A stretch of 64,000 nt of DNA from positions 372,001-436,000 of the forward strand of contig NZ_CP036250.1 in the NCBI RefSeq assembly GCF_004300825.1. Reading direction: 5' to 3'. Position 1 is the first letter of the stretch. The number at the start of each line of letters is the position of its first letter. The notes below the pieces were generated by a model. The model worked only from the letters and a program-made list of their open reading frames with translations. It searched no databases and was not told the DNA's origin. The translations under genes and the position numbers were made by a program. The stretch comes from Egicoccus halophilus. Lineage in GTDB: Bacteria > Actinomycetota > Nitriliruptoria > Nitriliruptorales > Nitriliruptoraceae. Below are positions 1-64,000 of this stretch, in pieces.

Positions 1-789
1 GCCCTGGCTGACCTCGGCCGGGGTGTAGGCGATGGGCATCATCCAGCCGTCGGTCACGAGGAAGTCGAGGCTGCGGGCCACGAAGCTCGCCATCTGCCCG
101 CGGTTGGTCGTCGCGCCCGGACCGAAGCTGCCGTCGGTGCGTCCCTGCACGACCCCGATGGCGGCGAGCCGCTCGATGTCGGGCCGGTGGGTGCCGTGCA
201 CGTCGCCGAAGACCCCGTCGGCGCGCGCGAGCACCTCGCCGGTGGCGGTCTGCAGTGCGCGCGTCAGCAGTGCCGACATCTGGGCCCGCGTGACCGGTGC
301 TCCGGGTCGGAAGGTCCCGTCGTCGTAGCCGGCCACGATGCCGGCGGCGTGCAGCGTCCTGACATTGCGACGGTGCACCTCGCTGATCCGGTCGTGGTCG
401 GTGAACGGTTCTCCGGCCGTGGGCGCGGGGAGTTCATAGGTGGCGGCCGGCAGCTGGCTGAGCATGCCGACGACGAAGCTCGCCATCTGCTGTCGGCTCA
501 CGGTGCCACCGGGGTCGTAGCCGCCGGCCGGTTCGCCGCGCCCCTGGACGATGTTGTAGGCGGCGAGGCAGTTGACGGCCCCGCCGTGGGTCGTGTCCGG
601 GCCGATGTCGTCGAAGCGTTCCGGCTGCTGCGCACCCGGGGTGCAGGCCCGGTCGATGCCCCGGTCGAAGGGCATCGGCTGTGCCCCGGCGGCCGCGAGC
701 GGCGCGCTCGCCAGTGCCAGGCCGGCGGCCAGGACCCCGGCGCGCCGGGCCGCCCCCTGGCCTCGTCGGTGTCGTTCGTGCGATCGCAT
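1..789 (-). CDS. Secreted SLH-repeat protein, C-terminus cut by window edge
   Basis: The reading frame opens at ATG 789 behind a GGAGGGG ribosome site at 797-803 and stays open for 263 codons to the left edge. Residues 1-37 are a signal peptide: an Arg-rich start, an Ala/Leu core and an AAAGAQ cleavage region. Three SLH-like repeats follow, each with the pattern FxD(I/V), an intervening A..GIV.G segment, FxPG and a TR.QM or NRGQM tail (about residues 57-120, 125-190 and 195-250). SLH repeats usually hold secreted proteins to cell-wall polymers. The rest of the protein lies outside the window, so any catalytic domain is unseen. It resembles the SLH tail of the LVIVD protein at 19.8-22.0 kb. 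Confidence 0.85.
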   Translation of the reverse strand, partial: MRSHERHRRGQGAARRAGVLAAGLALASAPLAAAGAQPMPFDRGIDRACTPGAQQPERFDDIGPDTTHGGAVNCLAAYNIVQGRGEPAGGYDPGGTVSRQQMASFVVGMLSQLPAATYELPAPTAGEPFTDHDRISEVHRRNVRTLHAAGIVAGYDDGTFRPGAPVTRAQMSALLTRALQTATGEVLARADGVFGDVHGTHRPDIERLAAIGVVQGRTDGSFGPGATTNRGQMASFVARSLDFLVTDGWMMPIAYTPAEVSQG

Positions 790-909
790 GTTCGTCCCCT
801 CCTGCCGTACCGGACCCGTCCGGATCCTCCGCCGACCATGGACGTTCGCCCAGGGCGGGGTTCCGGCCGGCGCCGGCACTCGACCACTGGCCACGCGCGG
901 GGCGCGCGG

Positions 910-2553
910 TCAGGACGCGCCGCGCTCCACGGTGGGTCCGACCGGGTCCGGGTCCGCGGCGTGGACCACCAGCGCCGCGTGCAGCGCCGCACCGTCCTCG
1001 GTGCCGGCATCGAGGACCTCGAGACCGCCGCCGGGACCGGCGACGTGGGCCTGCACCGTGGTCAACCCGAGGCGACGCTGGAACCAGTTGGCCGCGCGGC
1101 TCGCGGCCTGGACCTTCACCACGGGCGCCAAGCCGGTGGTGATCGACAGGGCCCCGCGACGGGACACCATCACCCGCTCGGTCAGGGCGTGGGCGAGATG
1201 GTGGTACTCGACGACACCGAGCAGGGCGCACACGGGGACGAGCAGGGCCATCGCGAGCGGCATCCACTCCAGCAGCTCGAACGGGGCCCAGGGCGCCGCC
1301 TGCCAGGCCGCCACCAGGACGAGCAGGACCAACGGCGGGCGGACCCACCGGAACACCGCCCGGCGGCGTGCCGACACGGGATGTCCGACCAGGGGCGGCA
1401 CACCCGGCACGCCCGGAAGCACCTCGCGCAGGAACGCGTCCACGGCGTCGTCGGCCAGCAGCGGCACGGTCACCCGTCGGTCGGCATCGCCCGAGCCGCC
1501 GGCCGAGTGGATGCGCACCGTGCCGAACCCGAACACCCGGCGCAGCCAGTTGCGCTGCACCTCGACCAGCTGCACCCGGCGCAGCGGGACCACCGAGTCG
1601 CGCGTCGACAGCAGTCCGCGGTTGACGTGCAGGTCGTCCTCGACCCGGCTCACGCGGTAGTTGGCGTCCTGCAGGATCCCCACGACGATGGCCGCCCCCA
1701 GCGCCAGGACCAGGACGCCGAGCCCCAGCAGCAGTCCGGCCTGCAGCGTCAGCCCGGTCCACCACGGCATGCCCTCGGGGCCGTTCTCGATCACGTCCTC
1801 GAGCACGTCGTCGAGCATCGGCCCGACCAGCTCGCCGGCGAACTGCAGGGCACCGACGATCACCGCGGGGAAGACCAGCAGCCGCGCCCCGGTGACGGCC
1901 GCCAGCACCACGTGCCCGAGCGGCACCGTGAGCACCTCGCGCCGCTCCGGCTCGGCGAGCGCCGCCTCGCTCCCGCCGTCATCCGCATCGGGACGCGCCA
2001 CACCGGCCTGACGGGCCTTTCCCTCCCGGACCGCGTCGCGCAGGGCGACGGCCTCGTCCACCTCGATCACCCGCAGATCCACCTCGACCTCCGAGGAGCT
2101 TCCCGCCGTCTCCACGCGCAGGGCGGCCAGGCCCAACATCCGCTGCACCGGTCCGCGGTCGATCTCCACCTGCTGGATGCGGGCGACGTCGAGCGAGCGG
2201 GCACTGCGGCTGAGCACCCCCTCCTCGACGCGCAGGACGTCACCGTCGAAGGAGAAGGTGAACCGCTGCCAGGCCAGGAACCGGTAGACCAGCCCGAGCA
2301 CGCCGACCGTCGCGAGCAGACCGAGGGTGAACAGCCCACCGGCGCCGAAGGAGGCGACGACCGGGAAGGCGATCGCCTGCACGAGCTGGCGCAGGTTCAC
2401 CCCGAGCACGACCGAGGCCGGATGCAGCCGGCGGGGGGTCCGCCAGCGGGTGTCCGTGCCCGGCGGGGTGCCGCCGGCTCCCGGGGTCGGGGCGGTGCCG
2501 GGTCCCGATCCGGCGGCCCCGGGAGGCGGCACCGGGGGCGGCTCAGACGGCAT
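910..2553 (-). CDS. YdbT-like membrane protein with three bacterial PH domains
   Basis: 547 residues from ATG 2553; an in-frame GTG at 2565 has no usable ribosome site. Three bPH_2-type repeats can be read at about residues 70-135, 255-320 and 435-510. Each has a 'G..R....V....I..V....G..QR..GL..L.V' core and is preceded by paired hydrophobic segments (about 45-80, 185-255, 345-420). The N-terminus is Pro/Gly-rich. The start overlaps the end of the upstream PH-domain gene by 11 bases, so the two are surely co-translated, as in the YdbS/YdbT pair. The family's role is poorly known; in Bacillus it is linked to tolerance of membrane-acting peptides. Family assignment is firm, function is not. 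Confidence 0.8.
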   Translation of the reverse strand: MPSEPPPVPPPGAAGSGPGTAPTPGAGGTPPGTDTRWRTPRRLHPASVVLGVNLRQLVQAIAFPVVASFGAGGLFTLGLLATVGVLGLVYRFLAWQRFTFSFDGDVLRVEEGVLSRSARSLDVARIQQVEIDRGPVQRMLGLAALRVETAGSSSEVEVDLRVIEVDEAVALRDAVREGKARQAGVARPDADDGGSEAALAEPERREVLTVPLGHVVLAAVTGARLLVFPAVIVGALQFAGELVGPMLDDVLEDVIENGPEGMPWWTGLTLQAGLLLGLGVLVLALGAAIVVGILQDANYRVSRVEDDLHVNRGLLSTRDSVVPLRRVQLVEVQRNWLRRVFGFGTVRIHSAGGSGDADRRVTVPLLADDAVDAFLREVLPGVPGVPPLVGHPVSARRRAVFRWVRPPLVLLVLVAAWQAAPWAPFELLEWMPLAMALLVPVCALLGVVEYHHLAHALTERVMVSRRGALSITTGLAPVVKVQAASRAANWFQRRLGLTTVQAHVAGPGGGLEVLDAGTEDGAALHAALVVHAADPDPVGPTVERGAS

Positions 2554-3229
2554 CGCGCAACTCACCCTCGTGCTCGCCGACGGCCGCGGCCGCGCGGGCG
2601 AGCAGGTCGATGCGGACGTCGGGTGCGTCGGCCGCGGGGATCCCGGGCAGTGCTGCGCTCCCGCTGGCCGACGCGGTGGTCACCTGCAGGGTCGCCAGAC
2701 CCAGCAGGCGGTCGAGCGGCCCCTGCGCCACGTCGATCTGTTGGATGCGGAAATAGGGGACGGCCTGGTGACGGTGCACGACCACCCCGTGGCGCAACTC
2801 GATGGCCAGGTCGGTCAGGCGCCAGTGCCAGCGCCGGAACTGGGCGCGCGGCCACCACGCCACCCACGCCACGAACAGCGCCACGGCGGCGGCCGTGATC
2901 GCCCAACCCCAACGTCCGAGCAGCAGCGGTCCGAGCACGGCGGGCGGTCCGAGCGGGAACAGGGCCCCGAAGGCATTGCCGACCCGCCAGACCTGGACGA
3001 TGCGCGGGTCGAGCCCGCGTTCCCGGTCGTCGAGCGGTTCCCGGACGGAAGACGGACGCGGCGGCGTCGCGTCCGCGGTCCCGGTCGAGGGCGGCGCACC
3101 GGCGGGCGTCGTCGACGGGCCCGGGCCGACGGGCGTACTCCCACCGGTCGACGGCGCCGACGCCCCGCCCGGTGCTGGCGGTGGTGGAGGCGGCGGGACG
3201 GGCGGAGGAGGATCGTCGGGTCGGGTCAC
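2543..3229 (-). CDS. YdbS-like PH-domain membrane protein
   Basis: 228 residues from GTG 3229, chosen because GGAG lies about nine bases upstream; an in-frame ATG at 3274 would add 15 residues without a visible ribosome site. The first 65 residues are almost wholly Pro/Gly/Ser/Thr. They are followed by a charged linker (VREPLDDRERGLDPR), two hydrophobic segments (about residues 100-145) and one bPH_2 domain with the signature FRIQQIDVAQGPLDRLLGLA. The next gene begins before this one ends, giving a two-gene operon of one-PH and three-PH proteins, the usual YdbS-YdbT order. Divergent from the NADH dehydrogenase across a palindromic intergenic region. Confidence 0.75.
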   Translation of the reverse strand: MTRPDDPPPPVPPPPPPPAPGGASAPSTGGSTPVGPGPSTTPAGAPPSTGTADATPPRPSSVREPLDDRERGLDPRIVQVWRVGNAFGALFPLGPPAVLGPLLLGRWGWAITAAAVALFVAWVAWWPRAQFRRWHWRLTDLAIELRHGVVVHRHQAVPYFRIQQIDVAQGPLDRLLGLATLQVTTASASGSAALPGIPAADAPDVRIDLLARAAAAVGEHEGELRDAV

Positions 3230-3302
3230 GCGGCGCTCCGGACAGGGATCGAGGTTCGTGGCCTCGCAGCGCACCGTACTGGCCCGGCGCCGAGCGGACC
3301 CC

Positions 3303-3329
3303 TTGACATCCGGGCAGGGTTGTGAAACT
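3303..3329 (+). promoter_or_regulatory. Candidate promoter for the NADH dehydrogenase
   Basis: A perfect TTGACA sits at 3303-3308. Possible -10 sequences (GAAACT at 3324-3329 or the next few offsets) are weak and fall inside the left arm of the large palindrome, so a bound repressor would block RNA polymerase. The -10 choice is uncertain. Confidence 0.4.
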
Positions 3330-3358
3330 CTTCACGAACAGTTCGTGAAAAGTTTCAC
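3322..3358. promoter_or_regulatory. 37-bp nested palindromic operator
   Basis: Outer arms GTGAAACT (3322-3329) and AGTTTCAC (3351-3358) are perfect inverted copies. Inner arms TTCACGAAC (3331-3339) and GTTCGTGAA (3341-3349) are also perfect, around a single central base at 3340. One unpaired position separates outer from inner arms on each side. It lies 22 bp before the NADH dehydrogenase start and overlaps its likely promoter. Length and symmetry fit a site for a dimeric or paired-dimer TetR-type repressor. No matching site was seen elsewhere in the window, and the cognate regulator is unknown. Confidence 0.6.
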
Positions 3359-3380
3359 GAAGTGTCCACCGAGGGTGACG

Positions 3381-4751
3381 ATGCGCGCAGGGGCGAAGGT
3401 CATGAGGCACGAGGACGATCGCCTGACGACGCCGGCGTGCGGCGTGCACGTCGTCGTGGTCGGTGGCGGGTTCGGCGGACTGCGGACGGCCAGGGCCCTG
3501 TCGACGCGTCGGGCCCGCCGCGCCGGGCTGCGGGTGACCCTGGTCGACCGGCACAACCACCACACCTTCCAGCCGCTGCTGTACCAGGTGGCGACGGCGG
3601 GCCTGCAGCCGCAGGACATCGGCATCTCGCTGCGCGCGACCCTGCGCCGCCGTGGGGTGGCCGTCCGGGTCGGCGAGGTCGTCGCCGTCGATGCGGCGGT
3701 CGGACGGCTGCGGTTCGCCGACGGCGGCACGCTCGACTACGACCGCCTGGTGTTGGCCGCCGGCGCCATCGCCGAGGACTTCGGGGTCCCGGGGGTGGCG
3801 GCGCACGCCTACGGGCTCAAGTCGCTGGCCGACGCCACCACGCTGCGCAACGCGGTGCTGTCGCGCTTCGAGGCGGCCTCGGCCGCGCCGGGCGGGACCG
3901 AGGACGGCGTGCTGACGTTCGTGGTCGCCGGGGGCGGACCGACGGGGGTGGAACTCGCCGGCGCGTTGGCCGAACTGGTCGACCTCGTCGTGCGCCGCGA
4001 CCACCCGGAGCTCGACCTCGCCCGGGTGCGGATCCTGCTGCTCGAGCCCCGGGACCGGCTGTTGGGCGCGTTCACGGAGCGTTCGTCCGCGCACGCGCTC
4101 GAGCAGTTGCAGCGCCGGGGCGTGGAGGTGCGACTCGGGATCGGGGTCGCCCGCGCGGCGGCCGACGAGGTCGTGCTCACCGACGGCGAAGTGGTGCCGA
4201 CCCGCACGCTGGTGTGGGCCGCCGGTGTCGCGGCCTCGCCGCTGGCGGCCTCGCTGGGCGTCCCCCTGGCGGCGGGCCGACGCCTGCCCGTGGACGAGCA
4301 CCTGCGTGTGCGTGGGGTGCGGGGCGTCTTCGCGATCGGTGACCTGGCGGCGTTCCCCGCGGCGGACGGCGGGTTGCTGCCGCAGGTCGCCCCGGTCGCG
4401 ATGCAGCAGGGCAGCGTCGTGGCCGCCACCCTCGTCGCCGAGGTGACCGGACAGACGGCGCCGCCGCCGTTCGCCTACCGCGACAAGGGATCGATGGCGA
4501 CGGTCGGGCGTGCCGCGGCGGTCGCGGAGCTGCCGGGAGGGCTGCGCCTGCGGGGTCTGGCGGCCTGGGTGGCGTGGTTGGGCCTGCACCTGTTGATGCT
4601 GGTCGGCTTCAAGAACCGGTTCGGCGTGCTGGTGAGCTGGATCTGGAACTACGCGACCGTGGACCACGCTGCGCGCCTCATCCTCGATCAGCGCGAGGCG
4701 GCCACCGTGGAGACCAGCAACGGCTGGGTGCGTCGGACCTGGGCCGCGTGA
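3381..4751 (+). CDS. ndh: Type II NADH dehydrogenase (NDH-2)
   Basis: 456 residues. A single-subunit FAD flavoprotein that passes electrons from NADH to quinone at the inner face of the membrane without pumping protons. The FAD-binding GGGFGG is at about residues 28-33, followed by the family-typical HNHHTFQPLLYQVATAGL. The NADH-binding Rossmann motif AGGGPTGVELAG is near residue 182, and AIGDLAA (second FAD contact) is near 320. Residues about 392-420 are hydrophobic (AWVAWLGLHLLMLVG) and fit the membrane-docking C-terminus. ATG 3381 is chosen for GAGGG five bases upstream; ATG 3402 is a possible alternative. The last codons form the first copy of a 22-bp tandem repeat. Confidence 0.93.
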   Translation: MRAGAKVMRHEDDRLTTPACGVHVVVVGGGFGGLRTARALSTRRARRAGLRVTLVDRHNHHTFQPLLYQVATAGLQPQDIGISLRATLRRRGVAVRVGEVVAVDAAVGRLRFADGGTLDYDRLVLAAGAIAEDFGVPGVAAHAYGLKSLADATTLRNAVLSRFEAASAAPGGTEDGVLTFVVAGGGPTGVELAGALAELVDLVVRRDHPELDLARVRILLLEPRDRLLGAFTERSSAHALEQLQRRGVEVRLGIGVARAAADEVVLTDGEVVPTRTLVWAAGVAASPLAASLGVPLAAGRRLPVDEHLRVRGVRGVFAIGDLAAFPAADGGLLPQVAPVAMQQGSVVAATLVAEVTGQTAPPPFAYRDKGSMATVGRAAAVAELPGGLRLRGLAAWVAWLGLHLLMLVGFKNRFGVLVSWIWNYATVDHAARLILDQREAATVETSNGWVRRTWAA

Positions 4752-4817
4752 GTGGTGGACCTGGGCCGCATGAGTGGTGGACCTGGGCCGCGTGAGTGGT
4801 GGACCTGGGCCGCGTGA
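4736..4817. repeat. 22-bp tandem repeat across the ndh stop codon
   Basis: Four head-to-tail copies begin at 4736, 4758, 4780 and 4802; the last is truncated after 16 bases. Each starts GACCTGGGCCGC and contains a TGA; copy 2 differs by one base. Copy 1 encodes the end of ndh including its stop, so the array looks like a duplication of the gene end. Confidence 0.9.
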
Positions 4818-4905
4818 CGGTCCGTCTCGGTGCACGGGTCGGGACATCGGCGCGTGGCCGTTAGCCTGTCGGGCCCGCCCGCCCCCGTCTCCGAGCCGGT
4901 GCAAC

Positions 4906-6414
4906 GTGCCCGACGACCTGACTCCCGACCAGGCGGCCTCCCTCGGCCGACTGGTGGACGTGTACCCCGAGGCCCGCGAGCTCGGTGAACGTTTCGCCGC
5001 CGCCGGCCACGAGCTGCACCTGGTCGGTGGCACCGTCCGCGACACCCTGCTGGCCGGTGGCGACGCCGACGCGCTGGCGACGGTCGACCTCGACTTCGCC
5101 ACCAGCGCACCGCCGCAGGACACCGAACGGATCGTGCGGCCCTGGGCCACCGCGGTCTGGCTCACGGGCGTGGAGTTCGGCACCGTGTCCTGCCAACGCG
5201 AACAGGCCGGCCGTCCGACCCGCACGGTGGAGATCACCACCTACCGCAGCGACGCCTACACGCCGGGTTCGCGCCACCCCGAGGTTCGCTTCGGGGCGCG
5301 GATCGAGGACGACCTGGCGCGCCGGGACCTCACCGTGAACGCGATGGCCGTGCGCGTGCCCGACTTCCGGTTCGTCGACCCGTACGGCGGGTTGGGTGAC
5401 CTCCAGCGGCGGCGGTTGCGCACGCCGATCGACCCGGCCACCTCGTTCGGTGACGACCCGCTGCGGATGGTGCGGCTGGCCCGCTTCGCGGCCGTGCTCG
5501 ACGCGCAGGCGGCACCCGAGGCGGTCGAGGCGGCGAGCGCGATGGCCGGGCAGTTGCGGACGATCTCCGCCGAGCGGGTGCGCGAGGAGCTGGTCAAGCT
5601 GATCACGGGTGCGACGCCCCGCGCGGGGATCGAACTGCTCGTGCGCACGGGACTGGCCCGCCACGTCCTGCCGGAACTGGAGCTGCTCGAGGCCTGTCAG
5701 GACCCGATGCACCGCCACAAGGACGTCTACGCCCACACGCTGGCGGTCGTCGAGAACGCCATGGCGCTCGAGACCGACGGGCCCGACTTCGTACTGCGCT
5801 TCGCCGCGCTGCTGCACGACATCGGCAAGCCCGACACCAAGGAGGTCCACCGCGACGGCACCGTGACCTTCCACCACCACGACGTGGTGGGCGCGCGCAT
5901 GACCCGGCAGCGCATGCGGGAGCTGAGGTTCGACAAGGACACCACGCGGGCGGTCAGCGAGTTGGTGCGCATGCACCTGCGGTTCCACACCTACAAGATG
6001 GGGTGGACCGACGCGGCGGTGCGTCGCTACGTGCGCGACGCCGGCGAGCTGCTCGAACGCCTCAACGCCCTGACGCGGGCCGACGTGACGACCGGTAACC
6101 CGAAGAAGGCGGCCCGCATCCAGCGCCGGGTCGACGACCTCGAGGTGCGCATCGTCGAGCTGCGTGAGCAGGAGGAGCTCGACGCGCTGCGCCCGCCGAT
6201 CGACGGCAACCAGATCATGCAGCACCTGCAGCTGCGCCCGGGCCCGCTGGTGGGCGAGGCGTGGAGCTTCCTGCTCGAGGAGCGTCTCGAACGGGGCCCG
6301 ATGGACGAGTCGGCGGCGTACGCGTTGCTCGAGACCTGGTGGGCGCAGCACCCGGAGCATCCCGACGCGACGTCGACGTCGGACGGGGCCGCCGCCGTGG
6401 ACGGCTCACGGTGA
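4906..6414 (+). CDS. cca: CCA tRNA nucleotidyltransferase with HD domain
   Basis: 502 residues from GTG 4906; no earlier start has a credible ribosome site. The enzyme adds or repairs the 3' CCA of tRNAs. Residues about 39-50 give LVGGTVRDTLL, the nucleotide-binding loop of class II poly(A)-polymerase-like transferases, and the metal-binding DLDF is near residue 61. RRDLTVNAMA and DDPLRMVR are the next family motifs. A C-terminal HD domain (HDIGKPDTK near 305, HHHDVVGA) is typical of the actinobacterial form. The final GTGA overlaps the next start. The one tRNA in this window already encodes CCA, so repair may be as important as synthesis. Confidence 0.93.
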   Translation: MPDDLTPDQAASLGRLVDVYPEARELGERFAAAGHELHLVGGTVRDTLLAGGDADALATVDLDFATSAPPQDTERIVRPWATAVWLTGVEFGTVSCQREQAGRPTRTVEITTYRSDAYTPGSRHPEVRFGARIEDDLARRDLTVNAMAVRVPDFRFVDPYGGLGDLQRRRLRTPIDPATSFGDDPLRMVRLARFAAVLDAQAAPEAVEAASAMAGQLRTISAERVREELVKLITGATPRAGIELLVRTGLARHVLPELELLEACQDPMHRHKDVYAHTLAVVENAMALETDGPDFVLRFAALLHDIGKPDTKEVHRDGTVTFHHHDVVGARMTRQRMRELRFDKDTTRAVSELVRMHLRFHTYKMGWTDAAVRRYVRDAGELLERLNALTRADVTTGNPKKAARIQRRVDDLEVRIVELREQEELDALRPPIDGNQIMQHLQLRPGPLVGEAWSFLLEERLERGPMDESAAYALLETWWAQHPEHPDATSTSDGAAAVDGSR

Positions 6415-7256
6415 CCGGGGCGCCGGCGAGTTGGCGGGACCACCGCGACCGGCCGGTGAGCGCTCCGCCCGTACCGGCGACCGACGCCCCGGCGTTCTAC
6501 CGGGAGATCGGCGACTTCCAGGGCGCCGAGTACCGCCGCAACGCGTTCGCCGCCGGGACCGAGGAGGAGGTCGCGGCGCTCGTCGGGTTGACGGGCCTCA
6601 CCGACGGCGACCGGGTGCTGGACGTCGGCTGCGGCGACGGCCGGCACCTGCGGGCGCTCGCGACGCGTGGGATCGGCGGCACCGGGGTGGACGTCTCGCC
6701 CGGGTTGATCGCCGCCGCGACCGCCGCGACCGCCGCTGTCGGGCCCGCCGCCGTCCACGACGAACGCACCAGCGCCAGGATCGCGAGGCTCGACTGGAGG
6801 GTCGGCGACGCCCGTTCGCTCGCGACCGTGCTCGGCGCGGACCTCGGCGCCTACGACGTGGCCTGGTCGCTGTGCCATGGTGCCCTCGGCACCAGCCCGG
6901 CGAGCGACCCCCGGGTGATCGCGGGGCTGGCCGCGGCGGTCCGACCGGGTGGCCTGGTGGTCGCGACGTTCTTCTCGGCGCTGTTCGCCGCCCGGCACCT
7001 CGCTCCTGGTGACGCGTTCGACCCGGTCTCCCTCGTGCACCACCAGCTGGCAGAGGTTCGGGGTCCCGACCACGTGCGCGCGACCTACTCGCTGTGGACC
7101 GCGAGCTACACCGTCCGCGAGGCCTGCCGACTGCTCACCGACGCCGGACTGGAGGTGCTGCAGGTCCGCGGCGTCGAACCCGGCGCCTACGGACGCCGCT
7201 CCGCCGGTGAGGTGGCCCTCGACGACCCGGAGATGCTGGTCCTCGCCCGCCGCTGA
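6411..7256 (+). CDS. Class I SAM-dependent methyltransferase
   Basis: 281 residues. GTG 6411 overlaps the preceding stop codon (GTGA), suggesting translational coupling to cca; a second GTG at 6456 is also possible. Motif I, VLDVGCGDGRHL, lies near residue 70 and the acidic end of strand 2 follows as GVDVSPG. Later hydrophobic strands (YDVAWSLCHGALG; GGLVVATFF) complete a Rossmann methyltransferase fold. The substrate cannot be read from sequence. Coupling to a tRNA-maturation enzyme makes RNA a possibility but does not show it. Confidence 0.75.
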   Translation: MTGAPASWRDHRDRPVSAPPVPATDAPAFYREIGDFQGAEYRRNAFAAGTEEEVAALVGLTGLTDGDRVLDVGCGDGRHLRALATRGIGGTGVDVSPGLIAAATAATAAVGPAAVHDERTSARIARLDWRVGDARSLATVLGADLGAYDVAWSLCHGALGTSPASDPRVIAGLAAAVRPGGLVVATFFSALFAARHLAPGDAFDPVSLVHHQLAEVRGPDHVRATYSLWTASYTVREACRLLTDAGLEVLQVRGVEPGAYGRRSAGEVALDDPEMLVLARR

Positions 7257-7318
7257 GGCCGCGCATCCGGTCTCGGGCTCGCGGAGTCCGCGCGGGCCGT
7301 CGCGAGCCGCGACAAGGC

Positions 7319-7678
7319 TCAGGTGAGCGGCGATCGCAGGTCCGGCCAGCGACGCAGGGCGCGGCGTCGGACGGCCGAGCGTGGCAGCGGCCCCCAGGTG
7401 CGGCTGTCGGTGGAGGCGGCCGGGTTGTCGCCGCGGACGTCGATGCCGGCGCCGGTCACGGCGGCGACCCGTTTGACCACGAGGTGGTCGGGCTCGCCCG
7501 GGTCGCGCACGACCACGACGGCCCCGGCGCGGACCGGGCCGACGGCGGGCACGGTCAGCAGCCGGTCACCCGGCCACAACCTCGGCAGCATCGACGGGCC
7601 CCGGACCACCACCAGGGAACGGTTTCCGGTCAGCGCGAGCAGCCACGCCACCCCCAGGAGCAGCGCGAGGCGCCGCAC
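7319..7678 (-). CDS. sodX: Nickel superoxide dismutase maturation protease
   Basis: 119 residues from GTG 7678. An S26 signal-peptidase-like fold with one N-terminal membrane helix (residues 4-18), catalytic Ser29 in RGPSMLP and general-base Lys69 in VVKRVAAV. The GDNPAASTDSR motif near residue 87 is the usual S26 box. It lies back-to-back with sodN, the standard arrangement for the protease that removes the short leader from NiSOD and exposes the His1 nickel ligand. It is shorter than a general leader peptidase, which supports the specialised role. No strong ribosome site precedes the GTG; AGGA lies about 14 bases upstream. Confidence 0.85.
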   Translation of the reverse strand: MRRLALLLGVAWLLALTGNRSLVVVRGPSMLPRLWPGDRLLTVPAVGPVRAGAVVVVRDPGEPDHLVVKRVAAVTGAGIDVRGDNPAASTDSRTWGPLPRSAVRRRALRRWPDLRSPLT

Positions 7679-7819
7679 GCGCTTGGTGCGAATTCCTCGC
7701 AGAACGGCGGCCGGCGGCGGAATCCGGCCGTTTCGCCTCGTCCGTCCGTCGCCGTTGCGCGCGCCGAACGGGACTACGCTCGCGCCGACCGGCTCGACCA
7801 ATTCAAGGAGCCCACGCAC

Positions 7820-8254
7820 ATGCTGACCAAGCTGCTCCATGCGGTGAACCCCTTCCGCGACGTCCAGACCGTGGACGCCCACTGTGACCTGATGTGTGGC
7901 GTGTACAACCCCGCCCAGGCCCGCATCGAGGCGGAGTCGGTCCACGAGATCGCCAAGAAGTACCAGGACTCGGACGACGAGGTGTTCCGCCAGCGCTGCG
8001 TGCTCATCAAGGAGCAGCGCGCCGACCTGGCCAAGCACCACCTGTGGGTGCTGTGGACCGACTACTTCAAGCCCAACCACCTCGAGGAGTACCCGCAGCT
8101 GCACCAGCTGTTCTGGGAGGCCACGAAGGCGGCGGGCGACGCCAAGAAGACCATGGACCCGCAGGCCGGTGCCGACCTGCTGGCCAAGATCGACGAGATC
8201 GCCGAGATCTTCTGGGCCACCAAGGGCGGCAAGCCCGACTGGATGACCAGCTGA
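7820..8254 (+). CDS. sodN: Nickel-dependent superoxide dismutase
   Basis: 144 residues from ATG 7820, with AAGGAG at 7805-7810. Converts superoxide to oxygen and hydrogen peroxide in the cytoplasm. A 20-residue leader ends in VDA, then the nickel hook starts: His21, Cys22, Cys26 and Tyr29 (mature positions 1, 2, 6, 9). The rest is the four-helix subunit that assembles as a hexamer. In the hook the common Pro at mature position 5 is Met and the following Asp is Asn (HCDLMCGVYNPAQ). Divergent from sodX; a TACGCT -10 candidate lies about 40 bases upstream. A strong stem-loop follows. Confidence 0.95.
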   Translation: MLTKLLHAVNPFRDVQTVDAHCDLMCGVYNPAQARIEAESVHEIAKKYQDSDDEVFRQRCVLIKEQRADLAKHHLWVLWTDYFKPNHLEEYPQLHQLFWEATKAAGDAKKTMDPQAGADLLAKIDEIAEIFWATKGGKPDWMTS

Positions 8255-8274
8255 CGCCGACCGGCATCGCCGAC

Positions 8275-8301
8275 GGGACCCCGCGAACGTCGCGGGGTCC
8301 C
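8275..8301 (+). terminator. Stem-loop terminator after sodN
   Basis: Perfect 12-bp inverted repeat GGGACCCCGCGA / TCGCGGGGTCCC with a three-base loop, 20 bases after the sodN stop. No T tract follows. Confidence 0.75.
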
Positions 8302-8354
8302 GTCGCGTCGCGGCCGCTCCGACCGGCGATCGGAACCCGGCCGTCGAGGACCTC

Positions 8355-10553
8355 TCAGACCCGCAGGCCCAGGTGGTGGGCGCAGAAGGCGAGTACGTCG
8401 GCACGTTCGTCGAGCAGCTTGCCGACCGGCTTGCCGGCGCCGTGCCCGGCGGAGGTGTCCACGCGCAGCAGCACGGGCGCGTCCCCGCCCTGGGCGTGCT
8501 GCAGCGCCGCAGCGAACTTGTACGAGTGCAGCGGGACCACGCGGTCGTCGGTGTCGCCGGTCGTGATCAACGTCGGCGGATACGCGCGGCCCTCCTCGAC
8601 GCGGTGGTAGGGCGAGTAGCGCAGCAGCACCTCGAGGTCCTCGGGCCGGTCCGGGTCGCCGTAGTCGGAGATCCAGGCCCACCCGATCGTGAACCGGTGG
8701 AAGCGCGTCAGGTCCAGCACGCCGACCTCGGGGACGGCCGCCCCGAACGCGTCGGGCTCCTGGGTGAGGCAGGCCCCGACGAGCAGCCCGCCGTTGGACC
8801 GGCCCTCGATGCCGAGGTGGTGGGGGGCCGACCACACCGCGTTCGGATCGGTGTCCGCCGTCAGCGCCGCCGCCGTCACCTCGGCCCGGCGCCGGCCGGT
8901 CAACCAGGCCGCGCAGGCGAGTGCGTCGTCGAACACGTGCTGCTTGTTGCCCAGCCGTCCGTCGTCGTGCCAGCTGCGGCCGTACTCGCCACCGCCACGC
9001 AGGCACGCCACGGCGAGCAGTCCGCCCGCTTCGACCCACGCCCGCCAGCCGGGCCGGTGCATGGGCGTGACCGGGATGTCGAACCCGCCGTACCCCCACA
9101 GCATCGTCGGCACGGTGCCGGCGGGGGTGACGTCCGCGCGGTGGACGAGGAACAGCGGCACCGCCACACCGTCGTGCAGGACCTGCACCTGTTCGGTGAC
9201 GACGTGGTCGGCGGCCGCACCGACGTCGGTGCCGACCGGCGCGGGCAGCATCGTGAGGTGGCGGCTCGCCAGGTCGGCCGAGAACAGTCGGGCCGGGGCG
9301 TCGAAGGTCTCGAACGTGAACTCGACGTGGGTGCGGCGCCGTCCGCCGGCCAGTTCCCCGACCGTGCCGGCGCCCGGCAGCGCCAGGTCGCCGAGGTGGC
9401 GGCCGTCACGCGCGTCGTGGACGGCCACACGCGCGGTCGCGTGTCGCAGCCGGCGGCACACCAACCACGCCGGGTCGGCGGCGGCGTCCCCGCCCACGAG
9501 GGTTGCGCCCTCGAGCCGTTCGGCGGCTTCGGCGACGACCTCCGTGACCTGCGGTGCGGTCGCCGGCGTGGCCTCGCCCCGCCGGCCGTCCAGCGACACC
9601 GTCACGACGCGGCCGAGCGGGGCCTGGTGGTCGGTGGTCAGCAGCAGCGCGTCGTCGAGGACACCGAGCACCTCGTAGGCGGCGTCACCCTCGTCGAGCA
9701 GCGGATGGACCGGGCCGACGCGGCCCTCGTCGATCGCCGCGACGTGGATGCGCGTCTCCGGACGGGTGCCGTGGGTCACGGTCAGCACGAGCCAGCGCCC
9801 GTCGTGCGTGACGGTCGGGTGGAACATCCACTCGGGCCGGTCGGGACGCTGGTGGACGATCTCGTCCGCGGCCGGGTCGGTCCCCAACCGGTGGAGGCGC
9901 AGCTGCTGGTCACGGTTCGCGGCAGCATGCTCCTCTCCCTCCCCGGGGGGGACGAAGGCGCCGTAGAGGAACCCCGACCCGTCGGGCAGCCAGGCGGCGG
10001 TGGAGAACTTGCCCCACGGCACCACGTCGTCGTGGACGGTGCCGTCCGCCGTGTCCAGCACGCGCCAGGTCAGCCAGTCCGAGCCGGCGTCCGAGCGCGC
10101 GAAGGCCAGGAGTGCGCCGTCGTCGCTGGCGGCGAGCGCGCTCAGCGACGCGGTGCCGTCCTCGCTCCAGGTGTTGGGATCGAGCAGCACGCGCCACCCC
10201 TCGACCGGTGGCTCCTCGACGTCGGCGCCCGACACGCACCACAGCACGTCCTGGTCCTGCAGGCCGTCGTTCCGGCGCTGGAACCAGGTGGCGCCGCGCC
10301 GCCACGGGACGCCGCGCCGGGGGTGGTCCCACAGTTCGGCCAGGCGGGCGCGGAACGACGCCCGGGCCGCCAGCGCGTCGAGATGGGCCGAGGTCACGGC
10401 GTTCTGCGCCCGGACCCAGTCCGCCACCTCGTCGGCACCCGAGCCCTCGAGCCAGCGGTAGGGGTCGGCGACCCGCCGACCGTGCAGATCCTCGACGAGG
10501 TCGTCACGCCGGGTGACCGGTGGGGCGGGAGTGGCGGAGGGGGTGGTGGTCAC
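8355..10553 (-). CDS. Prolyl oligopeptidase family serine peptidase (S9A)
   Basis: 732 residues from GTG 10553 (GAGG six bases upstream). The N-terminus carries the S9A start signature DPYRWLE. A seven-bladed propeller region spans roughly residues 70-420, and the alpha/beta-hydrolase domain begins near 470 (VPTMLWGYGGFDI). The catalytic triad is visible: Ser in GRSNGGLL near 580, Asp in GDTDDRV near 667 and His in SAGHGAG near 705. Such enzymes cleave short peptides after proline. No signal peptide is seen, so it is probably cytoplasmic. It stands alone, divergent from the DUF5318 gene. Confidence 0.9.
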   Translation of the reverse strand: MTTTPSATPAPPVTRRDDLVEDLHGRRVADPYRWLEGSGADEVADWVRAQNAVTSAHLDALAARASFRARLAELWDHPRRGVPWRRGATWFQRRNDGLQDQDVLWCVSGADVEEPPVEGWRVLLDPNTWSEDGTASLSALAASDDGALLAFARSDAGSDWLTWRVLDTADGTVHDDVVPWGKFSTAAWLPDGSGFLYGAFVPPGEGEEHAAANRDQQLRLHRLGTDPAADEIVHQRPDRPEWMFHPTVTHDGRWLVLTVTHGTRPETRIHVAAIDEGRVGPVHPLLDEGDAAYEVLGVLDDALLLTTDHQAPLGRVVTVSLDGRRGEATPATAPQVTEVVAEAAERLEGATLVGGDAAADPAWLVCRRLRHATARVAVHDARDGRHLGDLALPGAGTVGELAGGRRRTHVEFTFETFDAPARLFSADLASRHLTMLPAPVGTDVGAAADHVVTEQVQVLHDGVAVPLFLVHRADVTPAGTVPTMLWGYGGFDIPVTPMHRPGWRAWVEAGGLLAVACLRGGGEYGRSWHDDGRLGNKQHVFDDALACAAWLTGRRRAEVTAAALTADTDPNAVWSAPHHLGIEGRSNGGLLVGACLTQEPDAFGAAVPEVGVLDLTRFHRFTIGWAWISDYGDPDRPEDLEVLLRYSPYHRVEEGRAYPPTLITTGDTDDRVVPLHSYKFAAALQHAQGGDAPVLLRVDTSAGHGAGKPVGKLLDERADVLAFCAHHLGLRV

Positions 10554-10726
10554 GTCTGCCTCGGCGTCGGTGCGGGGTCGCGAAGGCCGCACGACCGGGG
10601 GGACGCTACCGAGCGCCGAGGGTCGGCCCCGCCACCCGTCCCGAGCGGGCGACGCACCGGCGCCGTACCCTTCGGCGATCGTGCTGCGACACCGGGGTCG
10701 CGGCCCGGGTCAGGAGCGAACCGCCG

Positions 10727-11110
10727 GTGCGCAAGGGCCGGATCGACTACCGCATGCAACGTCGCGCGACGCTCGGTGCCGTCGCGGCGGGGCGTCGTTC
10801 GCGCGAGGACGTCTGCGATGCCCATCCGGACCTGCTCCGGGCGGGAACGCACATCGGGACGCCGGTCGCGGAGTCGTGCCCGGTGTGCGACGCCGACGAG
10901 TTGCGTCACGTCCACTACGTGTTCGACGGGCGGACGCCCAAGTCCCAGGGTGGGCGCGCGGTCCCGCGCGAGAACCTGACCCGCCAGCAGGAACGCTACG
11001 GCGATCTCGACGTGTACACGGTCGAGGTGTGCGTGCTCTGCCACTGGCACCATCTCGTCGAGTCGTTCCTGCTGCTCGCGCGCGACCCGGACTCGGCTAC
11101 TTCGGGCTGA
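10727..11110 (+). CDS. DUF5318 protein
   Basis: 127 residues from GTG 10727, with AGGAG at 10712-10716. The protein matches the actinobacterial DUF5318 layout: a basic N-terminus (IDYRMQRR), DVCDAHPDLLRA, two Cys pairs (CPVCDAD and CVLCHWHH) and the central YVFDGRTPKSQ segment. The Cys pairs suggest a zinc-binding fold. Family function is unknown. It overlaps the end of the convergent zinc-ribbon gene by 14 bases. Confidence 0.8.
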   Translation: MRKGRIDYRMQRRATLGAVAAGRRSREDVCDAHPDLLRAGTHIGTPVAESCPVCDADELRHVHYVFDGRTPKSQGGRAVPRENLTRQQERYGDLDVYTVEVCVLCHWHHLVESFLLLARDPDSATSG

Positions 11111-11672
11111 GCACCCCGAGCACCAGCAGGGCGATGCCGGCCAGCAGCACCGCCGACGAGTCGAAGACGTACCAGCCGGTCACGGCCAGGATGGCGCCGA
11201 CGGTCAGCAGCGCCGGACCGGCGATGCGGGCCGCGTCGGTCGCGGCCTCCTCCTCCTCGCCGGCCTCCACGACCAGGCGACCCGTGCGGTCGACGTGGCC
11301 ACCGCGTGGCGCGTCGTACCAGCCGGGGGCACTGCCGCCGGAGGCCAGCACCTCGAGGACCTGGTCCTCGGGCAGGGCGCGCACCAGGTCGCCCCAGGCC
11401 AGGGTCAGCTCCGCACGGACCTCGTCGCGCCACCCGGCGTCGACGAGCACGCGCGTGCCCCGGTCGACGGGCTCGGTGGCGTGCCGGATCCGCCGCTGTT
11501 CGAGCAGGCCGGCGACCGCGGCGCCCATGGTGACGTGGAACGTCCCCAGCCGCGCGAGCGGGACGGGCGCCGCGACGGGCACACCGGTGGGTTCGGGCAC
11601 GAGCGCGTCCCCACAGTCGGCACACCGGACCGTGTGGGGTTCGTACTCGGCGAGGCAGCGCGGACAGTGCAT
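11097..11672 (-). CDS. Zinc-ribbon membrane protein of unknown function
   Basis: 191 residues. Residues 3-21 form a CPRC...CADC zinc ribbon. A middle region (about 40-115) with a DUF2007-like look (FHVTMGAAVAGLLEQRRI) carries the short alpha/beta pattern common in putative signal transducers. Two hydrophobic segments follow at about 148-165 and 170-187, ending in a short basic tail. No function is recognised. It is the last of three minus-strand genes for small Cys-rich proteins separated by about 64 bases each, likely one transcript. Confidence 0.6.
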   Translation of the reverse strand: MHCPRCLAEYEPHTVRCADCGDALVPEPTGVPVAAPVPLARLGTFHVTMGAAVAGLLEQRRIRHATEPVDRGTRVLVDAGWRDEVRAELTLAWGDLVRALPEDQVLEVLASGGSAPGWYDAPRGGHVDRTGRLVVEAGEEEEAATDAARIAGPALLTVGAILAVTGWYVFDSSAVLLAGIALLVLGVLSPK

Positions 11673-11735
11673 CGGCCGCAGGCTACGGGGTCCGGGGCAC
11701 GACCGTGACCTCGACCCGACGCCCGGTGTCGGCGA

Positions 11736-11972
11736 TCATCCCCGGTCGGCCTCGTCGTCGTCCTCGAACGCCGGCAGGGCGAACGAGGTGGCCGGCACGT
11801 CCTCGGGCGCGACGGTGGCCACGTCACAGTCCCGGCACCGTGGCTGCCACGGAGGTACCTGGGCACGACACCTCGGACAGACCCGCACATCGAGATCGAG
11901 GTGCAGGCCGGGCGCGCCGGGCAGCACGTCGTCGTGCTCGTCCTGCTTCTGCTTCGGGTCCAGGAACGCCAT
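11736..11972 (-). CDS. Small zinc-ribbon protein
   Basis: 78 residues. A CPRC...CRDC pair at about residues 32-50 should bind one zinc. The N-terminus is charged, and the last 20 residues are acidic (PAFEDDDEADRG). A GGAG-type ribosome site precedes ATG 11972. Unknown function; middle gene of a probable three-gene set with its neighbours at 11097 and 12036. Confidence 0.5.
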   Translation of the reverse strand: MAFLDPKQKQDEHDDVLPGAPGLHLDLDVRVCPRCRAQVPPWQPRCRDCDVATVAPEDVPATSFALPAFEDDDEADRG

Positions 11973-12035
11973 CGGCGGGCTCCTTCGGGCATCGCTACGT
12001 CGTGCACGGGCAGGTCCGGGAGTCGGGGGGCGCCG

Positions 12036-12242
12036 TCAACGCCGCAGGCGGCGCAGCACGAGCACCCCGTCGCCGTAACCGTCGGGATCGCGGTCCTCGA
12101 CCCACTCGGTCGGCGTCGTCGGACACCGGTGTACCCGACGTCCCAGGCCGTCGGGGTGGGTGGGTTCCAGATGGCCGTGGACGTAGTCCTGCGCCATCGG
12201 ACCACTGAGCACGTTGAGCAGTTCGCAGCGGCACGTCTCCAT
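12036..12242 (-). CDS. Small Cys-containing protein
   Basis: 68 residues from ATG 12242 behind a strong GGAGGAAGGA ribosome site. It begins METCRCELLNVLSGPMAQDY and has a later Cys (RVHRCPTT) followed by TEWVED, a pattern of small actinobacterial proteins that look like short zinc-binding domains. The C-terminus is basic. Unknown function. First gene of the small Cys-rich set on this strand. Confidence 0.55.
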   Translation of the reverse strand: METCRCELLNVLSGPMAQDYVHGHLEPTHPDGLGRRVHRCPTTPTEWVEDRDPDGYGDGVLVLRRLRR

Positions 12243-12544
12243 GCGATCGGTCCTTCCTCCGCTTCGCCTGCGGTCGGGCTCCGGTCGGGGACGGCCGTCC
12301 CCTGCCCGCCCACCGGGCGCCGGACCGGCGTCGCGGAACGCGGGGGGATCGATCGTTCCGGGCGGCCGGACGCGTCCAGGGGCCGCAAAGATGGTCCTTC
12401 TGGGGCATGGCGTCTGGTCACCTCGACACCGGATCATCCCGCCGACCGGCTGGGAGCCGGTCCGGCCGTCGGGGAGGCGCGCCGTGACAGGTGCACGTCG
12501 TGGGGGAACGACGTCGGCGTGCCGTGGGCAGGGAGACGACTCGA
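12243..12544. other. Divergent intergenic region, no gene seen
   Basis: About 300 bases between the small Cys-rich set and the membrane/heptad-repeat pair. It contains the ribosome site of the minus-strand gene (GGAGGAAGGA) and GGGAG before the plus-strand start. No convincing ORF, RNA gene or strong palindrome was found; it probably holds divergent promoters. Confidence 0.5.
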
Positions 12545-13075
12545 GTGACACGCACCGTACTGAGCGGTGCCGTGGTCGTGCTGCTGGGGGCCGTGGTCGC
12601 GGTCGTCGGTGGTGCGCTCGGCATCCCGTCGCTGTGGCCGGTCCTGCTGGCCGTCGCGATCGGCCTGGCCGCCGGCCGGGTCAGCTTCGGGCGCACGGCC
12701 GGCTACGTGCTCGGACTGTTCACGGCGTTCGCCGCGATGGCCGTCACCGCCGGCCTCCTGCCCGCCGTTCCCAGCGCCCGGGCGGTCGTGCTCGCCCTGG
12801 CCGTGGTGGTGCTGACCGCGGTCGCGGTGGTGTCCGCCGACCGGGTGCCGTTGTGGGCCGGTCTGGCGGGCTACGCGGCGTTCTCGGCCTTCTACGAGCC
12901 GATGTACGCGGCGCGCCCGACGGCCTTCCTGGCCGAGGCGCCGGTCGCCCTGGCCACCGTGCTGGTCGCGACCGGCGTCGGTGTGGCCGCCGCCTCGTTG
13001 CTCGACCTCGTCCCCGCCCGCGTGCCGAACCCCGGCGCCGCCGTGCCCGTCGCCGACGCGGAGGTGGCCCGATGA
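12545..13075 (+). CDS. Multi-pass membrane protein upstream of the heptad-repeat gene
   Basis: 176 residues from GTG 12545, with GGGAG about eight bases upstream. Five or six hydrophobic segments fill almost the whole protein (about residues 5-25, 28-45, 52-72, 78-96, 101-115, 130-155), with a short hydrophilic tail. There is no recognisable family motif. Its TGA overlaps the next ATG (ATGA at 13072-13075), so the two proteins are probably made in a fixed ratio and may act together at the membrane. Confidence 0.65.
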   Translation: MTRTVLSGAVVVLLGAVVAVVGGALGIPSLWPVLLAVAIGLAAGRVSFGRTAGYVLGLFTAFAAMAVTAGLLPAVPSARAVVLALAVVVLTAVAVVSADRVPLWAGLAGYAAFSAFYEPMYAARPTAFLAEAPVALATVLVATGVGVAAASLLDLVPARVPNPGAAVPVADAEVAR

Positions 13076-16000
13076 GCAGCCGTCGCCTGGTCACCCTCGG
13101 GCTCGTCGCCAGCGTCGTGGCCGTTCCCGCCAGCCTCCCCGCCCTGGCCCAGTCGGGCTCGGCGGCGGACGTCACCCACCGGCAGTCGGTGCTCACGGAG
13201 CTGTCACCCACCGGCGAGGTCCGCAGCTCGCGGGTGTTCACCCAGCTGACCGTCGCCGGGGACGGCGAGGTCGAGGTCGTGCTGCCGGGCCAGTCAACCC
13301 GCGGGCTGCGCAACCTCGACGGCTTCGGCAAGCCACGCGTCGAGGGGGACCAGGTCGTGCACCGGCTCGCCGCGAGCCCCGAGGGTGCCGCCGCCCGCAC
13401 GGTCGCCGACAACACCGCCGACCTGCCGGTCACGGTCGAGGTCGGCTACACGCTCGACGGGGAACCGATCGAGCCGGACGACCTCGTCGGACGCACCGGT
13501 GAGGTCACGGTCAGCTACACCGTGCGCAACCACACCGCCGAACCGACCGAGGTGCGCTACTTCGACGGCCGGCAGCGCAGCCTGACCGAGACGGTCGACG
13601 TCTCCGTACCCATGGTCGGGTCGCTCTCGACCACCCTCGACGGACGGTTCGTCGACGTCGCGGCGCCCGGCGCGTCCGTCGCCGGTGACGGGCGGGGCTC
13701 GACGGTCGTGCAGTGGTCGCTGCTGCTGTTCTCCCCGCTCGGCAGCGAGGAGCAGACGGTCAGCTACACCGCCCACGTCACCGACGCGGTCGTGCCCGAC
13801 GCGGTGGCCCAGGTGCTGCCGGTCGACTCGCGCTCGTTCGCCTCGCTGCGTTCGACCGCCGAGTCCTACAAGGGCGCGGTCGAGTCGACCCGGACCCTGA
13901 CCGTCAACGGCGTGCTCATCGACGGCAACGTCCAGCTGTTGGCCGACGGTGCGGCGCAGCTGCTCGACGGGCTCCAGCAGCTCGGCGACGGCGCCGACCA
14001 GCTCGCCGCCGGGCTCGCCGACACCGCCGTCCCCGGGGCGCGCCGGCTCGCCGACGGGACCGGCACGGCCCGTGGCGGCAGCCGCGAGCTCGCCAACGGG
14101 CTCAACGAGCTCGACGCGGGAGCCGGCACGCTGGCCGCCGGTCTCGGCACCGCCGAGCAGGGCGCCGGTGACCTGCGCCGCGGCCTGGGTGAGCTGGCCG
14201 ACGGTGCCGGGGAGCTCAGCGGTGGACTGTCGCAGGCCCGTGGTGGCGCCGGCACGCTCGGCGACGGCCTGGACGCGATCGCGGCCGGCTCGGGGCAGCT
14301 GAAGGCCGGCGCGATCGGCCTGGCCGAGGGCGCCGCGACGCTGCACGCCCGTACCGGCGACCTCGTGGCCGGCAGCCAGCAGTTGCAGGGCGGCGCGAGC
14401 AACCTGCTGCAGGGCCTCGGACAGCTGCGGGCGCAGCTCAACGCGCCCAGCGGGCTGCCGAAGGCGATGGCCGGGGTGGACGAGCTGCGCGCGGGCGTCG
14501 CCAAGGCCGACGCCGGGATCGGCTCGACCGCCACGCCCGACTCGCTGCTGCAGGGGCTGGCCCGACTCGACGGCGGACTCGGCGACCTGGCGCAGGCGCT
14601 GCCGCAGCTCGACGACGGCGCCGCCCGGCTCGACGCCGGTGCGGTGCGCATCGCCGGCGGGCTCGACAACCCGGCCTGCGACCCGACCCGTCCGCAGGAC
14701 CCCGCCAACCCGTGCGGGATCAAGCAGGGCGCCGGACGCCTGGCGGCCGGTGCCGGGCAGCTCAGCGGTGAGCTCGTCACCGCCCGGGACACGCTCGAGG
14801 CGATCCTGCCCCTGCTCGAGGATCCCCGCGCATCGCAGGCGGTGCAGGGCGTGATCGCCGGCATCGGTGCGCCGGACCGCACCGGCACGGCCCTCAACGG
14901 GTTGGCGCAGCTGGCGGCCGGCGCGGGCGGCATCGCGGACGGCGCGGACGCGCTGGTCGCCGGCATCCGCGACCCGCAGGCGGCCGGCACCCTGCGCGAC
15001 GGCATCGCGCAGATCCGCGGTGGCGTCGCGGCGCTCGAGGCCGGGATCGGGGATCCGGCGACGGCCGACACGCTGCGCAACGGCGTGGCCCGGCTGATGG
15101 TCGGCCTCGACAATCCCGCCGCGTTCCAGTCGGGTCCGGGTGCCAACCCGACCTGCACCGGCACGGCGGCGCAGGGCAGGCAGCCCTGCGGCCTGCGCCA
15201 GGCCCTGCGCCTGGTCGACGGTGGCCTCGACGAGCTCGGGACCGGGCTGGGCTCGGCGCTCCAGGGTGTCAACCAGGGCCTGGGCTCCACGTCCGACGAC
15301 CCGAGCCGCAACCCGACGCTGCTGGGCGGCGCGAACGCGCTCGCGAACGGCACGGCGAGCCTGGCGGCCGGCGCGGCGCAGCTACGTCGCGAGGGCACGG
15401 CGCCGCTGGCGGACGGTGCGGGTCAGCTCGCGGCCGGGGTCGGTGAGCTCGACACGGGGGCCAACGCGGCGGCCGGTGGTGGTCGCGACCTGCGGGCCGG
15501 CCTCGGGCAGCTCGACGACGGTGGCCGTCGCCTGGCGGCCGGCGCCGGGACGGCGGCGAGCGGCTCCGGCAGCCTGGTCGACGGGCTCGGGCAGCTCGCC
15601 GACGGCGGGCGACAGCTGGCCGGCGGCGCGGGACGCGCCGCCGGCGGGGCCAACCAGCTCGCCGACGGTCTGGTACAGCTCGACGACGGCGCGAACCAGC
15701 TCGCCGACGGGCTCGGCGACGCCGGGGACGGTGCCGGCCAGCTCGCCGAGGGACTCGGTGCGGCCGCCGACGGCGGCCAGCAGGTCGCCGACGGCACGGT
15801 GCAGCTGTCCGAGGCGGGCATGCAGAAGCTGATCGAGGGCGTCAGCGACGCGTCGGCCGGTTCCTCGTTGCTCTACAACACCATCAAGGCGATCGACGCC
15901 CGGGGTGCCGACGGCGAGGGCCTGCTCTACGGCACGGTCGACGGCGCGACGGCGAGCGGCGTCTACCAGTTCCAGATCGCCGGGGCCGGGGACGACGACG

Positions 16001-16095
16001 GCGACGGGTCGCTGCCGCGCAAGCTGACCGTGGCGCTCGGCGCGTTCGGCGTGGCCGGAGCCCTCGGCTTCGGCGTCCGACGCCGGCTGGTCTGA
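13072..16095 (+). CDS. Large secreted xxxLxxG heptad-repeat protein
   Basis: 1007 residues from ATG 13072. A signal peptide (residues 1-27, ending ALAQ) is followed by a beta-rich region to about 270 with a DUF11-like stretch (VSYTVRNHTAEPTEVRYF). About 640 residues of seven-residue repeats come next (LADGANQ, LADGLVQ, LDDGANQ), the xxxLxxG pattern also found in YhgE/Pip-type proteins. Two Cys pairs interrupt the repeats near 536/548 and 694/706, each preceded by GLDNPA, which suggests an internal duplication. A C-terminal hydrophobic helix with a basic tail (about 985-1007) should anchor it. It is probably a long cell-surface rod; function unknown. Confidence 0.8.
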   Translation: MSSRRLVTLGLVASVVAVPASLPALAQSGSAADVTHRQSVLTELSPTGEVRSSRVFTQLTVAGDGEVEVVLPGQSTRGLRNLDGFGKPRVEGDQVVHRLAASPEGAAARTVADNTADLPVTVEVGYTLDGEPIEPDDLVGRTGEVTVSYTVRNHTAEPTEVRYFDGRQRSLTETVDVSVPMVGSLSTTLDGRFVDVAAPGASVAGDGRGSTVVQWSLLLFSPLGSEEQTVSYTAHVTDAVVPDAVAQVLPVDSRSFASLRSTAESYKGAVESTRTLTVNGVLIDGNVQLLADGAAQLLDGLQQLGDGADQLAAGLADTAVPGARRLADGTGTARGGSRELANGLNELDAGAGTLAAGLGTAEQGAGDLRRGLGELADGAGELSGGLSQARGGAGTLGDGLDAIAAGSGQLKAGAIGLAEGAATLHARTGDLVAGSQQLQGGASNLLQGLGQLRAQLNAPSGLPKAMAGVDELRAGVAKADAGIGSTATPDSLLQGLARLDGGLGDLAQALPQLDDGAARLDAGAVRIAGGLDNPACDPTRPQDPANPCGIKQGAGRLAAGAGQLSGELVTARDTLEAILPLLEDPRASQAVQGVIAGIGAPDRTGTALNGLAQLAAGAGGIADGADALVAGIRDPQAAGTLRDGIAQIRGGVAALEAGIGDPATADTLRNGVARLMVGLDNPAAFQSGPGANPTCTGTAAQGRQPCGLRQALRLVDGGLDELGTGLGSALQGVNQGLGSTSDDPSRNPTLLGGANALANGTASLAAGAAQLRREGTAPLADGAGQLAAGVGELDTGANAAAGGGRDLRAGLGQLDDGGRRLAAGAGTAASGSGSLVDGLGQLADGGRQLAGGAGRAAGGANQLADGLVQLDDGANQLADGLGDAGDGAGQLAEGLGAAADGGQQVADGTVQLSEAGMQKLIEGVSDASAGSSLLYNTIKAIDARGADGEGLLYGTVDGATASGVYQFQIAGAGDDDGDGSLPRKLTVALGAFGVAGALGFGVRRRLV

Positions 16096-16110
16096 CCGAC
16101 CGGGCCGACG

Positions 16111-16142
16111 CCAGGGGCGGGTCGCGGCCGACCCGCCCCTGG
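16111..16142 (+). terminator. Stem-loop after the heptad-repeat gene
   Basis: Perfect 14-bp inverted repeat CCAGGGGCGGGTCG / CGACCCGCCCCTGG with a four-base loop, starting 15 bases after the stop. No T tract. Confidence 0.75.
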
Positions 16143-16217
16143 CGACCGTCGCGTCGCGGTCGAGCGGATAGCGTGAGCGGCCGACGACCCGACGACGCCG
16201 CGCAGGAGCCAGGCAAC

Positions 16218-16430
16218 GTGGACGAGCCCGCCCGGTGGTACCACCTGCAGGGCGAGGACCAGCACGGGCCGCTGGACCTCGACACGATGCGGCGGTTGGT
16301 GCTGCACGGCACCGTGCGGCCCGACACCTACGTGTGGGCCGACGGCATGCCCGACTGGCTGCCGGCGGGCGAGGTCCCGGCCGTCACACCCCCGGCGGAC
16401 CTGCGCGGCCGGCTCGACCACTGGCGCTGA
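16218..16430 (+). CDS. Small GYF_2-domain protein
   Basis: 70 residues from GTG 16218 with AGGAG at 16204-16208; an in-frame GTG at 16173 lacks a ribosome site. Almost the whole protein is one GYF_2 (DUF4339) domain: WYHLQGEDQHGPL, then a helix, then a TYVWADGMPDWLPAGE tail with the conserved W..GM..W. These domains bind proline-rich peptides or mediate protein contacts and are usually fused to membrane domains; here it stands alone. It ends 33 bases before tyrS. Confidence 0.7.
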   Translation: MDEPARWYHLQGEDQHGPLDLDTMRRLVLHGTVRPDTYVWADGMPDWLPAGEVPAVTPPADLRGRLDHWR

Positions 16431-16450
16431 CCCGCGTGGGAGCGTGCCGC

Positions 16451-16456
16451 TACCGT
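16451..16456 (+). promoter_or_regulatory. Candidate -10 of a leaderless tyrS transcript
   Basis: TACCGT ends seven bases before ATG 16464, and there is no Shine-Dalgarno sequence between. That spacing places transcription start at or next to the A of the ATG. Confidence 0.5.
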
Positions 16457-16463
16457 TCACCGC

Positions 16464-17819
16464 ATGAGTGACCAGACGCCCCATCCCAGTCCCGCGCCCG
16501 ACCTCGACCCACCACCGGCGGCCGTGCCGTCGCCGTCGGGGGACCGCAACGCCCTCGACGTGCTGCGGGAACGGGGTTTCGTCCAGGACGTGACCGACGA
16601 GCAGGGCCTGCGCGAGCTGTTCGACGCCGGGCCGGTGACCTTCTACGTCGGGTTCGACCCGACGGCGGCGTCGCTGCACATCGGCCACCTGGTCGGCATC
16701 ATGGCGATGGCGCACCTCAAGCGACTCGGCCACCGGCCGCTGGCGCTGGCGGGCGGGGCGACCGGCCGCATCGGCGACCCGTCGTTCCGCGACGCGGAAC
16801 GGGAACTGCTCGACGACGACGCCCTGGAGCGCAACCTCGCCGGCATCCGGACCCAACTCGACCGGGCGATCGGCTTCGAGGACGGCAACGGGCAGTTGGT
16901 CGACAACTTCGAGTGGACCAGGGAGCTCTCGGCGCTCGCCTTCCTGCGCGACGTCGGCAAGTTCTTCTCGGTCAACCAGATGATCGCCCGCGAATCGGTG
17001 CGCAAGCGCCTCACCGAACGCGAACAGGGCATCAGCTACACCGAGTTCAGCTACCAGCTGCTGCAGGCCTACGACTTCAGCGTGCTCGCCCAGCAGTACG
17101 GCTGCCGGCTGCAGGGCGGCGGGTCGGACCAGTGGGGCAACATCACCGCCGGCGTCGACCTGACCCGGCGGCTGCACGGCATCCCCGTCTTCGGGATGGT
17201 GTGGCCGCTGATCACCCGCTCGGACGGACGGAAGTTCTCCAAGTCGGACGGCACGGCGATCTGGCTCGACCCGGAGCTGACCTCGCCCTACGCCTACTAC
17301 CAGTGGTTCCTCAACGTCCCCGACGCGGACGTGATCCGCTTCCTGAAGCTGTTCACGTTCGTGGAGGTCGACGAGATCGCCGACCTCGAGCGGCAGCACG
17401 GCGACGACCCGGCCAGGCGGGTGGCGCACCGGGTCCTGGCCCGTGAGGCCACCCGGGTCGTCCACGGCGACGCGGGGGTCGAGGCCGCCGAGCGCGCCAC
17501 CGGCGTGCTGTTCGGCGACGAGCCGTTTGCCGGTCTGGACGACGCGACCCTCTCGGCGGCGTTCGAGGAGGCACCGTCGGTGGTGCTGACCCGCACCCGG
17601 CTCGACGAGGGGCTCGGCCTGCTCGAGCTGCTCACCGAGGTGGGTGCCGCCGCGTCCAACGGCGAGGCGCGGCGCCTGGTGCAGCAGGGCGCGGTGCGCG
17701 TCAACAATGCCGTCGTCGAGGACGCGCGGTCGTCGGTCGGTCCGGACGACCTGGCCAGCGAACGCACGCTCGTGGTCCGCGTCGGCAAGAAGCGCTACTT
17801 CCTGGCCCGCTTCCACTAG
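16464..17819 (+). CDS. tyrS: Tyrosyl-tRNA synthetase
   Basis: 451 residues. Charges tRNA-Tyr with tyrosine. A class I synthetase with the HIGH motif intact (residues 72-75, LHIGHLVG) and the KMSKS equivalent KFSKSDG near residue 256. The tyrosine pocket YVGFDPT and the tRNA-interacting GGSDQWGN are both present. An S4 RNA-binding domain occupies about residues 375-445 (NGEARRLVQQGAVRVNN). The first 30 residues are a Pro-rich extension beyond the usual start. There is no ribosome site, but a -10 hexamer lies seven bases upstream. The sensor kinase gene begins five bases after the stop. Confidence 0.97.
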   Translation: MSDQTPHPSPAPDLDPPPAAVPSPSGDRNALDVLRERGFVQDVTDEQGLRELFDAGPVTFYVGFDPTAASLHIGHLVGIMAMAHLKRLGHRPLALAGGATGRIGDPSFRDAERELLDDDALERNLAGIRTQLDRAIGFEDGNGQLVDNFEWTRELSALAFLRDVGKFFSVNQMIARESVRKRLTEREQGISYTEFSYQLLQAYDFSVLAQQYGCRLQGGGSDQWGNITAGVDLTRRLHGIPVFGMVWPLITRSDGRKFSKSDGTAIWLDPELTSPYAYYQWFLNVPDADVIRFLKLFTFVEVDEIADLERQHGDDPARRVAHRVLAREATRVVHGDAGVEAAERATGVLFGDEPFAGLDDATLSAAFEEAPSVVLTRTRLDEGLGLLELLTEVGAAASNGEARRLVQQGAVRVNNAVVEDARSSVGPDDLASERTLVVRVGKKRYFLARFH

Positions 17820-17824
17820 GCGTC

Positions 17825-18961
17825 GTGGTGGAGCGCTCGGTGCTGCGCGGGCTGGCGGTGTTCCGCTGGCTCGCGTGGACGTGGATGGCGCTCGTGCTGC
17901 TGCTGGCACGTCGCGCCCTGGAGCGACCGCTCGCCGCGGTCCTGCTCGTGGGGGTCGCCTTCGCCGTCACGGTGTGGGCGACGCGGCTGCTGCGCCGCGA
18001 CCCGGCACGCCTGTGTTCGTCGCACGTCGTCGGCGTCGAGGTGGGTACGGCGTTGGCGCTGCAGGTGGCCGACGGCGTCGTCTACCGGGCGCCACACGTG
18101 TTCACGGGGGAGCAGCCCCTGGGTGTCGCCTGGCCGATCGCCGCCGTGCTCTCGGCCGGCGTCGCGTTCGGTCCGGGCGTGGGTGCGGCGACCGGCGTCG
18201 TGCTGGGCGCAGGACGGGCGGTGTCCTCGCTCGCCGCAGCCGCGCCGCCGCCGGTCGAGGTGGTGCCGTCGGGCCTCGAACCGGTGTGGCTGCTGTCGCT
18301 GGTCACGACCACGGTGCTCTACGCCCTGGCCGGCGGCGTCGGCGGCCACGCGATGCGGCTGATCCGTGCGGGCGAACGGCGTATCACCGCGGCCGAACGG
18401 GAACTGGCACGGGCCCACGCACGTGAACACGTCGCCCGACGCCTGCACGACGGGGTGCTGCAGACACTGGCGCTGGTGGAGCGCCGCAGCGACGACCCGG
18501 TGCTGACGGCGATGGCGCGCGAGCAGGACCGTGACCTGCGCCGACTGCTGTTCGGCACCCCCGTCGACACCCCCGCGCGCGAGCTGGTGGAGGAGCTGCG
18601 CGCCGCAGGAGCGCGGGTCGAGGCGGCGCACGGGCTGCGGGTGCAGGTGCTCGCGCCCGACGACCTGCCGGCGCTCACCGGACCGGTCCGCGCGGCGCTG
18701 GTCGGCGCCGTCGGCGAAGCGCTCACCAACGCGGGCAGGCATGCCGCTGCCTCGACGGTCGTGGTCTACCTCGAACCGCACGACGGGCGGTTGTTCTGCT
18801 CGGTCCGCGACGACGGCGCCGGCTTCGATCCCGCCCGGGTCGTTCCCGGCGTCGGATGGTCGCGCTCCATCACCGGCCGGATCGAGGAGGTCGGCGGCGA
18901 CGTCGAGGTGGACAGCGCTCCCGGCCGGGGCACCGAGGTCCGCCTCCGGGTGCCGGCGTAG
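17825..18961 (+). CDS. Sensor histidine kinase (HisKA_3 type)
   Basis: 378 residues from GTG 17825, five bases after tyrS. Five or six hydrophobic segments fill residues 10-185. The phosphoacceptor His is near residue 208 in RRLHDGVLQTLAL, the H-box of NarL-partner kinases. The ATPase domain shows an N-box (GEALTNAGRHA, near 300), a G1 box (VRDDGAGFDP) and a final GRGTEV. No periplasmic sensing domain is present, so the signal is probably sensed in the membrane. It is paired with the response regulator 33 bases downstream. The signal is unknown. Confidence 0.88.
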   Translation: MVERSVLRGLAVFRWLAWTWMALVLLLARRALERPLAAVLLVGVAFAVTVWATRLLRRDPARLCSSHVVGVEVGTALALQVADGVVYRAPHVFTGEQPLGVAWPIAAVLSAGVAFGPGVGAATGVVLGAGRAVSSLAAAAPPPVEVVPSGLEPVWLLSLVTTTVLYALAGGVGGHAMRLIRAGERRITAAERELARAHAREHVARRLHDGVLQTLALVERRSDDPVLTAMAREQDRDLRRLLFGTPVDTPARELVEELRAAGARVEAAHGLRVQVLAPDDLPALTGPVRAALVGAVGEALTNAGRHAAASTVVVYLEPHDGRLFCSVRDDGAGFDPARVVPGVGWSRSITGRIEEVGGDVEVDSAPGRGTEVRLRVPA

Positions 18962-18994
18962 GCTGCGAGGGCGAGCGGACACCAGGGGACCGAG

Positions 18995-19642
18995 GTGCAA
19001 CAGCAGGCGAGCACGGTGCGGCCGCCGATCCGCGTGGTGCTCGTCGACGACCACCCGGTGTGGCGCGACGGTGTCCGGGCCGACCTCGGCCGGGGGTTCG
19101 AGGTCGTCGGCGAGGCGTCCGACGCCGACAGCGCCATCGCCGGCATCCGCGAGCTCGCGCCCGACCTCGTCGTGTGCGACCTGCAGATGCCCGGCGGCGG
19201 CGGCCTGGCGGTCGTGCGGGCCTGTGCCCCGCGGACCCGCATCGTGATGTTGACCGTCAGCGAACAGGAGCGCGACCTCCTCGACGCCGTCGCGGCCGGG
19301 GCCGTCGGCTACCTCACCAAGGCCACGCCGGCGGGCGAGCTCCGCGACGCGCTGCGTCGGGCCGCGGCCGGTGAGCCGGTGTTCTCACCGTCGCTGGCCA
19401 TGCTCGTGCTGGGCGAGTTCCGGCGCCTGGCCAGACAGGCCACGGGCGCCGACCCGCTCACCGAGCGCGAGCGGGAGGTGCTGCAGCACGTCGCGCGCGG
19501 CTATGCCTACCGCGAGGTGGGCGAGCGGCTGCACATCGCGCCGAAGACGGTCGAGAACCACGTACGCAACATCCTCGCCAAGCTGCAGATCAACCGCCGC
19601 CAGGAGCTGGTCCGCTACGCGATCGAGCACGGTCTGGCCTGA
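18995..19642 (+). CDS. NarL/LuxR-family response regulator
   Basis: 215 residues from GTG 18995, with AGGGG seven bases upstream. The receiver domain has the acidic pair Asp18/Asp19, phosphoacceptor Asp62 (VCDLQMPG), Thr87 and Lys109. A LuxR-type helix-turn-helix occupies about residues 148-212 (LTEREREVLQHVARGYAYREVGE...KTVENHVRNILAKLQ). It is the cognate partner of the kinase immediately upstream. Targets are unknown; the LVIVD/SLH secreted protein directly downstream is one candidate, from position only. Confidence 0.92.
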   Translation: MQQQASTVRPPIRVVLVDDHPVWRDGVRADLGRGFEVVGEASDADSAIAGIRELAPDLVVCDLQMPGGGGLAVVRACAPRTRIVMLTVSEQERDLLDAVAAGAVGYLTKATPAGELRDALRRAAAGEPVFSPSLAMLVLGEFRRLARQATGADPLTEREREVLQHVARGYAYREVGERLHIAPKTVENHVRNILAKLQINRRQELVRYAIEHGLA

Positions 19643-19815
19643 AGCGGCGACGCCCCACCGTCGCGCGCGGAATGGGAACTGGCCGGCCGACCAGCGTCCA
19701 CCCGGCCTGGTGGCACTACGTCCGACCGGACGAGGCAACTAGGGTCGGCCGTTCCCACGACGCCGGCTCCTGGGAGATCGGGAACGAGCCGGTGAACGAC
19801 GAGAGGGGAGCGAGG

Positions 19816-21966
19816 ATGTCAACGACACCACCACGGCGATCGCGGATCGCGATCGCCATCGCCGCCGCGGTCGGGCTGGTACTGCCCGCGGCCGGCGCCT
19901 CGGCCCAGACGGCCGAACCGGATCCACGGGAGGGCCTCGGCGGCGGGTACCAGGACGCCGAGACGGCCATCTGGAACATGGAGCATCTCGCCAACCGCGA
20001 GCGTCCGCCGGGCTTCATCAACCCGAACAACCTCGGCGACTTCGCCTACGTCAACTCCGACATGGCCTTCAGCGGCCACCACGCCTTCGTCGGCAGCTAT
20101 GCCGGTGTGCAGATCTGGGACATCTCCAACCCCCGGTCACCGAGCCTGAGGACCGCGGTCGCCTGCCCCGGTGGGCAGGGGGACGTCTCGGTCAACGGCA
20201 ACCTGATGTTCGTCTCCGTACAGCAGCTCGGCACCGTCGACTGTCAGCCGCTGGCGTCGGGGGGCGAGGAGCTCCGCGGTGTCCGCGTGTTCGACATCAG
20301 TGACATCACCAGCCCCGTGCAGGTGGCGGCGGTCCAGACCTGTCGCGGATCGCACACGCACACCGTCGTCGAGGACCTCGACGACCCGGGCAACGTCTAC
20401 GTCTACGTCAACGGCACCAGTGGCGTGCGCGGCGACTCGCCGGAGGGGCTCGAGTGCCACGTCGGTCCGACGGTGGAGGTCAACGGCCGCACGGTGCCGT
20501 CGAGCAACCCCGAGGACTTCGACGCGGACACGCTGACCGACCGCTACCAGATCGAGGTCATCCAGGTCCCGGTCGCCAACCCCGAGCAGGCCGAGATCGT
20601 CAACGAGCCGCGGCTGTTCGCCGACGAGGAGACCGGCAACCCGGTCGGCCTGCGCGGGCAGACCGACGCGTGCCACGACATCACCGCCTACCCGGAGATC
20701 GGCCTCGCGGCCGGCGCCTGTGAGGGCAACGGCCTGCTGATCGACATCACCGACCCGGCCAACCCGGTCCGGGTCGACGCCGTCGAGGACACCGAGCACT
20801 TCGCCTACTGGCACTCGGCGACGTTCAACAACGACGGCACGACGGTCGTCTTCACCGACGAGCTGGGCGGCGGCGTCGCGCCGACGTGCGTCCCGACCGT
20901 GGACGAGAACGACGGGGCGAACGCGATCTTCGAGATCCACGACACCGCCGACGGTCCGCGCATGGAGTTCGCGAGCTACTACAAGATCCCGAACAACCAG
21001 ACGATGCAGGAGAACTGCGTCGCCCACAACGGCAACCTGCTCCCGGTGCCGGGCCGTGACATCAAGGTCCAGGCCTGGTACCAGGGCGGCATCTCCGTGA
21101 TGGACTTCACGGATCCGCACGAGCCGTTCGAGATCGCGTTCTTCGACCGCGGGCCGCTCGACGAGGACCAGCTGGTGCTCAGCGGGTTCTGGTCGGCCTA
21201 CTACTACAACGGCTACATCTACGGCAGCGAGATCGCCCGGGGCCTCGACGTGCTCGAGCTGATCCCGAGCGAGTACCTGTCGGAGGAGGAGCTCGCCCAG
21301 GCCGCCGCGGTGCGTCTGCGTGAGCACACCGCCCAGAGCCAGACGATGATCACCGACGCCGACCGCAGCGCGTGCGCGGGGGTGGACCCGGTCACCTTCG
21401 GTGACACCGCCGGTGTCCACGCCGCGGCCGTCGGCTGCGTCGCCGGCTACGGCATCGCCCAGGGCTACGAGAACGGCAACTTCGGGTTCGGCGCGAACGT
21501 GCGTCGCGACCAGATGGCCGCTTTCGTCGCCCGCACGCTCGAGACCGCCGGTGTCGAGCTGCCGGCGTCGCCGCCGGACGCGTTCAACGACGACGACGGG
21601 ACTCGTCACGAGGAGTCCATCAACCAGCTGGCCGAACTCGGGGTCGTCGCCGGTACCACCGAGACCACCTTCACGCCCGGTGCCCCGGTGACCCGGGCGC
21701 AGACGGCCGCGTTGGTGGTCCGGGCCGTCGAACTGATCCTCGACGAGGACCTGGCGGCGCCGCGGAGTCCGTTCACGGACGTCTCGTCGGCCAACCGTCA
21801 CGTGCGGGACATCGACGCCGCGCACGCGGCCGGCCTCGTGTACGGCACGACGCGCACCACCTTCGCTCCCGGTCAGCCGGTGCAGCGCGGGCAGATGGGC
21901 TCGATCCTCGCCCGGGCGCTGGAGCTGTTCCACTACGAGCTGGTGGAGCTGACGCCGCGGTCGTGA
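19816..21966 (+). CDS. Secreted LVIVD-repeat protein with SLH cell-wall anchor
   Basis: 716 residues from ATG 19816 behind a purine-rich GAGAGGGGAGCGAGG. A signal peptide ends near residue 31 (ASAQ). Residues about 75-510 hold LVIVD-type beta-propeller blades, each with a V(Q/R)(I/V)(W/F)DISNP-like core (GVQIWDISNP, GVRVFDISD, LLIDITDPANP, GISVMDFTDPHEP). Three SLH repeats occupy about 525-712. The protein should be exported and bound to the wall. Propellers of this kind are seldom characterised and no catalytic residue is evident. A TAGGGT hexamer at 19740-19745 is a possible -10. A long terminator stem follows. Confidence 0.85.
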   Translation: MSTTPPRRSRIAIAIAAAVGLVLPAAGASAQTAEPDPREGLGGGYQDAETAIWNMEHLANRERPPGFINPNNLGDFAYVNSDMAFSGHHAFVGSYAGVQIWDISNPRSPSLRTAVACPGGQGDVSVNGNLMFVSVQQLGTVDCQPLASGGEELRGVRVFDISDITSPVQVAAVQTCRGSHTHTVVEDLDDPGNVYVYVNGTSGVRGDSPEGLECHVGPTVEVNGRTVPSSNPEDFDADTLTDRYQIEVIQVPVANPEQAEIVNEPRLFADEETGNPVGLRGQTDACHDITAYPEIGLAAGACEGNGLLIDITDPANPVRVDAVEDTEHFAYWHSATFNNDGTTVVFTDELGGGVAPTCVPTVDENDGANAIFEIHDTADGPRMEFASYYKIPNNQTMQENCVAHNGNLLPVPGRDIKVQAWYQGGISVMDFTDPHEPFEIAFFDRGPLDEDQLVLSGFWSAYYYNGYIYGSEIARGLDVLELIPSEYLSEEELAQAAAVRLREHTAQSQTMITDADRSACAGVDPVTFGDTAGVHAAAVGCVAGYGIAQGYENGNFGFGANVRRDQMAAFVARTLETAGVELPASPPDAFNDDDGTRHEESINQLAELGVVAGTTETTFTPGAPVTRAQTAALVVRAVELILDEDLAAPRSPFTDVSSANRHVRDIDAAHAAGLVYGTTRTTFAPGQPVQRGQMGSILARALELFHYELVELTPRS

Positions 21967-21984
21967 ACGACGGAACCACCCCAC

Positions 21985-22020
21985 GGAAGGGCCCCGGACC
22001 GATCGGTCCGGGGCCCTTCC
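21985..22020. terminator. Bidirectional stem-loop terminator
   Basis: Perfect 16-bp inverted repeat GGAAGGGCCCCGGACC / GGTCCGGGGCCCTTCC around GATC, between two convergent genes (LVIVD protein and DUF305 protein). The longest terminator stem in the window. Confidence 0.85.
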
Positions 22021-22069
22021 CGTGCGGCGTGCGCGGTGGCGCCCGGGAGGCGGTCGCGCGCGACGGCGC

Positions 22070-22711
22070 TCAGTCGTCCAGGTCCTCCAGCAGCCGCTCC
22101 ATGAACACGATCTCCGCGTACTGGATGTCGACGATCTCCAGCGCGAGCACGGAGATGTTGGCCTCGAGCACGGGCACCATGGCCTCGAGCTCCTCCACCA
22201 TCTGGAGCGCACCGTGGTGGTGTTGGATCATCAGCTCGAGGAACAACCGGTCGAACTCGGCGCCGCTGGCGGCCTCGAGCCGGGCCATGTCCTCCGGCGA
22301 GACCATGCCCGGCATGTTCTCGTGACCCGTCGGGTCGGTGTGGTCGGGCACCTCGTGCCCGCGGATGCGCAGCCACTGCGTCATCTGGTGGAGTTCGCCC
22401 GCCTGGGCGATGTCGATGCGGCGGGCGAGGTTGACGACCCGCTGGTCCTGCGCACGGTCGACGGCCAGCGCACTCATCGTCACGGCCTGCCCGTGGTGGA
22501 CCATCATGTGTTGCACGAAGTGCACTTCGTGATGGGTGTACGGACCGGACCTCGGCACCGTGACCTCGGCGGCCGAGATCCGCTGGGTCGGCTCGCCCGG
22601 TGCACCCGGGCGGACGTAGATCGGTCCCTGTGCCGCGGCGGCGGTGGCGCCGACGGTCATGCCACCGAGGACCATCGCGATGGTCCACCCACGTGTCGAG
22701 CCTCGCTTCAT
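22070..22711 (-). CDS. Secreted DUF305 protein
   Basis: 213 residues from ATG 22711 (GGAGGAG six bases upstream; a longer start at 22795 is unsupported). A signal peptide ends near residue 28 (AAAAQ). Two DUF305 half-domains are visible, each with the His-rich signature: [13 protein letters not shown] and [12 protein letters not shown], and Met-rich stretches ([10 protein letters not shown]). The family folds as a four-helix, ferritin-like bundle; some members bind copper (CopM), so extracytoplasmic metal handling is plausible. It is the only gene on its strand here, divergent from the GGDEF-EAL gene. Confidence 0.8.
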
Positions 22712-22918
22712 CGGTTCTCCTCCCGTCCGGAACCTCGACCCCCAGCCTGACACAGCGACGCGGGCGCTGCAGTCACCGCCCGCGGTGGCGCGCACGGACC
22801 GGGCGGACAGCGGGCGGCGACCGGCGCCGGGCGCCGTGGTGGGCGGTCCTCGCGCGGGCCCTCGACCGGCCCGCGCTCGCGCCGATGGTCACCGGACCAT
22901 CCCACCGGGACCCGAGCC

Positions 22919-24763
22919 ATGCCCTCCCTCGTCGGCCGTCCGCGTCGCCGTGCGCGCTCGCGCCGGCTGGGCGAGGTCGTGCTGCGTCCGGCGCCGCTCA
23001 ACGGACAGCGCGAACGGGGGCTCGCCCTGGCCTCGATGTTGGCCGTCGGCGGGGTGTCGGGGCTCACGGCGCTGGCCGTCGGTGTCGACCGGGTCGCCCG
23101 GCCGGGTGCCATGACCGTCGTCGGGGTGCTGGCCCTGACCGCCACCGTCGCGCTGCTGCGCGGCTGGGAACACGTCCCCGCGTGGGCCTACCACCCGGCG
23201 CTGCTGGTCTGCACCTCGATGGTGTGCGGTGCCGTGCGGTTCGCCGGGGTGGGCACACCGGCCATGGCGTACGCGACCCTGTTGTGCTTCGTGGCCCTCT
23301 ACGCCGGCTTCTTCTTCTCGATCGTGGCCGCGCTCGGTCACGGCCTGTTCGCGATGGTGCTGCTCGGCGGGGTCCTGCACACGCTGCGGCAACCACTCGA
23401 CGTCGAGGTGGTCATGCTCGCCAGCGTCGGCGGGGCCGTCGCCGCGATCAGTCACGCGCTGGCCCGCAGCCGGGCCCGCACGGAGGTCGACGAGCTCACG
23501 GGTGCCCTCAACCGGCGCGGTCTGGAGCGGGCGCTGGCGACGGCCGTGGAGCTGTCGGACGGCCGCGTGCGTCCCCTGTCGGTGGCGTTGCTCGACCTCG
23601 ACGACTTCAAGCGGCTCAACGACACGCTGGGACACGCCCAGGGCGACGCCACCCTGGTGGCGTGCGTCCGGGCCTGGCAACGGTTGCTGCCGCCCGGTAC
23701 GGCCCTGGCCCGGCTCGGCGGCGACGAGTTCGTGGTGGTGCTCGGCGGGGTCGGGCTCGGCGAGGCCCGCCGGGTCGTCGACGGGATCCGTGGGGCGGTG
23801 CCCGAACTGGTCCGCTGCTCCGCCGGACTGGCGGCGTGGCAGCCGGGGGACACGCAGTCGCTGATCCTCAAGCGCGCCGACACGGCCCTGTACGCGGCCA
23901 AGGAGCGCGGCCGCAACCGCACCGCGGTCGTCGGAGACGTCTCCGACCGCGCCGAGGAGCTGTGGCGGGCCCTCGCGCGCGACGAGCTGGTGCTGCACTA
24001 CCAGCCCATCGTCGAGGTGGCCACCGGACGGGTGGTGTCGGTCGAGGCGCTGCTGCGCTGGGAGCACCCCGACGAGGGTCTGCTCGGACCGGGGGACGTG
24101 CTGCCCGTCGCCGAGCGCTGCGGGGCGATCCACGCGGTGGGTCGCTGGGTGCTCGAGGAGGCCTGCCGTCAGGTCCGCGTCTGGCGCGACACGGTGCCCG
24201 GCGCCGACGACCTGCGGGTCACGGTCAACGTCCGCACCTCGCAGCTGCACCGTCCCGAGCTGGTCGACGAGCTCGCCGCCGTGCTGGCACGCCACGCGCT
24301 GCCGCCGACGGTGGTGACGCTGGAGATCACCGAGGACGCCGTGGCCGGGGATCCGCAGCGGGTCCTCGGCACGCTGGAGTCGGTGCGCGCGCTGGGGACG
24401 CCGCTCGCGATGGACGACTTCGGAACCGGGCACTCCTCGCTGGCGCGATTGCGGGAGCTGCCCTTCGACGTGCTCAAGATCGACCGTTCGTTCGTGGCCT
24501 CCCTCGACGTCGACCCCACCAGCGAGGCGTTGTTGACGGCGATCGTCGCGCTCGCCGGCAGCCTGGGCCTGCGCGCGGTCGCCGAGGGCGTGGAGACCCC
24601 CGGGCAGCTCGCGGCGGTCGTGCGCAGCGGCTGCGCCTGGGTGCAGGGCTTCCTGCTCGGCCGTCCGTCGGCCACCGACGCGTTGGAGCAGCGTCTGCGG
24701 ACCGCGGCGGACGAGGCACCATGGCCGGCCGCGACGCGCGGCGCCGAGGCGCCGGCTGCCTAG
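22919..24763 (+). CDS. Membrane GGDEF-EAL cyclic-di-GMP enzyme
   Basis: 614 residues. Residues about 35-190 hold six or so hydrophobic segments and no soluble sensor. A GGDEF domain (about 195-345) has an intact RLGGDEF active site but no RxxD inhibitory site in front of it. The EAL domain (about 355-600) keeps EALLRWEHP, the Asn in [28 protein letters not shown] and AEGVET, so both synthesis and breakdown of cyclic-di-GMP look chemically possible. It is transcribed toward glpF-glpK, 36 bases ahead of glpF. The signal is unknown. Confidence 0.9.
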
Positions 24764-24799
24764 GCTCGGCGTCCGCCACGACCCGACGAAAGCCGCCCG

Positions 24800-25552
24800 G
24801 TGCCCACACCGCTGACGACCGTGTTCGTCTCGGAGGTGCTCGCGACCGGGGTCCTGATGCTGCTCGGGACCGGGGTCGTGGCCAACGTGACCCTGGCCCG
24901 GACGAAGGGCGAGGCGGACGACGGCGGCTACCCGCTGGTGGTGTTCGGCTGGGGCATCGCCGTGTTCGTGGCGGTGTTCGTCGGGTTCGCGTCCGGCGCC
25001 CACCTCAACCCGGCCATCACCTTCGGCCTGCTCGCCAGCGGCGCGCAGGAGTACGCCGACGGGGTGCCGGTCACCATGGTGGCGACGGTCGTGTACCTCG
25101 CCGCCGAGGTGCTGGGCGCGTTTCTCGGAGCGGCCGTGGCCTGGCTGGTCTACCGCGACCACTTCGCGGCCACCCGTCGCCCGCAGGGGGTGCTCGGGGT
25201 GTTCGCCACCGAACCGGCCATCCGCAACCTGCCACGCAACCTCGTCACCGAAATCGTCGCCACCTTCGTGCTCGTCTACGTCGTGCTGGTGTTCGGCAAC
25301 ACCCCGCACGAGCTCGGACCGTTGCCCGTCGCGCTGCTCGTCGTCGGCATCGGCGCCGGACTGGGCGGACCGACCGGGTACGCCATCAATCCGGCCCGCG
25401 ACCTCGGGCCCCGGGTCGCGCACGCCGTGCTGCCCATCCCGCGCAAGGGTGGCAGCGACTGGGGCTACGCCTGGGTGCCGATCGTCGGACCGCTGCTCGG
25501 TGCCGGCGTGGCCGGTCTGGCGAGCCGGGCCGTCGGCCAGGGCGTCGGCTAG
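24800..25552 (+). CDS. glpF: Aquaporin-family glycerol facilitator
   Basis: 250 residues from GTG 24800. A six-helix channel with both half-helix motifs, HLNPAITF (near residue 73) and [10 protein letters not shown] (near 197). The Asp after the second NPAR is the mark of glyceroporins rather than water-only aquaporins. It should admit glycerol, which the kinase encoded next traps by phosphorylation. The two genes are separated by a 23-bp tandem repeat. Confidence 0.9.
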
Positions 25553-25576
25553 GGCGTCGGCCTGTCCACGGCCGCC

Positions 25577-25653
25577 GCCGACGACCGGAGCGCGTGCCCG
25601 CCGACGACCGGAGCGCGTGCCCGCCTACGACCGGAGCGCGTGCCCGCCTACGG
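25577..25653. repeat. 23-bp tandem repeat between glpF and glpK
   Basis: Copies at 25577-25599, 25600-25622 and 25623-25645, plus a partial copy to about 25653. Each contains ACGACCGGAGCGCGTGCCC; the third copy has GCCT in place of GCCG. The array starts 24 bases after the glpF stop and ends just before the GAGGAGG of glpK. Confidence 0.9.
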
Positions 25654-25680
25654 TGTGCCCCACCTCGAGGAGGCAGCGAC

Positions 25681-27198
25681 ATGGCAGAGTTCGTCGGAGC
25701 GGTCGACCAGGGCACGACCTCGACCCGCTTCCTGGTGTTCGACCACGACGGCAACGAGGTGGGGCGACACCAGCTCGAGCACGAGCAGATCCTGCCGCAG
25801 GCCGGCTGGGTCGAGCACAACCCGGTCGAGATCTGGGAGCGCACCTCCGCGGTCCTGCGCACCACGCTCAACCGGTTGGGGCTGTCGGGCGGGGACCTCG
25901 CCGCGCTCGGGATCACCAACCAGCGCGAGACCACGGTCGTCTGGAACCGGCGGACCGGCCGGCCCTACGCCAACGCGATCGTGTGGCAGGACACCCGCAC
26001 CGACCGGATCGCCTCCCGGCTGGAGCGCGAGGGTCACGGCGAGCTGATCCGCCGTCGGGCCGGCCTGCCGCCGGCCACCTACTTCGCCGGCGGCAAGATC
26101 CAGTGGCTGCTCGAGCACGTCGACGGCCTGCGCGCGGACGCCGAGCGCGGCGACGCGCTGTTCGGCACGACCGACTCGTGGCTGCTGTGGCACCTGACCG
26201 GCGGCACCGACGGCGGCATCCACGTCACCGACGTGACCAACGCCTCGCGCACCATGCTGATGGACCTCGAGACGCTGGACTGGGACGACGAGCTGCTGGC
26301 GCTGTTCGGCGTGCCGCGCGCGATGCTGCCCGAGATCCGCCCCTCCTCGGACCCGTCGGGCTACGGGGTCACGCGGGCCAACGGGCCCCTCGACGGCGAG
26401 GTGCCGCTGACCGGAGCGCTGGGCGACCAACAGGCCGCGATGGTCGGTCAGGTCTGCTTCGCCCCCGGCGAGGCCAAGAACACCTACGGCACGGGCAACT
26501 TCCTGCTGCTCAACACCGGCACGGAGCTCGTGCGCTCCGAGGCGGGCCTGTTGACGACCGTCTGTTACCGCTTCGGCGACCAGGAGCCGGTCTACGCGCT
26601 CGAGGGCTCGATCGCGGTGACCGGCTCGGCGGTGCAGTGGCTGCGCGACCAGCTCGGCATCATCAGCGGTGCCTCGGAGTCGGAGTCGCTCGCCCGCCAG
26701 GTGCCCGACGCCGGCGGCATCGTGTTCGTCCCTGCCTTCTCGGGTCTGTTCGCGCCCTACTGGCGCTCGGACGCCCGCGGCGCGATCGTCGGCCTGTCGC
26801 GCTTCCACACCAACGCCCATCTCGCGCGCGCCACCCTGGAGGCGATCTGCTACCAGTCCAAGGACGTCGCCGACGCGATGGAGCAGGACGCCGGGGTCCC
26901 CCTCGAGGTGCTCAGGGTCGACGGCGGCGTGACCGCCAACGACCTGTGCATGCAGATCCAGGCCGACGTGCTCGGGGTGCCGGTCAGTCGGCCGGCGGTG
27001 ACCGAGACCACCGCGCTCGGTGCGGCGTACGCCGCCGGGCTCGCGGTCGGTTTCTGGCGCGACACCGACGAGCTGCGGGCGAACTGGAACGAGGACCGTC
27101 GCTGGCAGCCGACCTGGGACGAGCAGCAGCGCACCGAGGGGCATGCCCGGTGGCGCAAGGCCGTGGAGCGGACCCTCGACTGGGTCGACGTGGACTGA
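25681..27198 (+). CDS. glpK: Glycerol kinase
   Basis: 505 residues from ATG 25681 (GAGGAGG upstream). Phosphorylates glycerol to sn-glycerol 3-phosphate with ATP. FGGY-family motifs run in order: DQGTTSTR (N-terminal phosphate loop), [16 protein letters not shown], the [13 protein letters not shown] substrate region, [10 protein letters not shown], the [11 protein letters not shown] segment, and [14 protein letters not shown] near residue 415. Full length. With glpF it forms a glycerol uptake unit; the glycerol-3-phosphate dehydrogenase expected to follow is not in the window. Confidence 0.96.
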
Positions 27199-27505
27199 CA
27201 TCCACAGCGCCGCCGCATCCGAGCGGGCCGGGGTCCCACCGACCGCCTAGCGTGCCCGGTTGTGAGCGGACGGGGTGTCCGGTACCGTGCCAACGTCTGT
27301 GTCCGGCGTGCGCTGTTGCGCGTCGGCGCGAACGGCGTTCGGCGTCGTTCCCAGGCAGCACCCCTGCTCCCATCGGTGGCCGTCGTCGCGGACGCGGCCA
27401 CGTCCGTGGGAGCCACCCCGCCGCCAGCCGGACCCGCAGGGGACCGGTCGGCGGCATCGGCCGCGCCACCCGGCGACGGCGAACCAGACCACGGGAGGTG
27501 CGAGA
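27199..27505 (+). promoter_or_regulatory. rpsF leader and promoter region
   Basis: About 307 bases without a convincing gene. GGTACCGT at 27281-27288 contains a possible -10 (TACCGT), which would leave a leader of roughly 210 bases before GTG 27506. Leaders of this operon in other bacteria can bind S6:S18; I could not match that motif here with confidence. Confidence 0.4.
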
Positions 27506-27811
27506 GTGCGCCGCTACGAGATGATGATCATCGTCACCGACACGCTCGAGGAAGAGGCTGCGGTCGCCGCCTTCGACCGGGCCAAGGACATCCTCGCCCA
27601 GCAGGGCGGGACGCTGCTCGACGAGGCCTGGTGGGGCCGCCGCAAGCTCGCCTACGAGATCAACAAGCGCGACTTCGGCTACTACGGCGTCCTGGACTTC
27701 GAGGGCACCTCGGAGGCCGTCGCCGAGCTCGAGCGTCTGCTGAAGATCTCGGACGACATCGTCCGCTTCAAGACGGTCCGCCCGGAGATCCGGGTCCGCG
27801 CCAGCGCCTGA
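27506..27811 (+). CDS. rpsF: 30S ribosomal protein S6
   Basis: 101 residues from GTG 27506 with GGGAGG about ten bases upstream. Begins RRYEMMIIVTDTLEE and keeps the S6 signatures LAYEINKRDFGYYGVLDFEG and a VRFKTVRPE tail. S6 binds 16S rRNA with S18 in the small-subunit platform. First gene of rpsF-ssb; in most actinobacteria rpsR and rplI follow directly, but here an opposing gene intervenes. Confidence 0.97.
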   Translation: MRRYEMMIIVTDTLEEEAAVAAFDRAKDILAQQGGTLLDEAWWGRRKLAYEINKRDFGYYGVLDFEGTSEAVAELERLLKISDDIVRFKTVRPEIRVRASA

Positions 27812-27875
27812 TCCGCGGGGCCCGCGTCCGCTCACGCGACCCTGACGATCCGACGCTCGACGCGAGGAGCCCACC

Positions 27876-28310
27876 GTGGCGTTCGAGAGCAACTTCATCA
27901 CCTTCATCGGCAACCTCACCGATGACCCGGAACTGCGCTTCACCGGCGGCGGGGCCGCCGTGTCCACGCTGCGCGTCGCCTCCAACCGCCGGTACACCGA
28001 CCGGTCGGGTCAGCAGCAGGAGGAGACGACCTACCTCAACGTCAACTGCTGGCGTGACCTGGCCGAGAACGCGGCCGAGTCGCTGCACAAGGGCGACCGC
28101 GTGATCGTGATCGGTCGCGTGCGCGTGCGCAGCTACGAGAACCAGCAGGGACAGACGGTCTGGGTCACGGAGATCGAGGCCGACGAGATCGCACCGAGCC
28201 TGCGCTGGGCCCGCGCCCAGGTGTCCCGCACCAGCGGTTCGGGTGGTGGCGGCGGTTCCAGCAACGACTTCGCCCCGCCCCCGCCGTCCGACGACGACGT
28301 GCCGTTCTGA
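27876..28310 (+). CDS. ssb: Single-stranded DNA-binding protein
   Basis: 144 residues from GTG 27876. An OB fold over residues 1-108 (FITFIGNLTDDPELRFT, the aromatic NCWRDLAENAAESL, KGDRVIVIGRV) is followed by a short Gly/Ser/Pro linker and the acidic tip DDDVPF, which recruits repair and replication proteins. Rather short for an actinobacterial SSB because the linker is brief. A GGAGCCC ribosome site precedes it. A stem-loop 22 bases after the stop ends the rpsF-ssb transcript. Confidence 0.95.
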   Translation: MAFESNFITFIGNLTDDPELRFTGGGAAVSTLRVASNRRYTDRSGQQQEETTYLNVNCWRDLAENAAESLHKGDRVIVIGRVRVRSYENQQGQTVWVTEIEADEIAPSLRWARAQVSRTSGSGGGGGSSNDFAPPPPSDDDVPF

Positions 28311-28332
28311 TCCCACGAGCGCACCGCGTGCG

Positions 28333-28368
28333 CACCCCCCGGTCGGGTCTTCGCCTGTCCGGGGGGTG
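28333..28368. terminator. Stem-loop between ssb and the SseB-like gene
   Basis: CACCCCCCGG / CCGGGGGGTG, 10-bp perfect arms with a 16-base loop, between convergent genes. Confidence 0.7.
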
Positions 28369-28408
28369 ATTCGTGTTCCGGGCCGGTGACGCGGTCGCCA
28401 CGCCCGGC

Positions 28409-29116
28409 TCACGGCCGGACGTGGAAGGGAGGCAGGCCGAGGACCTCCTCGGCCAACGGCTCCCGCGGTGCCGTCGCCGACAGGCCGATCACGTCGACCG
28501 GCCCGTCGTGGCCGTCGGGCAGCGAGCCGGCCAGCGCCGCCGCGCGTGCGTCGGCGAGGTCCTGGTCGCCGTCGACCACCAGCGCGAGCAGCAGGTGGGG
28601 GACCTCGCCGGACGCGCCGAAGTGGACCTGGGCCCGGTGGGCGCGGACGACCAGCGGATCGTGCGCGAGCGCACGCGCCACGGCCGCGAGGAAGTCGACC
28701 GGCTCGTCGGCCGGTTCGCCGACGCGGACCGCCGTGTCGGCCGGCACCGGCACGCGACGGTCGTCACCCAACGCCACGACGCCGCTGCCGTCGAGCCAGC
28801 CGGCCGGCTGGGCGCCGGGGTTGAGGGCGAGCGCCACCTGCGGATTCCAGGCCTCGACCAGCGTGCGCACCGGCACGCGCGTCGTCGGCTGGCCGGGAGG
28901 GACGGCGGCGGCGGCCAGCTCCGGTCGCGTCCAGGCCGGCACGTAGGGCGCACCGTCGCGCTGCAGCGTCACGAGCGAGGCCCCGCCCTGCCCGTCGTCG
29001 CGCACCGGGACGACCAGGTGGGCGTCCAGCAACGCCCCGGCCAGCACCGCCAGGGCCTCGGCGTCCCCGCCGGCCGTCGCGCGGATGGCGTCCTCGAGCT
29101 GCCTCGGCGTGGTCAC
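28409..29116 (-). CDS. SseB-family protein
   Basis: 235 residues from GTG 29116 with GGAGG five bases upstream. The N-terminal half matches the SseB N-terminal domain (LEDAIRATAGG...LLDAHLVVPVRDD; VPVRTLVEAWNPQVALALNPG) and the C-terminal half the SseB C-terminal domain (HFGASGEVPHLLLALVVDGDQD). The biochemical role of this family outside enterobacterial serine sensitivity is unknown. It is inserted head-on between ssb and rpsR, splitting the usual ribosomal-protein operon. Confidence 0.75.
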   Translation of the reverse strand: MTTPRQLEDAIRATAGGDAEALAVLAGALLDAHLVVPVRDDGQGGASLVTLQRDGAPYVPAWTRPELAAAAVPPGQPTTRVPVRTLVEAWNPQVALALNPGAQPAGWLDGSGVVALGDDRRVPVPADTAVRVGEPADEPVDFLAAVARALAHDPLVVRAHRAQVHFGASGEVPHLLLALVVDGDQDLADARAAALAGSLPDGHDGPVDVIGLSATAPREPLAEEVLGLPPFHVRP

Positions 29117-29218
29117 GGTGGCCTCCTTCGGCGCGGGGTGTCGGCGGGCAGGATGGCACGGCGCCCGCGTCGTCCACCGACGGATGCCGCCGACCTCGCC
29201 AGCCCCGCCGAACGCTGG

Positions 29219-29224
29219 TACGCT
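29219..29224 (+). promoter_or_regulatory. Candidate extended -10 promoter of rpsR
   Basis: TGGTACGCT holds an extended -10 (TGN then TACGCT at 29219-29224). It would give rpsR-rplI their own transcript with a leader near 130 bases. No good -35 was seen. Confidence 0.45.
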
Positions 29225-29358
29225 CGCGCCTTCTGCCTGTGGGCAGACGACCTGTGCTGCCGTGTGTCTCCATCTTCGCGGCCGGGTCGATTCGACTGTT
29301 CCCGACCGATGGACCTTCGCCCGCGCGCGCCGAGCGCCGGGCCTTCGAGGAGAACTCC

Positions 29359-29598
29359 ATGCCTCCCAAGCCCAAGAAGGCACGTAAGCCCCGCAAGGAC
29401 AAGCCCTGTCCGGTCTGCATCCAGGGCATCGAGTACGTCGACTACAAGGACCTGTCGCTGCTCAAGCCGTTCCTCAACGAGCGCGCCAAGATCAAGGCCC
29501 GCCGGACGTCGGGCGTGTGCGCTCAGCACCAGGCACAGCTGTCCGGGGCGATCAAGAACGCCCGCGAGATGGCGCTGATCCCGTACTCGAACCGCTGA
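29359..29598 (+). CDS. rpsR: 30S ribosomal protein S18
   Basis: 79 residues from ATG 29359 behind GAGGAGAA. It has the basic N-terminus PPKPKKARKPRKDK, a CPVC pair and a later Cys/His (GVCAQHQ) that together could bind zinc, and the S18 core YKDLSLLKPFLNERAKIKARRTSG, ending NAREMALIPYSNR. It partners S6 in the 30S platform. Ten bases ahead of rplI, so co-transcribed with it. Confidence 0.96.
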   Translation: MPPKPKKARKPRKDKPCPVCIQGIEYVDYKDLSLLKPFLNERAKIKARRTSGVCAQHQAQLSGAIKNAREMALIPYSNR

Positions 29599-29608
29599 GG
29601 AGCGTCCG

Positions 29609-30298
29609 ATGAAGGTCATCCTGAAGGACGAGGTCGACAACCTCGGGCTCGCCGGCGACGTCGTCGAGGTCGCGGACGGCTACGGCCGCAACTTCCTGCT
29701 GCCCCGTGGGCTCGCCATCCTGGCGACCAAGGGCGCCATGAAGCAGGCCGAGGCCCTCACCCGCTCGCGCAAGGCCAAGGAGTCCAAGACCCTCGGCTCG
29801 GCGCAGGCGTCGCGGGAGGTGCTCGAGTCGCGGGCGCTGCGCATCGAGGCCCGCGTCGACGAGCGCGGCAACCTCTACGGCTCGGTGAGCGCCAACGACG
29901 TGCAGCGGGTGCTGCGCGAGCGTGGGCACGACATCGAGCGCAAGCGCATCGAACTGCGCGGCACCATCAAGGCCATCGGCAGCTACGAGGTGCCGGTCCG
30001 CGTCCACCCGCAGGTCACCGCCAACGTGACCGTCGAGGTCGTCGACGCCGAGGGGCGCATCAGCCTGCGTGACGGCGCCATCATCGACGCGGAGGCCGTG
30101 GAGGCCGCCGCGGCCGACGTGGCGGCCTCCACCGACACCGACACCGACGTCGAGGTGCTCACCGAGCAGGCGCTCGAGGCGGCTGCCGACTTCGAGCAGC
30201 AGCAGGAGCAGACCGAGGCCGAGGCCGAGGCGGCGCCCGACGCGACCGAGGGCGCAGCCACGGTCGTCGAGGGTGGCGCCGACGAGGACGACGTCTGA
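29609..30298 (+). CDS. rplI: 50S ribosomal protein L9 with long acidic tail
   Basis: 229 residues. Residues 1-50 are the classic N-terminal domain (MKVILKDEVDNLGLAGDVVEVADGYGRNFLLPRG). The connecting helix and C-terminal domain run to about 150 (LRLRE-like helix, VPVRVHPQVTANVTVEVV). The last 75 or so residues are a low-complexity extension rich in Ala, Glu, Asp and Gln (TEQALEAAADFEQQQEQ, then EDDV). L9 is normally about 150 residues, so the tail is an addition. Its function is unknown. Confidence 0.95.
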   Translation: MKVILKDEVDNLGLAGDVVEVADGYGRNFLLPRGLAILATKGAMKQAEALTRSRKAKESKTLGSAQASREVLESRALRIEARVDERGNLYGSVSANDVQRVLRERGHDIERKRIELRGTIKAIGSYEVPVRVHPQVTANVTVEVVDAEGRISLRDGAIIDAEAVEAAAADVAASTDTDTDVEVLTEQALEAAADFEQQQEQTEAEAEAAPDATEGAATVVEGGADEDDV

Positions 30299-30383
30299 TC
30301 AGGGGCTCCACCAGGGGCAGGAGGGTGCACGAGGTGGTCGCCGTCGAAGGACGCGTACCGTGCGTCCTCGGGCGCGCCCGGCG

Positions 30384-31859
30384 ATGAGCGGGTTCCCGCC
30401 GCCGCCGAGCGGACCACTCGAGGACGCACCCCCGGCCCCGGCGAACCCCCGGAGCGCCAACGTCCGGAGCAACGGGTCGGCGGGACGCGGTTACGACCGC
30501 GTCCCGCCGCACTCGTTGGAGGCCGAGGTCTCCGTGCTCGGGGCCGCCCTGCTGTCGCGCAACGCGGCCAGCGAGGCCATCGAGGTGCTCGAGCCCGAGC
30601 ACTTCTACCGCAACGCGCACCGGACGGTCTTCGAGGGCGTCCGTGACCTGCTGGCCGCCGGCGAACCGATCGACACGGTCACGCTGACCGAGTGGCTCGC
30701 CCGTCGGGACCGCCTCGACGAGGTCGGGGGGCCGGCGGCGCTGCACGACCTGACGGTCGCGGTGCCCACGGCGGCCAACGCCGCCTACTACGCCCGCATC
30801 GTGCGCGAGCGGGCACTGCTGCGGCGGTTGATCGACGCCGGCACCGAGGTCGCCAAGCTCGGCTACGAGGCCACCGAGGACGCCGAGACGGTCGTCGACC
30901 GCGCCGAGTCGATCATCTACGACGTCGCCCAGTCGTCGACCACCGCCGACTACGCCAAGCTCGGCGACCTGCTCAACGAGTCGTTCGAGCAGATCGAGAA
31001 GCTGGCCGAGCAGAACTCCGAGGTCACCGGGCTGTCCACCGGGTTCGACGACCTCGACCGCCTCACCGCCGGCCTGCAACCCCAGAACCTCATCATCCTG
31101 GCGGCTCGACCGGCCATGGGGAAGTCGAGCCTCAGCCTCGGGATCGCGCAGTTCGTGACGGTGAAGCTGCGTCGCCCGGCGATCATCTTCAGCCTGGAGA
31201 TGAGCAAGCTCGAGATCGTCAACCGCATGCTGTCCTCCGAGGCGCGCATCGACTCGTCGAAGCTGCGCACGGGCCGGCTCGAGGACACCGACTGGCGCAA
31301 GCTCGGCGACGCGCTCGGTGCCCTGTCCGAGGCGCCGCTGTTCATCGACGACACCCCCTCGATCTCGCTGATGGAGATCCGGGCCAAGTGTCGCCGGCTC
31401 AAGCAGAAACACGGCCTGGACCTGGTCATCGTCGACTATCTGCAGCTGATGCAGTCGCACAAGAGGACCGACTCGCGCCAGCAGGAGGTCTCCGAGATCT
31501 CGCGTGGGATGAAGATGCTCGCCAAGGAGCTCGACGTCCCCGTGATGGCGCTCTCGCAGCTGTCCCGCCAGCCCGAGTCGCGCACCGACAAGCGCCCCCA
31601 GCTCGCCGACCTCCGCGAGAGCGGAAGCATCGAGCAGGACGCCGACATCGTGAGCTTCATCTACCGCGACGAGGTGTACGACGAGGACAGCCCGGACAAG
31701 GGCATCGCGGAGCTGATCGTCGCCAAGCACCGCAACGGTGCCACCGGCGTGGTCAAGCTCGCGTTCCTCAACCACCTGACCAAGTTCGCCAACCTCGCCC
31801 GCGGCTCCGGCGGCGCACCCGGCGGTGGCGGGGCCGGCGGCATGCCGACCCCGATGTGA
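30384..31859 (+). CDS. dnaB: Replicative DNA helicase DnaB
   Basis: 491 residues from ATG 30384. A Pro/Ala-rich N-terminal extension (about 40 residues) precedes the DnaB N-terminal helical domain (VPPHSLEAEVSVLGAALL). The RecA-like C-terminal ATPase has a Walker A loop (ARPAMGKSS, near residue 245), Walker B (LDLVIVDYLQLM) and the arginine-finger region (AKHRNGATG). A ring helicase that unwinds DNA ahead of the fork. No intein interrupts the Walker A or downstream motifs, though inteins are common there in actinobacteria. The C-terminus is Gly-rich. Confidence 0.97.
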   Translation: MSGFPPPPSGPLEDAPPAPANPRSANVRSNGSAGRGYDRVPPHSLEAEVSVLGAALLSRNAASEAIEVLEPEHFYRNAHRTVFEGVRDLLAAGEPIDTVTLTEWLARRDRLDEVGGPAALHDLTVAVPTAANAAYYARIVRERALLRRLIDAGTEVAKLGYEATEDAETVVDRAESIIYDVAQSSTTADYAKLGDLLNESFEQIEKLAEQNSEVTGLSTGFDDLDRLTAGLQPQNLIILAARPAMGKSSLSLGIAQFVTVKLRRPAIIFSLEMSKLEIVNRMLSSEARIDSSKLRTGRLEDTDWRKLGDALGALSEAPLFIDDTPSISLMEIRAKCRRLKQKHGLDLVIVDYLQLMQSHKRTDSRQQEVSEISRGMKMLAKELDVPVMALSQLSRQPESRTDKRPQLADLRESGSIEQDADIVSFIYRDEVYDEDSPDKGIAELIVAKHRNGATGVVKLAFLNHLTKFANLARGSGGAPGGGGAGGMPTPM

Positions 31860-31882
31860 GCCGGCACGAGCTCGTGGACGGG

Positions 31883-31888
31883 TAGGGT
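31883..31888 (+). promoter_or_regulatory. Candidate -10 of a leaderless transcript
   Basis: TAGGGT ends six bases before ATG 31895, with no Shine-Dalgarno in between. Confidence 0.45.
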
Positions 31889-31894
31889 CGCCCC

Positions 31895-32860
31895 ATGACC
31901 GAGCCGCTCGACATCGTCCTGCTCTCCGGATCGGCGAACCGGCAGCTGGCCGGCGCCATCGCCGCCTACCTCGATCACCCGCTGCTGTACGGCGAGGCAC
32001 TGCACTTCTCGGAGGGCAACACCTTCGTCCGGGTGCCCGAGAGCGTGCGTGGACGCGACGTGTTCCTCGTCCAGGGCACCGGGCCGCCGGCCAACGACCA
32101 CTTCATGGAGCTGCTGTTCTGGATCGACGCGCTCAAGCGCGCCAGCGCCGCCTCGGTGACGGTGGTCATGCCCTACTTCAGCTACGCCAAGGGCGACAAG
32201 AAGGACGAACCGCGCGTCTCGATCCGGGCGCGGGTCTGCGCCGACGCGATCGAGGCCGCCGGTGCCGACCGGGTCGTGGTGATGGATCTGCACGCACCCC
32301 AGGTCCAGGGCTTCTTCCGCATCCCGGTCGACGACCTGTACGCCATGCCGGTGCTGTGCGACGCGATCGCCGCCGAGGGCACCGACGAGCTGGTGGTGGT
32401 CTCGCCCGACGCCGGCTTCGCCAAGAAGGCCCGCCAGTACGCCAGCCGGCTGGGCGCCCCGCTGGCGATCGCCGACAAGCAGCGGGTGGACCACCGCGAG
32501 CTGGCCGAGGTGCTCGACCTCATCGGTGACGTCCGCGGCCGGCGCGCGTTGATCGTCGACGACTTCACCATCTCCGGCGGCACGCTGTTCGACGCCGCCC
32601 GGGTCCTGCGCGAGCGCGGCGCGGCCTCGGTCGCCGCGGCCGTCAGCCACAGCCTGCTGCGTGGCGCCGCGCTGGACCGCCTGGCCGAGAGCGCCATCGA
32701 CCGGCTCTACGTCACCGACACCATCGAGCGTGATCCCGACGACGACGCCCGGGCCCGCATCACCGTGGTCGGCGTGGCGGAACTGTTCGGCGAGGCGATC
32801 CGGCGCATCGCCCGGCGGGAGAGCGTCAGCGTCCTGTTCGACGAGGTTCGCCGCCGCTAG
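31895..32860 (+). CDS. prs: Ribose-phosphate pyrophosphokinase family protein
   Basis: 321 residues. The two-domain PRPP-synthetase fold is clear: an N-terminal half with LLSGSANRQLAGAIA and MPYFSYAKGDKKDEPRVSIRARV, VMDLHAPQVQGFF, and a C-terminal phosphoribosyl-binding region. The PRPP loop reads VDDFTISGGT, keeping the two Asp and the Gly-Gly-Thr but replacing the usual Asp-Thr by Ile-Ser. The flexible-loop REPIS motif is also changed. Members of this divergent clade are annotated as PRPP synthetases, but activity here is inferred. Expected role: ribose 5-phosphate plus ATP to PRPP for nucleotide, His and Trp synthesis. Confidence 0.8.
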   Translation: MTEPLDIVLLSGSANRQLAGAIAAYLDHPLLYGEALHFSEGNTFVRVPESVRGRDVFLVQGTGPPANDHFMELLFWIDALKRASAASVTVVMPYFSYAKGDKKDEPRVSIRARVCADAIEAAGADRVVVMDLHAPQVQGFFRIPVDDLYAMPVLCDAIAAEGTDELVVVSPDAGFAKKARQYASRLGAPLAIADKQRVDHRELAEVLDLIGDVRGRRALIVDDFTISGGTLFDAARVLRERGAASVAAAVSHSLLRGAALDRLAESAIDRLYVTDTIERDPDDDARARITVVGVAELFGEAIRRIARRESVSVLFDEVRRR

Positions 32861-32938
32861 TCCACCATCGCCGCTTGACTGCGCCGTTGGACGGCCGACC
32901 GGTGACGCGCGACCCGTGCTGCCGTGAGGATGCAAGGC

Positions 32939-35146
32939 ATGGCCACCGAACTGCAACAGATCCTCGCCCAGGGCGGGCTGCGGACCGCGTTCCAGCCGAT
33001 CGTCGATCTGCGCACGGGTGCGGTCGTCGCCTACGAGGCCCTGACCCGCGGCCCCGCGGGCTCACCGCTCGAGCGGCCCGACCGGCTGTTCGCCGCCGCC
33101 GGCGAGGAGCGTCTGCTCGCCGAGCTCGACACCGCCTGTCTGCGGACCGCGTTCGCCAACGCCGCCCGCGTCGGTTTCGGCGCCGGGATGGGACTGTTCG
33201 TCAACGTCGAGCCCCGCACCCTCGACAGTGCCCGCAGCCTGGCCGAGGAACCGGTGCCCGACGCCCTGGTGGTCGTCGAGCTGACGGAGCGGGCCCTGCT
33301 CGCCCGACCGGCGGACCTGCTGCACACCGTGGCGCTGGCGCGCCGGCGCGGTTGGGCCGTGGCGCTCGACGACGTCGGCGCCGACCCACGCAGTCTCGCG
33401 CTGCTCCCGATCGTCCAGCCCGACCTGGTGAAGCTCGATCTGCGCCTGGTGCAGGACCAGCCGGACCGGCACACCGCCGCGATCGCGACGGCCGTGCAGG
33501 CCGAGGCGGAACGCTCGGGCATGCGCATCCTGGCCGAGGGCGTCGAGACCGAGGCACAGCTGCAGTTCGCCCGCTCCCTCGGCGCCACCTTCTCGCAGGG
33601 GTGGCTGCACGGCCGACCCGAGGCCGAACCCGACCTCGCCGGCCGGACCCGCGTCGATCTGACCGAGCTGTTGCGCGGTGACACCCGCCCAGCCCCGCAG
33701 CAGACGCCCGCCGAGCTGGTGCACCCGCACCACGAGCTGCGACGGGCGACCAAGCCGTTGCTGATCCAGATCAGCAAGCACCTCGAGCGGCAGGCCAAGG
33801 AGGCCGGGGACACGGCGATCCTCCTGGGCACCTTCCAGCACGCACGGTTCTTCGGTGGGGACTCCGCGCGGCGCTACCGGGACCTCGCCGACGTGTGCGC
33901 CTTCGTCGGCGCCTTCGGGGTCGAGATGCCCTTCGAGCCCGCCGCCGGTGTGCGTGGTGGTCTGCTCGAGGCCGGTGACCGGCTCGAGGGCGAGTGGGAC
34001 GTGGTCGTCATCGGGGCCCACTTCGCCGGCGCGCTGGTCGCCGTCGACCTCGGTGACCAGTGCGCCGAGGAGCAGCGGCGCTTCGACTACCTCGTCACCT
34101 ACGACCGCGACATCGTCCAGGACCTGGCACGTTCCCTGCTGGTACGGATCTGGCCCGACCTGCGCCAGGTGGAGCGCAGCGAGTCGGTGATCTCCGCCGC
34201 GACCGGCGCGGTGGTTCTCGACGACGAGGCGACACCGCTCGTCGTCCCCGACACCTTCGGGCCGGAGCACTACCCGCTGCTGGCGCGGGCGCTGGGCGCG
34301 ACCGCCGCCGGGGTGACGGTCGCCGACGCGCGACGGCCCGACCAGCCGCTGGTGTACGTCAACGAGGCGTTCGAGCGGCTCACCGGGTACGGCGTCCAAG
34401 AGGCGCTCGGCCGCAACTGTCGCTTCCTGCAGGGCGTGGGCACCGCACCGGAGGCGATCGACCGGATGCGGGCCGGGATCGCCCAGCGACGGCCGGTGAC
34501 GGTGCGCGTGGTGAACTACCGCCGGGACGGCACGCCGTGGTGGAACGAGGTGCACCTCGCACCGGTGTTCGACGACCGGGGGCAGCTGACCCATGTCGTG
34601 GGCGTGCAACACGACGTCTCCTCCGAGGTCGAGGCCACCTCGCAGCTGCGCTACCTCGCCCGGCACGACCAGCTGACCGGCCTGCGCAACCGCGCCAGCC
34701 TGGTCGAGGACCTGCAGGCGGCCATGGCCGCGTCCGAGGTGGTCGGTCTGTTGTTCTTCCTCGACCTGGTCGGGTTCAAGCAGGTCAACGACCGCCACGG
34801 GCACGGCGCCGGCGACGACCTGCTGCGGCGGGTCGGCTCGGGTGTCTGGTCCGTGCTCGACGAGGGCGCCACGGCGTACCGGCTCGGCGGCGACGAGTTC
34901 GTGGTGCTGCTGCAGGGTCCCTCGGCCGAGGAGGAGGGCGTCGCCGAGCGGGTCGCCGGCGAACTTGCGGCGGCGGTCGCGCGGCCGATGCGGACGGACG
35001 ACGGCAGCCTGGTGCACGTCACCGCCACGGTGGGCTGGTCACGGCTCAGCGACGCCGCCACGGCCGACGAGGCGCTGCGGGCCGCGGACCGGCACCTCTA
35101 CGCGGTCCGACGCGACGTCGCCGGCCGGCCCGCGGGACGACGCTGA
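32939..35146 (+). CDS. EAL-DICT-LOV-GGDEF protein, probable blue-light-sensing cyclic-di-GMP enzyme
   Basis: 735 residues from ATG 32939 (GAGG nine bases upstream). Domains in order: EAL (about 10-240; YEALTRG, VNVEP, ELTE, LVKLD, AEGVET present, loop 6 altered to DDVGAD); DICT sensory domain (about 260-415); LOV-type PAS (about 455-560) with GRNCRFLQG, Cys494 being the expected flavin-adduct cysteine, and the NYRRDGTPWWNEV and VGVQHDVS strands of FMN-binding LOV domains; GGDEF (about 566-730) with RLGGDEF and no RxxD inhibitory site. Cytoplasmic, no membrane segment. Light is inferred to tune cyclic-di-GMP turnover. Stands alone, convergent with the winged-helix regulator. Confidence 0.88.
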   Translation: MATELQQILAQGGLRTAFQPIVDLRTGAVVAYEALTRGPAGSPLERPDRLFAAAGEERLLAELDTACLRTAFANAARVGFGAGMGLFVNVEPRTLDSARSLAEEPVPDALVVVELTERALLARPADLLHTVALARRRGWAVALDDVGADPRSLALLPIVQPDLVKLDLRLVQDQPDRHTAAIATAVQAEAERSGMRILAEGVETEAQLQFARSLGATFSQGWLHGRPEAEPDLAGRTRVDLTELLRGDTRPAPQQTPAELVHPHHELRRATKPLLIQISKHLERQAKEAGDTAILLGTFQHARFFGGDSARRYRDLADVCAFVGAFGVEMPFEPAAGVRGGLLEAGDRLEGEWDVVVIGAHFAGALVAVDLGDQCAEEQRRFDYLVTYDRDIVQDLARSLLVRIWPDLRQVERSESVISAATGAVVLDDEATPLVVPDTFGPEHYPLLARALGATAAGVTVADARRPDQPLVYVNEAFERLTGYGVQEALGRNCRFLQGVGTAPEAIDRMRAGIAQRRPVTVRVVNYRRDGTPWWNEVHLAPVFDDRGQLTHVVGVQHDVSSEVEATSQLRYLARHDQLTGLRNRASLVEDLQAAMAASEVVGLLFFLDLVGFKQVNDRHGHGAGDDLLRRVGSGVWSVLDEGATAYRLGGDEFVVLLQGPSAEEEGVAERVAGELAAAVARPMRTDDGSLVHVTATVGWSRLSDAATADEALRAADRHLYAVRRDVAGRPAGRR

Positions 35147-35149
35147 CCG

Positions 35150-35860
35150 TCACTCCTCGTCCGGGTCCTCGACGTCGGCCGCCGACGCGGTCGCCGGTGG
35201 GTCACCGATCGGCCAGGCGTCGAGCTGGATCCGGACCGGCACGTACGGTTCGTCCCCGCTGACGGGGACGTCGCGGCGGTCGGTCTGCAGGTCGCGGTAG
35301 CGGTCGACCACCGCGACGAGCTCGTCGCGGAGCGCGCCGAGCTCGTCGGGGGTGAGGCGGAACCGGCCGGTCATCTCGAGGCTGCGGCCCACCCACTCAT
35401 CACCCCACCGCGGTGCCTCGCGGTGCCAGCGTCGGACGGCGTCGAGCCGGGTACGGGTGATCTCGTCGAGGTAGGTCCAGGCGTCCTCGCGCGTGTCTTC
35501 GCGCAGCAGGAGCTCGAAGCCCTCCAGCGTCCACCCTCCCGGCATCACCCGCCAGTAGCGGTCGCGTCGCGACCCGAGCTCGGTCGCCTCCTCGATCAGG
35601 TCCTGCGCCGCGAGCTGGCGGAGGTGGTAGCTCGTCGAGCCGCTGTTCTCTCCCAGCTCCCGAGCGAGGGAGCTGGCCGTGGCGGGACCCTGCTCCATCA
35701 ACCGCTCGACGATCTGGAAGCGGATGGGATGCGCCAGTGCCTTCAGGGCCGCGCCGTCGAGCACCCGGTCCTCGGGCATCGCGGTCTCGTGGTCGCGCGT
35801 GGACGAGGGCGGGGCGGCGCGCGGCGGGTTCCGGTCGGAGCTGCTGGCCGGGAAAGTCAT
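35150..35860 (-). CDS. ArsR-like winged-helix transcriptional regulator
   Basis: 236 residues from ATG 35860 (GAAGGG upstream). A winged helix occupies about residues 32-115: ALKALAHPIRFQIVERLMEQ, TASSLARELGENSGSTSYHLRQLAAQ as the recognition region, and a RRDRYWRV wing. The C-terminal half is a helical effector or dimer region (WTYLDEITRTRLDAV; LTPDELGALRDEL) and ends in an acidic tail. No metal-binding CxxC is seen. It is transcribed away from an AT-rich region carrying two identical-pattern palindromes, so autoregulation is likely. Confidence 0.85.
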   Translation of the reverse strand: MTFPASSSDRNPPRAAPPSSTRDHETAMPEDRVLDGAALKALAHPIRFQIVERLMEQGPATASSLARELGENSGSTSYHLRQLAAQDLIEEATELGSRRDRYWRVMPGGWTLEGFELLLREDTREDAWTYLDEITRTRLDAVRRWHREAPRWGDEWVGRSLEMTGRFRLTPDELGALRDELVAVVDRYRDLQTDRRDVPVSGDEPYVPVRIQLDAWPIGDPPATASAADVEDPDEE

Positions 35861-35890
35861 GGTGGCGCCCTTCGGAAACGCGGAGATTTA

Positions 35891-35957
35891 TTTGCAAAAA
35901 TGTGTTTGCAAAGAAATCTTTGAAGTGTATGGTGCGAGGACCGCAAAGAGATCTTTG
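35891..35957. promoter_or_regulatory. AT-rich divergent promoter with paired operators
   Basis: Two palindromes CAAAGANATCTTTG lie at 35909-35922 and 35944-35957, 35 bp centre to centre. Two TTTGCAAA palindromes lie at 35891-35898 and 35905-35912, 14 bp apart. On the plus strand TTTGCA (35905-35910) and TATGGT (35928-35933) are 17 bases apart and form a good promoter between the operators. The AT-rich stretch is conspicuous in this GC-rich DNA. Confidence 0.65.
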
Positions 35958-35982
35958 TGTTCACGGTACCGAAGGAGCCATG

Positions 35983-36120
35983 ATGCACCCCCGCATGCTC
36001 GCTGATCTGGCGGATTTCGAGATCGCGGAGCGACGCGCCCGTGCGTGCGCCCGCCGCGAGCGAGGCCGGCCCGTCCCAGAACGCTTCGCCCTCCCGCGTC
36101 GTCGCCGGGACACGCCGTGA
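35983..36120 (+). CDS. Very small protein under the AT-rich operator
   Basis: 45 residues from ATG 35983, with AAGGAG at 35972-35977 (an ATG three bases earlier is also possible). It starts MHPRMLADLADFEIAERRAR and continues Arg-rich. Short basic proteins beginning MHP and a hydrophobic/helix-forming stretch recur beside regulators in actinobacteria, but no function is known to me. The well-placed promoter, ribosome site and operators make it a credible expressed gene that the neighbouring winged-helix regulator could control. Confidence 0.5.
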   Translation: MHPRMLADLADFEIAERRARACARRERGRPVPERFALPRRRRDTP

Positions 36121-36165
36121 CGTCCCGGTACGTCTCGACCGCCGGGCGCCACCGCCCGCGTGCGG

Positions 36166-36627
36166 TCAGCTACCGGGTCCGGTCGGGCGTGGTTGACGTT
36201 CGAGCAGCCGGGAGAGCACCAGCACGGAGCGGGTGCGGGCGACGAACGGCTCGCTGCGGATCTGTTCCAGCGTGGCCTCGAGGTGCGCCGTGTCGCTGGC
36301 GCGCACGTGCACCAGGGCGTCGGGATCCCCGGTGATCGTGTAGGCGCCGACGACCTCGGGGTAGCGCGACAGGGCCGTGCCGATCAGCGACGGGGGTGTG
36401 CGTCCCTCGCAGAACAGCTCGATGAAGGCCTCGGTGGCCCAACCCAGGGCCCGGGGGTCGATGACCGCTGCGAACCGCTCGATGACGCCCGCGTCGAGCA
36501 GGCGGTCCACCCGGCGCTTGACCGCCGGGGCCGACAGGCCGATGTCGTCGCCGATCTCGCGGTAGCTGGCCCGGCCGTCACTCGACAGCCACGCAACGAT
36601 CCGCCGGTCGAGTGCGTCCAGACGCAA
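36166..36627 (-). CDS. Lrp/AsnC-family transcriptional regulator
   Basis: 153 residues from a TTG start at 36627 with AGGAG seven bases upstream; no ATG or GTG fits. The N-terminal helix-turn-helix (LDALDRRIVAWLSSDGRASYREIGDDIGLSAPAVKRR) is followed by an effector-binding RAM domain (VVGAYTITGDPDALVHVRA). Such regulators respond to amino acids. It is divergent from the arginine/ornithine genes at 36.7-38.9 kb, as its counterpart is in mycobacteria (Rv2324 next to Rv2323c and rocD), so arginine or ornithine is the likely effector. Confidence 0.88.
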   Translation of the reverse strand: MRLDALDRRIVAWLSSDGRASYREIGDDIGLSAPAVKRRVDRLLDAGVIERFAAVIDPRALGWATEAFIELFCEGRTPPSLIGTALSRYPEVVGAYTITGDPDALVHVRASDTAHLEATLEQIRSEPFVARTRSVLVLSRLLERQPRPTGPGS

Positions 36628-36726
36628 CGATCCGCTCCTGTTCCGCAAGGTCGGGGTCTGTTGCCGCCGACCCGGACAGCCTACGGTGCGCCGTTCCCGC
36701 CCACCCGCCGTCGAGGAGGTGTGCCC

Positions 36727-37698
36727 GTGACCACGCCCGCCGTACCCGACACCGCTCGCGCGATCACCGGCGCGCCGACCACTACCACGCAGCCGGCGCC
36801 CGAGTCCACCGACCGGCGGGCGACCCGCCGTCGGTTCCTGATGACGCCACCGACCGAGTTCGACGTCGTCTACGCCATCAACGCGTGGATGGATCCGTCC
36901 CGGCCCGTCGACACCGCGCTCGCGATGCGTCAGTGGGAGGACCTCGTCGCGGTCTACGAGAGCCTCGGCCACGACGTCGTCCGTGCCACGCCCGGCCCCG
37001 GCCTGCCCGACATGGTGTTCGCGGCCAACGGTGGTGTCGTCGTCGGCGGGATCGCCGTCGGCGCGAGGTTCGCCACCGCCGAACGCGGCCCCGAGGCCGT
37101 CCTCTACCGCGAGGCGCTGTTCGCCGCCGGTGTCGAGGTGGTGCACGAGCCGACCCACGTCAACGAGGGCGAGGGTGACTACGTCGTCGTCGGCGACACC
37201 ATCCTGGCGGGGACCGGCTTCCGCACCGACCGTCGGGCCCACGACGAGCTCGCCCGCCTCACCGGCCGGGAGGTCGTCTCGCTCCAACTCGACGACCCGC
37301 GCTTCTACCACCTCGACGTGGCCGTGTTCGCGCTCGACGACGACAACGTCGCCTACTACCCCGGTGCCTTCGACGCGGCGGGACGGGCCGAGCTCGAGCG
37401 GCGCTGGCCCGACGCCGTCCTGGCCGACGAGCACGACGCGCTGGTGCTCGGCTGCAACGCGGTCAGCGACGGCCGCCACGTCGTGGTCGCCCACGAGGCG
37501 ACCTCCCTGATCGGGCAGCTGGCCGCCCGGGGCTTCGTCCCCATCCCCGTCGACCTGTCCGAGTTCCGCAAGTCCGGCGGCGGCGTGAAGTGCTGCACGA
37601 TGGAGTTGCGCCCCGCGCCCGGGGCGACGGAGTTGCGCCCCGCGCCCGGGGCGACGGAGTTGCGCCCCGCGCCCGGGGTGACCGAGGAGTCCGCATGA
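36727..37698 (+). CDS. DDAH/arginine-dihydrolase-like amidinohydrolase
   Basis: 323 residues from GTG 36727 (GAGGAGG seven bases upstream; GTG 36721 is too close). Guanidine-modifying superfamily: the substrate loop FAANGGVVVG, an EGEGDYVVVGD acidic motif, the catalytic His in RFYHLDVA and the nucleophilic Cys in GGGVKCCT near the C-terminus. Next to ornithine aminotransferase and an AsnC regulator, it probably removes the guanidino group of arginine or a derivative to yield ornithine or citrulline; the exact product cannot be read. The last 30 residues are a triple ELRPAPGAT repeat from a 27-bp array. Its ATGA overlaps rocD. Confidence 0.8.
   Translation: MTTPAVPDTARAITGAPTTTTQPAPESTDRRATRRRFLMTPPTEFDVVYAINAWMDPSRPVDTALAMRQWEDLVAVYESLGHDVVRATPGPGLPDMVFAANGGVVVGGIAVGARFATAERGPEAVLYREALFAAGVEVVHEPTHVNEGEGDYVVVGDTILAGTGFRTDRRAHDELARLTGREVVSLQLDDPRFYHLDVAVFALDDDNVAYYPGAFDAAGRAELERRWPDAVLADEHDALVLGCNAVSDGRHVVVAHEATSLIGQLAARGFVPIPVDLSEFRKSGGGVKCCTMELRPAPGATELRPAPGATELRPAPGVTEESA
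37603..37683 (+). repeat. 27-bp in-frame tandem repeat at the amidinohydrolase 3' end
   Basis: Three copies start at 37603, 37630 and 37657; each begins GAGTTGCGCCCCGCGCCCGG and encodes nine residues (ELRPAPGAT). The first two are identical and the third ends with variant bases. Homologues usually end at the first ELRPAP, so this is an in-frame expansion of the C-terminus. Confidence 0.9.
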
Positions 37699-38891
37699 CC
37701 ACCGCGACCACCGACCTGCACGCGCTCGAGGCCCACTCGGCCCACAACTACCACCCGCTGCCGGTGGTGGTCGCCGAGGCCGACGGTGCCTGGGTGACCG
37801 ACGTCGACGGGCGTCGCTACCTCGACGCGCTGGCCGGCTACTCGGCGCTCAACTTCGGGCACCGGCACCCGGCGCTGATCGCGGCCGCCGAGGAGCAGCT
37901 GCGTCGGGTCACGCTGACCAGTCGGGCCTTCCACCACGACCAGTTCGCGCCGTTCACCGCCGACCTGGCCCGTCTCACCGGCATGGACGCGGTGCTGCCG
38001 ATGAACACCGGCGCGGAGGCGGTCGAGACCGCCATCAAGCTCGCCCGCCGCTGGGGCTACCGCGTCAAGGGCGTGCCGCGCGACCAGGCCACGATCGTGG
38101 TCGCCGAGGACAACTTCCACGGTCGCACCACCACCGTCGTCGGCTTCTCGACCGACCCCGACGCCCGCGAGGACTTCGGGCCGTTCCCCGCGGGGTTCCG
38201 GACCGTGCCGTTCGGGGACGCCGCCGCGCTCGAGGCCGCGATCGACGACACGACCGTCGCCGTGCTGCTCGAACCGATCCAGGGCGAGGCCGGCATCCGG
38301 ATCCCACCCAGCGGGTACCTGCGCGAGGTCCGCCGCCTGACCGCCGAGCACGACGTGCTCCTGCTCGCCGACGAGATCCAGTCCGGTCTCGGCCGCACCG
38401 GCACCACGTTCGCGTGCGAACTCGAGGACGTTCGCCCCGACGTGTACCTGCTCGGCAAGGCGCTGGGCGGCGGCGTCGTGCCCGTCAGCGCGATCGCGGC
38501 GCGGCGCGAGCTGATGGACGTGTTCACCCCCGGCTCGCACGGCAGCACGTTCGGTGGCAACCCGCTGGCGTGTGCGGTCGCCCGTGCCGTCATCGCGCTG
38601 CTCGAGACCGGGGAGTTCCAGGCCCGCGGCCGCGAGCTCGGTGCCCGCCTCGACGCCGGCCTGCGCTCCCTGCCGGGCGACCGCATCGCCGAGGTGCGCA
38701 CCATCGGCCTGTGGGCGGGCATCGAGCTCGTGCCCGGGCTGCCGGCACGCACCGTGTGCGAGCGCATGCTCGCGGCCGGCGTGCTCGCCAAGGACACCCA
38801 CGAGACCACCGTGCGGCTCGCCCCGCCGCTGGTGGTCACCGAGGCCGAGGTCGACCGCCTCGTCGAGGTGCTCGGCGACGCCATCCGCTGA
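37695..38891 (+). CDS. rocD: Ornithine aminotransferase
   Basis: 398 residues from ATG 37695, overlapping the previous stop by ATGA. A PLP-dependent class III transaminase that converts ornithine and 2-oxoglutarate to glutamate semialdehyde and glutamate. The family motifs are present: MNTGAEAVETAIKLARRWGY, the PLP-contact FHGRT, LLADEIQSGLGRTG, and the Schiff-base Lys in LLGKALGGG near residue 256. With the preceding amidinohydrolase it forms an arginine-to-glutamate route. Confidence 0.93.
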   Translation: MTTATTDLHALEAHSAHNYHPLPVVVAEADGAWVTDVDGRRYLDALAGYSALNFGHRHPALIAAAEEQLRRVTLTSRAFHHDQFAPFTADLARLTGMDAVLPMNTGAEAVETAIKLARRWGYRVKGVPRDQATIVVAEDNFHGRTTTVVGFSTDPDAREDFGPFPAGFRTVPFGDAAALEAAIDDTTVAVLLEPIQGEAGIRIPPSGYLREVRRLTAEHDVLLLADEIQSGLGRTGTTFACELEDVRPDVYLLGKALGGGVVPVSAIAARRELMDVFTPGSHGSTFGGNPLACAVARAVIALLETGEFQARGRELGARLDAGLRSLPGDRIAEVRTIGLWAGIELVPGLPARTVCERMLAAGVLAKDTHETTVRLAPPLVVTEAEVDRLVEVLGDAIR

Positions 38892-38903
38892 TCCGGACGG
38901 CCG

Positions 38904-38958
38904 GGCGCGGTGTCGGCTGCACCGGTCCGTCGGGGGCGCGGTGTCGGCTGCACCGGTC
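38904..38958. repeat. 24-bp direct repeat after rocD
   Basis: Two perfect copies at 38904-38927 and 38935-38958 (31-bp period), each containing GCGGTGTCGGCTGCACCGG, 12 bases after the rocD stop. Confidence 0.85.
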
Positions 38959-38960
38959 GG

Positions 38961-38989
38961 CCGGGGTCGACGCCGCCGGTCGACCCCGG
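38961..38989 (+). terminator. Stem-loop terminator after rocD
   Basis: CCGGGGTCGAC / GTCGACCCCGG, 11-bp perfect arms with a seven-base loop, directly after the 24-bp repeats. Confidence 0.7.
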
Positions 38990-39048
38990 TCCGCAGGCGC
39001 GCCACGGTCGACGCCGACGGTACGGTGCGGGGGCAGGAGGATCGCCCC

Positions 39049-39609
39049 ATGCACGACTGGCAGACCGGCCGACTGGTGGTCGCCACGCCCGCGCTCGACG
39101 ACCCGAACTTCGAGCGGGCGGTCGTGCTCGTGCTCGACCACGACCCCGACGGCGCGCTCGGCGTGGTCCTCAACCGCGCGTCCGACCTCACGGTCGACGA
39201 CGCGATGCTGCCCGGCTGGCGTGATCTGGTGGCCAGCCCACCCGTGGTGTTCGGCGGGGGACCGGTCGAACCCAATGCGATCGTCGCGCTCGGCCGCGCG
39301 ACCGCCGCGGTCCCGGCCGACGAGGGGCTCTCTCCCCGGCTGGACCGCATCCGGCTGGTCGACCTCGACACCGATCCCGTGCTCGCGGCCGTCGAGCTCG
39401 AGCGGGTGCGGGTGTTCGCCGGCTATGCCGGCTGGGGGCCCGGACAGCTCGAGCTGGAGGTCGACGCCGGCGCCTGGTTCACCCTCGACGCCGACCCCCG
39501 TGACGTGTTCACGGCCGACCCGCAACGGCTGTGGCAGGACGTCCTGCGCCGGCAGCCGGGCGAGCTGGCGCTGTTCTCGACCTACCCGGACGACCCGTCG
39601 CTCAACTAG
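39049..39609 (+). CDS. YqgE/AlgH family protein
   Basis: 186 residues from ATG 39049 behind GGAGG. The family signature is clear: GRLVVATPALDDPNFERAVVLVLDHDPDGALGVVLNR, then FGGGPVEPNAIVALGR and FAGYAGWGPGQLELEVDAGAWF. The fold is known but the biochemical role is not settled. A TACGGT -10 candidate lies about 25 bases upstream. Convergent with a lipoprotein gene 23 bases away. Confidence 0.9.
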   Translation: MHDWQTGRLVVATPALDDPNFERAVVLVLDHDPDGALGVVLNRASDLTVDDAMLPGWRDLVASPPVVFGGGPVEPNAIVALGRATAAVPADEGLSPRLDRIRLVDLDTDPVLAAVELERVRVFAGYAGWGPGQLELEVDAGAWFTLDADPRDVFTADPQRLWQDVLRRQPGELALFSTYPDDPSLN

Positions 39610-39632
39610 GGCCGCAGCGGCGCCCTCGGGGC

Positions 39633-40103
39633 TCACTCCTCGACGGTGGCGTCACCGGTCTCGGCGGGATCGGTCGGCTCGGCGCAGTGGGTGGGTGCCT
39701 CGCCGGCCTGTCCGTGGTAGTGCAGCGTCTCGCCGCCCGCCTCCACGACGATCCGGTAACCCTCCACGAGCGCCTGCGTGTACATCTGCCCGTCCTCGGG
39801 GCAGCCGAGCGAGCCGTCGGACCAGGTCACGGGCTCGTTGGTGACGACCTCGACCTCGCCGAGGTCCACCCCCGCGCGATCGGCGGCGTCGCGGATCGCG
39901 ACCTCCTCTGGGTCACCGTCGAGCGGGCGGAAGTCCTCCTCCGCGCCCTGCTCGTCCTGATCCTCACCGGGAGCGGGATCAGTGGCCTCGGGCGCGCTCT
40001 CGTCGAAGCCGGTCGGGGGCTGGTCGGCGGGTTCGGGACCGCCACAGGCGGCCGCGGCCAGCGTCACCGCCGCGACCAGGGCGAGCATCGGTCGTCCGCG
40101 CAT
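39633..40103 (-). CDS. Putative lipoprotein of unknown function
   Basis: 156 residues from ATG 40103 (GGAGAG upstream). Signal peptide with a lipobox LAAAAC; Cys20 or so would be lipidated. A low-complexity acidic linker (to about residue 75) precedes a small domain with two Cys (SLGCPEDGQMYTQAL and APTHCAEP) and the motif VTWSDGSLGCPEDGQ, seen in actinobacterial secreted proteins of unknown role. Probably an extracytoplasmic, membrane-tethered binding protein. Divergent from a small two-helix membrane protein. Confidence 0.7.
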   Translation of the reverse strand: MRGRPMLALVAAVTLAAAACGGPEPADQPPTGFDESAPEATDPAPGEDQDEQGAEEDFRPLDGDPEEVAIRDAADRAGVDLGEVEVVTNEPVTWSDGSLGCPEDGQMYTQALVEGYRIVVEAGGETLHYHGQAGEAPTHCAEPTDPAETGDATVEE

Positions 40104-40179
40104 GCGTCTCTCCGGGGTCGTGGGATCTGGCCGCTCACCGTAGACTCGTGCGTCCCGGTCGCCACCCGGAAGTGCGTCC

Positions 40180-40419
40180 ATGAGTGACCCGTCCTGGTCC
40201 TTCCTGCTCGTCGGCAGCTTCGCTGCCGTCGGCGCGGCGATGGCACTGGGAACGCTGGCGGCCCTGCTCCGGTACCGACGGACCGGGGAGTTCCCGGGCG
40301 CCGAGGCGGGCGAGACCGTGCCTCGAGGTCGCCTGATCGCCCTGTGGAGTCGCGTCGGTGTCGGGTCGGTGCTCGCGGCCATCGGCGTGGTCGTCCTGCA
40401 GCGCAACGGCCTGATCTGA
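40180..40419 (+). CDS. Small two-helix membrane protein
   Basis: 79 residues. Hydrophobic segments at about residues 7-29 and 54-72, separated by a charged loop (RYRRTGEFPGAEAGETVPRG). No recognised family. TAGACT at 40141-40146 is a possible -10 and the weak GGAAG before ATG 40180 its ribosome site. Followed by a strong stem-loop. Confidence 0.55.
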   Translation: MSDPSWSFLLVGSFAAVGAAMALGTLAALLRYRRTGEFPGAEAGETVPRGRLIALWSRVGVGSVLAAIGVVVLQRNGLI

Positions 40420-40495
40420 CCCTGCACGGGCGGAGCACCGCGACGGCTGCCGGGGTCGTCGCGTCGTGTCTTCCCCGGCCCCGCCGGCGCGAGCT

Positions 40496-40534
40496 GTGGA
40501 GTCGTGGAAGGACCAGGACGTTCCACGACTCCAC
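40496..40534 (+). terminator. Stem-loop after the small membrane protein
   Basis: GTGGAGTCGTGGAA / TTCCACGACTCCAC, 14-bp perfect arms with an 11-base loop. Lower GC than most stems here and no T tract; a repressor site cannot be excluded. Confidence 0.6.
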
Positions 40535-40583
40535 GGATGCGCGCCGAGGCGCGGTGATCGCTGGCGTCGCGTGTCCGGTGCGA

Positions 40584-40624
40584 ACGGGACAGGGCCAGGC
40601 GACGTGCGCCGGGCCCTGTTCCGT
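40584..40624 (-). terminator. Stem-loop after the M14 peptidase gene
   Basis: ACGGGACAGGGCC / GGCCCTGTTCCGT, 13 pairs including one G-T, with a 15-base loop, 11 bases beyond the minus-strand stop. Confidence 0.6.
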
Positions 40625-40634
40625 ACCGGGTGGC

Positions 40635-43181
40635 TCAGTCGGCCGCGGACCACAGCGCCTCGGCGACCTGGGTGAACAGGCCCTCCGGGTGCGTGCGGTA
40701 CAGCGGCTCGGTCAGGAACAGGGTCACCTCGGCGCCACGTGCGGTGCCGCTGACGACGACCGGCTGTCCGGAGGCTGCCTCCTGCCCGATCCAGTGGCCG
40801 GCGAGGAAGAAGTCGCCGTCGGCCAGTCGCTGGTCGACCTGGACGCCGTCGCCCACCGCGGTGAACCAGCGCGGCGCGCTCACGAACGAGCGCGGCCCCG
40901 CGTCGGCGGTCACCTGCGAGGCGGGGTCGTTGACCACCTCGACGATGCCGTTGGCGCCGTTGGGGCCGTTGGCCACCGTGACGTCGAGCAGGGACGCGCG
41001 GTTGTTGAACAGCACGCCGTTGCTGCCGCGTCCGACGACGCTGCCGCCGGCACCCAACCAGGCCTCGAACGCGGCCTGCCGGGTCGCGTCGAGGTTGGTC
41101 GGGTTGAACGTCGACGTGCTGACGAACAGCGCGTCGAAGTCGTCGAAGGCGTAGGTGCCGTTGTTGAACCCGGCGTGCGAGATCGGGGTGACGTCGAAGC
41201 CCATGCGACGCAGCGAGTACACCTCGTCGAACAGTCCGCTCGCACCGACGCGGAAGGTGTCGAACGGCTGGGCCTCACGGATGGCCCGGGGGCTGATCAG
41301 GTCGAAGGCGACGCCGAAGCGGTTGGCGGCCGTCTGCGCGTGGGCTCGCGCCGAGCCGGGCACGACGAAGGTCCCGTCGGGCGTCCGCGACAGCGAGACC
41401 CCCTGCTCGAGCAGGTAGTTGACCGCCTGCACGCCCTGGGCGCCGTCGACGCGCAGACCCCAGTGCGACCGGTTGCCGGGGAACACCGAGCCGGTCACGG
41501 TCGGGACCTGCACCGGCTGCAGTGCGGCGTCGGGAAGCGAGCCCGAGTCGACCCGCTCGACGCTGGCACCCCACAGCTCCCCGAGGCTCCACGCCGAGAT
41601 GTCGTACATCGTCGGGTAGTCCTCGGTGACGTCACGGCCGACGTCGAGGATCGTGTTGGCCAGCCCCCGCTTGGCCTGGTGCAGGTCGACGACGTAGGTG
41701 CCGGCCGGGTAGCGGGTGCCGCCGATGGCCGCCGGACGCGCGACGCGGTGCACCTCGACGTCGTTGTCGAGCAGGAACTGCACGAGCCGGGCCGCGGCCG
41801 GGTCGCTGCGCTGGTCGTCCCCGACGGGGATCACGTAGGCCCGGGGGAGCTCGATCTCGACCGTCTCGGCGTTGGCGCCGGCGGCCAGTTCGAGCGCGCG
41901 CGGGTCGTCGATCGGCCGCAGCGGCTCACCGTGGACGCCGCGCCGGTACAGCTCGAGCTGGTCGGCGAGGACCTCGAGGCGGTTGGCGTTGACGTAGGCG
42001 AAGTTGCCCTCGATCGTGGCGCGCGCGACCGCGGTGTTGATGCGGGTGCGATCGTGCCGGTCGGCGACGTTGGACACGCCGCGCGGGTTGAGCGGGAACT
42101 CGATCGTGTGACCGACCACGCCGTGGTACATGGCGTACATCGGGGTGAAGATCGGCGGCCAGTCGTCCCAACCGGTGGTGTTGTCGCGGTACGGGATGCG
42201 GGTGCGCTGGCCTCCCTGGCCGTCGTTGCAGGTGACGCCGGCGCGGGTCTCGCCGAGCGCGACCACGGCCTGCTCCATCGCCAGGGCGTTGCGCAGCGCC
42301 TGACGGATGTAGAGGTCGTACTCGTAGTTGTCGCCGTGCGGGCCGGTCGTCGGCTCGATCAGGGTGCAGCCGACGTAACCGTGCTGGTCGAGGAACGTCA
42401 GCGGGTCGTAGCGGATGATCTGGTCACGGATCACGCGCGTCTCGGGCTGCGACTGCGTGATGTGGTCACGGTTCATGTCGAAGCCGGCGGCGTTCGCCCG
42501 CGTGGCGTTGACGCGGCCGTCGGGGTTGTTGGTGATCACGAACGCGAGCACGTGCTCGTCGAGGAGTGCACCCACCTCGGGGTCGTCGGAGAAGGCGAGC
42601 TCCTCGAGCACCTGCAGCGAAGCGTCGGTGCCCTCCCACTCGTTGCCGTGGATGTTGTTGTTGACCAGCAGCGGCGACTTCCAGTCGTCGTAGCCGCCGG
42701 CCTCGAGCAGCGCGATGGCTGCGTCGGGGTCCTCGGTGCGCAGGTCCGACAGTTCCTGCCAGGTCTGCCACTCGGCGTCGGTCATCGGGGAGGTCGCGAC
42801 CGCGAGGTGCAGGTCACGTCCCTGGGTGGACTGGCCGATGATCTCGACCGAGACCCGCTCGCTGGCCTGCAGCTCGCGCAACTTGGCCGGGATCTCGTGG
42901 TACGGGATCAGGTTGAGCGGGATCGAGGCGTCACCCGGCACGACCGGGACGTCCTCGATCACGTCGTTGCGCGGCTGCCCCGTCAGCGGCGCACGTGGCG
43001 TGGCCGGTTCGGGGCGCCAGGCGCCGGGACGACCCAGCGCCGGACCGCGCTGCTCGGCGGCACGCGGCGCGACCTGGGCGTCGAGGGCGGTGGGCTCCTG
43101 TGCGGCCACGGGTGCGGCGGCGAGCACGGACAACGGAAGCATCGTGGCGGCACCTGCGGCCACCAGACGGCGTATGGACAC
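40635..43181 (-). CDS. Secreted M14-family zinc carboxypeptidase
   Basis: 848 residues. Signal peptide (1-27, ending VAAQ). An M14 catalytic domain lies roughly between 90 and 420: zinc ligands His178 and Glu181 in NNNIHGNEWEG, the NNPDGRVNATR and NRDH segments, and a later HTIEFPL region. About 400 more residues follow, including an IFDxL-type amidotransferase-like alpha/beta part (DDFDALFVST; AWLGAGGSVVGRG). It probably degrades extracellular peptides or peptidoglycan stems; the substrate is unknown. Divergent from an acyl-CoA dehydrogenase, and no operon partner. Confidence 0.88.
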   Translation of the reverse strand: MSIRRLVAAGAATMLPLSVLAAAPVAAQEPTALDAQVAPRAAEQRGPALGRPGAWRPEPATPRAPLTGQPRNDVIEDVPVVPGDASIPLNLIPYHEIPAKLRELQASERVSVEIIGQSTQGRDLHLAVATSPMTDAEWQTWQELSDLRTEDPDAAIALLEAGGYDDWKSPLLVNNNIHGNEWEGTDASLQVLEELAFSDDPEVGALLDEHVLAFVITNNPDGRVNATRANAAGFDMNRDHITQSQPETRVIRDQIIRYDPLTFLDQHGYVGCTLIEPTTGPHGDNYEYDLYIRQALRNALAMEQAVVALGETRAGVTCNDGQGGQRTRIPYRDNTTGWDDWPPIFTPMYAMYHGVVGHTIEFPLNPRGVSNVADRHDRTRINTAVARATIEGNFAYVNANRLEVLADQLELYRRGVHGEPLRPIDDPRALELAAGANAETVEIELPRAYVIPVGDDQRSDPAAARLVQFLLDNDVEVHRVARPAAIGGTRYPAGTYVVDLHQAKRGLANTILDVGRDVTEDYPTMYDISAWSLGELWGASVERVDSGSLPDAALQPVQVPTVTGSVFPGNRSHWGLRVDGAQGVQAVNYLLEQGVSLSRTPDGTFVVPGSARAHAQTAANRFGVAFDLISPRAIREAQPFDTFRVGASGLFDEVYSLRRMGFDVTPISHAGFNNGTYAFDDFDALFVSTSTFNPTNLDATRQAAFEAWLGAGGSVVGRGSNGVLFNNRASLLDVTVANGPNGANGIVEVVNDPASQVTADAGPRSFVSAPRWFTAVGDGVQVDQRLADGDFFLAGHWIGQEAASGQPVVVSGTARGAEVTLFLTEPLYRTHPEGLFTQVAEALWSAAD

Positions 43182-43383
43182 GGATCGATCCCTCTCGGAC
43201 GACGACGGAAGCTCTCCCGTACCCGGCGTTCCTAGTCCCGACGGGCCGCCACGCCAATGGGACGTCGCAAACCGTGCGCCCCGACAGCGCCGCCGGGACG
43301 GCCGGACGCTACGGTGCCGCGCCGGGAGAACGACAGCGGCCGATTCGTTCCGTCAGGAACGGTCGGCGGGCGGGAGCGAGCGC

Positions 43384-44529
43384 ATGGAGCGACGGGTCTT
43401 CACCGACGAGCACGAGGCGTTCCGCGCCACGGTGGCCCGCTTCGTCGACCAGGAGGTGGCGCCCCACCACGCCGAGTGGGAACGCGACGGCCTGGTGCCG
43501 CGTGAACTGTGGAAGCGGGCCGGTGCGCTGGGTCTGCTGTGCACCGACGTGCCCGAGGCGTACGGCGGGGGTGGTGTCGCCGACTTCCGCTACAACGCGG
43601 TCGTCACCGAGGAGCTGTCGCGGGTGGGCGCGAGCGGGGTCGGCTTCCCGCTGCACAACGACGTCGTGGTGCCCTACCTGCTCGCCCACGCCAGCGACGA
43701 GCAGCGGCAGCGCTGGCTCCCCGCCATGGCGGCCGGCGAGACGATCAGCGCCATCGCGATGACCGAGCCGGGGACGGGCTCGGACCTCGCCGGTGTCGCC
43801 ACGACCGCGATGCGCCAGCCCGACGGCAGCTACCGCCTCGACGGTGCCAAGACGTTCATCACCAACGGGATCCTGGCCGACCTCGTGCTCGTGGTCGCCA
43901 AGACCGACCCGGCGGCCGGGCACGGCGGGATGAGCCTGCTGGTGGTCGAGGAGGGCATGCCCGGCTTCACCCGTGGACGCAAGCTGGAGAAGATCGGTCT
44001 GCACGCCCAGGACACCGCCGAGCTGTTCTTCGACGACGTCCGGGTCCCGGCCGACAACCTGCTGGGGGAGGAGGGTCACGGCTTCGCCTATCTGATGCAG
44101 GCGCTGCCGCAGGAGCGGCTGTCCATCGCGATCGGGGCGATCGCCTCCGCGGCGGCCACGCTGGCGCAGACGGTCGAGTACTGCCGCCAACGCGAGGCGT
44201 TCGGGCGGCCGATCGGCTCCTTCCAGCACTCCCGGTTCGTGCTCGCCGAGCTGCACACCGAGGTCACGGTCGGCCAGCAGTTCGTCGACCGCTGTCTCGA
44301 GCTGCACACCGAGGGCCGCCTGACGGTGGACGAGGCGGCCATGGCCAAGTTCTGGACCACCGAGCTGCTCGGTCGCGTCGTCGACCGGTGCGTGCAGCTG
44401 CACGGCGGGTACGGCTACATGCGCGAGTACCCGGTCGCCCGGGCCTACGTCGACGCGCGGGTGCAGCGGATCTACGGCGGCACCAACGAGATCATGCAGG
44501 AGATCATCGGCCGCAGCATGGGCCTGTGA
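43384..44529 (+). CDS. Acyl-CoA dehydrogenase
   Basis: 381 residues from ATG 43384. An FAD enzyme that introduces the alpha-beta double bond into acyl-CoA. Family signatures: AIAMTEPGTGSDLAG, the GAKTFITNG strand, the QREAFGRPIGSFQ helix, and GGYGYMREYPVARAYVDARVQRIYGGTNEIMQEIIGR at the C-terminus, where Glu in GTNE is the usual catalytic base. Chain-length preference cannot be read. A TetR regulator is convergent downstream. Electrons would go through ETF to a membrane oxidoreductase such as the EtfD-like protein at 53.3 kb. Confidence 0.93.
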   Translation: MERRVFTDEHEAFRATVARFVDQEVAPHHAEWERDGLVPRELWKRAGALGLLCTDVPEAYGGGGVADFRYNAVVTEELSRVGASGVGFPLHNDVVVPYLLAHASDEQRQRWLPAMAAGETISAIAMTEPGTGSDLAGVATTAMRQPDGSYRLDGAKTFITNGILADLVLVVAKTDPAAGHGGMSLLVVEEGMPGFTRGRKLEKIGLHAQDTAELFFDDVRVPADNLLGEEGHGFAYLMQALPQERLSIAIGAIASAAATLAQTVEYCRQREAFGRPIGSFQHSRFVLAELHTEVTVGQQFVDRCLELHTEGRLTVDEAAMAKFWTTELLGRVVDRCVQLHGGYGYMREYPVARAYVDARVQRIYGGTNEIMQEIIGRSMGL

Positions 44530-44577
44530 GCGTCGGGCCGGGCGGCGGCTGCGTGCTGCGCACCGGTTGCTCCGCCC

Positions 44578-44600
44578 GGTCGGTCCGGACCGGTCCGACC
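44578..44600. terminator. Stem-loop between convergent genes
   Basis: GGTCGGTCCGG / CCGGTCCGACC with one mismatch and a one-base centre, between the acyl-CoA dehydrogenase and TetR genes. Confidence 0.5.
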
Positions 44601-44609
44601 CGGCGACCC

Positions 44610-45227
44610 TCAGACGGGTCGCGGTGACGCCGCCCACGGCGCGGCATGCAGCGTCGCGAGGTGACGCTGCAGCCGTCGGCGGGCCGAGTCCAGGTCGTCC
44701 TGGACGCAGTGGTGCAGGATGAGGCCGTCCATCGTGGCCAGCAGGTAGCGGGCCAGTGCCTCGCGTTCGGCGTCGTCGGGGGCGCCGGGGACGGACTCGA
44801 TCACCGACGAGACGGTCGCCGCGAGGCGTTCGTAGTGCCAGGCGGCCAGAGGCTTGAGCTCCGGGTCACGCAGGGCGTGGATCGTGAGTTCGAACTGGGC
44901 CAGCTGGACGTGCGGCGTGCCCTCGACGTAGTCCCAGTAGGCCTGCACGATCGCCTCGAGCGCGCTTGTCAGGTTCGCGCCGTCGGCGGCGACGGCCGCC
45001 CGCAGGGCGGCGTCGATCTGGTTGGCCATGCGCTCGATGACGGCCCGCAGCAGCTCGTCCTTGGAGCGGAAGGCGTAGTGGAAGGCGCCCAGCGCCATGT
45101 CGGCCTCGTCGGTGATCCGACGGGTCGTGGCGGCCGAGAGTCCCTCGGTCGCGAGGATCGCCAAGGTCGCGTCGACGAGTTCCTCGCGGCGTTCGTGGAC
45201 GCTTCGCCTGGTGCGTTGCACGGTCAA
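44610..45227 (-). CDS. TetR-family transcriptional regulator
   Basis: 205 residues from TTG 45227 (GGAG six bases upstream) or GTG 45221. The N-terminal helix-turn-helix (RREELVDATLAILATEGLSAATTRRITDEADMALGAFHYAFRSKDELL) is typical TetR, and the C-terminal ligand domain resembles BetI-type regulators (YWDYVEGTPHVQLAQFELT...RYLLATMDGLILHH). Downstream of, and convergent with, the acyl-CoA dehydrogenase; fatty-acid control is a guess from position. No palindrome of the kind at 3.3 kb was seen near its own promoter. Confidence 0.85.
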   Translation of the reverse strand: MTVQRTRRSVHERREELVDATLAILATEGLSAATTRRITDEADMALGAFHYAFRSKDELLRAVIERMANQIDAALRAAVAADGANLTSALEAIVQAYWDYVEGTPHVQLAQFELTIHALRDPELKPLAAWHYERLAATVSSVIESVPGAPDDAEREALARYLLATMDGLILHHCVQDDLDSARRRLQRHLATLHAAPWAASPRPV

Positions 45228-45406
45228 CCCGGCTCCGGACCGGACCCGCAGTGGTCTCGACGGGCCCGCCGAGTACTGTAGCCAGGGCCGTGGTTGGTCA
45301 GGCGTCCATCGCCGGTACGGGACGGCCGTTGTCCGCCACGGCGCGTCGGTAGCGTGCGCGCCGCCGGCGCCCCGCCCGTCCCGCGCCGGGTGGAGATCCG
45401 ACGCCC

Positions 45407-45964
45407 GTGCCCCGTCCCTTGAGCCTCGTGGGCGCCGTGCTGGCGGCGCTGCTGCTGGGTGCCCTCGTCGGCGCGCTGCTGTCCCGACGGCGCGCCGCGG
45501 CCGACGCGCCGGGCGCGGAACCGGTCCCGGCCGACGCGTGGTTCGACGGGCTGCTCGTGGGGTGGCTCGGCATGGTCGCGGTGGCCACCCTCACGCCGTT
45601 GTCGCGTTTCGGGATGCTGGCCGGGACACCGGAGGTGGTGCTCACACCGCTCGAGCGGCTGGCCGGCGCGCCGGGCATCTACGCGCTCGTCAACGTCCTG
45701 CTGCTGGCCCCGGTCGGGCTGCTGCTGGTCCTACGGGGGGCCAGGGCGCGGATCGGCGCGGCGATCGCGTGCGGCACGGCCGTGTCGTTCACCGTCGAGG
45801 TGCTGCAACTGGCGCATCCCGATCGGGTGACCAACGTCGACGACCTGGTGCTCAACACCGCCGGCGTGGTCGCCGGCGCACTGCTCGGCGCCGTGCTGCG
45901 GCCGTCGCTGACCCGCTCCCGCCGACGCCGTGCACCCGCCGACCGTCCGCCGCCCGACCGCTGA
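45407..45964 (+). CDS. VanZ-like membrane protein
   Basis: 185 residues from GTG 45407. Four hydrophobic segments (about 6-27, 45-65, 85-105, 112-130 and 150-165 partly merged) and the VanZ-like core SFTVEVLQLAHPDRVTNVDDLVLNTAGVVAGALLG. The C-terminus is Arg/Pro-rich. VanZ is linked to teicoplanin resistance, but most members have no proven function. Ends 80 bases before a strong bidirectional stem-loop. Confidence 0.75.
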   Translation: MPRPLSLVGAVLAALLLGALVGALLSRRRAAADAPGAEPVPADAWFDGLLVGWLGMVAVATLTPLSRFGMLAGTPEVVLTPLERLAGAPGIYALVNVLLLAPVGLLLVLRGARARIGAAIACGTAVSFTVEVLQLAHPDRVTNVDDLVLNTAGVVAGALLGAVLRPSLTRSRRRRAPADRPPPDR

Positions 45965-46045
45965 CCCTGCCAGGTCCCACCGGGCGGGTCGTGGGCGGCG
46001 GTGCGTGGCCGGCGGGGCGCCGGCGACGGATGCCCCGGACACGAC

Positions 46046-46071
46046 GAGGGGGCGGCACGGGCCGCCCCCTC
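46046..46071. terminator. Bidirectional stem-loop terminator
   Basis: GAGGGGGCGGC / GCCGCCCCCTC, 11-bp perfect arms with a four-base loop, between convergent VanZ-like and 5'-nucleotidase genes. Confidence 0.8.
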
Positions 46072-46095
46072 GCTCGCGCTGGTGCTGGTTTCAGG

Positions 46096-47877
46096 TCACG
46101 GGACGACCGTGACCGGGGTGCCCTGGTGGACCAGGCGCCAGTCGATGCTGGCGAAGTCGGCCGGGTCGACGACGTCACGGGACTGGATCCACTCGATCAG
46201 GAGGTCCTGGACGTCCGGGTTGCCGAAGAAGGCGATCGGCGCGTCGGTCACGTGCGGGTGGCCGCAGCCACCGCCGTGGCGGTAGTTGTTGATCGCCAGG
46301 ACGAACTCGGCCTGCGGGTCGATGGGCTCGCCGTCGAAGGTCAGGTTCGTGATCCGTTGCCCGACGGGACGCGACAGGTCGATGTCGTAGGACACCCCGT
46401 CGATGACGTCGTAGCAGTAGGTCGGGACGGTGCCGGCCACCTGGGCACGTCGGTGGGGGCCGGACGAGTCGACCTGCCGGAAGTACGCGGCGGACGACTC
46501 GAGGTAGTCGGCGACCTGCTGGCCGTCGAGCACGACGCCACGCAGGGTGTTCTCGTAGACGTAGACGGCCGCGACGTCACGGACCGACACGTTCCCCTGC
46601 GGGATGGCGGCGCTGCGGGCCAGCGGGGCGGTGATCGACAGCACCGGCAGGTCCGCCCACGCGGTGCCCGCGATGCCGGCCTCGACGGCCTCGGCCTGCA
46701 CGGTGTTGATCAGGTCCATGATCGGCACGTCGAGGTAGTCGGCGGCCTCCATCGACAGCCGCTCGAGGGACGTCCCGATCGGCGCGTTGACGTAGTCGAC
46801 GACCCGCTGGTGCTGCTCGGCGACCAGGTCGACGATCGCGGGATCGTCGGCGACGGTGTCGGCCGCGCGGGTCTCGGCCCGCTTGGAGACGACCGTCCAC
46901 TGCCCGCGGACCATGCGCAGCTGGAGGTCGGCGACGCTCAGGTGCTGCCCGTGGGAGCCCGGCTGGGTGACCAGGACCCGCTCGCCGGTCTGCTGGTTGG
47001 TGACGAACTGCTCGTCGATGCGGGTGTGCGAGTGCGCCGGCAGGACGACGTCGATGCCCGGCACCTGCTCGGCGACCGCGCGGCCGAAGTTCTCCGGGTG
47101 CGGCAGCAGGTCGCCGTAGGACGAGCCCGAGCCCATGCCGGCGTGGATGGCGGCGACGACGACGTCGGCGCCGGCGGCACGCAGACGGGGCACGTAGGCC
47201 TTGGCGGTCTCGAGGCCGTCGACGAAGTCGAGCTGGCCCTCGACGTGGGTGCGGTCCCACAGGGCGCTGCCCGGGGTGGTGAGGCCGAGCACGCCGACCT
47301 TGATCGGCTTGTGCCCCCGCAGGTTGACGGTCTCGATCACGTAGGGCTCGAACGCCGGACGGTCCGTCCCGGCCTCGAGCACGTTGGCGCCGAGCAGCGG
47401 CGCGTCGAGCTGGTCGCGGAAGGCGTACAGGTGGGGCAGGCCGAAGTTGAACTCGTGGTTGCCCACCACCATCGCGTCGTAGCCGATCGCGTTCATCGCC
47501 GTGGCGACCGGGTTCGGCACGCCATCGGCAGTCGGCTCACGTCGGGCGTAGTAGGCGCCGAGCACGGTGCCCTGGATCGAGTCACCGATGTCGAGCAGCA
47601 GCGTCTGCTCGGCGCCCTTCTCGGCCCGGACCTCGTTCACCAGTGACGAGAGGCGGCTGAAGCCGCGGGCCGGCGTGAAGGGGCGGTCGTTGAGGTAGTC
47701 GACGTTCAGCACGCGGCCGTGCACGTCGGCCGTGGCCATCAGCGTGATCTCGGCCGTGTGGTTCTGCACGGCCCGTGGATTGGTCGGCTGCGCCAGCGCG
47801 GGAGCGCCGAGCAGGAGCGCCAGCAGCACGGCGAACGCCGTGACACCGGGGACCCGACGTCGGGAGGAAGTGGTCAC
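46096..47877 (-). CDS. Secreted 5'-nucleotidase / metallophosphoesterase (UshA family)
   Basis: 593 residues from GTG 47877 (AAGGA about eight bases upstream; a start at 48006 would break the signal peptide). A signal peptide ends near 28 (ALAQ). The metallophosphatase domain shows TADVHG, LLDIGDSIQG, VVGNHEFNFG, AAIHAGMG and PAHSHTRI, i.e. the full two-metal site. A C-terminal 5'-nucleotidase domain (from about 320) has NTVQAEAVEAG, ENTLRGVVLDGQQV and INNYRHGGG for nucleotide binding. It should release phosphate and nucleosides from extracellular nucleotides. Convergent with the VanZ-like gene; nothing else in its operon. Confidence 0.9.
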   Translation of the reverse strand: MTTSSRRRVPGVTAFAVLLALLLGAPALAQPTNPRAVQNHTAEITLMATADVHGRVLNVDYLNDRPFTPARGFSRLSSLVNEVRAEKGAEQTLLLDIGDSIQGTVLGAYYARREPTADGVPNPVATAMNAIGYDAMVVGNHEFNFGLPHLYAFRDQLDAPLLGANVLEAGTDRPAFEPYVIETVNLRGHKPIKVGVLGLTTPGSALWDRTHVEGQLDFVDGLETAKAYVPRLRAAGADVVVAAIHAGMGSGSSYGDLLPHPENFGRAVAEQVPGIDVVLPAHSHTRIDEQFVTNQQTGERVLVTQPGSHGQHLSVADLQLRMVRGQWTVVSKRAETRAADTVADDPAIVDLVAEQHQRVVDYVNAPIGTSLERLSMEAADYLDVPIMDLINTVQAEAVEAGIAGTAWADLPVLSITAPLARSAAIPQGNVSVRDVAAVYVYENTLRGVVLDGQQVADYLESSAAYFRQVDSSGPHRRAQVAGTVPTYCYDVIDGVSYDIDLSRPVGQRITNLTFDGEPIDPQAEFVLAINNYRHGGGCGHPHVTDAPIAFFGNPDVQDLLIEWIQSRDVVDPADFASIDWRLVHQGTPVTVVP

Positions 47878-48182
47878 CGAGGATTCCTTCGTGGCTCCGG
47901 CCCGGCAGGCCGGAGGGGGACGGTTCGAGGCAGTGCTCGCGCCCGCCCTCGCGACGCGGAGCGACGCACGGCGGACGGGCGGCCCGAGCGAGCACGAGGC
48001 TCCCACGGACGGATGACGCGACGGTTTCCCCGGGGGAACGACAATCCCTCGGGACCCCGACCGGTGCGTCCGTGAACCCGCACGGTCGGTGGCGTGCCGC
48101 GGCCAACCCGGGCGGGCACGCTAGTGCGCTGCCCCCGGACCGCCCACCTCGATGCGCCAGCGGCACGGCACGTCGGGGCGGT

Positions 48183-48428
48183 TCAGCAGAGCGCGTCCAT
48201 CTCCGGGCCGACCACCAGTCCCGGGAAGGCGCCCGGCCCCGAGGTGGCGACGCCCGACGCCGTCTGCCCGAAGACGGCGCCGAGCTGGGTCGCGAGCCCA
48301 GCCACGTTGCCGCCGAACGCGGCGCAGCCGGGTCCGGGCGCATGCGCCGGCGGGGCCGCGTGCGCGGCCATCGGGATCAGGGCGAGCACGCCCGCGGTCA
48401 GGGCGATCACGGCACGCCGTCGGTGCAT
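48183..48428 (-). CDS. Small secreted protein
   Basis: 81 residues from ATG 48428 with GAGGAGG upstream. Signal peptide to about residue 26 (AHAA). The mature part is a Gly/Ala-rich 55 residues with one early Cys (GPGCAAFGGNVAG) and a Cys as the last residue (MDALC), which may form a disulfide. Short proteins of the AFG..VA.LA..LG.VFGQ type occur in actinobacterial genomes without known role. Stands alone. Confidence 0.55.
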   Translation of the reverse strand: MHRRRAVIALTAGVLALIPMAAHAAPPAHAPGPGCAAFGGNVAGLATQLGAVFGQTASGVATSGPGAFPGLVVGPEMDALC

Positions 48429-48683
48429 CTCGAAGACCTCCTCGGTCAACGTCCACGGACCCGCGGGTCCGGCGCGTGCCGACGCACGTCCGCGCCCCCG
48501 TGAGCCCACCTGCTCTGCTCCTCGATACACCGGCCGGGGCGGCCGGTCAAGCGCATGGCGCTGCGCCGGATCGGTCTTCCGTCTCCGCGTCGCGAACCGG
48601 CGTGACCCCGGTGCGGAGGTACGCCTGACGGGCCGGGCGGAGACTCGCCTCGCCGCCCGCTGCTGACCGCGCGGCAGGGGCGG

Positions 48684-49220
48684 TCAGCGTCGCCGTGCGC
48701 GCCAGGTCCGCCACGCCCCGGTCGACCAGAGCGCCCAGGCGACCAGCACCGGCTGGAAGAACAGACGCACGAAGCGGGCCTGGTCGGTGTCCAGCCCGAA
48801 GCCGTCGGTGCCTTCGAGGTACTGCGCGATGTTGCCCGGGAAGATCGCCACGAAGAACGCGGCGGTGACCCACCCGACCTGGGGACGCTTGCGTCCGGAG
48901 AGCAGGGCCAGCCCGAGCGCGATCTCGGCGAAGCCGGAGCCGAGCACCACCAGGTCCTGGTCGACCGGCACCCACTCGGGGACCTGGGCCTGGAACTCCT
49001 CGCGACCGATGGTGAGGTGGCTGGTCCCCGCGAAGGTCAGGAACCCGCCGAGCACCCAACGGACGACGTTGCGCAGCGTGCCGCCAGCGGCGTGGGCCGC
49101 CTCGCCGGTCGCGTCGTCGGCGGTGGCCTCAGCACCGGACGCCGCGAGGGAACGTGCTGCCTCGCCGCTCTTCTTCCCGACCACCGGTTCCCCGTTCGTC
49201 GTCGGGTGCTGCGCGGCCAC
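48684..49220 (-). CDS. DoxX-like membrane protein
   Basis: 178 residues from GTG 49220; the ribosome site is poor. The first 45 residues are a hydrophilic Ala/Glu-rich extension. Four hydrophobic segments follow, with the DoxX-family signatures FAGTSHLTIGREEFQAQVPEWVP, GSGFAEIALGLALLSG and FPGNIAQYLEG. Members take part in electron-transport or thiol-redox complexes in a few species. Single gene at the edge of the accessory patch. Confidence 0.7.
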   Translation of the reverse strand: MAAQHPTTNGEPVVGKKSGEAARSLAASGAEATADDATGEAAHAAGGTLRNVVRWVLGGFLTFAGTSHLTIGREEFQAQVPEWVPVDQDLVVLGSGFAEIALGLALLSGRKRPQVGWVTAAFFVAIFPGNIAQYLEGTDGFGLDTDQARFVRLFFQPVLVAWALWSTGAWRTWRARRR

Positions 49221-49655
49221 CCATCAAAGCCGACGGCGAGGGGACGCGACGCGGTCACCGCCCCTCCATGAAGCGACGGCGGTCCACGCGTGGATCAGCG
49301 ACGGCGCGCCGGGGCGGCCGGCACTGGGCCGCGAGGACGCCGGAGCGATGACCACCTCGGTGGCTGTCTGCGCATCCCGACGAGAACGCGCCCCACCTGA
49401 GTGAGCAGGCACCCGACACCAGGCCGACAGGGGCGCTCCGGTTCCACGCCCGAGGAGTGCCAACGGAGATGGATGGGAGAATGGAGATGGATGGATGGAG
49501 GGGTGTTGGCGAAAAGGCCGGTGGGGTAGGTAGCGGGGCTTCTGTGGGGTTTTGAGGAGCCTGTCGGAGGGTCGCCCTACGGTTCCGGTCGAGTTACCTC
49601 ACGTTCTTTTCGCTACCGGTTTCCGACGTCCTGGGCCAGATGACTGGCGTCGGGC
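49221..49655. other. Intergenic junction of the accessory patch, no gene seen
   Basis: About 435 bases. Contains a 12-bp direct repeat GGAGATGGATGG at 49465-49476 and 49483-49494 within a run of GATGG units, then DNA of plainly lower GC (49.50-49.65 kb, including GGCGAAAAGGCC and GTTCTTTTCGCTACC). No RNA gene or convincing attachment site was recognised. Confidence 0.5.
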
Positions 49656-50642
49656 TCACCCGGCAGGGTCGCCGGCGGGAACGGGTGGGACGTAGGGCGT
49701 GAGCTGATCGATGTGGGGTTGGAACGCGTCGCGGAAGGCCCCGAGGTTGGTGACGATCCAGTCGCGGTGAGTGTCCCACTGGTCTTCGTTGTCGACGCTG
49801 GCGTCGTCGAACGGTGCGTACAGCGAGATGCGTGACGCGCGCTTGTTGGGGATGGCGTCCCAGTCGAGGCCGGGCAGTGTCGCGTTGATCTGCTCCCGGA
49901 CGCTGGCGAGCTGCTCCCAGAGGTGTTGCTGTGCTTGCTCGTTCGGTCCGTCGACGTATAGCTCGATACGCAGCTTCCGATCGCCGGTGAACGCGATGGA
50001 GTAGAAGGGGTAGGTCTTGCCGGATGGCATGGGCATCCAGCTGTCCTTGGGTGGGACAGACTTGTTGCTCCACCCGGGGTAGGTCGTCTGGAGCCGTTCG
50101 ATCAGCGGTTCCCAGAACGCGGCGTAGAGCTGGCCGCGGGCGCTGACGGTGCTGGTGGCTTGCGTGACCTGTTTGGCCCACTGGTCGGGCTCGACCACGG
50201 TGGTGAGCTGGACGGCGACCGGTGAGGTGTCGATCTGGAGCGCTTCGATCCGCAGCCCGAAGAACCCGACGCCTTCGACGCTGTTGTGGTTGACCCACTC
50301 GATCGCTGAGCGGTGCTCGGGCCGGAATCGTTCCGCGATCCATACGGCGTAGGCGGCTTCCTGGCCGGCGGCGTAGGTGAGCAGCTTGCCGAGGTGGTCG
50401 TGGTCAGTCGGGCCGAACTGGTTCTCGATCACGACCAGGTCGTCCGTGCCGGCGATCTGTGCAACGACGTCGACGCGGAACGGTCCGACCGCGACCTCGG
50501 TGGCGACCAGCTCCAGGTCGAGGCCGATCTGTGCGGAGAGGTAGTTGAGGTTCGCCGCGAGCCACGGGGTGAAGTCACTCGATTCCGAGGTCCACACTGT
50601 CCGGATCGGTAGACGCCGGAGTTGCCCGAACTCGACGGCCAT
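49656..50642 (-). CDS. DUF4268 protein with PD-(D/E)XK nuclease-like core
   Basis: 328 residues from ATG 50642 (GAGGGGGA upstream; minus-strand TACGGT about 30 bases before it is a possible -10). Residues about 25-130 match the nuclease-like fold of this family: FRVDVV (Asp58), VVIENQFG (Glu73, Gln75) and TDHDHLGKLLTYAAG. The C-terminal DUF4268 domain runs from about 175 (YAAFWEPLIERLQTTYP...) with WMPMPSGKTYPFYSIAF. Such proteins sit in defence and mobile regions and may cut DNA, but activity is unproven. Its codon choice looks less GC-extreme than its housekeeping neighbours. Confidence 0.75.
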   Translation of the reverse strand: MAVEFGQLRRLPIRTVWTSESSDFTPWLAANLNYLSAQIGLDLELVATEVAVGPFRVDVVAQIAGTDDLVVIENQFGPTDHDHLGKLLTYAAGQEAAYAVWIAERFRPEHRSAIEWVNHNSVEGVGFFGLRIEALQIDTSPVAVQLTTVVEPDQWAKQVTQATSTVSARGQLYAAFWEPLIERLQTTYPGWSNKSVPPKDSWMPMPSGKTYPFYSIAFTGDRKLRIELYVDGPNEQAQQHLWEQLASVREQINATLPGLDWDAIPNKRASRISLYAPFDDASVDNEDQWDTHRDWIVTNLGAFRDAFQPHIDQLTPYVPPVPAGDPAG

Positions 50643-50701
50643 GGTTCCCCCTCGATGGACGTGCCGGGGACCGTAGTCGCCCGGGTGTGGATCAGCACCA
50701 G

Positions 50702-50925
50702 GTCGATCACGGCGGGTTGTCCGGGCCCAGATCGAGTTCATCAGCCTGATCAGCGACGAGCTGACCGAGCGGGACGTGGTCGAACCCGGTCGGGTCTACG
50801 AGGACCCCTACGTCGGCCTTGCCCCCCGCGGCCCCGGACCAGTTCACCGAGGACGAACTCGATCGGTCGTCCCAGACGCTTGAACGTCTCGGCCCGACCG
50901 ACCGATGGTGCCGAGTCCTGAGATC
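50702..50925 (+). pseudogene. Decayed C-terminus of a type I restriction enzyme R subunit or related helicase
   Basis: One frame reads RAQIEFISLISDELTERD, then VVEPGRVYEDPYVGLAPRGP; after a frameshift near 50830 another frame continues DQFTEDELDRSSQTLERLG. Joined, this matches the conserved tail of EcoEI_R_C-type HsdR proteins (pattern QIEF..L.I..LT..GV.EP..LYE.P[FY]...AP.GPD..F...E.D.L...L). No start codon, helicase motifs or nuclease domain remain, so it is a remnant. Orientation is opposite to the DUF4268 gene. Confidence 0.65.
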
Positions 50926-50943
50926 AGGCCACTGGTGCGCCTG

Positions 50944-51456
50944 TCACCGCACCCGGTAGTCGTGGCCGGGCGGGTACTCCTGCCGATCACCGAAGGGCCG
51001 ACCGAAGTCCGCCTTGGCTTCTGCCCAGTCGACTCCGAGTTCGTCGGTCAGTCGCGTTTTCGCGCGCCTGAGCCTCACGCGGGAAGGCTTGATCCGCACG
51101 TACATCCCCTGCGGCGTGTTGCCCTTGAGTACGTCGCGGAGGTCGCGGAGGAGCACCCCGGTCGCGAAGACCGGATCGTCGCCCGCGCCTTCGATGGCGA
51201 CGACGGTGAGGCGCGTCTGCTCGACGGCGACGAGGACCCGCTTGTCGTCGAGCATCTTGTGGTTGTTCGTGGCCATCACTGGGAACGCGCGACGGTGCAG
51301 CTCGTAGACGAGATCGTGGTCTTCCAACCGGTTGAGGTCATGAGGCGGCAGGCTTTTGATCCAGTGGAAGGCGAACTCTGGAATCCACCTCTCAACGCCG
51401 CGCAGCAACGGCTCAGGGAAGTTGTGGTCGAGAGCGACGGGCGTGGCGGCCGCCAT
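50944..51456 (-). CDS. PIN-like (DUF5615-type) putative toxin
   Basis: 170 residues from ATG 51456, which shares a base with the preceding stop (TGATG), so it is translationally coupled to the DUF433 gene. It opens VALDHNFPEPLLRGV, the first acidic motif of PIN-like nucleases, followed by a helix with LEDHDLVYEL. The usual later TxDxDF acidic motif reads ATNNHKML, with Asn where Asp is expected. A basic C-terminus (RIKPSRVRLRRAKTRL) could contact RNA. Known DUF433-DUF5615 pairs behave as toxin-antitoxin modules; toxicity here is inferred and may be weakened. Confidence 0.65.
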   Translation of the reverse strand: MAAATPVALDHNFPEPLLRGVERWIPEFAFHWIKSLPPHDLNRLEDHDLVYELHRRAFPVMATNNHKMLDDKRVLVAVEQTRLTVVAIEGAGDDPVFATGVLLRDLRDVLKGNTPQGMYVRIKPSRVRLRRAKTRLTDELGVDWAEAKADFGRPFGDRQEYPPGHDYRVR

Positions 51457-52094
51457 CAGCTCGCAGCGCGCGCCAGCCGCTGCTCGAAGCTCAGCGCTTC
51501 GGCCAGGGCGTCGACATCCTCGTCCGGGTAGAGGGCCGCGATCGTGTCCAGGTCGTACCCGCGCTCTGCCAGCGCGGCGATCGTCCGCGTGGTCAAGCGC
51601 GTGCCGAGCAGGTGCGGCTCGCCAGCGCATCGGCCGGGCACGATGCGCAGATGTGCGTCAGGCTCGCGGAGGTCCGGACCATCCTCGAACGGCGCGAAGA
51701 GATCCAGGGCATCGTCGAAGGCGCGCTGCCCGCTGACGTTTTCCGAGCGCTCGACGTGGAAGACGTGACCAGAGGCGTCGACGGCGATGGTGGGGCGAGC
51801 GTGGCCGGATGCGGCCTCACGCCAGAGGTCATCGACGAACCGGTCGAGCATCGCCCGGACCTCCGCCATCGCTGTCCTGCGGGCGTCAGGCTTGTCGGAG
51901 CGCAGCCACCTAACCAGTCGGAGGGTTAGCAGGTCGCCGTAGGACCACAGCTTCTCTCGGGATGGCGAGATGGACGGCACGACGACGTCCTTGCGCGCCC
52001 AGTCGTAGACCGTGCTCAACGGGACCCCGGCCAAGGCGGCAGCCCTCGGGGCCTCGTACGCCCCAAGGTCCAGCCTGCTTATGGCCGCCGTCAC
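51456..52094 (-). CDS. DUF433 antitoxin-like protein with MerR-type helix-turn-helix
   Basis: 212 residues from GTG 52094 with GAGGGAGG seven bases upstream. The N-terminus is a DNA-binding domain ([28 protein letters not shown], then [15 protein letters not shown]), and the C-terminal 65 residues are a DUF433 domain ([33 protein letters not shown]). As the first gene of the pair it should neutralise the downstream PIN-like protein and repress its own promoter. Lies 160 bases from tRNA-Gly, on the 3' side. Confidence 0.7.
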
Positions 52095-52170
52095 GTTCGG
52101 CCTCCCTCGTGCGACACCGAGTGTAGGTCGCCCAGCAGCTCGAGAGCCGAGATCGGACTGCTACACGAGC

Positions 52171-52199
52171 GAGGACCCGGCCGCCAGGGCCGGGTCCTC
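52171..52199 (-). terminator. Stem-loop terminator of tRNA-Gly
   Basis: GAGGACCCGGCC / GGCCGGGTCCTC, 12-bp perfect arms with a five-base loop, about 57 bases beyond the tRNA 3' end. Confidence 0.75.
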
Positions 52200-52255
52200 C
52201 GCCACACGATCATTTCGCGAACCGTTGGAGGGTTTATCGCGAAGACCCCATGGAA

Positions 52256-52329
52256 TGGAGCGGGTGAGGGGAATCGAACCCCCGTCACCAGCTTGGGAAG
52301 CTGGGGCTCTACCATTGAGCTACACCCGC
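52256..52329 (-). tRNA. tRNA-Gly, anticodon CCC
   Basis: A 74-base cloverleaf on the minus strand: acceptor GCGGGTG/CACCCGC, D stem GCTC/GAGC, anticodon arm CCAGC-TTCCCAA-GCTGG (anticodon CCC, reading GGG), four-base variable loop, T arm GGGGG-TTCGATT-CCCCT, discriminator T and an encoded CCA. No intron. Its 3' side faces the accessory patch, the usual side for integration at tRNA genes. Confidence 0.95.
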
Positions 52330-52466
52330 GGGTCGCGCTCGAGGGTCCTGGATCGCAGGAACCGACTCGTCGCGCGGCTGCGGAAGGTACTGCCCCGACC
52401 GTGCCGGTGGCAACGCGGGGCGCGCCGACGTGCTGGCACCGTCCTCGCTCTCGTCCTGGAGTCCGC

Positions 52467-53051
52467 GTGATCCTGTCCGACCGCTCCATCCGCAGCGCCC
52501 TGCAGACCGGCCGGCTGGTGGTCGAGCCGCTCGACGACGGCGCGGTGCAGCCCTCCAGCGTCGACGTCCGGCTCGCCCCGCACTTCCGGGTGTTCGCCAA
52601 CCACCGCTACGCGATGATCGACGTCCGCCAGGAGCAGCCCGACCTCACCGACCTCGTCGAGGTCCCGCTCGGCGAGCCGTTCGTACTGCACCCGGGGGAG
52701 TTCGTGCTCGGCTCCACCCTCGAGCGCATCGCGCTGCCCGACGACCTCGTCGCCCGTATCGAGGGCAAGAGCTCGCTGGCCCGTCTCGGCCTGGTCATCC
52801 ACAGCACCGCCGGGTTCGTCGACGCCGGGTTCGCGGGGGACGTGACCCTGGAGCTGTCCAACGTCGCGACCCTGCCGATCCTGCTCTATCCCGGCATGCG
52901 GATCGCCCAGTTCGCCTTCTTCCAGCTCGACACCCCGGCTGAGCATCCCTACGGCAGCCGCGCCCCCGGCTCGAAGTACCAGGGCCAGCAGGGCCCCACC
53001 GCATCGCGTTACCACCTCAACCGGATCCGCGACCCGCGCGACCCTGCCTGA
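52467..53051 (+). CDS. dcd: dCTP deaminase
   Basis: 194 residues from GTG 52467 (GGAG six bases upstream). Converts dCTP to dUTP, or directly to dUMP if bifunctional as in mycobacteria. Trimeric dUTPase-like fold with [11 protein letters not shown], the [26 protein letters not shown] active-site block containing the catalytic Glu region (GDVTLELSN), and a C-terminal [15 protein letters not shown] lid. Full length. Feeds thymidylate synthesis. Divergent from tRNA-Gly. Confidence 0.95.
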
Positions 53052-53264
53052 GCGGCAGCCGTCGAGCGCGGAACGCCGGGGCCCTGCCTGACTAGTGACA
53101 AGGTGCTATCGGCCCGCTACGCTGTGACACACGGGGAGCGGGTCTCTGTCCCGGATCCGACCTCGTCGTTTCACGTCGAACCGGCAGCGACCTCGCTGTC
53201 GCCCCGGCTGCGTTGGACGTCCCCTCCGGCGCCCGCGGACATCCCTGTACCGGATCGACGACCA

Positions 53265-53295
53265 GGGCCCCCGGTGATCTCCACACCGGGGGCCC
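53265..53295 (-). terminator. Stem-loop after the EtfD-like gene
   Basis: GGGCCCCCGGTG / CACCGGGGGCCC, 12-bp perfect arms with a seven-base loop, 23 bases beyond the minus-strand stop. Confidence 0.75.
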
Positions 53296-53317
53296 ACTCG
53301 TTGCGTCCGGAGTCCTC

Positions 53318-55552
53318 CTAGGCCTGGCCGGCGGGCTCCTGCGTCGGCGTGGCGCCGTCGCCGCCGCCCGCGCCGGCGACCCCCTGCGCCGCCATCGGCA
53401 GCAGCCGGCCGCGCTGCAGGACCTCGGAGATGTCGAGCACCTCGACCTGGCCCTCGGTCAGCGAGCCCTCCTGCACCTTCTGCGCGATGCCGTCGGACAG
53501 CATCGTGGTGCAGAACGGACACGCGGTCGAGATCAGGTCGGGATCGAGCTCGAGCGCCTCGTCGACGCGCTCCATGTTGACGCGCTTGCCGATGTTCTCC
53601 TCGACCCACATGCGCGCCCCGCCGGCGCCGCAGCAGAAGCCGTTGGAGCGGCAGCGTCCCATCTCGGTCGGCTGCAGTCCCGGCACGGCGTCGACGACCT
53701 TGCGCGGCGTCGAGTACACCTCGTTGTGGCGGCCCAGGTAGCACGGGTCGTGGTAGGTGACCTTCGCGTCGAGCTCGCGGGTCGCGACCAGCCGGCCCTC
53801 GTCGATGAGGTGGGCGAGGACCTCGGAGTGGTGCAGCACCTCGAAGTGACCGTCGAAGTCGGGGTACTCGTTCTTCAGCGTGTTGAAGCAGTGCGGGCAC
53901 CACGCGATGATCTTGAGGTGGTTGCCGTCGGCGCGCGGGTTGGTGGTGTCGGCGCCGACGGACTTGAGCGTCTCGACGTTCTGCATCGCCAGCATCTGGA
54001 ACAGGTACTCCATGCCCAGCCGGCGGGCGGGGTCACCGTTGCAGGTCTCGTTCTTGCCGAGGATGGCGAAGTTCACCCCGGCGTCGTGCAGCAGCTGCGC
54101 CGTGGCCTGGGTGATCTTCTTCGAGCGGTCGTCGACCGCGCCGGCGCACCCGGTCCAGAACAGGTACTCGACGTCGGCCGGTGCCTCGGTGCCCGGCGTG
54201 AGCACCGGGATGTCGAACTCGAGCTTGGTGGTCCACTCCTCGCGCTTGGACTGCCCGACGCCCCACGGGTCGCCGGCGTTCTCCACGTTGCGGAGCATGA
54301 CGCCGGCCTCCTGCGGGAAGCTCGACTCCATCATGGTCTTGTAGCGGCGCATGTCCATGATCATGTCGACGTGCTCGATGTCGACCGGGCACTCCTCGAC
54401 GCAGGCGCCACACGTCGTGCACGACCACAGCACGTCGTAGTCGATGACCGCGTTCTGTTGCCCCGGGGTGTCGCCGACGAGCTGCATGTCCAGCACGTCC
54501 GCGGCCTGCTCCTCGGTCTGGTCGCCGAGCAGGAACGGCCCCTTGGCGTAGAGGTGGTCGCGCAGGTCCATCACCAGCATCTTGGGCGACAGCGGCTTGC
54601 CGGTGTTCCACGCCGGGCACTGCGACTGGCAGCGCCCGCACTCGGTGCAGGTGTACATGTCGAACACGTGCTTGAACCCGAAGTCCTCGATCTTGCCCAC
54701 GCCGAGCACGGTGTCCTCGTCCATGCTCTCCATGTCGATGAGCTCGGTCCGCAGCGGGCCGAGCGCCTTGGGCTGGCGGGCGAACAGCTCCTGGAACGGG
54801 ATCGTCGCGACGTGGAGGTGCTTGGAGTTCAGGGTGAACAGCAGGAACCAGCCGACGATGCCGAGGTGACCGATCAGCATGATCGTGCTGGTCAGCTCGA
54901 GCGCGAACGGGCTCATGCCGTCGAAGATCGGCGCGATGCCGACCGACAGGAACGCGGCCTCGGTCGGGGCGTGGTCGAGCGCGGCGCGGATGCCGTGGGC
55001 GACCAGCAGCGTCCAGACGACGAGGAACTCGCCCATCAGCACCCACCAACCCTGGTTGAGGTTGGAGCCGGCGAACCGGCTGCGACGTCCGACCCGCCGA
55101 GGGTCGAGCGCGAGGCGGATACCGGCGAAGATCGCGATGCCCAGCGTGGTCAGCAGGATCATGCTGTCCTGGAGGAACCCGAGCACGTCGTAGGCGGTGA
55201 CGCCGAACAGCCCGATGCGGTTGAGCAGCGGGATCTGGAAGGTCGGGTCGAACAGCTCGCCGGCGGCCTCGATGAGGGTGGTCTGGATGACGAGGAAGGC
55301 CCAGAACACGAAGAAGTGGGCGATGCCCGGCAGCGACCAGCGCAGCAGCTTCTGCTGGCCGAGGATCTTGGTGAACAGGTACTTGACGTTGCCCATCACG
55401 GCGTCGCGGGTCACCCGCTCGGGCATCGGCCGGGCCACCTTCACCAGCCCGTAGAGGAACTGCACCCGACGGGCGGCCAGCGTGCCGACCACCGCGACCA
55501 GCGTCACGGCCCCGCCGATGCGGATCAGCGTCAGCAGCAGGTCCTCGTTCAC
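53318..55552 (-). CDS. Membrane iron-sulfur oxidoreductase, EtfD-like
   Basis: 744 residues from GTG 55552 (GGGAGA upstream). Six or so hydrophobic segments fill residues 5-260. Two 4Fe-4S motifs follow (CTECGRCQSQCP near 325 and CTTCGACVEECP near 405), then two CCG domains (TGCAGAVDDRSKK..., CPHCFNTL; CYLGRHNE..., SNGFCCGAGGARMW) as in heterodisulfide-reductase subunit D. The layout equals the actinobacterial protein (Rv0338c type) that passes electrons from electron-transfer flavoprotein to menaquinone during fatty-acid oxidation. The heme ligands expected in the membrane part were not verified. Its ETF partners are not in the window. Confidence 0.82.
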   Translation of the reverse strand: MNEDLLLTLIRIGGAVTLVAVVGTLAARRVQFLYGLVKVARPMPERVTRDAVMGNVKYLFTKILGQQKLLRWSLPGIAHFFVFWAFLVIQTTLIEAAGELFDPTFQIPLLNRIGLFGVTAYDVLGFLQDSMILLTTLGIAIFAGIRLALDPRRVGRRSRFAGSNLNQGWWVLMGEFLVVWTLLVAHGIRAALDHAPTEAAFLSVGIAPIFDGMSPFALELTSTIMLIGHLGIVGWFLLFTLNSKHLHVATIPFQELFARQPKALGPLRTELIDMESMDEDTVLGVGKIEDFGFKHVFDMYTCTECGRCQSQCPAWNTGKPLSPKMLVMDLRDHLYAKGPFLLGDQTEEQAADVLDMQLVGDTPGQQNAVIDYDVLWSCTTCGACVEECPVDIEHVDMIMDMRRYKTMMESSFPQEAGVMLRNVENAGDPWGVGQSKREEWTTKLEFDIPVLTPGTEAPADVEYLFWTGCAGAVDDRSKKITQATAQLLHDAGVNFAILGKNETCNGDPARRLGMEYLFQMLAMQNVETLKSVGADTTNPRADGNHLKIIAWCPHCFNTLKNEYPDFDGHFEVLHHSEVLAHLIDEGRLVATRELDAKVTYHDPCYLGRHNEVYSTPRKVVDAVPGLQPTEMGRCRSNGFCCGAGGARMWVEENIGKRVNMERVDEALELDPDLISTACPFCTTMLSDGIAQKVQEGSLTEGQVEVLDISEVLQRGRLLPMAAQGVAGAGGGDGATPTQEPAGQA

Positions 55553-55626
55553 GCCGTCTCCCGTCTGTGGCGCCCCCACCGGGCGCGGCACGGTGAGTGT
55601 AGGTAGCGGCCGAAACCCGCCCCAAG

Positions 55627-58473
55627 GTGACGCGCACGTCGACACCGCCGGGCCGGCCGCCCGGCGCTCCGGTCGCACGACGGGCACGGCGCGAGGCCGC
55701 GGCGCGGCGATCGGCTCGCGACAGCACCGCTCCAGATCCGGGGGCATCGGCCGATGTTGTCGAGGACGACCCGACCTGCCCGGAGCGTGTGGTGCAACGC
55801 GCCTTCGACCTGATCCGACACGGACCTCCCAGCGCGGCCGACGACTGGCCGCTGCTGCAGCGCATGCGCTGGCGCTTCGTGCTGCTCAACCTGGTCACCG
55901 TGGCGGTGTCGCCGTTCAGCCTGCCGTACCTGCTCGACCAGCCCGGCGGCCACCCGTGGCGCTACCTCGCCGCGATGGTCGTCTTCGGGGCCTGGAACCT
56001 CGCCCTGTACCGCACCGCCGGCCGCTCCGCCGCACTGCGGCTGGCCGGACCGGTCCTGGTCGGCGGCATCGCGCTGGCCGCCGGCCACCACACCTGGGCG
56101 TTCGGGCCGGTCTTCACCGTGGTCTTCCTGGACAGCCTCTACGGCGACCGGCGCTCGGTCGTGCGCTCGGCCCTCGCCTACCTCGCCGCGTACGAACTGG
56201 CCGTGGCGGTGACCGCCGGACGGGTCGAGCTGCTCTCCGCGCAGCTGGCCAGCATGTCGATCGGGTTGCTGGTCGTCGCACTGATGATGGCCGAGATGGC
56301 GCGCATCCTGCGCACCGGGGACCAGGCCCGCCGCCGCGACGAGGTGCTCGCCACGGTGGGACGCGCCCTGCGGCTCGCGCCGGACGCCGACCGGGTGCTG
56401 GAGGTCGCCGCACACGGCATCGCCGAGGTGGTGACCGTGAGCGGGGCCGAGCCGGTGCAGGTCGGCATGTGGCGCCGGCGCGGAGGCGACCTGGTCCTGG
56501 TGGCCAACTGGGGTGAGCCCTCCGCGGTGCAACGGCTGTGCTACGCCGACGTGGCCGCCACCCTCGGTCCGTCCTACGACCCGGGCGCGGTGCTGCGGTT
56601 GTCGCCCGAACAGCTGCGTCGGACCGAGGCCGCGCTCGGGTCGCCTGCCTCCCGCGAGCACGGCCTGTCCCTGCCGCTGGGCGACGACGACGAGTCGCTG
56701 GCGAAGGTGTTCGTCCGTAGCCGGCGCCCGGTGTCCGACGACGAGGTCGGGGCCCTGCGGCGGTTCGCGGACGAGTTCGTGCTCGCCGATCGCGCCGCCC
56801 GTCACACCGCTCTGCTCTCCGCGGTCGTCGACGGCTCGCCGAGCGGCATCGCCCTGGTCGACGACGCCGACCGGCTCGCGTTCGCCAGCCCGGCGGTCGC
56901 GGAGCTGGCGGGCCGCCCGATCGCCCACGGGGACCCGATCGGGACCCTGCTCGTGCACGGTCCCGGTGGCCGGCGCGTCGAGCGGCTCGCGGACCTCGAC
57001 GAGCACGCCGGCGACCTGGCCGTGCGGCGGCCCGACGGCACCCTGCGCGAGGTCGAGGTCTCCCGCCGCGACCTGCCGGGCGAGGGCACCGTCCTCAACC
57101 TGCGGGACGTGTCCGACCAGCGACGTCTCCAGGAGGAGATCAGCTTCCGTGCCTTCCACGACACCCTGACGGGCATCCCCAACCGGGCCCTGTTCCTCGA
57201 CCGGCTCGACCGGGCACTCGCCCAGGCCGCCCGTCACGGCACGACCGTGGCGGTGGCCCTGCTCGACCTCGATGACTTCAAGGCCATCAACGACGGACAG
57301 GGCCACCTCGCCGGTGACCGGGTGCTGGCACACGTGGCCGGCCAGCTGCAGGCCCGGGTCCGCGAGGCCGACACCGTCGCGCGGCTCGGCGGGGACGAGT
57401 TCGCCCTGCTGCTCGACGGCGTCGACGCCGAGCCCGACGTCGAGGACCTGCTCAACGACCTGCTCGCGGGCCTGCGCGAGCCGGTGCAGCTCGACGGTCA
57501 CGCCGTCAGCGTCGCCGCGTCGTGCGGTCTGGTGCTCTCGCGCGGGGAGCACGACGCGGCGGCCGCGCTGGGCGACGCGGACCTGGCGATGTACGCCGCC
57601 AAGGAGGCCGGCAAGGGCACCGTGGTGGTGTTCGACCGGGAGCTGCGCGTCGCCGCCGAGGAACACCTGCTGCTGCGCGGCGACCTCGAGGTCGGCATCG
57701 GGCGCGACGAACTGCGGCTGCACTATCAACCGGTCGTCGCCGTGGCCGACGGACACCCCATCGGTGCCGAGGCGCTGGTGCGCTGGGAACACCCCCACCG
57801 GGGACTGCTGTACCCGGACGCCTTCGTGCCCATCGCCGAGCGCAGCGGGCTGGTCGGCGAACTCGGACGGTGGGTCCTGCGCGCCGCCTGCCGGGAGGTG
57901 GCCGGCTGGATCGCCGAGGGCACCGTCGACCGCCGATTCCAGGTCCACGTCAACCTCTCGGCGCACGAACTGGCCGGCCCCGACCTGGTCGGTGAGGTCG
58001 AACGGGCCCTGACGGACGCGGGACTGGACCCGGCCCAGCTGGTGATCGAGATCACCGAGACGGCCCTGGCGAGCAACCCGGAGATCGCCGAACAGACCCT
58101 GCGGGCACTGCACCGGCTCGGGATCGGCATCGCCATCGACGACTTCGGGACCGGCTACGCCTCGTTCACCTACCTGCGACGGTTCCCGGTCGACATCGTC
58201 AAGATCGACCGCAGCTTCGTGACCGACGTGACCGACGGCCCCGAGCAGGCGGCGCTGGCCCAGGCGATCGTGCGTCTCGCCTCCAGCCTGTGCCTGTCGA
58301 CGGTCGCCGAAGGGGTCGAGCGTCCCGAGACCCGTGAGCTGCTGGCCGGTTGGGGCTGCGAGCACGGCCAGGGATGGCTGTGGTCCAAGGCCGTACCGGG
58401 AGCCGACTTCGTGACCTGGATGCGGCGCCACCGCGCGCCGGAACCACCGTTGGTCGCCGTTCCGGTCGGTTGA
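55627..58473 (+). CDS. Membrane GAF-PAS-GGDEF-EAL cyclic-di-GMP enzyme
   Basis: 948 residues from GTG 55627. A charged N-terminus precedes about six hydrophobic segments (about 85-230). Then come a GAF-like domain (about 240-400, LRLAPDADRVLEVAAHGIAEVV), a short PAS (about 400-500, VVDGSPSGIALVDDADRLAFASPAV), GGDEF (about 505-670) with RLGGDEF and an intact RxxD product-inhibition site (READTVARLGG), and EAL (about 680-930) with EALVRWEHP, VNLSAHEL, IEITET, DDFGTG, VKIDRSFV and AEGVER all present. Bifunctional activity is plausible. Signals unknown. Divergent from the EtfD-like gene. Confidence 0.9.
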   Translation: MTRTSTPPGRPPGAPVARRARREAAARRSARDSTAPDPGASADVVEDDPTCPERVVQRAFDLIRHGPPSAADDWPLLQRMRWRFVLLNLVTVAVSPFSLPYLLDQPGGHPWRYLAAMVVFGAWNLALYRTAGRSAALRLAGPVLVGGIALAAGHHTWAFGPVFTVVFLDSLYGDRRSVVRSALAYLAAYELAVAVTAGRVELLSAQLASMSIGLLVVALMMAEMARILRTGDQARRRDEVLATVGRALRLAPDADRVLEVAAHGIAEVVTVSGAEPVQVGMWRRRGGDLVLVANWGEPSAVQRLCYADVAATLGPSYDPGAVLRLSPEQLRRTEAALGSPASREHGLSLPLGDDDESLAKVFVRSRRPVSDDEVGALRRFADEFVLADRAARHTALLSAVVDGSPSGIALVDDADRLAFASPAVAELAGRPIAHGDPIGTLLVHGPGGRRVERLADLDEHAGDLAVRRPDGTLREVEVSRRDLPGEGTVLNLRDVSDQRRLQEEISFRAFHDTLTGIPNRALFLDRLDRALAQAARHGTTVAVALLDLDDFKAINDGQGHLAGDRVLAHVAGQLQARVREADTVARLGGDEFALLLDGVDAEPDVEDLLNDLLAGLREPVQLDGHAVSVAASCGLVLSRGEHDAAAALGDADLAMYAAKEAGKGTVVVFDRELRVAAEEHLLLRGDLEVGIGRDELRLHYQPVVAVADGHPIGAEALVRWEHPHRGLLYPDAFVPIAERSGLVGELGRWVLRAACREVAGWIAEGTVDRRFQVHVNLSAHELAGPDLVGEVERALTDAGLDPAQLVIEITETALASNPEIAEQTLRALHRLGIGIAIDDFGTGYASFTYLRRFPVDIVKIDRSFVTDVTDGPEQAALAQAIVRLASSLCLSTVAEGVERPETRELLAGWGCEHGQGWLWSKAVPGADFVTWMRRHRAPEPPLVAVPVG

Positions 58474-58507
58474 GCGCCGGGCCGCGAGCGGTGGGACGCC
58501 CAGCGGC

Positions 58508-59017
58508 TCAGTAGGTCTGGGCCTCGATGGTGCGCAGCGTGTGGTCGACGCCGAGCTGCTCGCACACCGCGGAGAGCCGGTCGTCGAGGCCGCCGTCGAC
58601 GGCGACGACCTCGATGACCATGGCGTACACCGGTTCGTCCCGGCCGACGACCTGGGTCTCGAGGTCGGTGATGTTGGCCCCGAGCTCGGCCAGCGTGCGG
58701 GTGACGCCGGCGACGATGCCGGGCCGGTCGGCGCCGTACACCGACAGCAGGTGGGTCGGCTCGTCGGGTCGTCGGGTGGTTCCGGTCCGACTGACCGAGA
58801 CGACCAGGCCCAGCTCCCCGGTGGCCGACTCCAGCGCCGCCCGCAGCTGGTCGGGATCGTCGTCGGTCGAGACGATCAGCACGATCGCGAACCGTCCGCC
58901 GAGGATGGTCATGGCCGAGTCCTCGACGTTGCCGCCCCGCTCCTGCAGCACCTCGGCGACGGTGGCGACGATGCCGGGTCGGTCGGCGCCGACGGCGGTC
59001 ACGGCGAGGTCGGCCAC
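58508..59017 (-). CDS. Double ACT-domain protein (GcvR-like)
   Basis: 169 residues from GTG 59017 with GGAGG upstream. Two ACT domains: residues 1-75 (LAVTAVGADRPGIVATVAEVLQERGGNVEDSAM) and about 88-165 (LLSVYGADRPGIVAGVTRTLAELGANITDLETQVV). Nothing else is present. Stand-alone double-ACT proteins bind amino acids; the glycine-cleavage repressor GcvR is the best-known member. Which ligand and partner apply here is unknown; no gcv genes are near. Confidence 0.85.
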   Translation of the reverse strand: MADLAVTAVGADRPGIVATVAEVLQERGGNVEDSAMTILGGRFAIVLIVSTDDDPDQLRAALESATGELGLVVSVSRTGTTRRPDEPTHLLSVYGADRPGIVAGVTRTLAELGANITDLETQVVGRDEPVYAMVIEVVAVDGGLDDRLSAVCEQLGVDHTLRTIEAQTY

Positions 59018-59069
59018 GGTTGGTCCTCCTGGAGGCGCACGGCAACGGCCGAGCGTAGACGATCCGCGC

Positions 59070-59075
59070 TACGGT
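59070..59075 (+). promoter_or_regulatory. Candidate -10 of a leaderless transcript
   Basis: TACGGT ends six bases before ATG 59082; no Shine-Dalgarno in between. Confidence 0.5.
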
Positions 59076-59081
59076 CGATCC

Positions 59082-59693
59082 ATGACACGAACCCGGGCAC
59101 CGCGCGCCGCCGCGCTGGTCGCCGCGGTCGCGTTCGCGGCCGCGTGCGGCGGCGACGCGACGACCGACGACCCCGCAGGCGCGGACGCGACCGCCGGCAC
59201 CACGGCCCCCGGCGAGGACGACGGCGGGACCGCATCGCTCGACGACGGCAGCCCCGAGGCGGGGTCGGGGGCCGTGCCGGCGCTGCACCCCTCGGTGGAC
59301 GCCTACCCGGAGGCGCGCGTCGAGCTGTTGCCCGCGGACGGCGAGCCGGTCGCGATCGACGTCAAGCTCGCCGATGATCCCGATCGGCGCCAGCACGGGC
59401 TGATGGAGGTCGAAGCGCTGCCGGCCGGGACGGGCATGCTGTTCACCTTCGAGTCCGAGCGCGACGGCGGGTTCTGGATGAAGAACACGCTCGTGCCGCT
59501 CGACATCGCCTATGTCGGCGCCGACGGGGTCGTTCACACCATCCTCGCCATGGAGCCGTGCGAGGCGGACCCCTGCCCGGTGTACGCCCCCGACGACGAC
59601 TACGTCGCGGCGCTCGAGGTGCCGCAGGGCTGGTTCGCCGACGTGGGGGTCGAGGTCGGGGACCGACTGCGCTGGGAGCGGCTCGGCGACTGA
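59082..59693 (+). CDS. DUF192 lipoprotein
   Basis: 203 residues from ATG 59082. Signal peptide with lipobox AFAAAC (lipidated Cys near 22), then a low-complexity acidic linker to about residue 70. The DUF192 domain follows (DDPDRRQHGLMEVEALPAGTGMLFTF, GGFWMKNTLVPLDIAYVGADG, ILAMEPCEADPCPVY). The family folds as a small beta domain of unknown function. The -10 hexamer so close to the ATG suggests leaderless expression. A beta-hydroxyacid dehydrogenase gene follows after 35 bases. Confidence 0.85.
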   Translation: MTRTRAPRAAALVAAVAFAAACGGDATTDDPAGADATAGTTAPGEDDGGTASLDDGSPEAGSGAVPALHPSVDAYPEARVELLPADGEPVAIDVKLADDPDRRQHGLMEVEALPAGTGMLFTFESERDGGFWMKNTLVPLDIAYVGADGVVHTILAMEPCEADPCPVYAPDDDYVAALEVPQGWFADVGVEVGDRLRWERLGD

Positions 59694-59728
59694 CCGGCGC
59701 GCAACGGCCGGACGGGAAAGGATGCTCG

Positions 59729-60601
59729 ATGCGGATCGCGTTCGTCGGACTCGGCGCCATGGGACGGCCGATGGCCGCCAACCTCGCCGGGCGCTTCGAC
59801 ATCCAGGTGTGGAACCGGACCGGCACGGTGGCCACCGAGCACGCGGCCGCCCACGGGTCGACCGCCGTCGACGCGCTCGACGACCTCGACGACGTCGAGG
59901 TGGTGTGCAGCTGCCTGCCCACGACCGTCGAGGTCGCGGCGGTGGCGCGGCAGCTCGTGCCCCGGCTGGACGCGGGCACCGTGTGGCTCGACCACACCAG
60001 CGGGGACCCCCAGCAGGCGCGCGACCTGGCCGCCGAACTCGCCGGGCAGGGCATCGACTACCTCGACGCGCCCGTCTCCGGTGGCACCGCCGGTGCCGCC
60101 GCCGGGTCGTTGACCGTGATGGTCGGCGGGGACGCCGAGGCGCTCGAGCAGGTGACCGACGTCCTCGACGCCGTCGCCGACCGGGTCGTCCACGTCGGCC
60201 CGTCCGGGGCCGGCATGGCGGTCAAGGCGGTCAACAACGCCCTGCTCGCCGCAGCGCTGTGGGCGTCGGCCGAGGGCTTCGCCGCACTCGAGCAGGCCGG
60301 GGTGCCCACCTCGGTGGCGCTCGAGGTCGTCAACGCCTCGTCCGGGCGCTCGAACGCCACCGAGCAGCTGTTCCCCGAGCGCGTCGTCACCCGCGAGTTC
60401 CCCAACACCTTCGCCCTCGGCCTGCTCGCCAAGGACGTCGGGCTGGCGCGCGCGACCCTGGACGGCGCCGGGGTCGAGGGGCCGGTGCTGCACCTCGTGG
60501 ACCGGCTGACGACCGACGCCGCCGACGCGCTCGGTTCCGACGTCGACCACACCGAACTGGTCCGGATGGTGGAACGCGCGACCGGCGTCGAACTGCGCTG
60601 A
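59729..60601 (+). CDS. 3-hydroxyisobutyrate dehydrogenase family oxidoreductase
   Basis: 290 residues from ATG 59729 (GGAAAGGA upstream). An NAD(P)-dependent beta-hydroxyacid dehydrogenase: Rossmann motif FVGLGAMGRPMAANL at residues 4-18, substrate loop DAPVSGGTAGAAAGSL, and the catalytic Lys in GPSGAGMAVKAVNN. A C-terminal helical domain mediates dimerisation. The natural substrate could be 3-hydroxyisobutyrate, tartronate semialdehyde or a related acid; sequence alone does not decide. Possibly co-transcribed with the small membrane protein that follows after 75 bases. Confidence 0.88.
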   Translation: MRIAFVGLGAMGRPMAANLAGRFDIQVWNRTGTVATEHAAAHGSTAVDALDDLDDVEVVCSCLPTTVEVAAVARQLVPRLDAGTVWLDHTSGDPQQARDLAAELAGQGIDYLDAPVSGGTAGAAAGSLTVMVGGDAEALEQVTDVLDAVADRVVHVGPSGAGMAVKAVNNALLAAALWASAEGFAALEQAGVPTSVALEVVNASSGRSNATEQLFPERVVTREFPNTFALGLLAKDVGLARATLDGAGVEGPVLHLVDRLTTDAADALGSDVDHTELVRMVERATGVELR

Positions 60602-60676
60602 GCCGGGTTGGTTCGCCGGGGTGCGGCGGACGTAGGCTGCGGAGCGGCACGAATCGGCGACGAAGGAGATGGCGCG

Positions 60677-60847
60677 ATGGAGGCATGGCAGGTCGTCGGG
60701 TTCGTCTTCCTCGCGCTGCTGCCGTTGGTGCTGATGGCCGACTTCTGGCCGGCCCGCGAACGGCTCGACTATCGCGGTCGGCCGTTGCCGCGCCCGTGGC
60801 GGCGCCAGTACCACCCGCGCGTCGACGGCCACGACGAGCACCACTGA
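60677..60847 (+). CDS. Small one-helix membrane protein
   Basis: 56 residues from ATG 60677, AAGGAG eight bases upstream at 60663-60668. One membrane helix (about residues 4-22, WQVVGFVFLALLPLVLMADF) followed by a basic cytoplasmic tail with PWRRQYHPRVDGHDEHH, rich in Arg and His. No family recognised. TAGGCT at 60632-60637 may be its -10. Confidence 0.55.
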   Translation: MEAWQVVGFVFLALLPLVLMADFWPARERLDYRGRPLPRPWRRQYHPRVDGHDEHH

Positions 60848-61021
60848 GGCCAGCGCCCCGGCACCTGGTGCTGCCAGTTTTCGCGCGAACGGTCCCTCTC
60901 GCCCGCGCGCATTCGCGGTGTCTGCGGGGGCAGGACGGGCCTCGGACGGGACTCCTGGGTCCAGAGCACAGGGGTGAGTCAACCCGGCGCAGATTTCTGG
61001 AGCCGCTGGCCATCGGTCCGC

Positions 61022-61049
61022 TTGCTCCGCCACGCTGCGGGCGTACCGT
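61022..61049 (+). promoter_or_regulatory. Candidate dnaK promoter
   Basis: TTGCTC (61022-61027) and TACCGT (61044-61049), 16 bases apart, about 95 bases before ATG 61146. In the 298-base gap 60848-61145 I saw neither a CIRCE palindrome nor a HAIR (CTTGAGT/ACTCAAG) pair; the only hint is an imperfect ACTC...GAGT arrangement near 60953-60980. Confidence 0.45.
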
Positions 61050-61145
61050 ACGCACCGTGCAGCGTGTGGCCCGGGGACAACCGGCTCCACGCGGAACCAG
61101 ACATCGATGACAAAAACACGCAGTCCAGCCGCGAGGAGGCAGCAG

Positions 61146-62999
<1,854 letters not shown>

Positions 63000-63005
63000 G
63001 CCTCC

Positions 63006-63035
63006 GGGACCGGCCGCCGGCCGGCGGCCGGTCCC
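63006..63035 (+). terminator. Stem-loop between dnaK and hsp20
   Basis: GGGACCGGCCGCC / GGCGGCCGGTCCC around GGCC, a 30-bp perfect palindrome seven bases after the dnaK stop. Could lower read-through into hsp20 or protect the dnaK 3' end. Confidence 0.65.
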
Positions 63036-63073
63036 GGCGAACCGAACGAACCACCAACCGAGAGGAGGACGTG

Positions 63074-63511
63074 ATGACCACCCTGTCCCGCTACGAGCCC
63101 TTCCGCGACGTCGCGTCGCTCCACGACGAGGTCGAGCGCGTGTTCCGTCAGGCCTTCGGGCAGGGCGCCGCGACCGCCGGGGCGTTCAGCCCGGCGCTCG
63201 ACGTCGAGGAGACCGAGGACGGCTTCACGCTCCACGTGGAGCTGCCCGGAGTCGCCGCGGACGACGTCGAGGTGTCGCTCGAGGAGAACGTGCTGACCAT
63301 CGCCGGCGAGCGCCGGTTCTACACCGACAAGGGCGCGGACGGCTTCCGGCGCATCGAGCGGCACTTCGGCCGCTTCCACCGCGCCGTGCGGCTGCCCGAC
63401 CGGGTCGACGGCCAGCACGTGACCGCCACCTTCAAGGACGGCCTGCTCACGATCGCCGTGCCGAAGGCCGAGGAGGCCAAGCCGCGACGGATCACCGTCC
63501 AGGCCAGCTGA
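63074..63511 (+). CDS. Small heat-shock protein (Hsp20/alpha-crystallin)
   Basis: 145 residues from ATG 63074 (GTG 63071 also possible; GAGGAGG upstream). A short N-terminus (RYEPFRDVASLHDEVERVF) leads into the alpha-crystallin domain (about 40-130): SPALDVEETEDGFTLHVELPGV, DVEVSLEENVLTIAGER, FGRFHRAVRLP, and the closing FKDGLLTIAVPKAEEAKP with a GLL-type motif. An ATP-independent holdase that keeps unfolded proteins soluble for DnaK. Its position between dnaK and grpE is uncommon. Confidence 0.93.
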   Translation: MTTLSRYEPFRDVASLHDEVERVFRQAFGQGAATAGAFSPALDVEETEDGFTLHVELPGVAADDVEVSLEENVLTIAGERRFYTDKGADGFRRIERHFGRFHRAVRLPDRVDGQHVTATFKDGLLTIAVPKAEEAKPRRITVQAS

Positions 63512-63527
63512 CACGCCCGACCGCGAC

Positions 63528-63550
63528 GGGGCGGCGCGATGCGCCGCCCC
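63528..63550 (+). terminator. Stem-loop between hsp20 and grpE
   Basis: GGGGCGGCGC / GCGCCGCCCC, 10-bp perfect arms with a three-base loop, 17 bases after the hsp20 stop. Confidence 0.65.
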
Positions 63551-63602
63551 GTTCGCGCCCGTACCGATCCCGCCACCGCACCACATCGAGGAGCGTGCTT
63601 CC

Positions 63603-64000
63603 GTGACCGACGCCGACGCGCCGATCCCCATGGACGAGTCCGAGCAGGGGCCACCCACGGCCGCCGAGTCGATGGCCGACCCGGCGACCGAGGCGGCACG
63701 CGCCCAGACCACGGACGCTGCCCCGTCCGACGCCCCCGGTGACGCCTCGGCCGACGGGGCCACCGACGCCGCGCCGGACGACGGCGGCGGGGCCGACGCG
63801 CAGCAGCCGCTCCCGGAACCGGCCGAGGACCCGCGCTCGCGCGAGGAGCTGCTCGCCGAACTCACGGCCGCCGAGACCGCGCGCGACGACTACCTCGACG
63901 ACCTGCGCCGTGCACGGGCGGAGTTCGAGAACTTCCGCAAGCGGACCACCCGGGAGTCGGCGGCCCAGCGGGAGCTCGGCAAGGGCGATGTCGCCTCGGC
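63603..64000 (+). CDS. grpE: GrpE nucleotide-exchange factor, N-terminal part
   Basis: 132 codons from GTG 63603 to the right edge, still open. The first 85 residues are an acidic Ala/Asp/Pro-rich extension typical of actinobacterial GrpE. The start of the long coiled-coil is visible (EELLAELTAAETARDDYLDDLRRARAEFENFRKRTTRE), with the family's EFENFRKR motif. GrpE drives ADP release from DnaK. The DnaK-binding beta domain is outside the window. Confidence 0.9.
   Translation, partial: MTDADAPIPMDESEQGPPTAAESMADPATEAARAQTTDAAPSDAPGDASADGATDAAPDDGGGADAQQPLPEPAEDPRSREELLAELTAAETARDDYLDDLRRARAEFENFRKRTTRESAAQRELGKGDVAS

Follow-up and report, generated by a model that had tools for sequence, protein, structure and literature searches.

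The described proteins most closely resembling the one reported here are the LadCs, a group of LOV-activated diguanylate cyclases (MsLadC, of solved structure 8c05, AoLadC, DpLadC and SfLadC; PMC10396304, PMC12805367), in which a LOV domain with canonical adduct residues is directly followed by a GGDEF domain. Their linkers fall into two classes of 21 and 35 amino acids, and light activates the short-linker proteins about 15-fold and the long-linker ones more than 10,000-fold, the linker-linked differences in activity having been measured on four LadC proteins (PMC10396304). AoLadC has a short linker and no RxxD site, and shows no product inhibition (PMC10396304). Proteins entered the LadC set only if they had exactly one LOV and one GGDEF domain, and the related proteins mentioned in the same study have a C-terminal EAL domain; when LOV-GGDEF-EAL proteins with a 21-residue linker were cut down to LOV-GGDEF, the truncated pieces displayed no light-regulated synthesis (PMC10396304). 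Blue light is coupled to an EAL phosphodiesterase in SL2 of Synechococcus elongatus (LOV-GGDEF-EAL; PMC8846402) and, through an FAD-binding BLUF domain, in BlrP1. Actinomycetota further encode EAL-DICT proteins, most of them without LOV and some with an N-terminal GGDEF domain instead. Separate examples of LOV-cyclases and of LOV-phosphodiesterases are known. No description of EAL-DICT-LOV proteins was found among the open-access papers searched.

The window analyzed is a stretch of 64,000 nucleotides from Egicoccus halophilus (contig NZ_CP036250.1, positions 372,001 to 436,000). The single soluble EAL-DICT-LOV-GGDEF protein that an earlier note had read from one of its ORFs was borne out by a Pfam domain search, in which the EAL, DICT, PAS_9 and GGDEF matches all exceeded the curated cut-offs [Table 1]; PAS_9 matched residues 467-561 (5e-21), and DICT scored 39.5 bits versus a cut-off of 23.8. 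The ORF starts with ATG, and an in-frame GTG 15 bases upstream, at position 32924, is an alternative start that would add five codons. Like the LadCs, the window protein harbors a LOV-GGDEF pair with intact motifs and a linker of one of the two LadC lengths, exactly 21 residues here and 35 in most of its relatives; with AoLadC it shares both the short linker and the loss of RxxD. Unlike them, it has an intact EAL domain and a DICT domain at its N-terminal end, and thus more than one LOV, one GGDEF and no other effector. It may work like a LadC, though not classed as one. SL2 also holds LOV, GGDEF and EAL in one protein, but has its sensor first, its EAL last and no DICT, whereas the window protein has EAL first and GGDEF last; BlrP1, in turn, has no DICT or GGDEF and differs in its chromophore chemistry (FAD in BLUF, as opposed to FMN and a cysteine adduct in LOV). 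The EAL-DICT unit is the same as that of the actinobacterial EAL-DICT proteins (36-77% identity). Judged by sequence, the window protein resembles a LadC of the short-linker class joined to an EAL-DICT phosphodiesterase of actinobacterial type.

Table 1 Coordinates in the window of the EAL-DICT-LOV-GGDEF gene and of the features that it encodes.
Feature	Position	Strand	Remarks
EAL-DICT-LOV-GGDEF gene	32939..35146	+	735 aa; 74% full-length orthologue in same-genus genome G001
EAL domain, residues 4-227	32948..33619	+	Pfam PF00563 2e-43; loop 6 DDVGADPRS
DICT domain, residues 267-368	33737..34042	+	Pfam PF10069 6e-10; conserved stretch about 263-405
DICT-LOV tether, residues 406-446	34154..34276	+	Low conservation, length free to vary in family
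LOV domain, residues 452-561	34292..34621	+	N493 C494 R495 Q498 R511 N526 N536 Q557
Codon of Cys494, predicted FMN-adduct cysteine	34418..34420	+	GRNCRFLQG; Cys in 113/113 family members
LOV-to-GGDEF signalling linker, D559 to L579, 21 aa	34613..34675	+	Short LadC class (PMC10396304)
GGDEF domain, residues 574-726	34658..35116	+	Pfam PF00990 2e-28; RLGGDEF intact, DEGA replaces RxxD

Matches at a threshold of E<=1e-60 were found in 13 of the 396 genomes sampled across the phylum, nearly all of them being EAL-DICT only. The domain order, which had been called unusual, is indeed rare in this sample, but in one actinobacterial family, that of Blastococcus sp. TF02A-26, roughly two thirds of the genomes carry it: 91 of 115 gave a match and 77 of 115 hold a copy spanning all four domains. 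The EAL-DICT-LOV-GGDEF architecture defines an established protein family and is no peculiarity of one genome; G001 and many Blastococcus-family genomes also hold full-length relatives, which rules out a singleton or an assembly fusion. A second genome of the same genus, G002, encodes the EAL-DICT part (77% identity) with no LOV-GGDEF, flanked by the same neighbors as in the window (dnaB upstream and a convergent HTH gene downstream), indicating loss or gain of the C-terminal half within the same gene. Trees of the EAL-DICT and LOV-GGDEF parts both joined the window genus and the Blastococcus family with moderate support (88/79 and 87/71, respectively), and independent fusions in the two groups are thus not favored. 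The comparisons below cover 113 genes (the window gene, that of G001 and 111 from the Blastococcus family) from loci selected by similarity to the window protein, a choice that could enrich for LOV; the same similarity search also found EAL-DICT genes without LOV. In five genomes (G430, G432, G435, G442 and G447), a LOV-less EAL-DICT gene adjoins a full-length gene or lies within about 1 kb of it, on the same strand, so that versions with and lacking the photosensor form a tandem pair.

Assignment of the PAS domain to the LOV type was confirmed by structure matches and by modeling. The solved structure best matching the window protein in phmmer searches was 8c05 (1e-43), itself a LOV-GGDEF protein, and the next structure matches for the PAS region were LOV domains. 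The NCBIfam models YtvA_fam and BluLightHisKinLov matched residues 447-571 below their whole-protein cut-offs, as expected where a single domain is shared. The LOV part of the AlphaFold model (residues 456-562, pLDDT mostly 83-92) superposed, over residues 457-561, on the Meiothermus LOV domain 9vf8 (Z 20.1, 1.5 Å, 55% identity), and on phototropin LOV1. These LOV-specific models and structures rule out a chance match of the LOV motif. GRNCRFLQG, NYRRDG..WWNEV and VGVQHDVS lie where the earlier note had placed them, the cysteine is residue 494 as given there, and the complete set of FMN-contact residues looked for around the cysteine was found [Table 1]. With the sole exception of R511, these key residues are present in all 113 genes. 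The window protein is thus predicted to undergo FMN-adduct photochemistry, and its LOV domain is a probable blue-light sensor.

Some PAS domains bind flavin without serving in light sensing, and the LOV-type PAS might bind flavin and mainly report redox state or flavin supply. We regard this as highly improbable, since the adduct cysteine is unneeded for redox sensing yet is retained in 113 of 113 genes; its retention is not automatic, the cysteine often being missing from LOV-like PAS-GGDEF proteins found outside the family in the same phylum. Separately, class relatives encode LOV-GAF-SpoIIE phosphatases (L108:4268-6016 (+) and L109:3420-5705 (-)) which also carry an NCRFLQ motif.

The cyclase motif of the GGDEF domain had been read as intact, and this held: both RLGGDEF (GGDEF, residues 650-654) and the other active-site residues (D609, K614, N617, D626 and R648) are present. 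Across 33 full-length proteins, the key residues of LOV, EAL and GGDEF are present and invariant. The RxxD product-inhibition site beside RLGGDEF, a common though not a required feature of GGDEF diguanylate cyclases, has in contrast been lost in the window protein (DEGA) and its same-genus orthologue (GAGA) and is kept in 31 of the 31 other full-length proteins. Taking the D of D(V/I)(S/T) as its first residue and the L of DxLT as its last, the LOV-GGDEF linker spans 21 residues in the window genus and also in a paralogue clade of 16, against 35 residues in all others, a difference of exactly two heptads that a single change on the tree, i.e., one two-heptad insertion or deletion, suffices to explain. 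Because RxxD is missing, the cyclase should not be restrained by its product, and the window cyclase is predicted to be modestly light-activated and free of product inhibition. The stretch between DICT and LOV behaves differently from this fixed linker: its anchor-to-anchor distance takes 16 different values between 56 and 78 residues (a range of 22), and it is rich in Pro and Ala, in line with a flexible tether. Such a tether argues against direct mechanical control of EAL by light and suggests control through the dimer state rather than by a rigid lever.

The eight catalytic residues of the EAL domain (E33, N89, E114, D144, D145, K165, E200 and Q220) are all present when aligned with 2r6o/3n3t and BlrP1. 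Loop 6 reads DVGADPRSL and does not match the textbook DFG(T/A)GYSS, a loop that matters in EAL dimerization and metal binding (PMC7290235), and phosphodiesterase activity is thus not assured. The earlier note, pointing to an altered loop 6 (DDVGAD) next to an intact cyclase motif, had proposed that light mainly tunes synthesis. In this reading the EAL domain is impaired and light acts on GGDEF; DDVGAD (residues 144-149) does stand in place of DDFG(T/A)G, and the LadCs provide a precedent. We find this proposal unlikely. DD[VA]G[AST][DEN] is found at this position in 113 of 113 genes and DDVGA[DE] is near-universal, so loop 6 marks the family and its normal sequence, which rules it out as a sign of decay. 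All eight catalytic residues are intact in 109 of 113 genes, the exceptions being one gene at a contig edge, two that lack the N-terminal end or have it out of frame, and a single gene with an E200A replacement. EAL is also the most conserved domain, with 28% near-invariant columns versus 1% for GGDEF across the 113 genes, although the latter figure partly reflects the inclusion of genes without GGDEF. The window EAL fits among EALs whose signature residues partly deviate, some of them functional (PMC12900916), and the domain is predicted to be a competent phosphodiesterase.

The fate of GGDEF in the family likewise runs opposite to what the proposal that light mainly tunes synthesis predicts. 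GGDEF is absent from one clade of 12 of the 113 genes, most of which end in a conserved DSPGARRA tail, and is degenerate in 12 more, where xRDSF or similar replaces GGDEF and the other active-site residues are lost; all 24 retain LOV and EAL. Three further genes (L200, L216 and L235) display single odd GGDEF sites. On a quick EAL-DICT-LOV tree, a minimum of six switches between an active and an inactive cyclase was needed, and two of the six explain whole clades. All 12 degenerate proteins (L180, L181, L182, L225, L229-L234, L236 and L237) retain RxxD, in keeping with what a cyclic-di-GMP receptor module should show. That at least two clades have kept LOV and EAL while lacking a working cyclase suggests that light reaches EAL, as it does in SL2 and BlrP1, and hence that light also controls the phosphodiesterase.

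Taken to its end, this evidence would make the protein a light-controlled phosphodiesterase in which LOV acts on EAL-DICT by dimerization or domain contact and GGDEF is an accessory that binds GTP or serves localization, with little synthesis. Constancy of EAL and LOV among the 113 genes where GGDEF is lost or degenerate, and the fit of the retained RxxD with a cyclic-di-GMP sensing role, both speak for it. Phosphodiesterases activated by blue light have precedents in SL2, with LOV, and BlrP1, with BLUF (PMC8846402), and the light insensitivity of LOV-GGDEF truncations with a 21-residue linker (PMC10396304) also argues against a simple cyclase reading. In the window protein, however, the cyclase residues are all intact and the LOV-GGDEF linker is kept at the exact LadC length, while DICT-LOV spacing is free; moreover, EAL-DICT persists in G002 without LOV and thus without light input. 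On this evidence we consider a protein devoted to light-controlled hydrolysis possible but rather doubtful.

Building on the domains, key residues, linker class, RxxD loss and family conservation established from the sequences, we instead find it reasonably probable that the window protein acts as a bifunctional receptor through which blue light governs cyclic-di-GMP turnover, with a light-raised cyclase and a competent phosphodiesterase. Blue light would generate the Cys494-FMN adduct in LOV and thereby rearrange the LOV dimer, and the change would travel C-terminally to the GGDEF pair as a register shift in the fixed 21-residue coiled-coil linker. The outcome would be a moderate rise in cyclase activity, as in short-linker LOV-activated diguanylate cyclases, which in the absence of RxxD would not be held back by product. 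The N-terminal EAL would act as a competent phosphodiesterase on its flexible tether, with DICT as a putative second input, and light would probably reach EAL too, via the dimer state, thereby setting the balance of turnover and not synthesis alone.

A broader and more tentative proposal, which is possible at best, is that of a two-way valve in which one LOV dimer would drive both the C-terminal cyclase, through the coiled coil, and the N-terminal DICT-gated phosphodiesterase, through the dimer state. Photosensor and phosphodiesterase would stay constant throughout the family, the cyclase being swapped between switch-like (35 residues), graded (21 residues), product-sensing dead (RxxD kept) and absent forms. 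One homologous chassis offers both linker lengths, presence and absence of RxxD, a dead cyclase and no cyclase, and in these natural variants hypotheses about the linker and the I-site can be tested directly. A LOV cyclase bearing a phosphodiesterase at its N-terminal end could also serve two-directional optogenetic control of cyclic-di-GMP.

The family also lends itself to study of the DICT domain, for which a role in the light response has so far only been proposed. DICT is known here from sequence only: no relative of known structure was found by sequence search, and a model of the domain alone (pLDDT 35) was discarded. AlphaFold quality was good for LOV-GGDEF only (residues 456-728, pLDDT mostly 83-94), the EAL and DICT parts being poorly modeled. 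The window protein holds the one DICT domain of the genome (3.98 Mb, one contig), which yielded 25 GGDEF matches and about 20 EAL domains. Two more GGDEF-EAL proteins, one with PAS, are encoded in the window itself at 22919-24763 (+) and 55627-58473 (+).

Only in the window does a prs-type gene (ribose-phosphate pyrophosphokinase; window 31895-32860 (+)) lie between dnaB and the EAL gene. In G002, prs and the EAL gene are on different contigs, and G003 has prs and no EAL gene; an operon link with prs was ruled out, prs being located elsewhere in same-genus genomes. Finally, the dnaB gene of the window (30069-31859 (+)) is devoid of intein, whereas that of G002 (L099:7745-10615 (-)) contains one with a LAGLIDADG domain and that of G001 (L098:2-3886 (+)) apparently two insertions at different places, a presence/absence polymorphism of the dnaB intein inside one genus.
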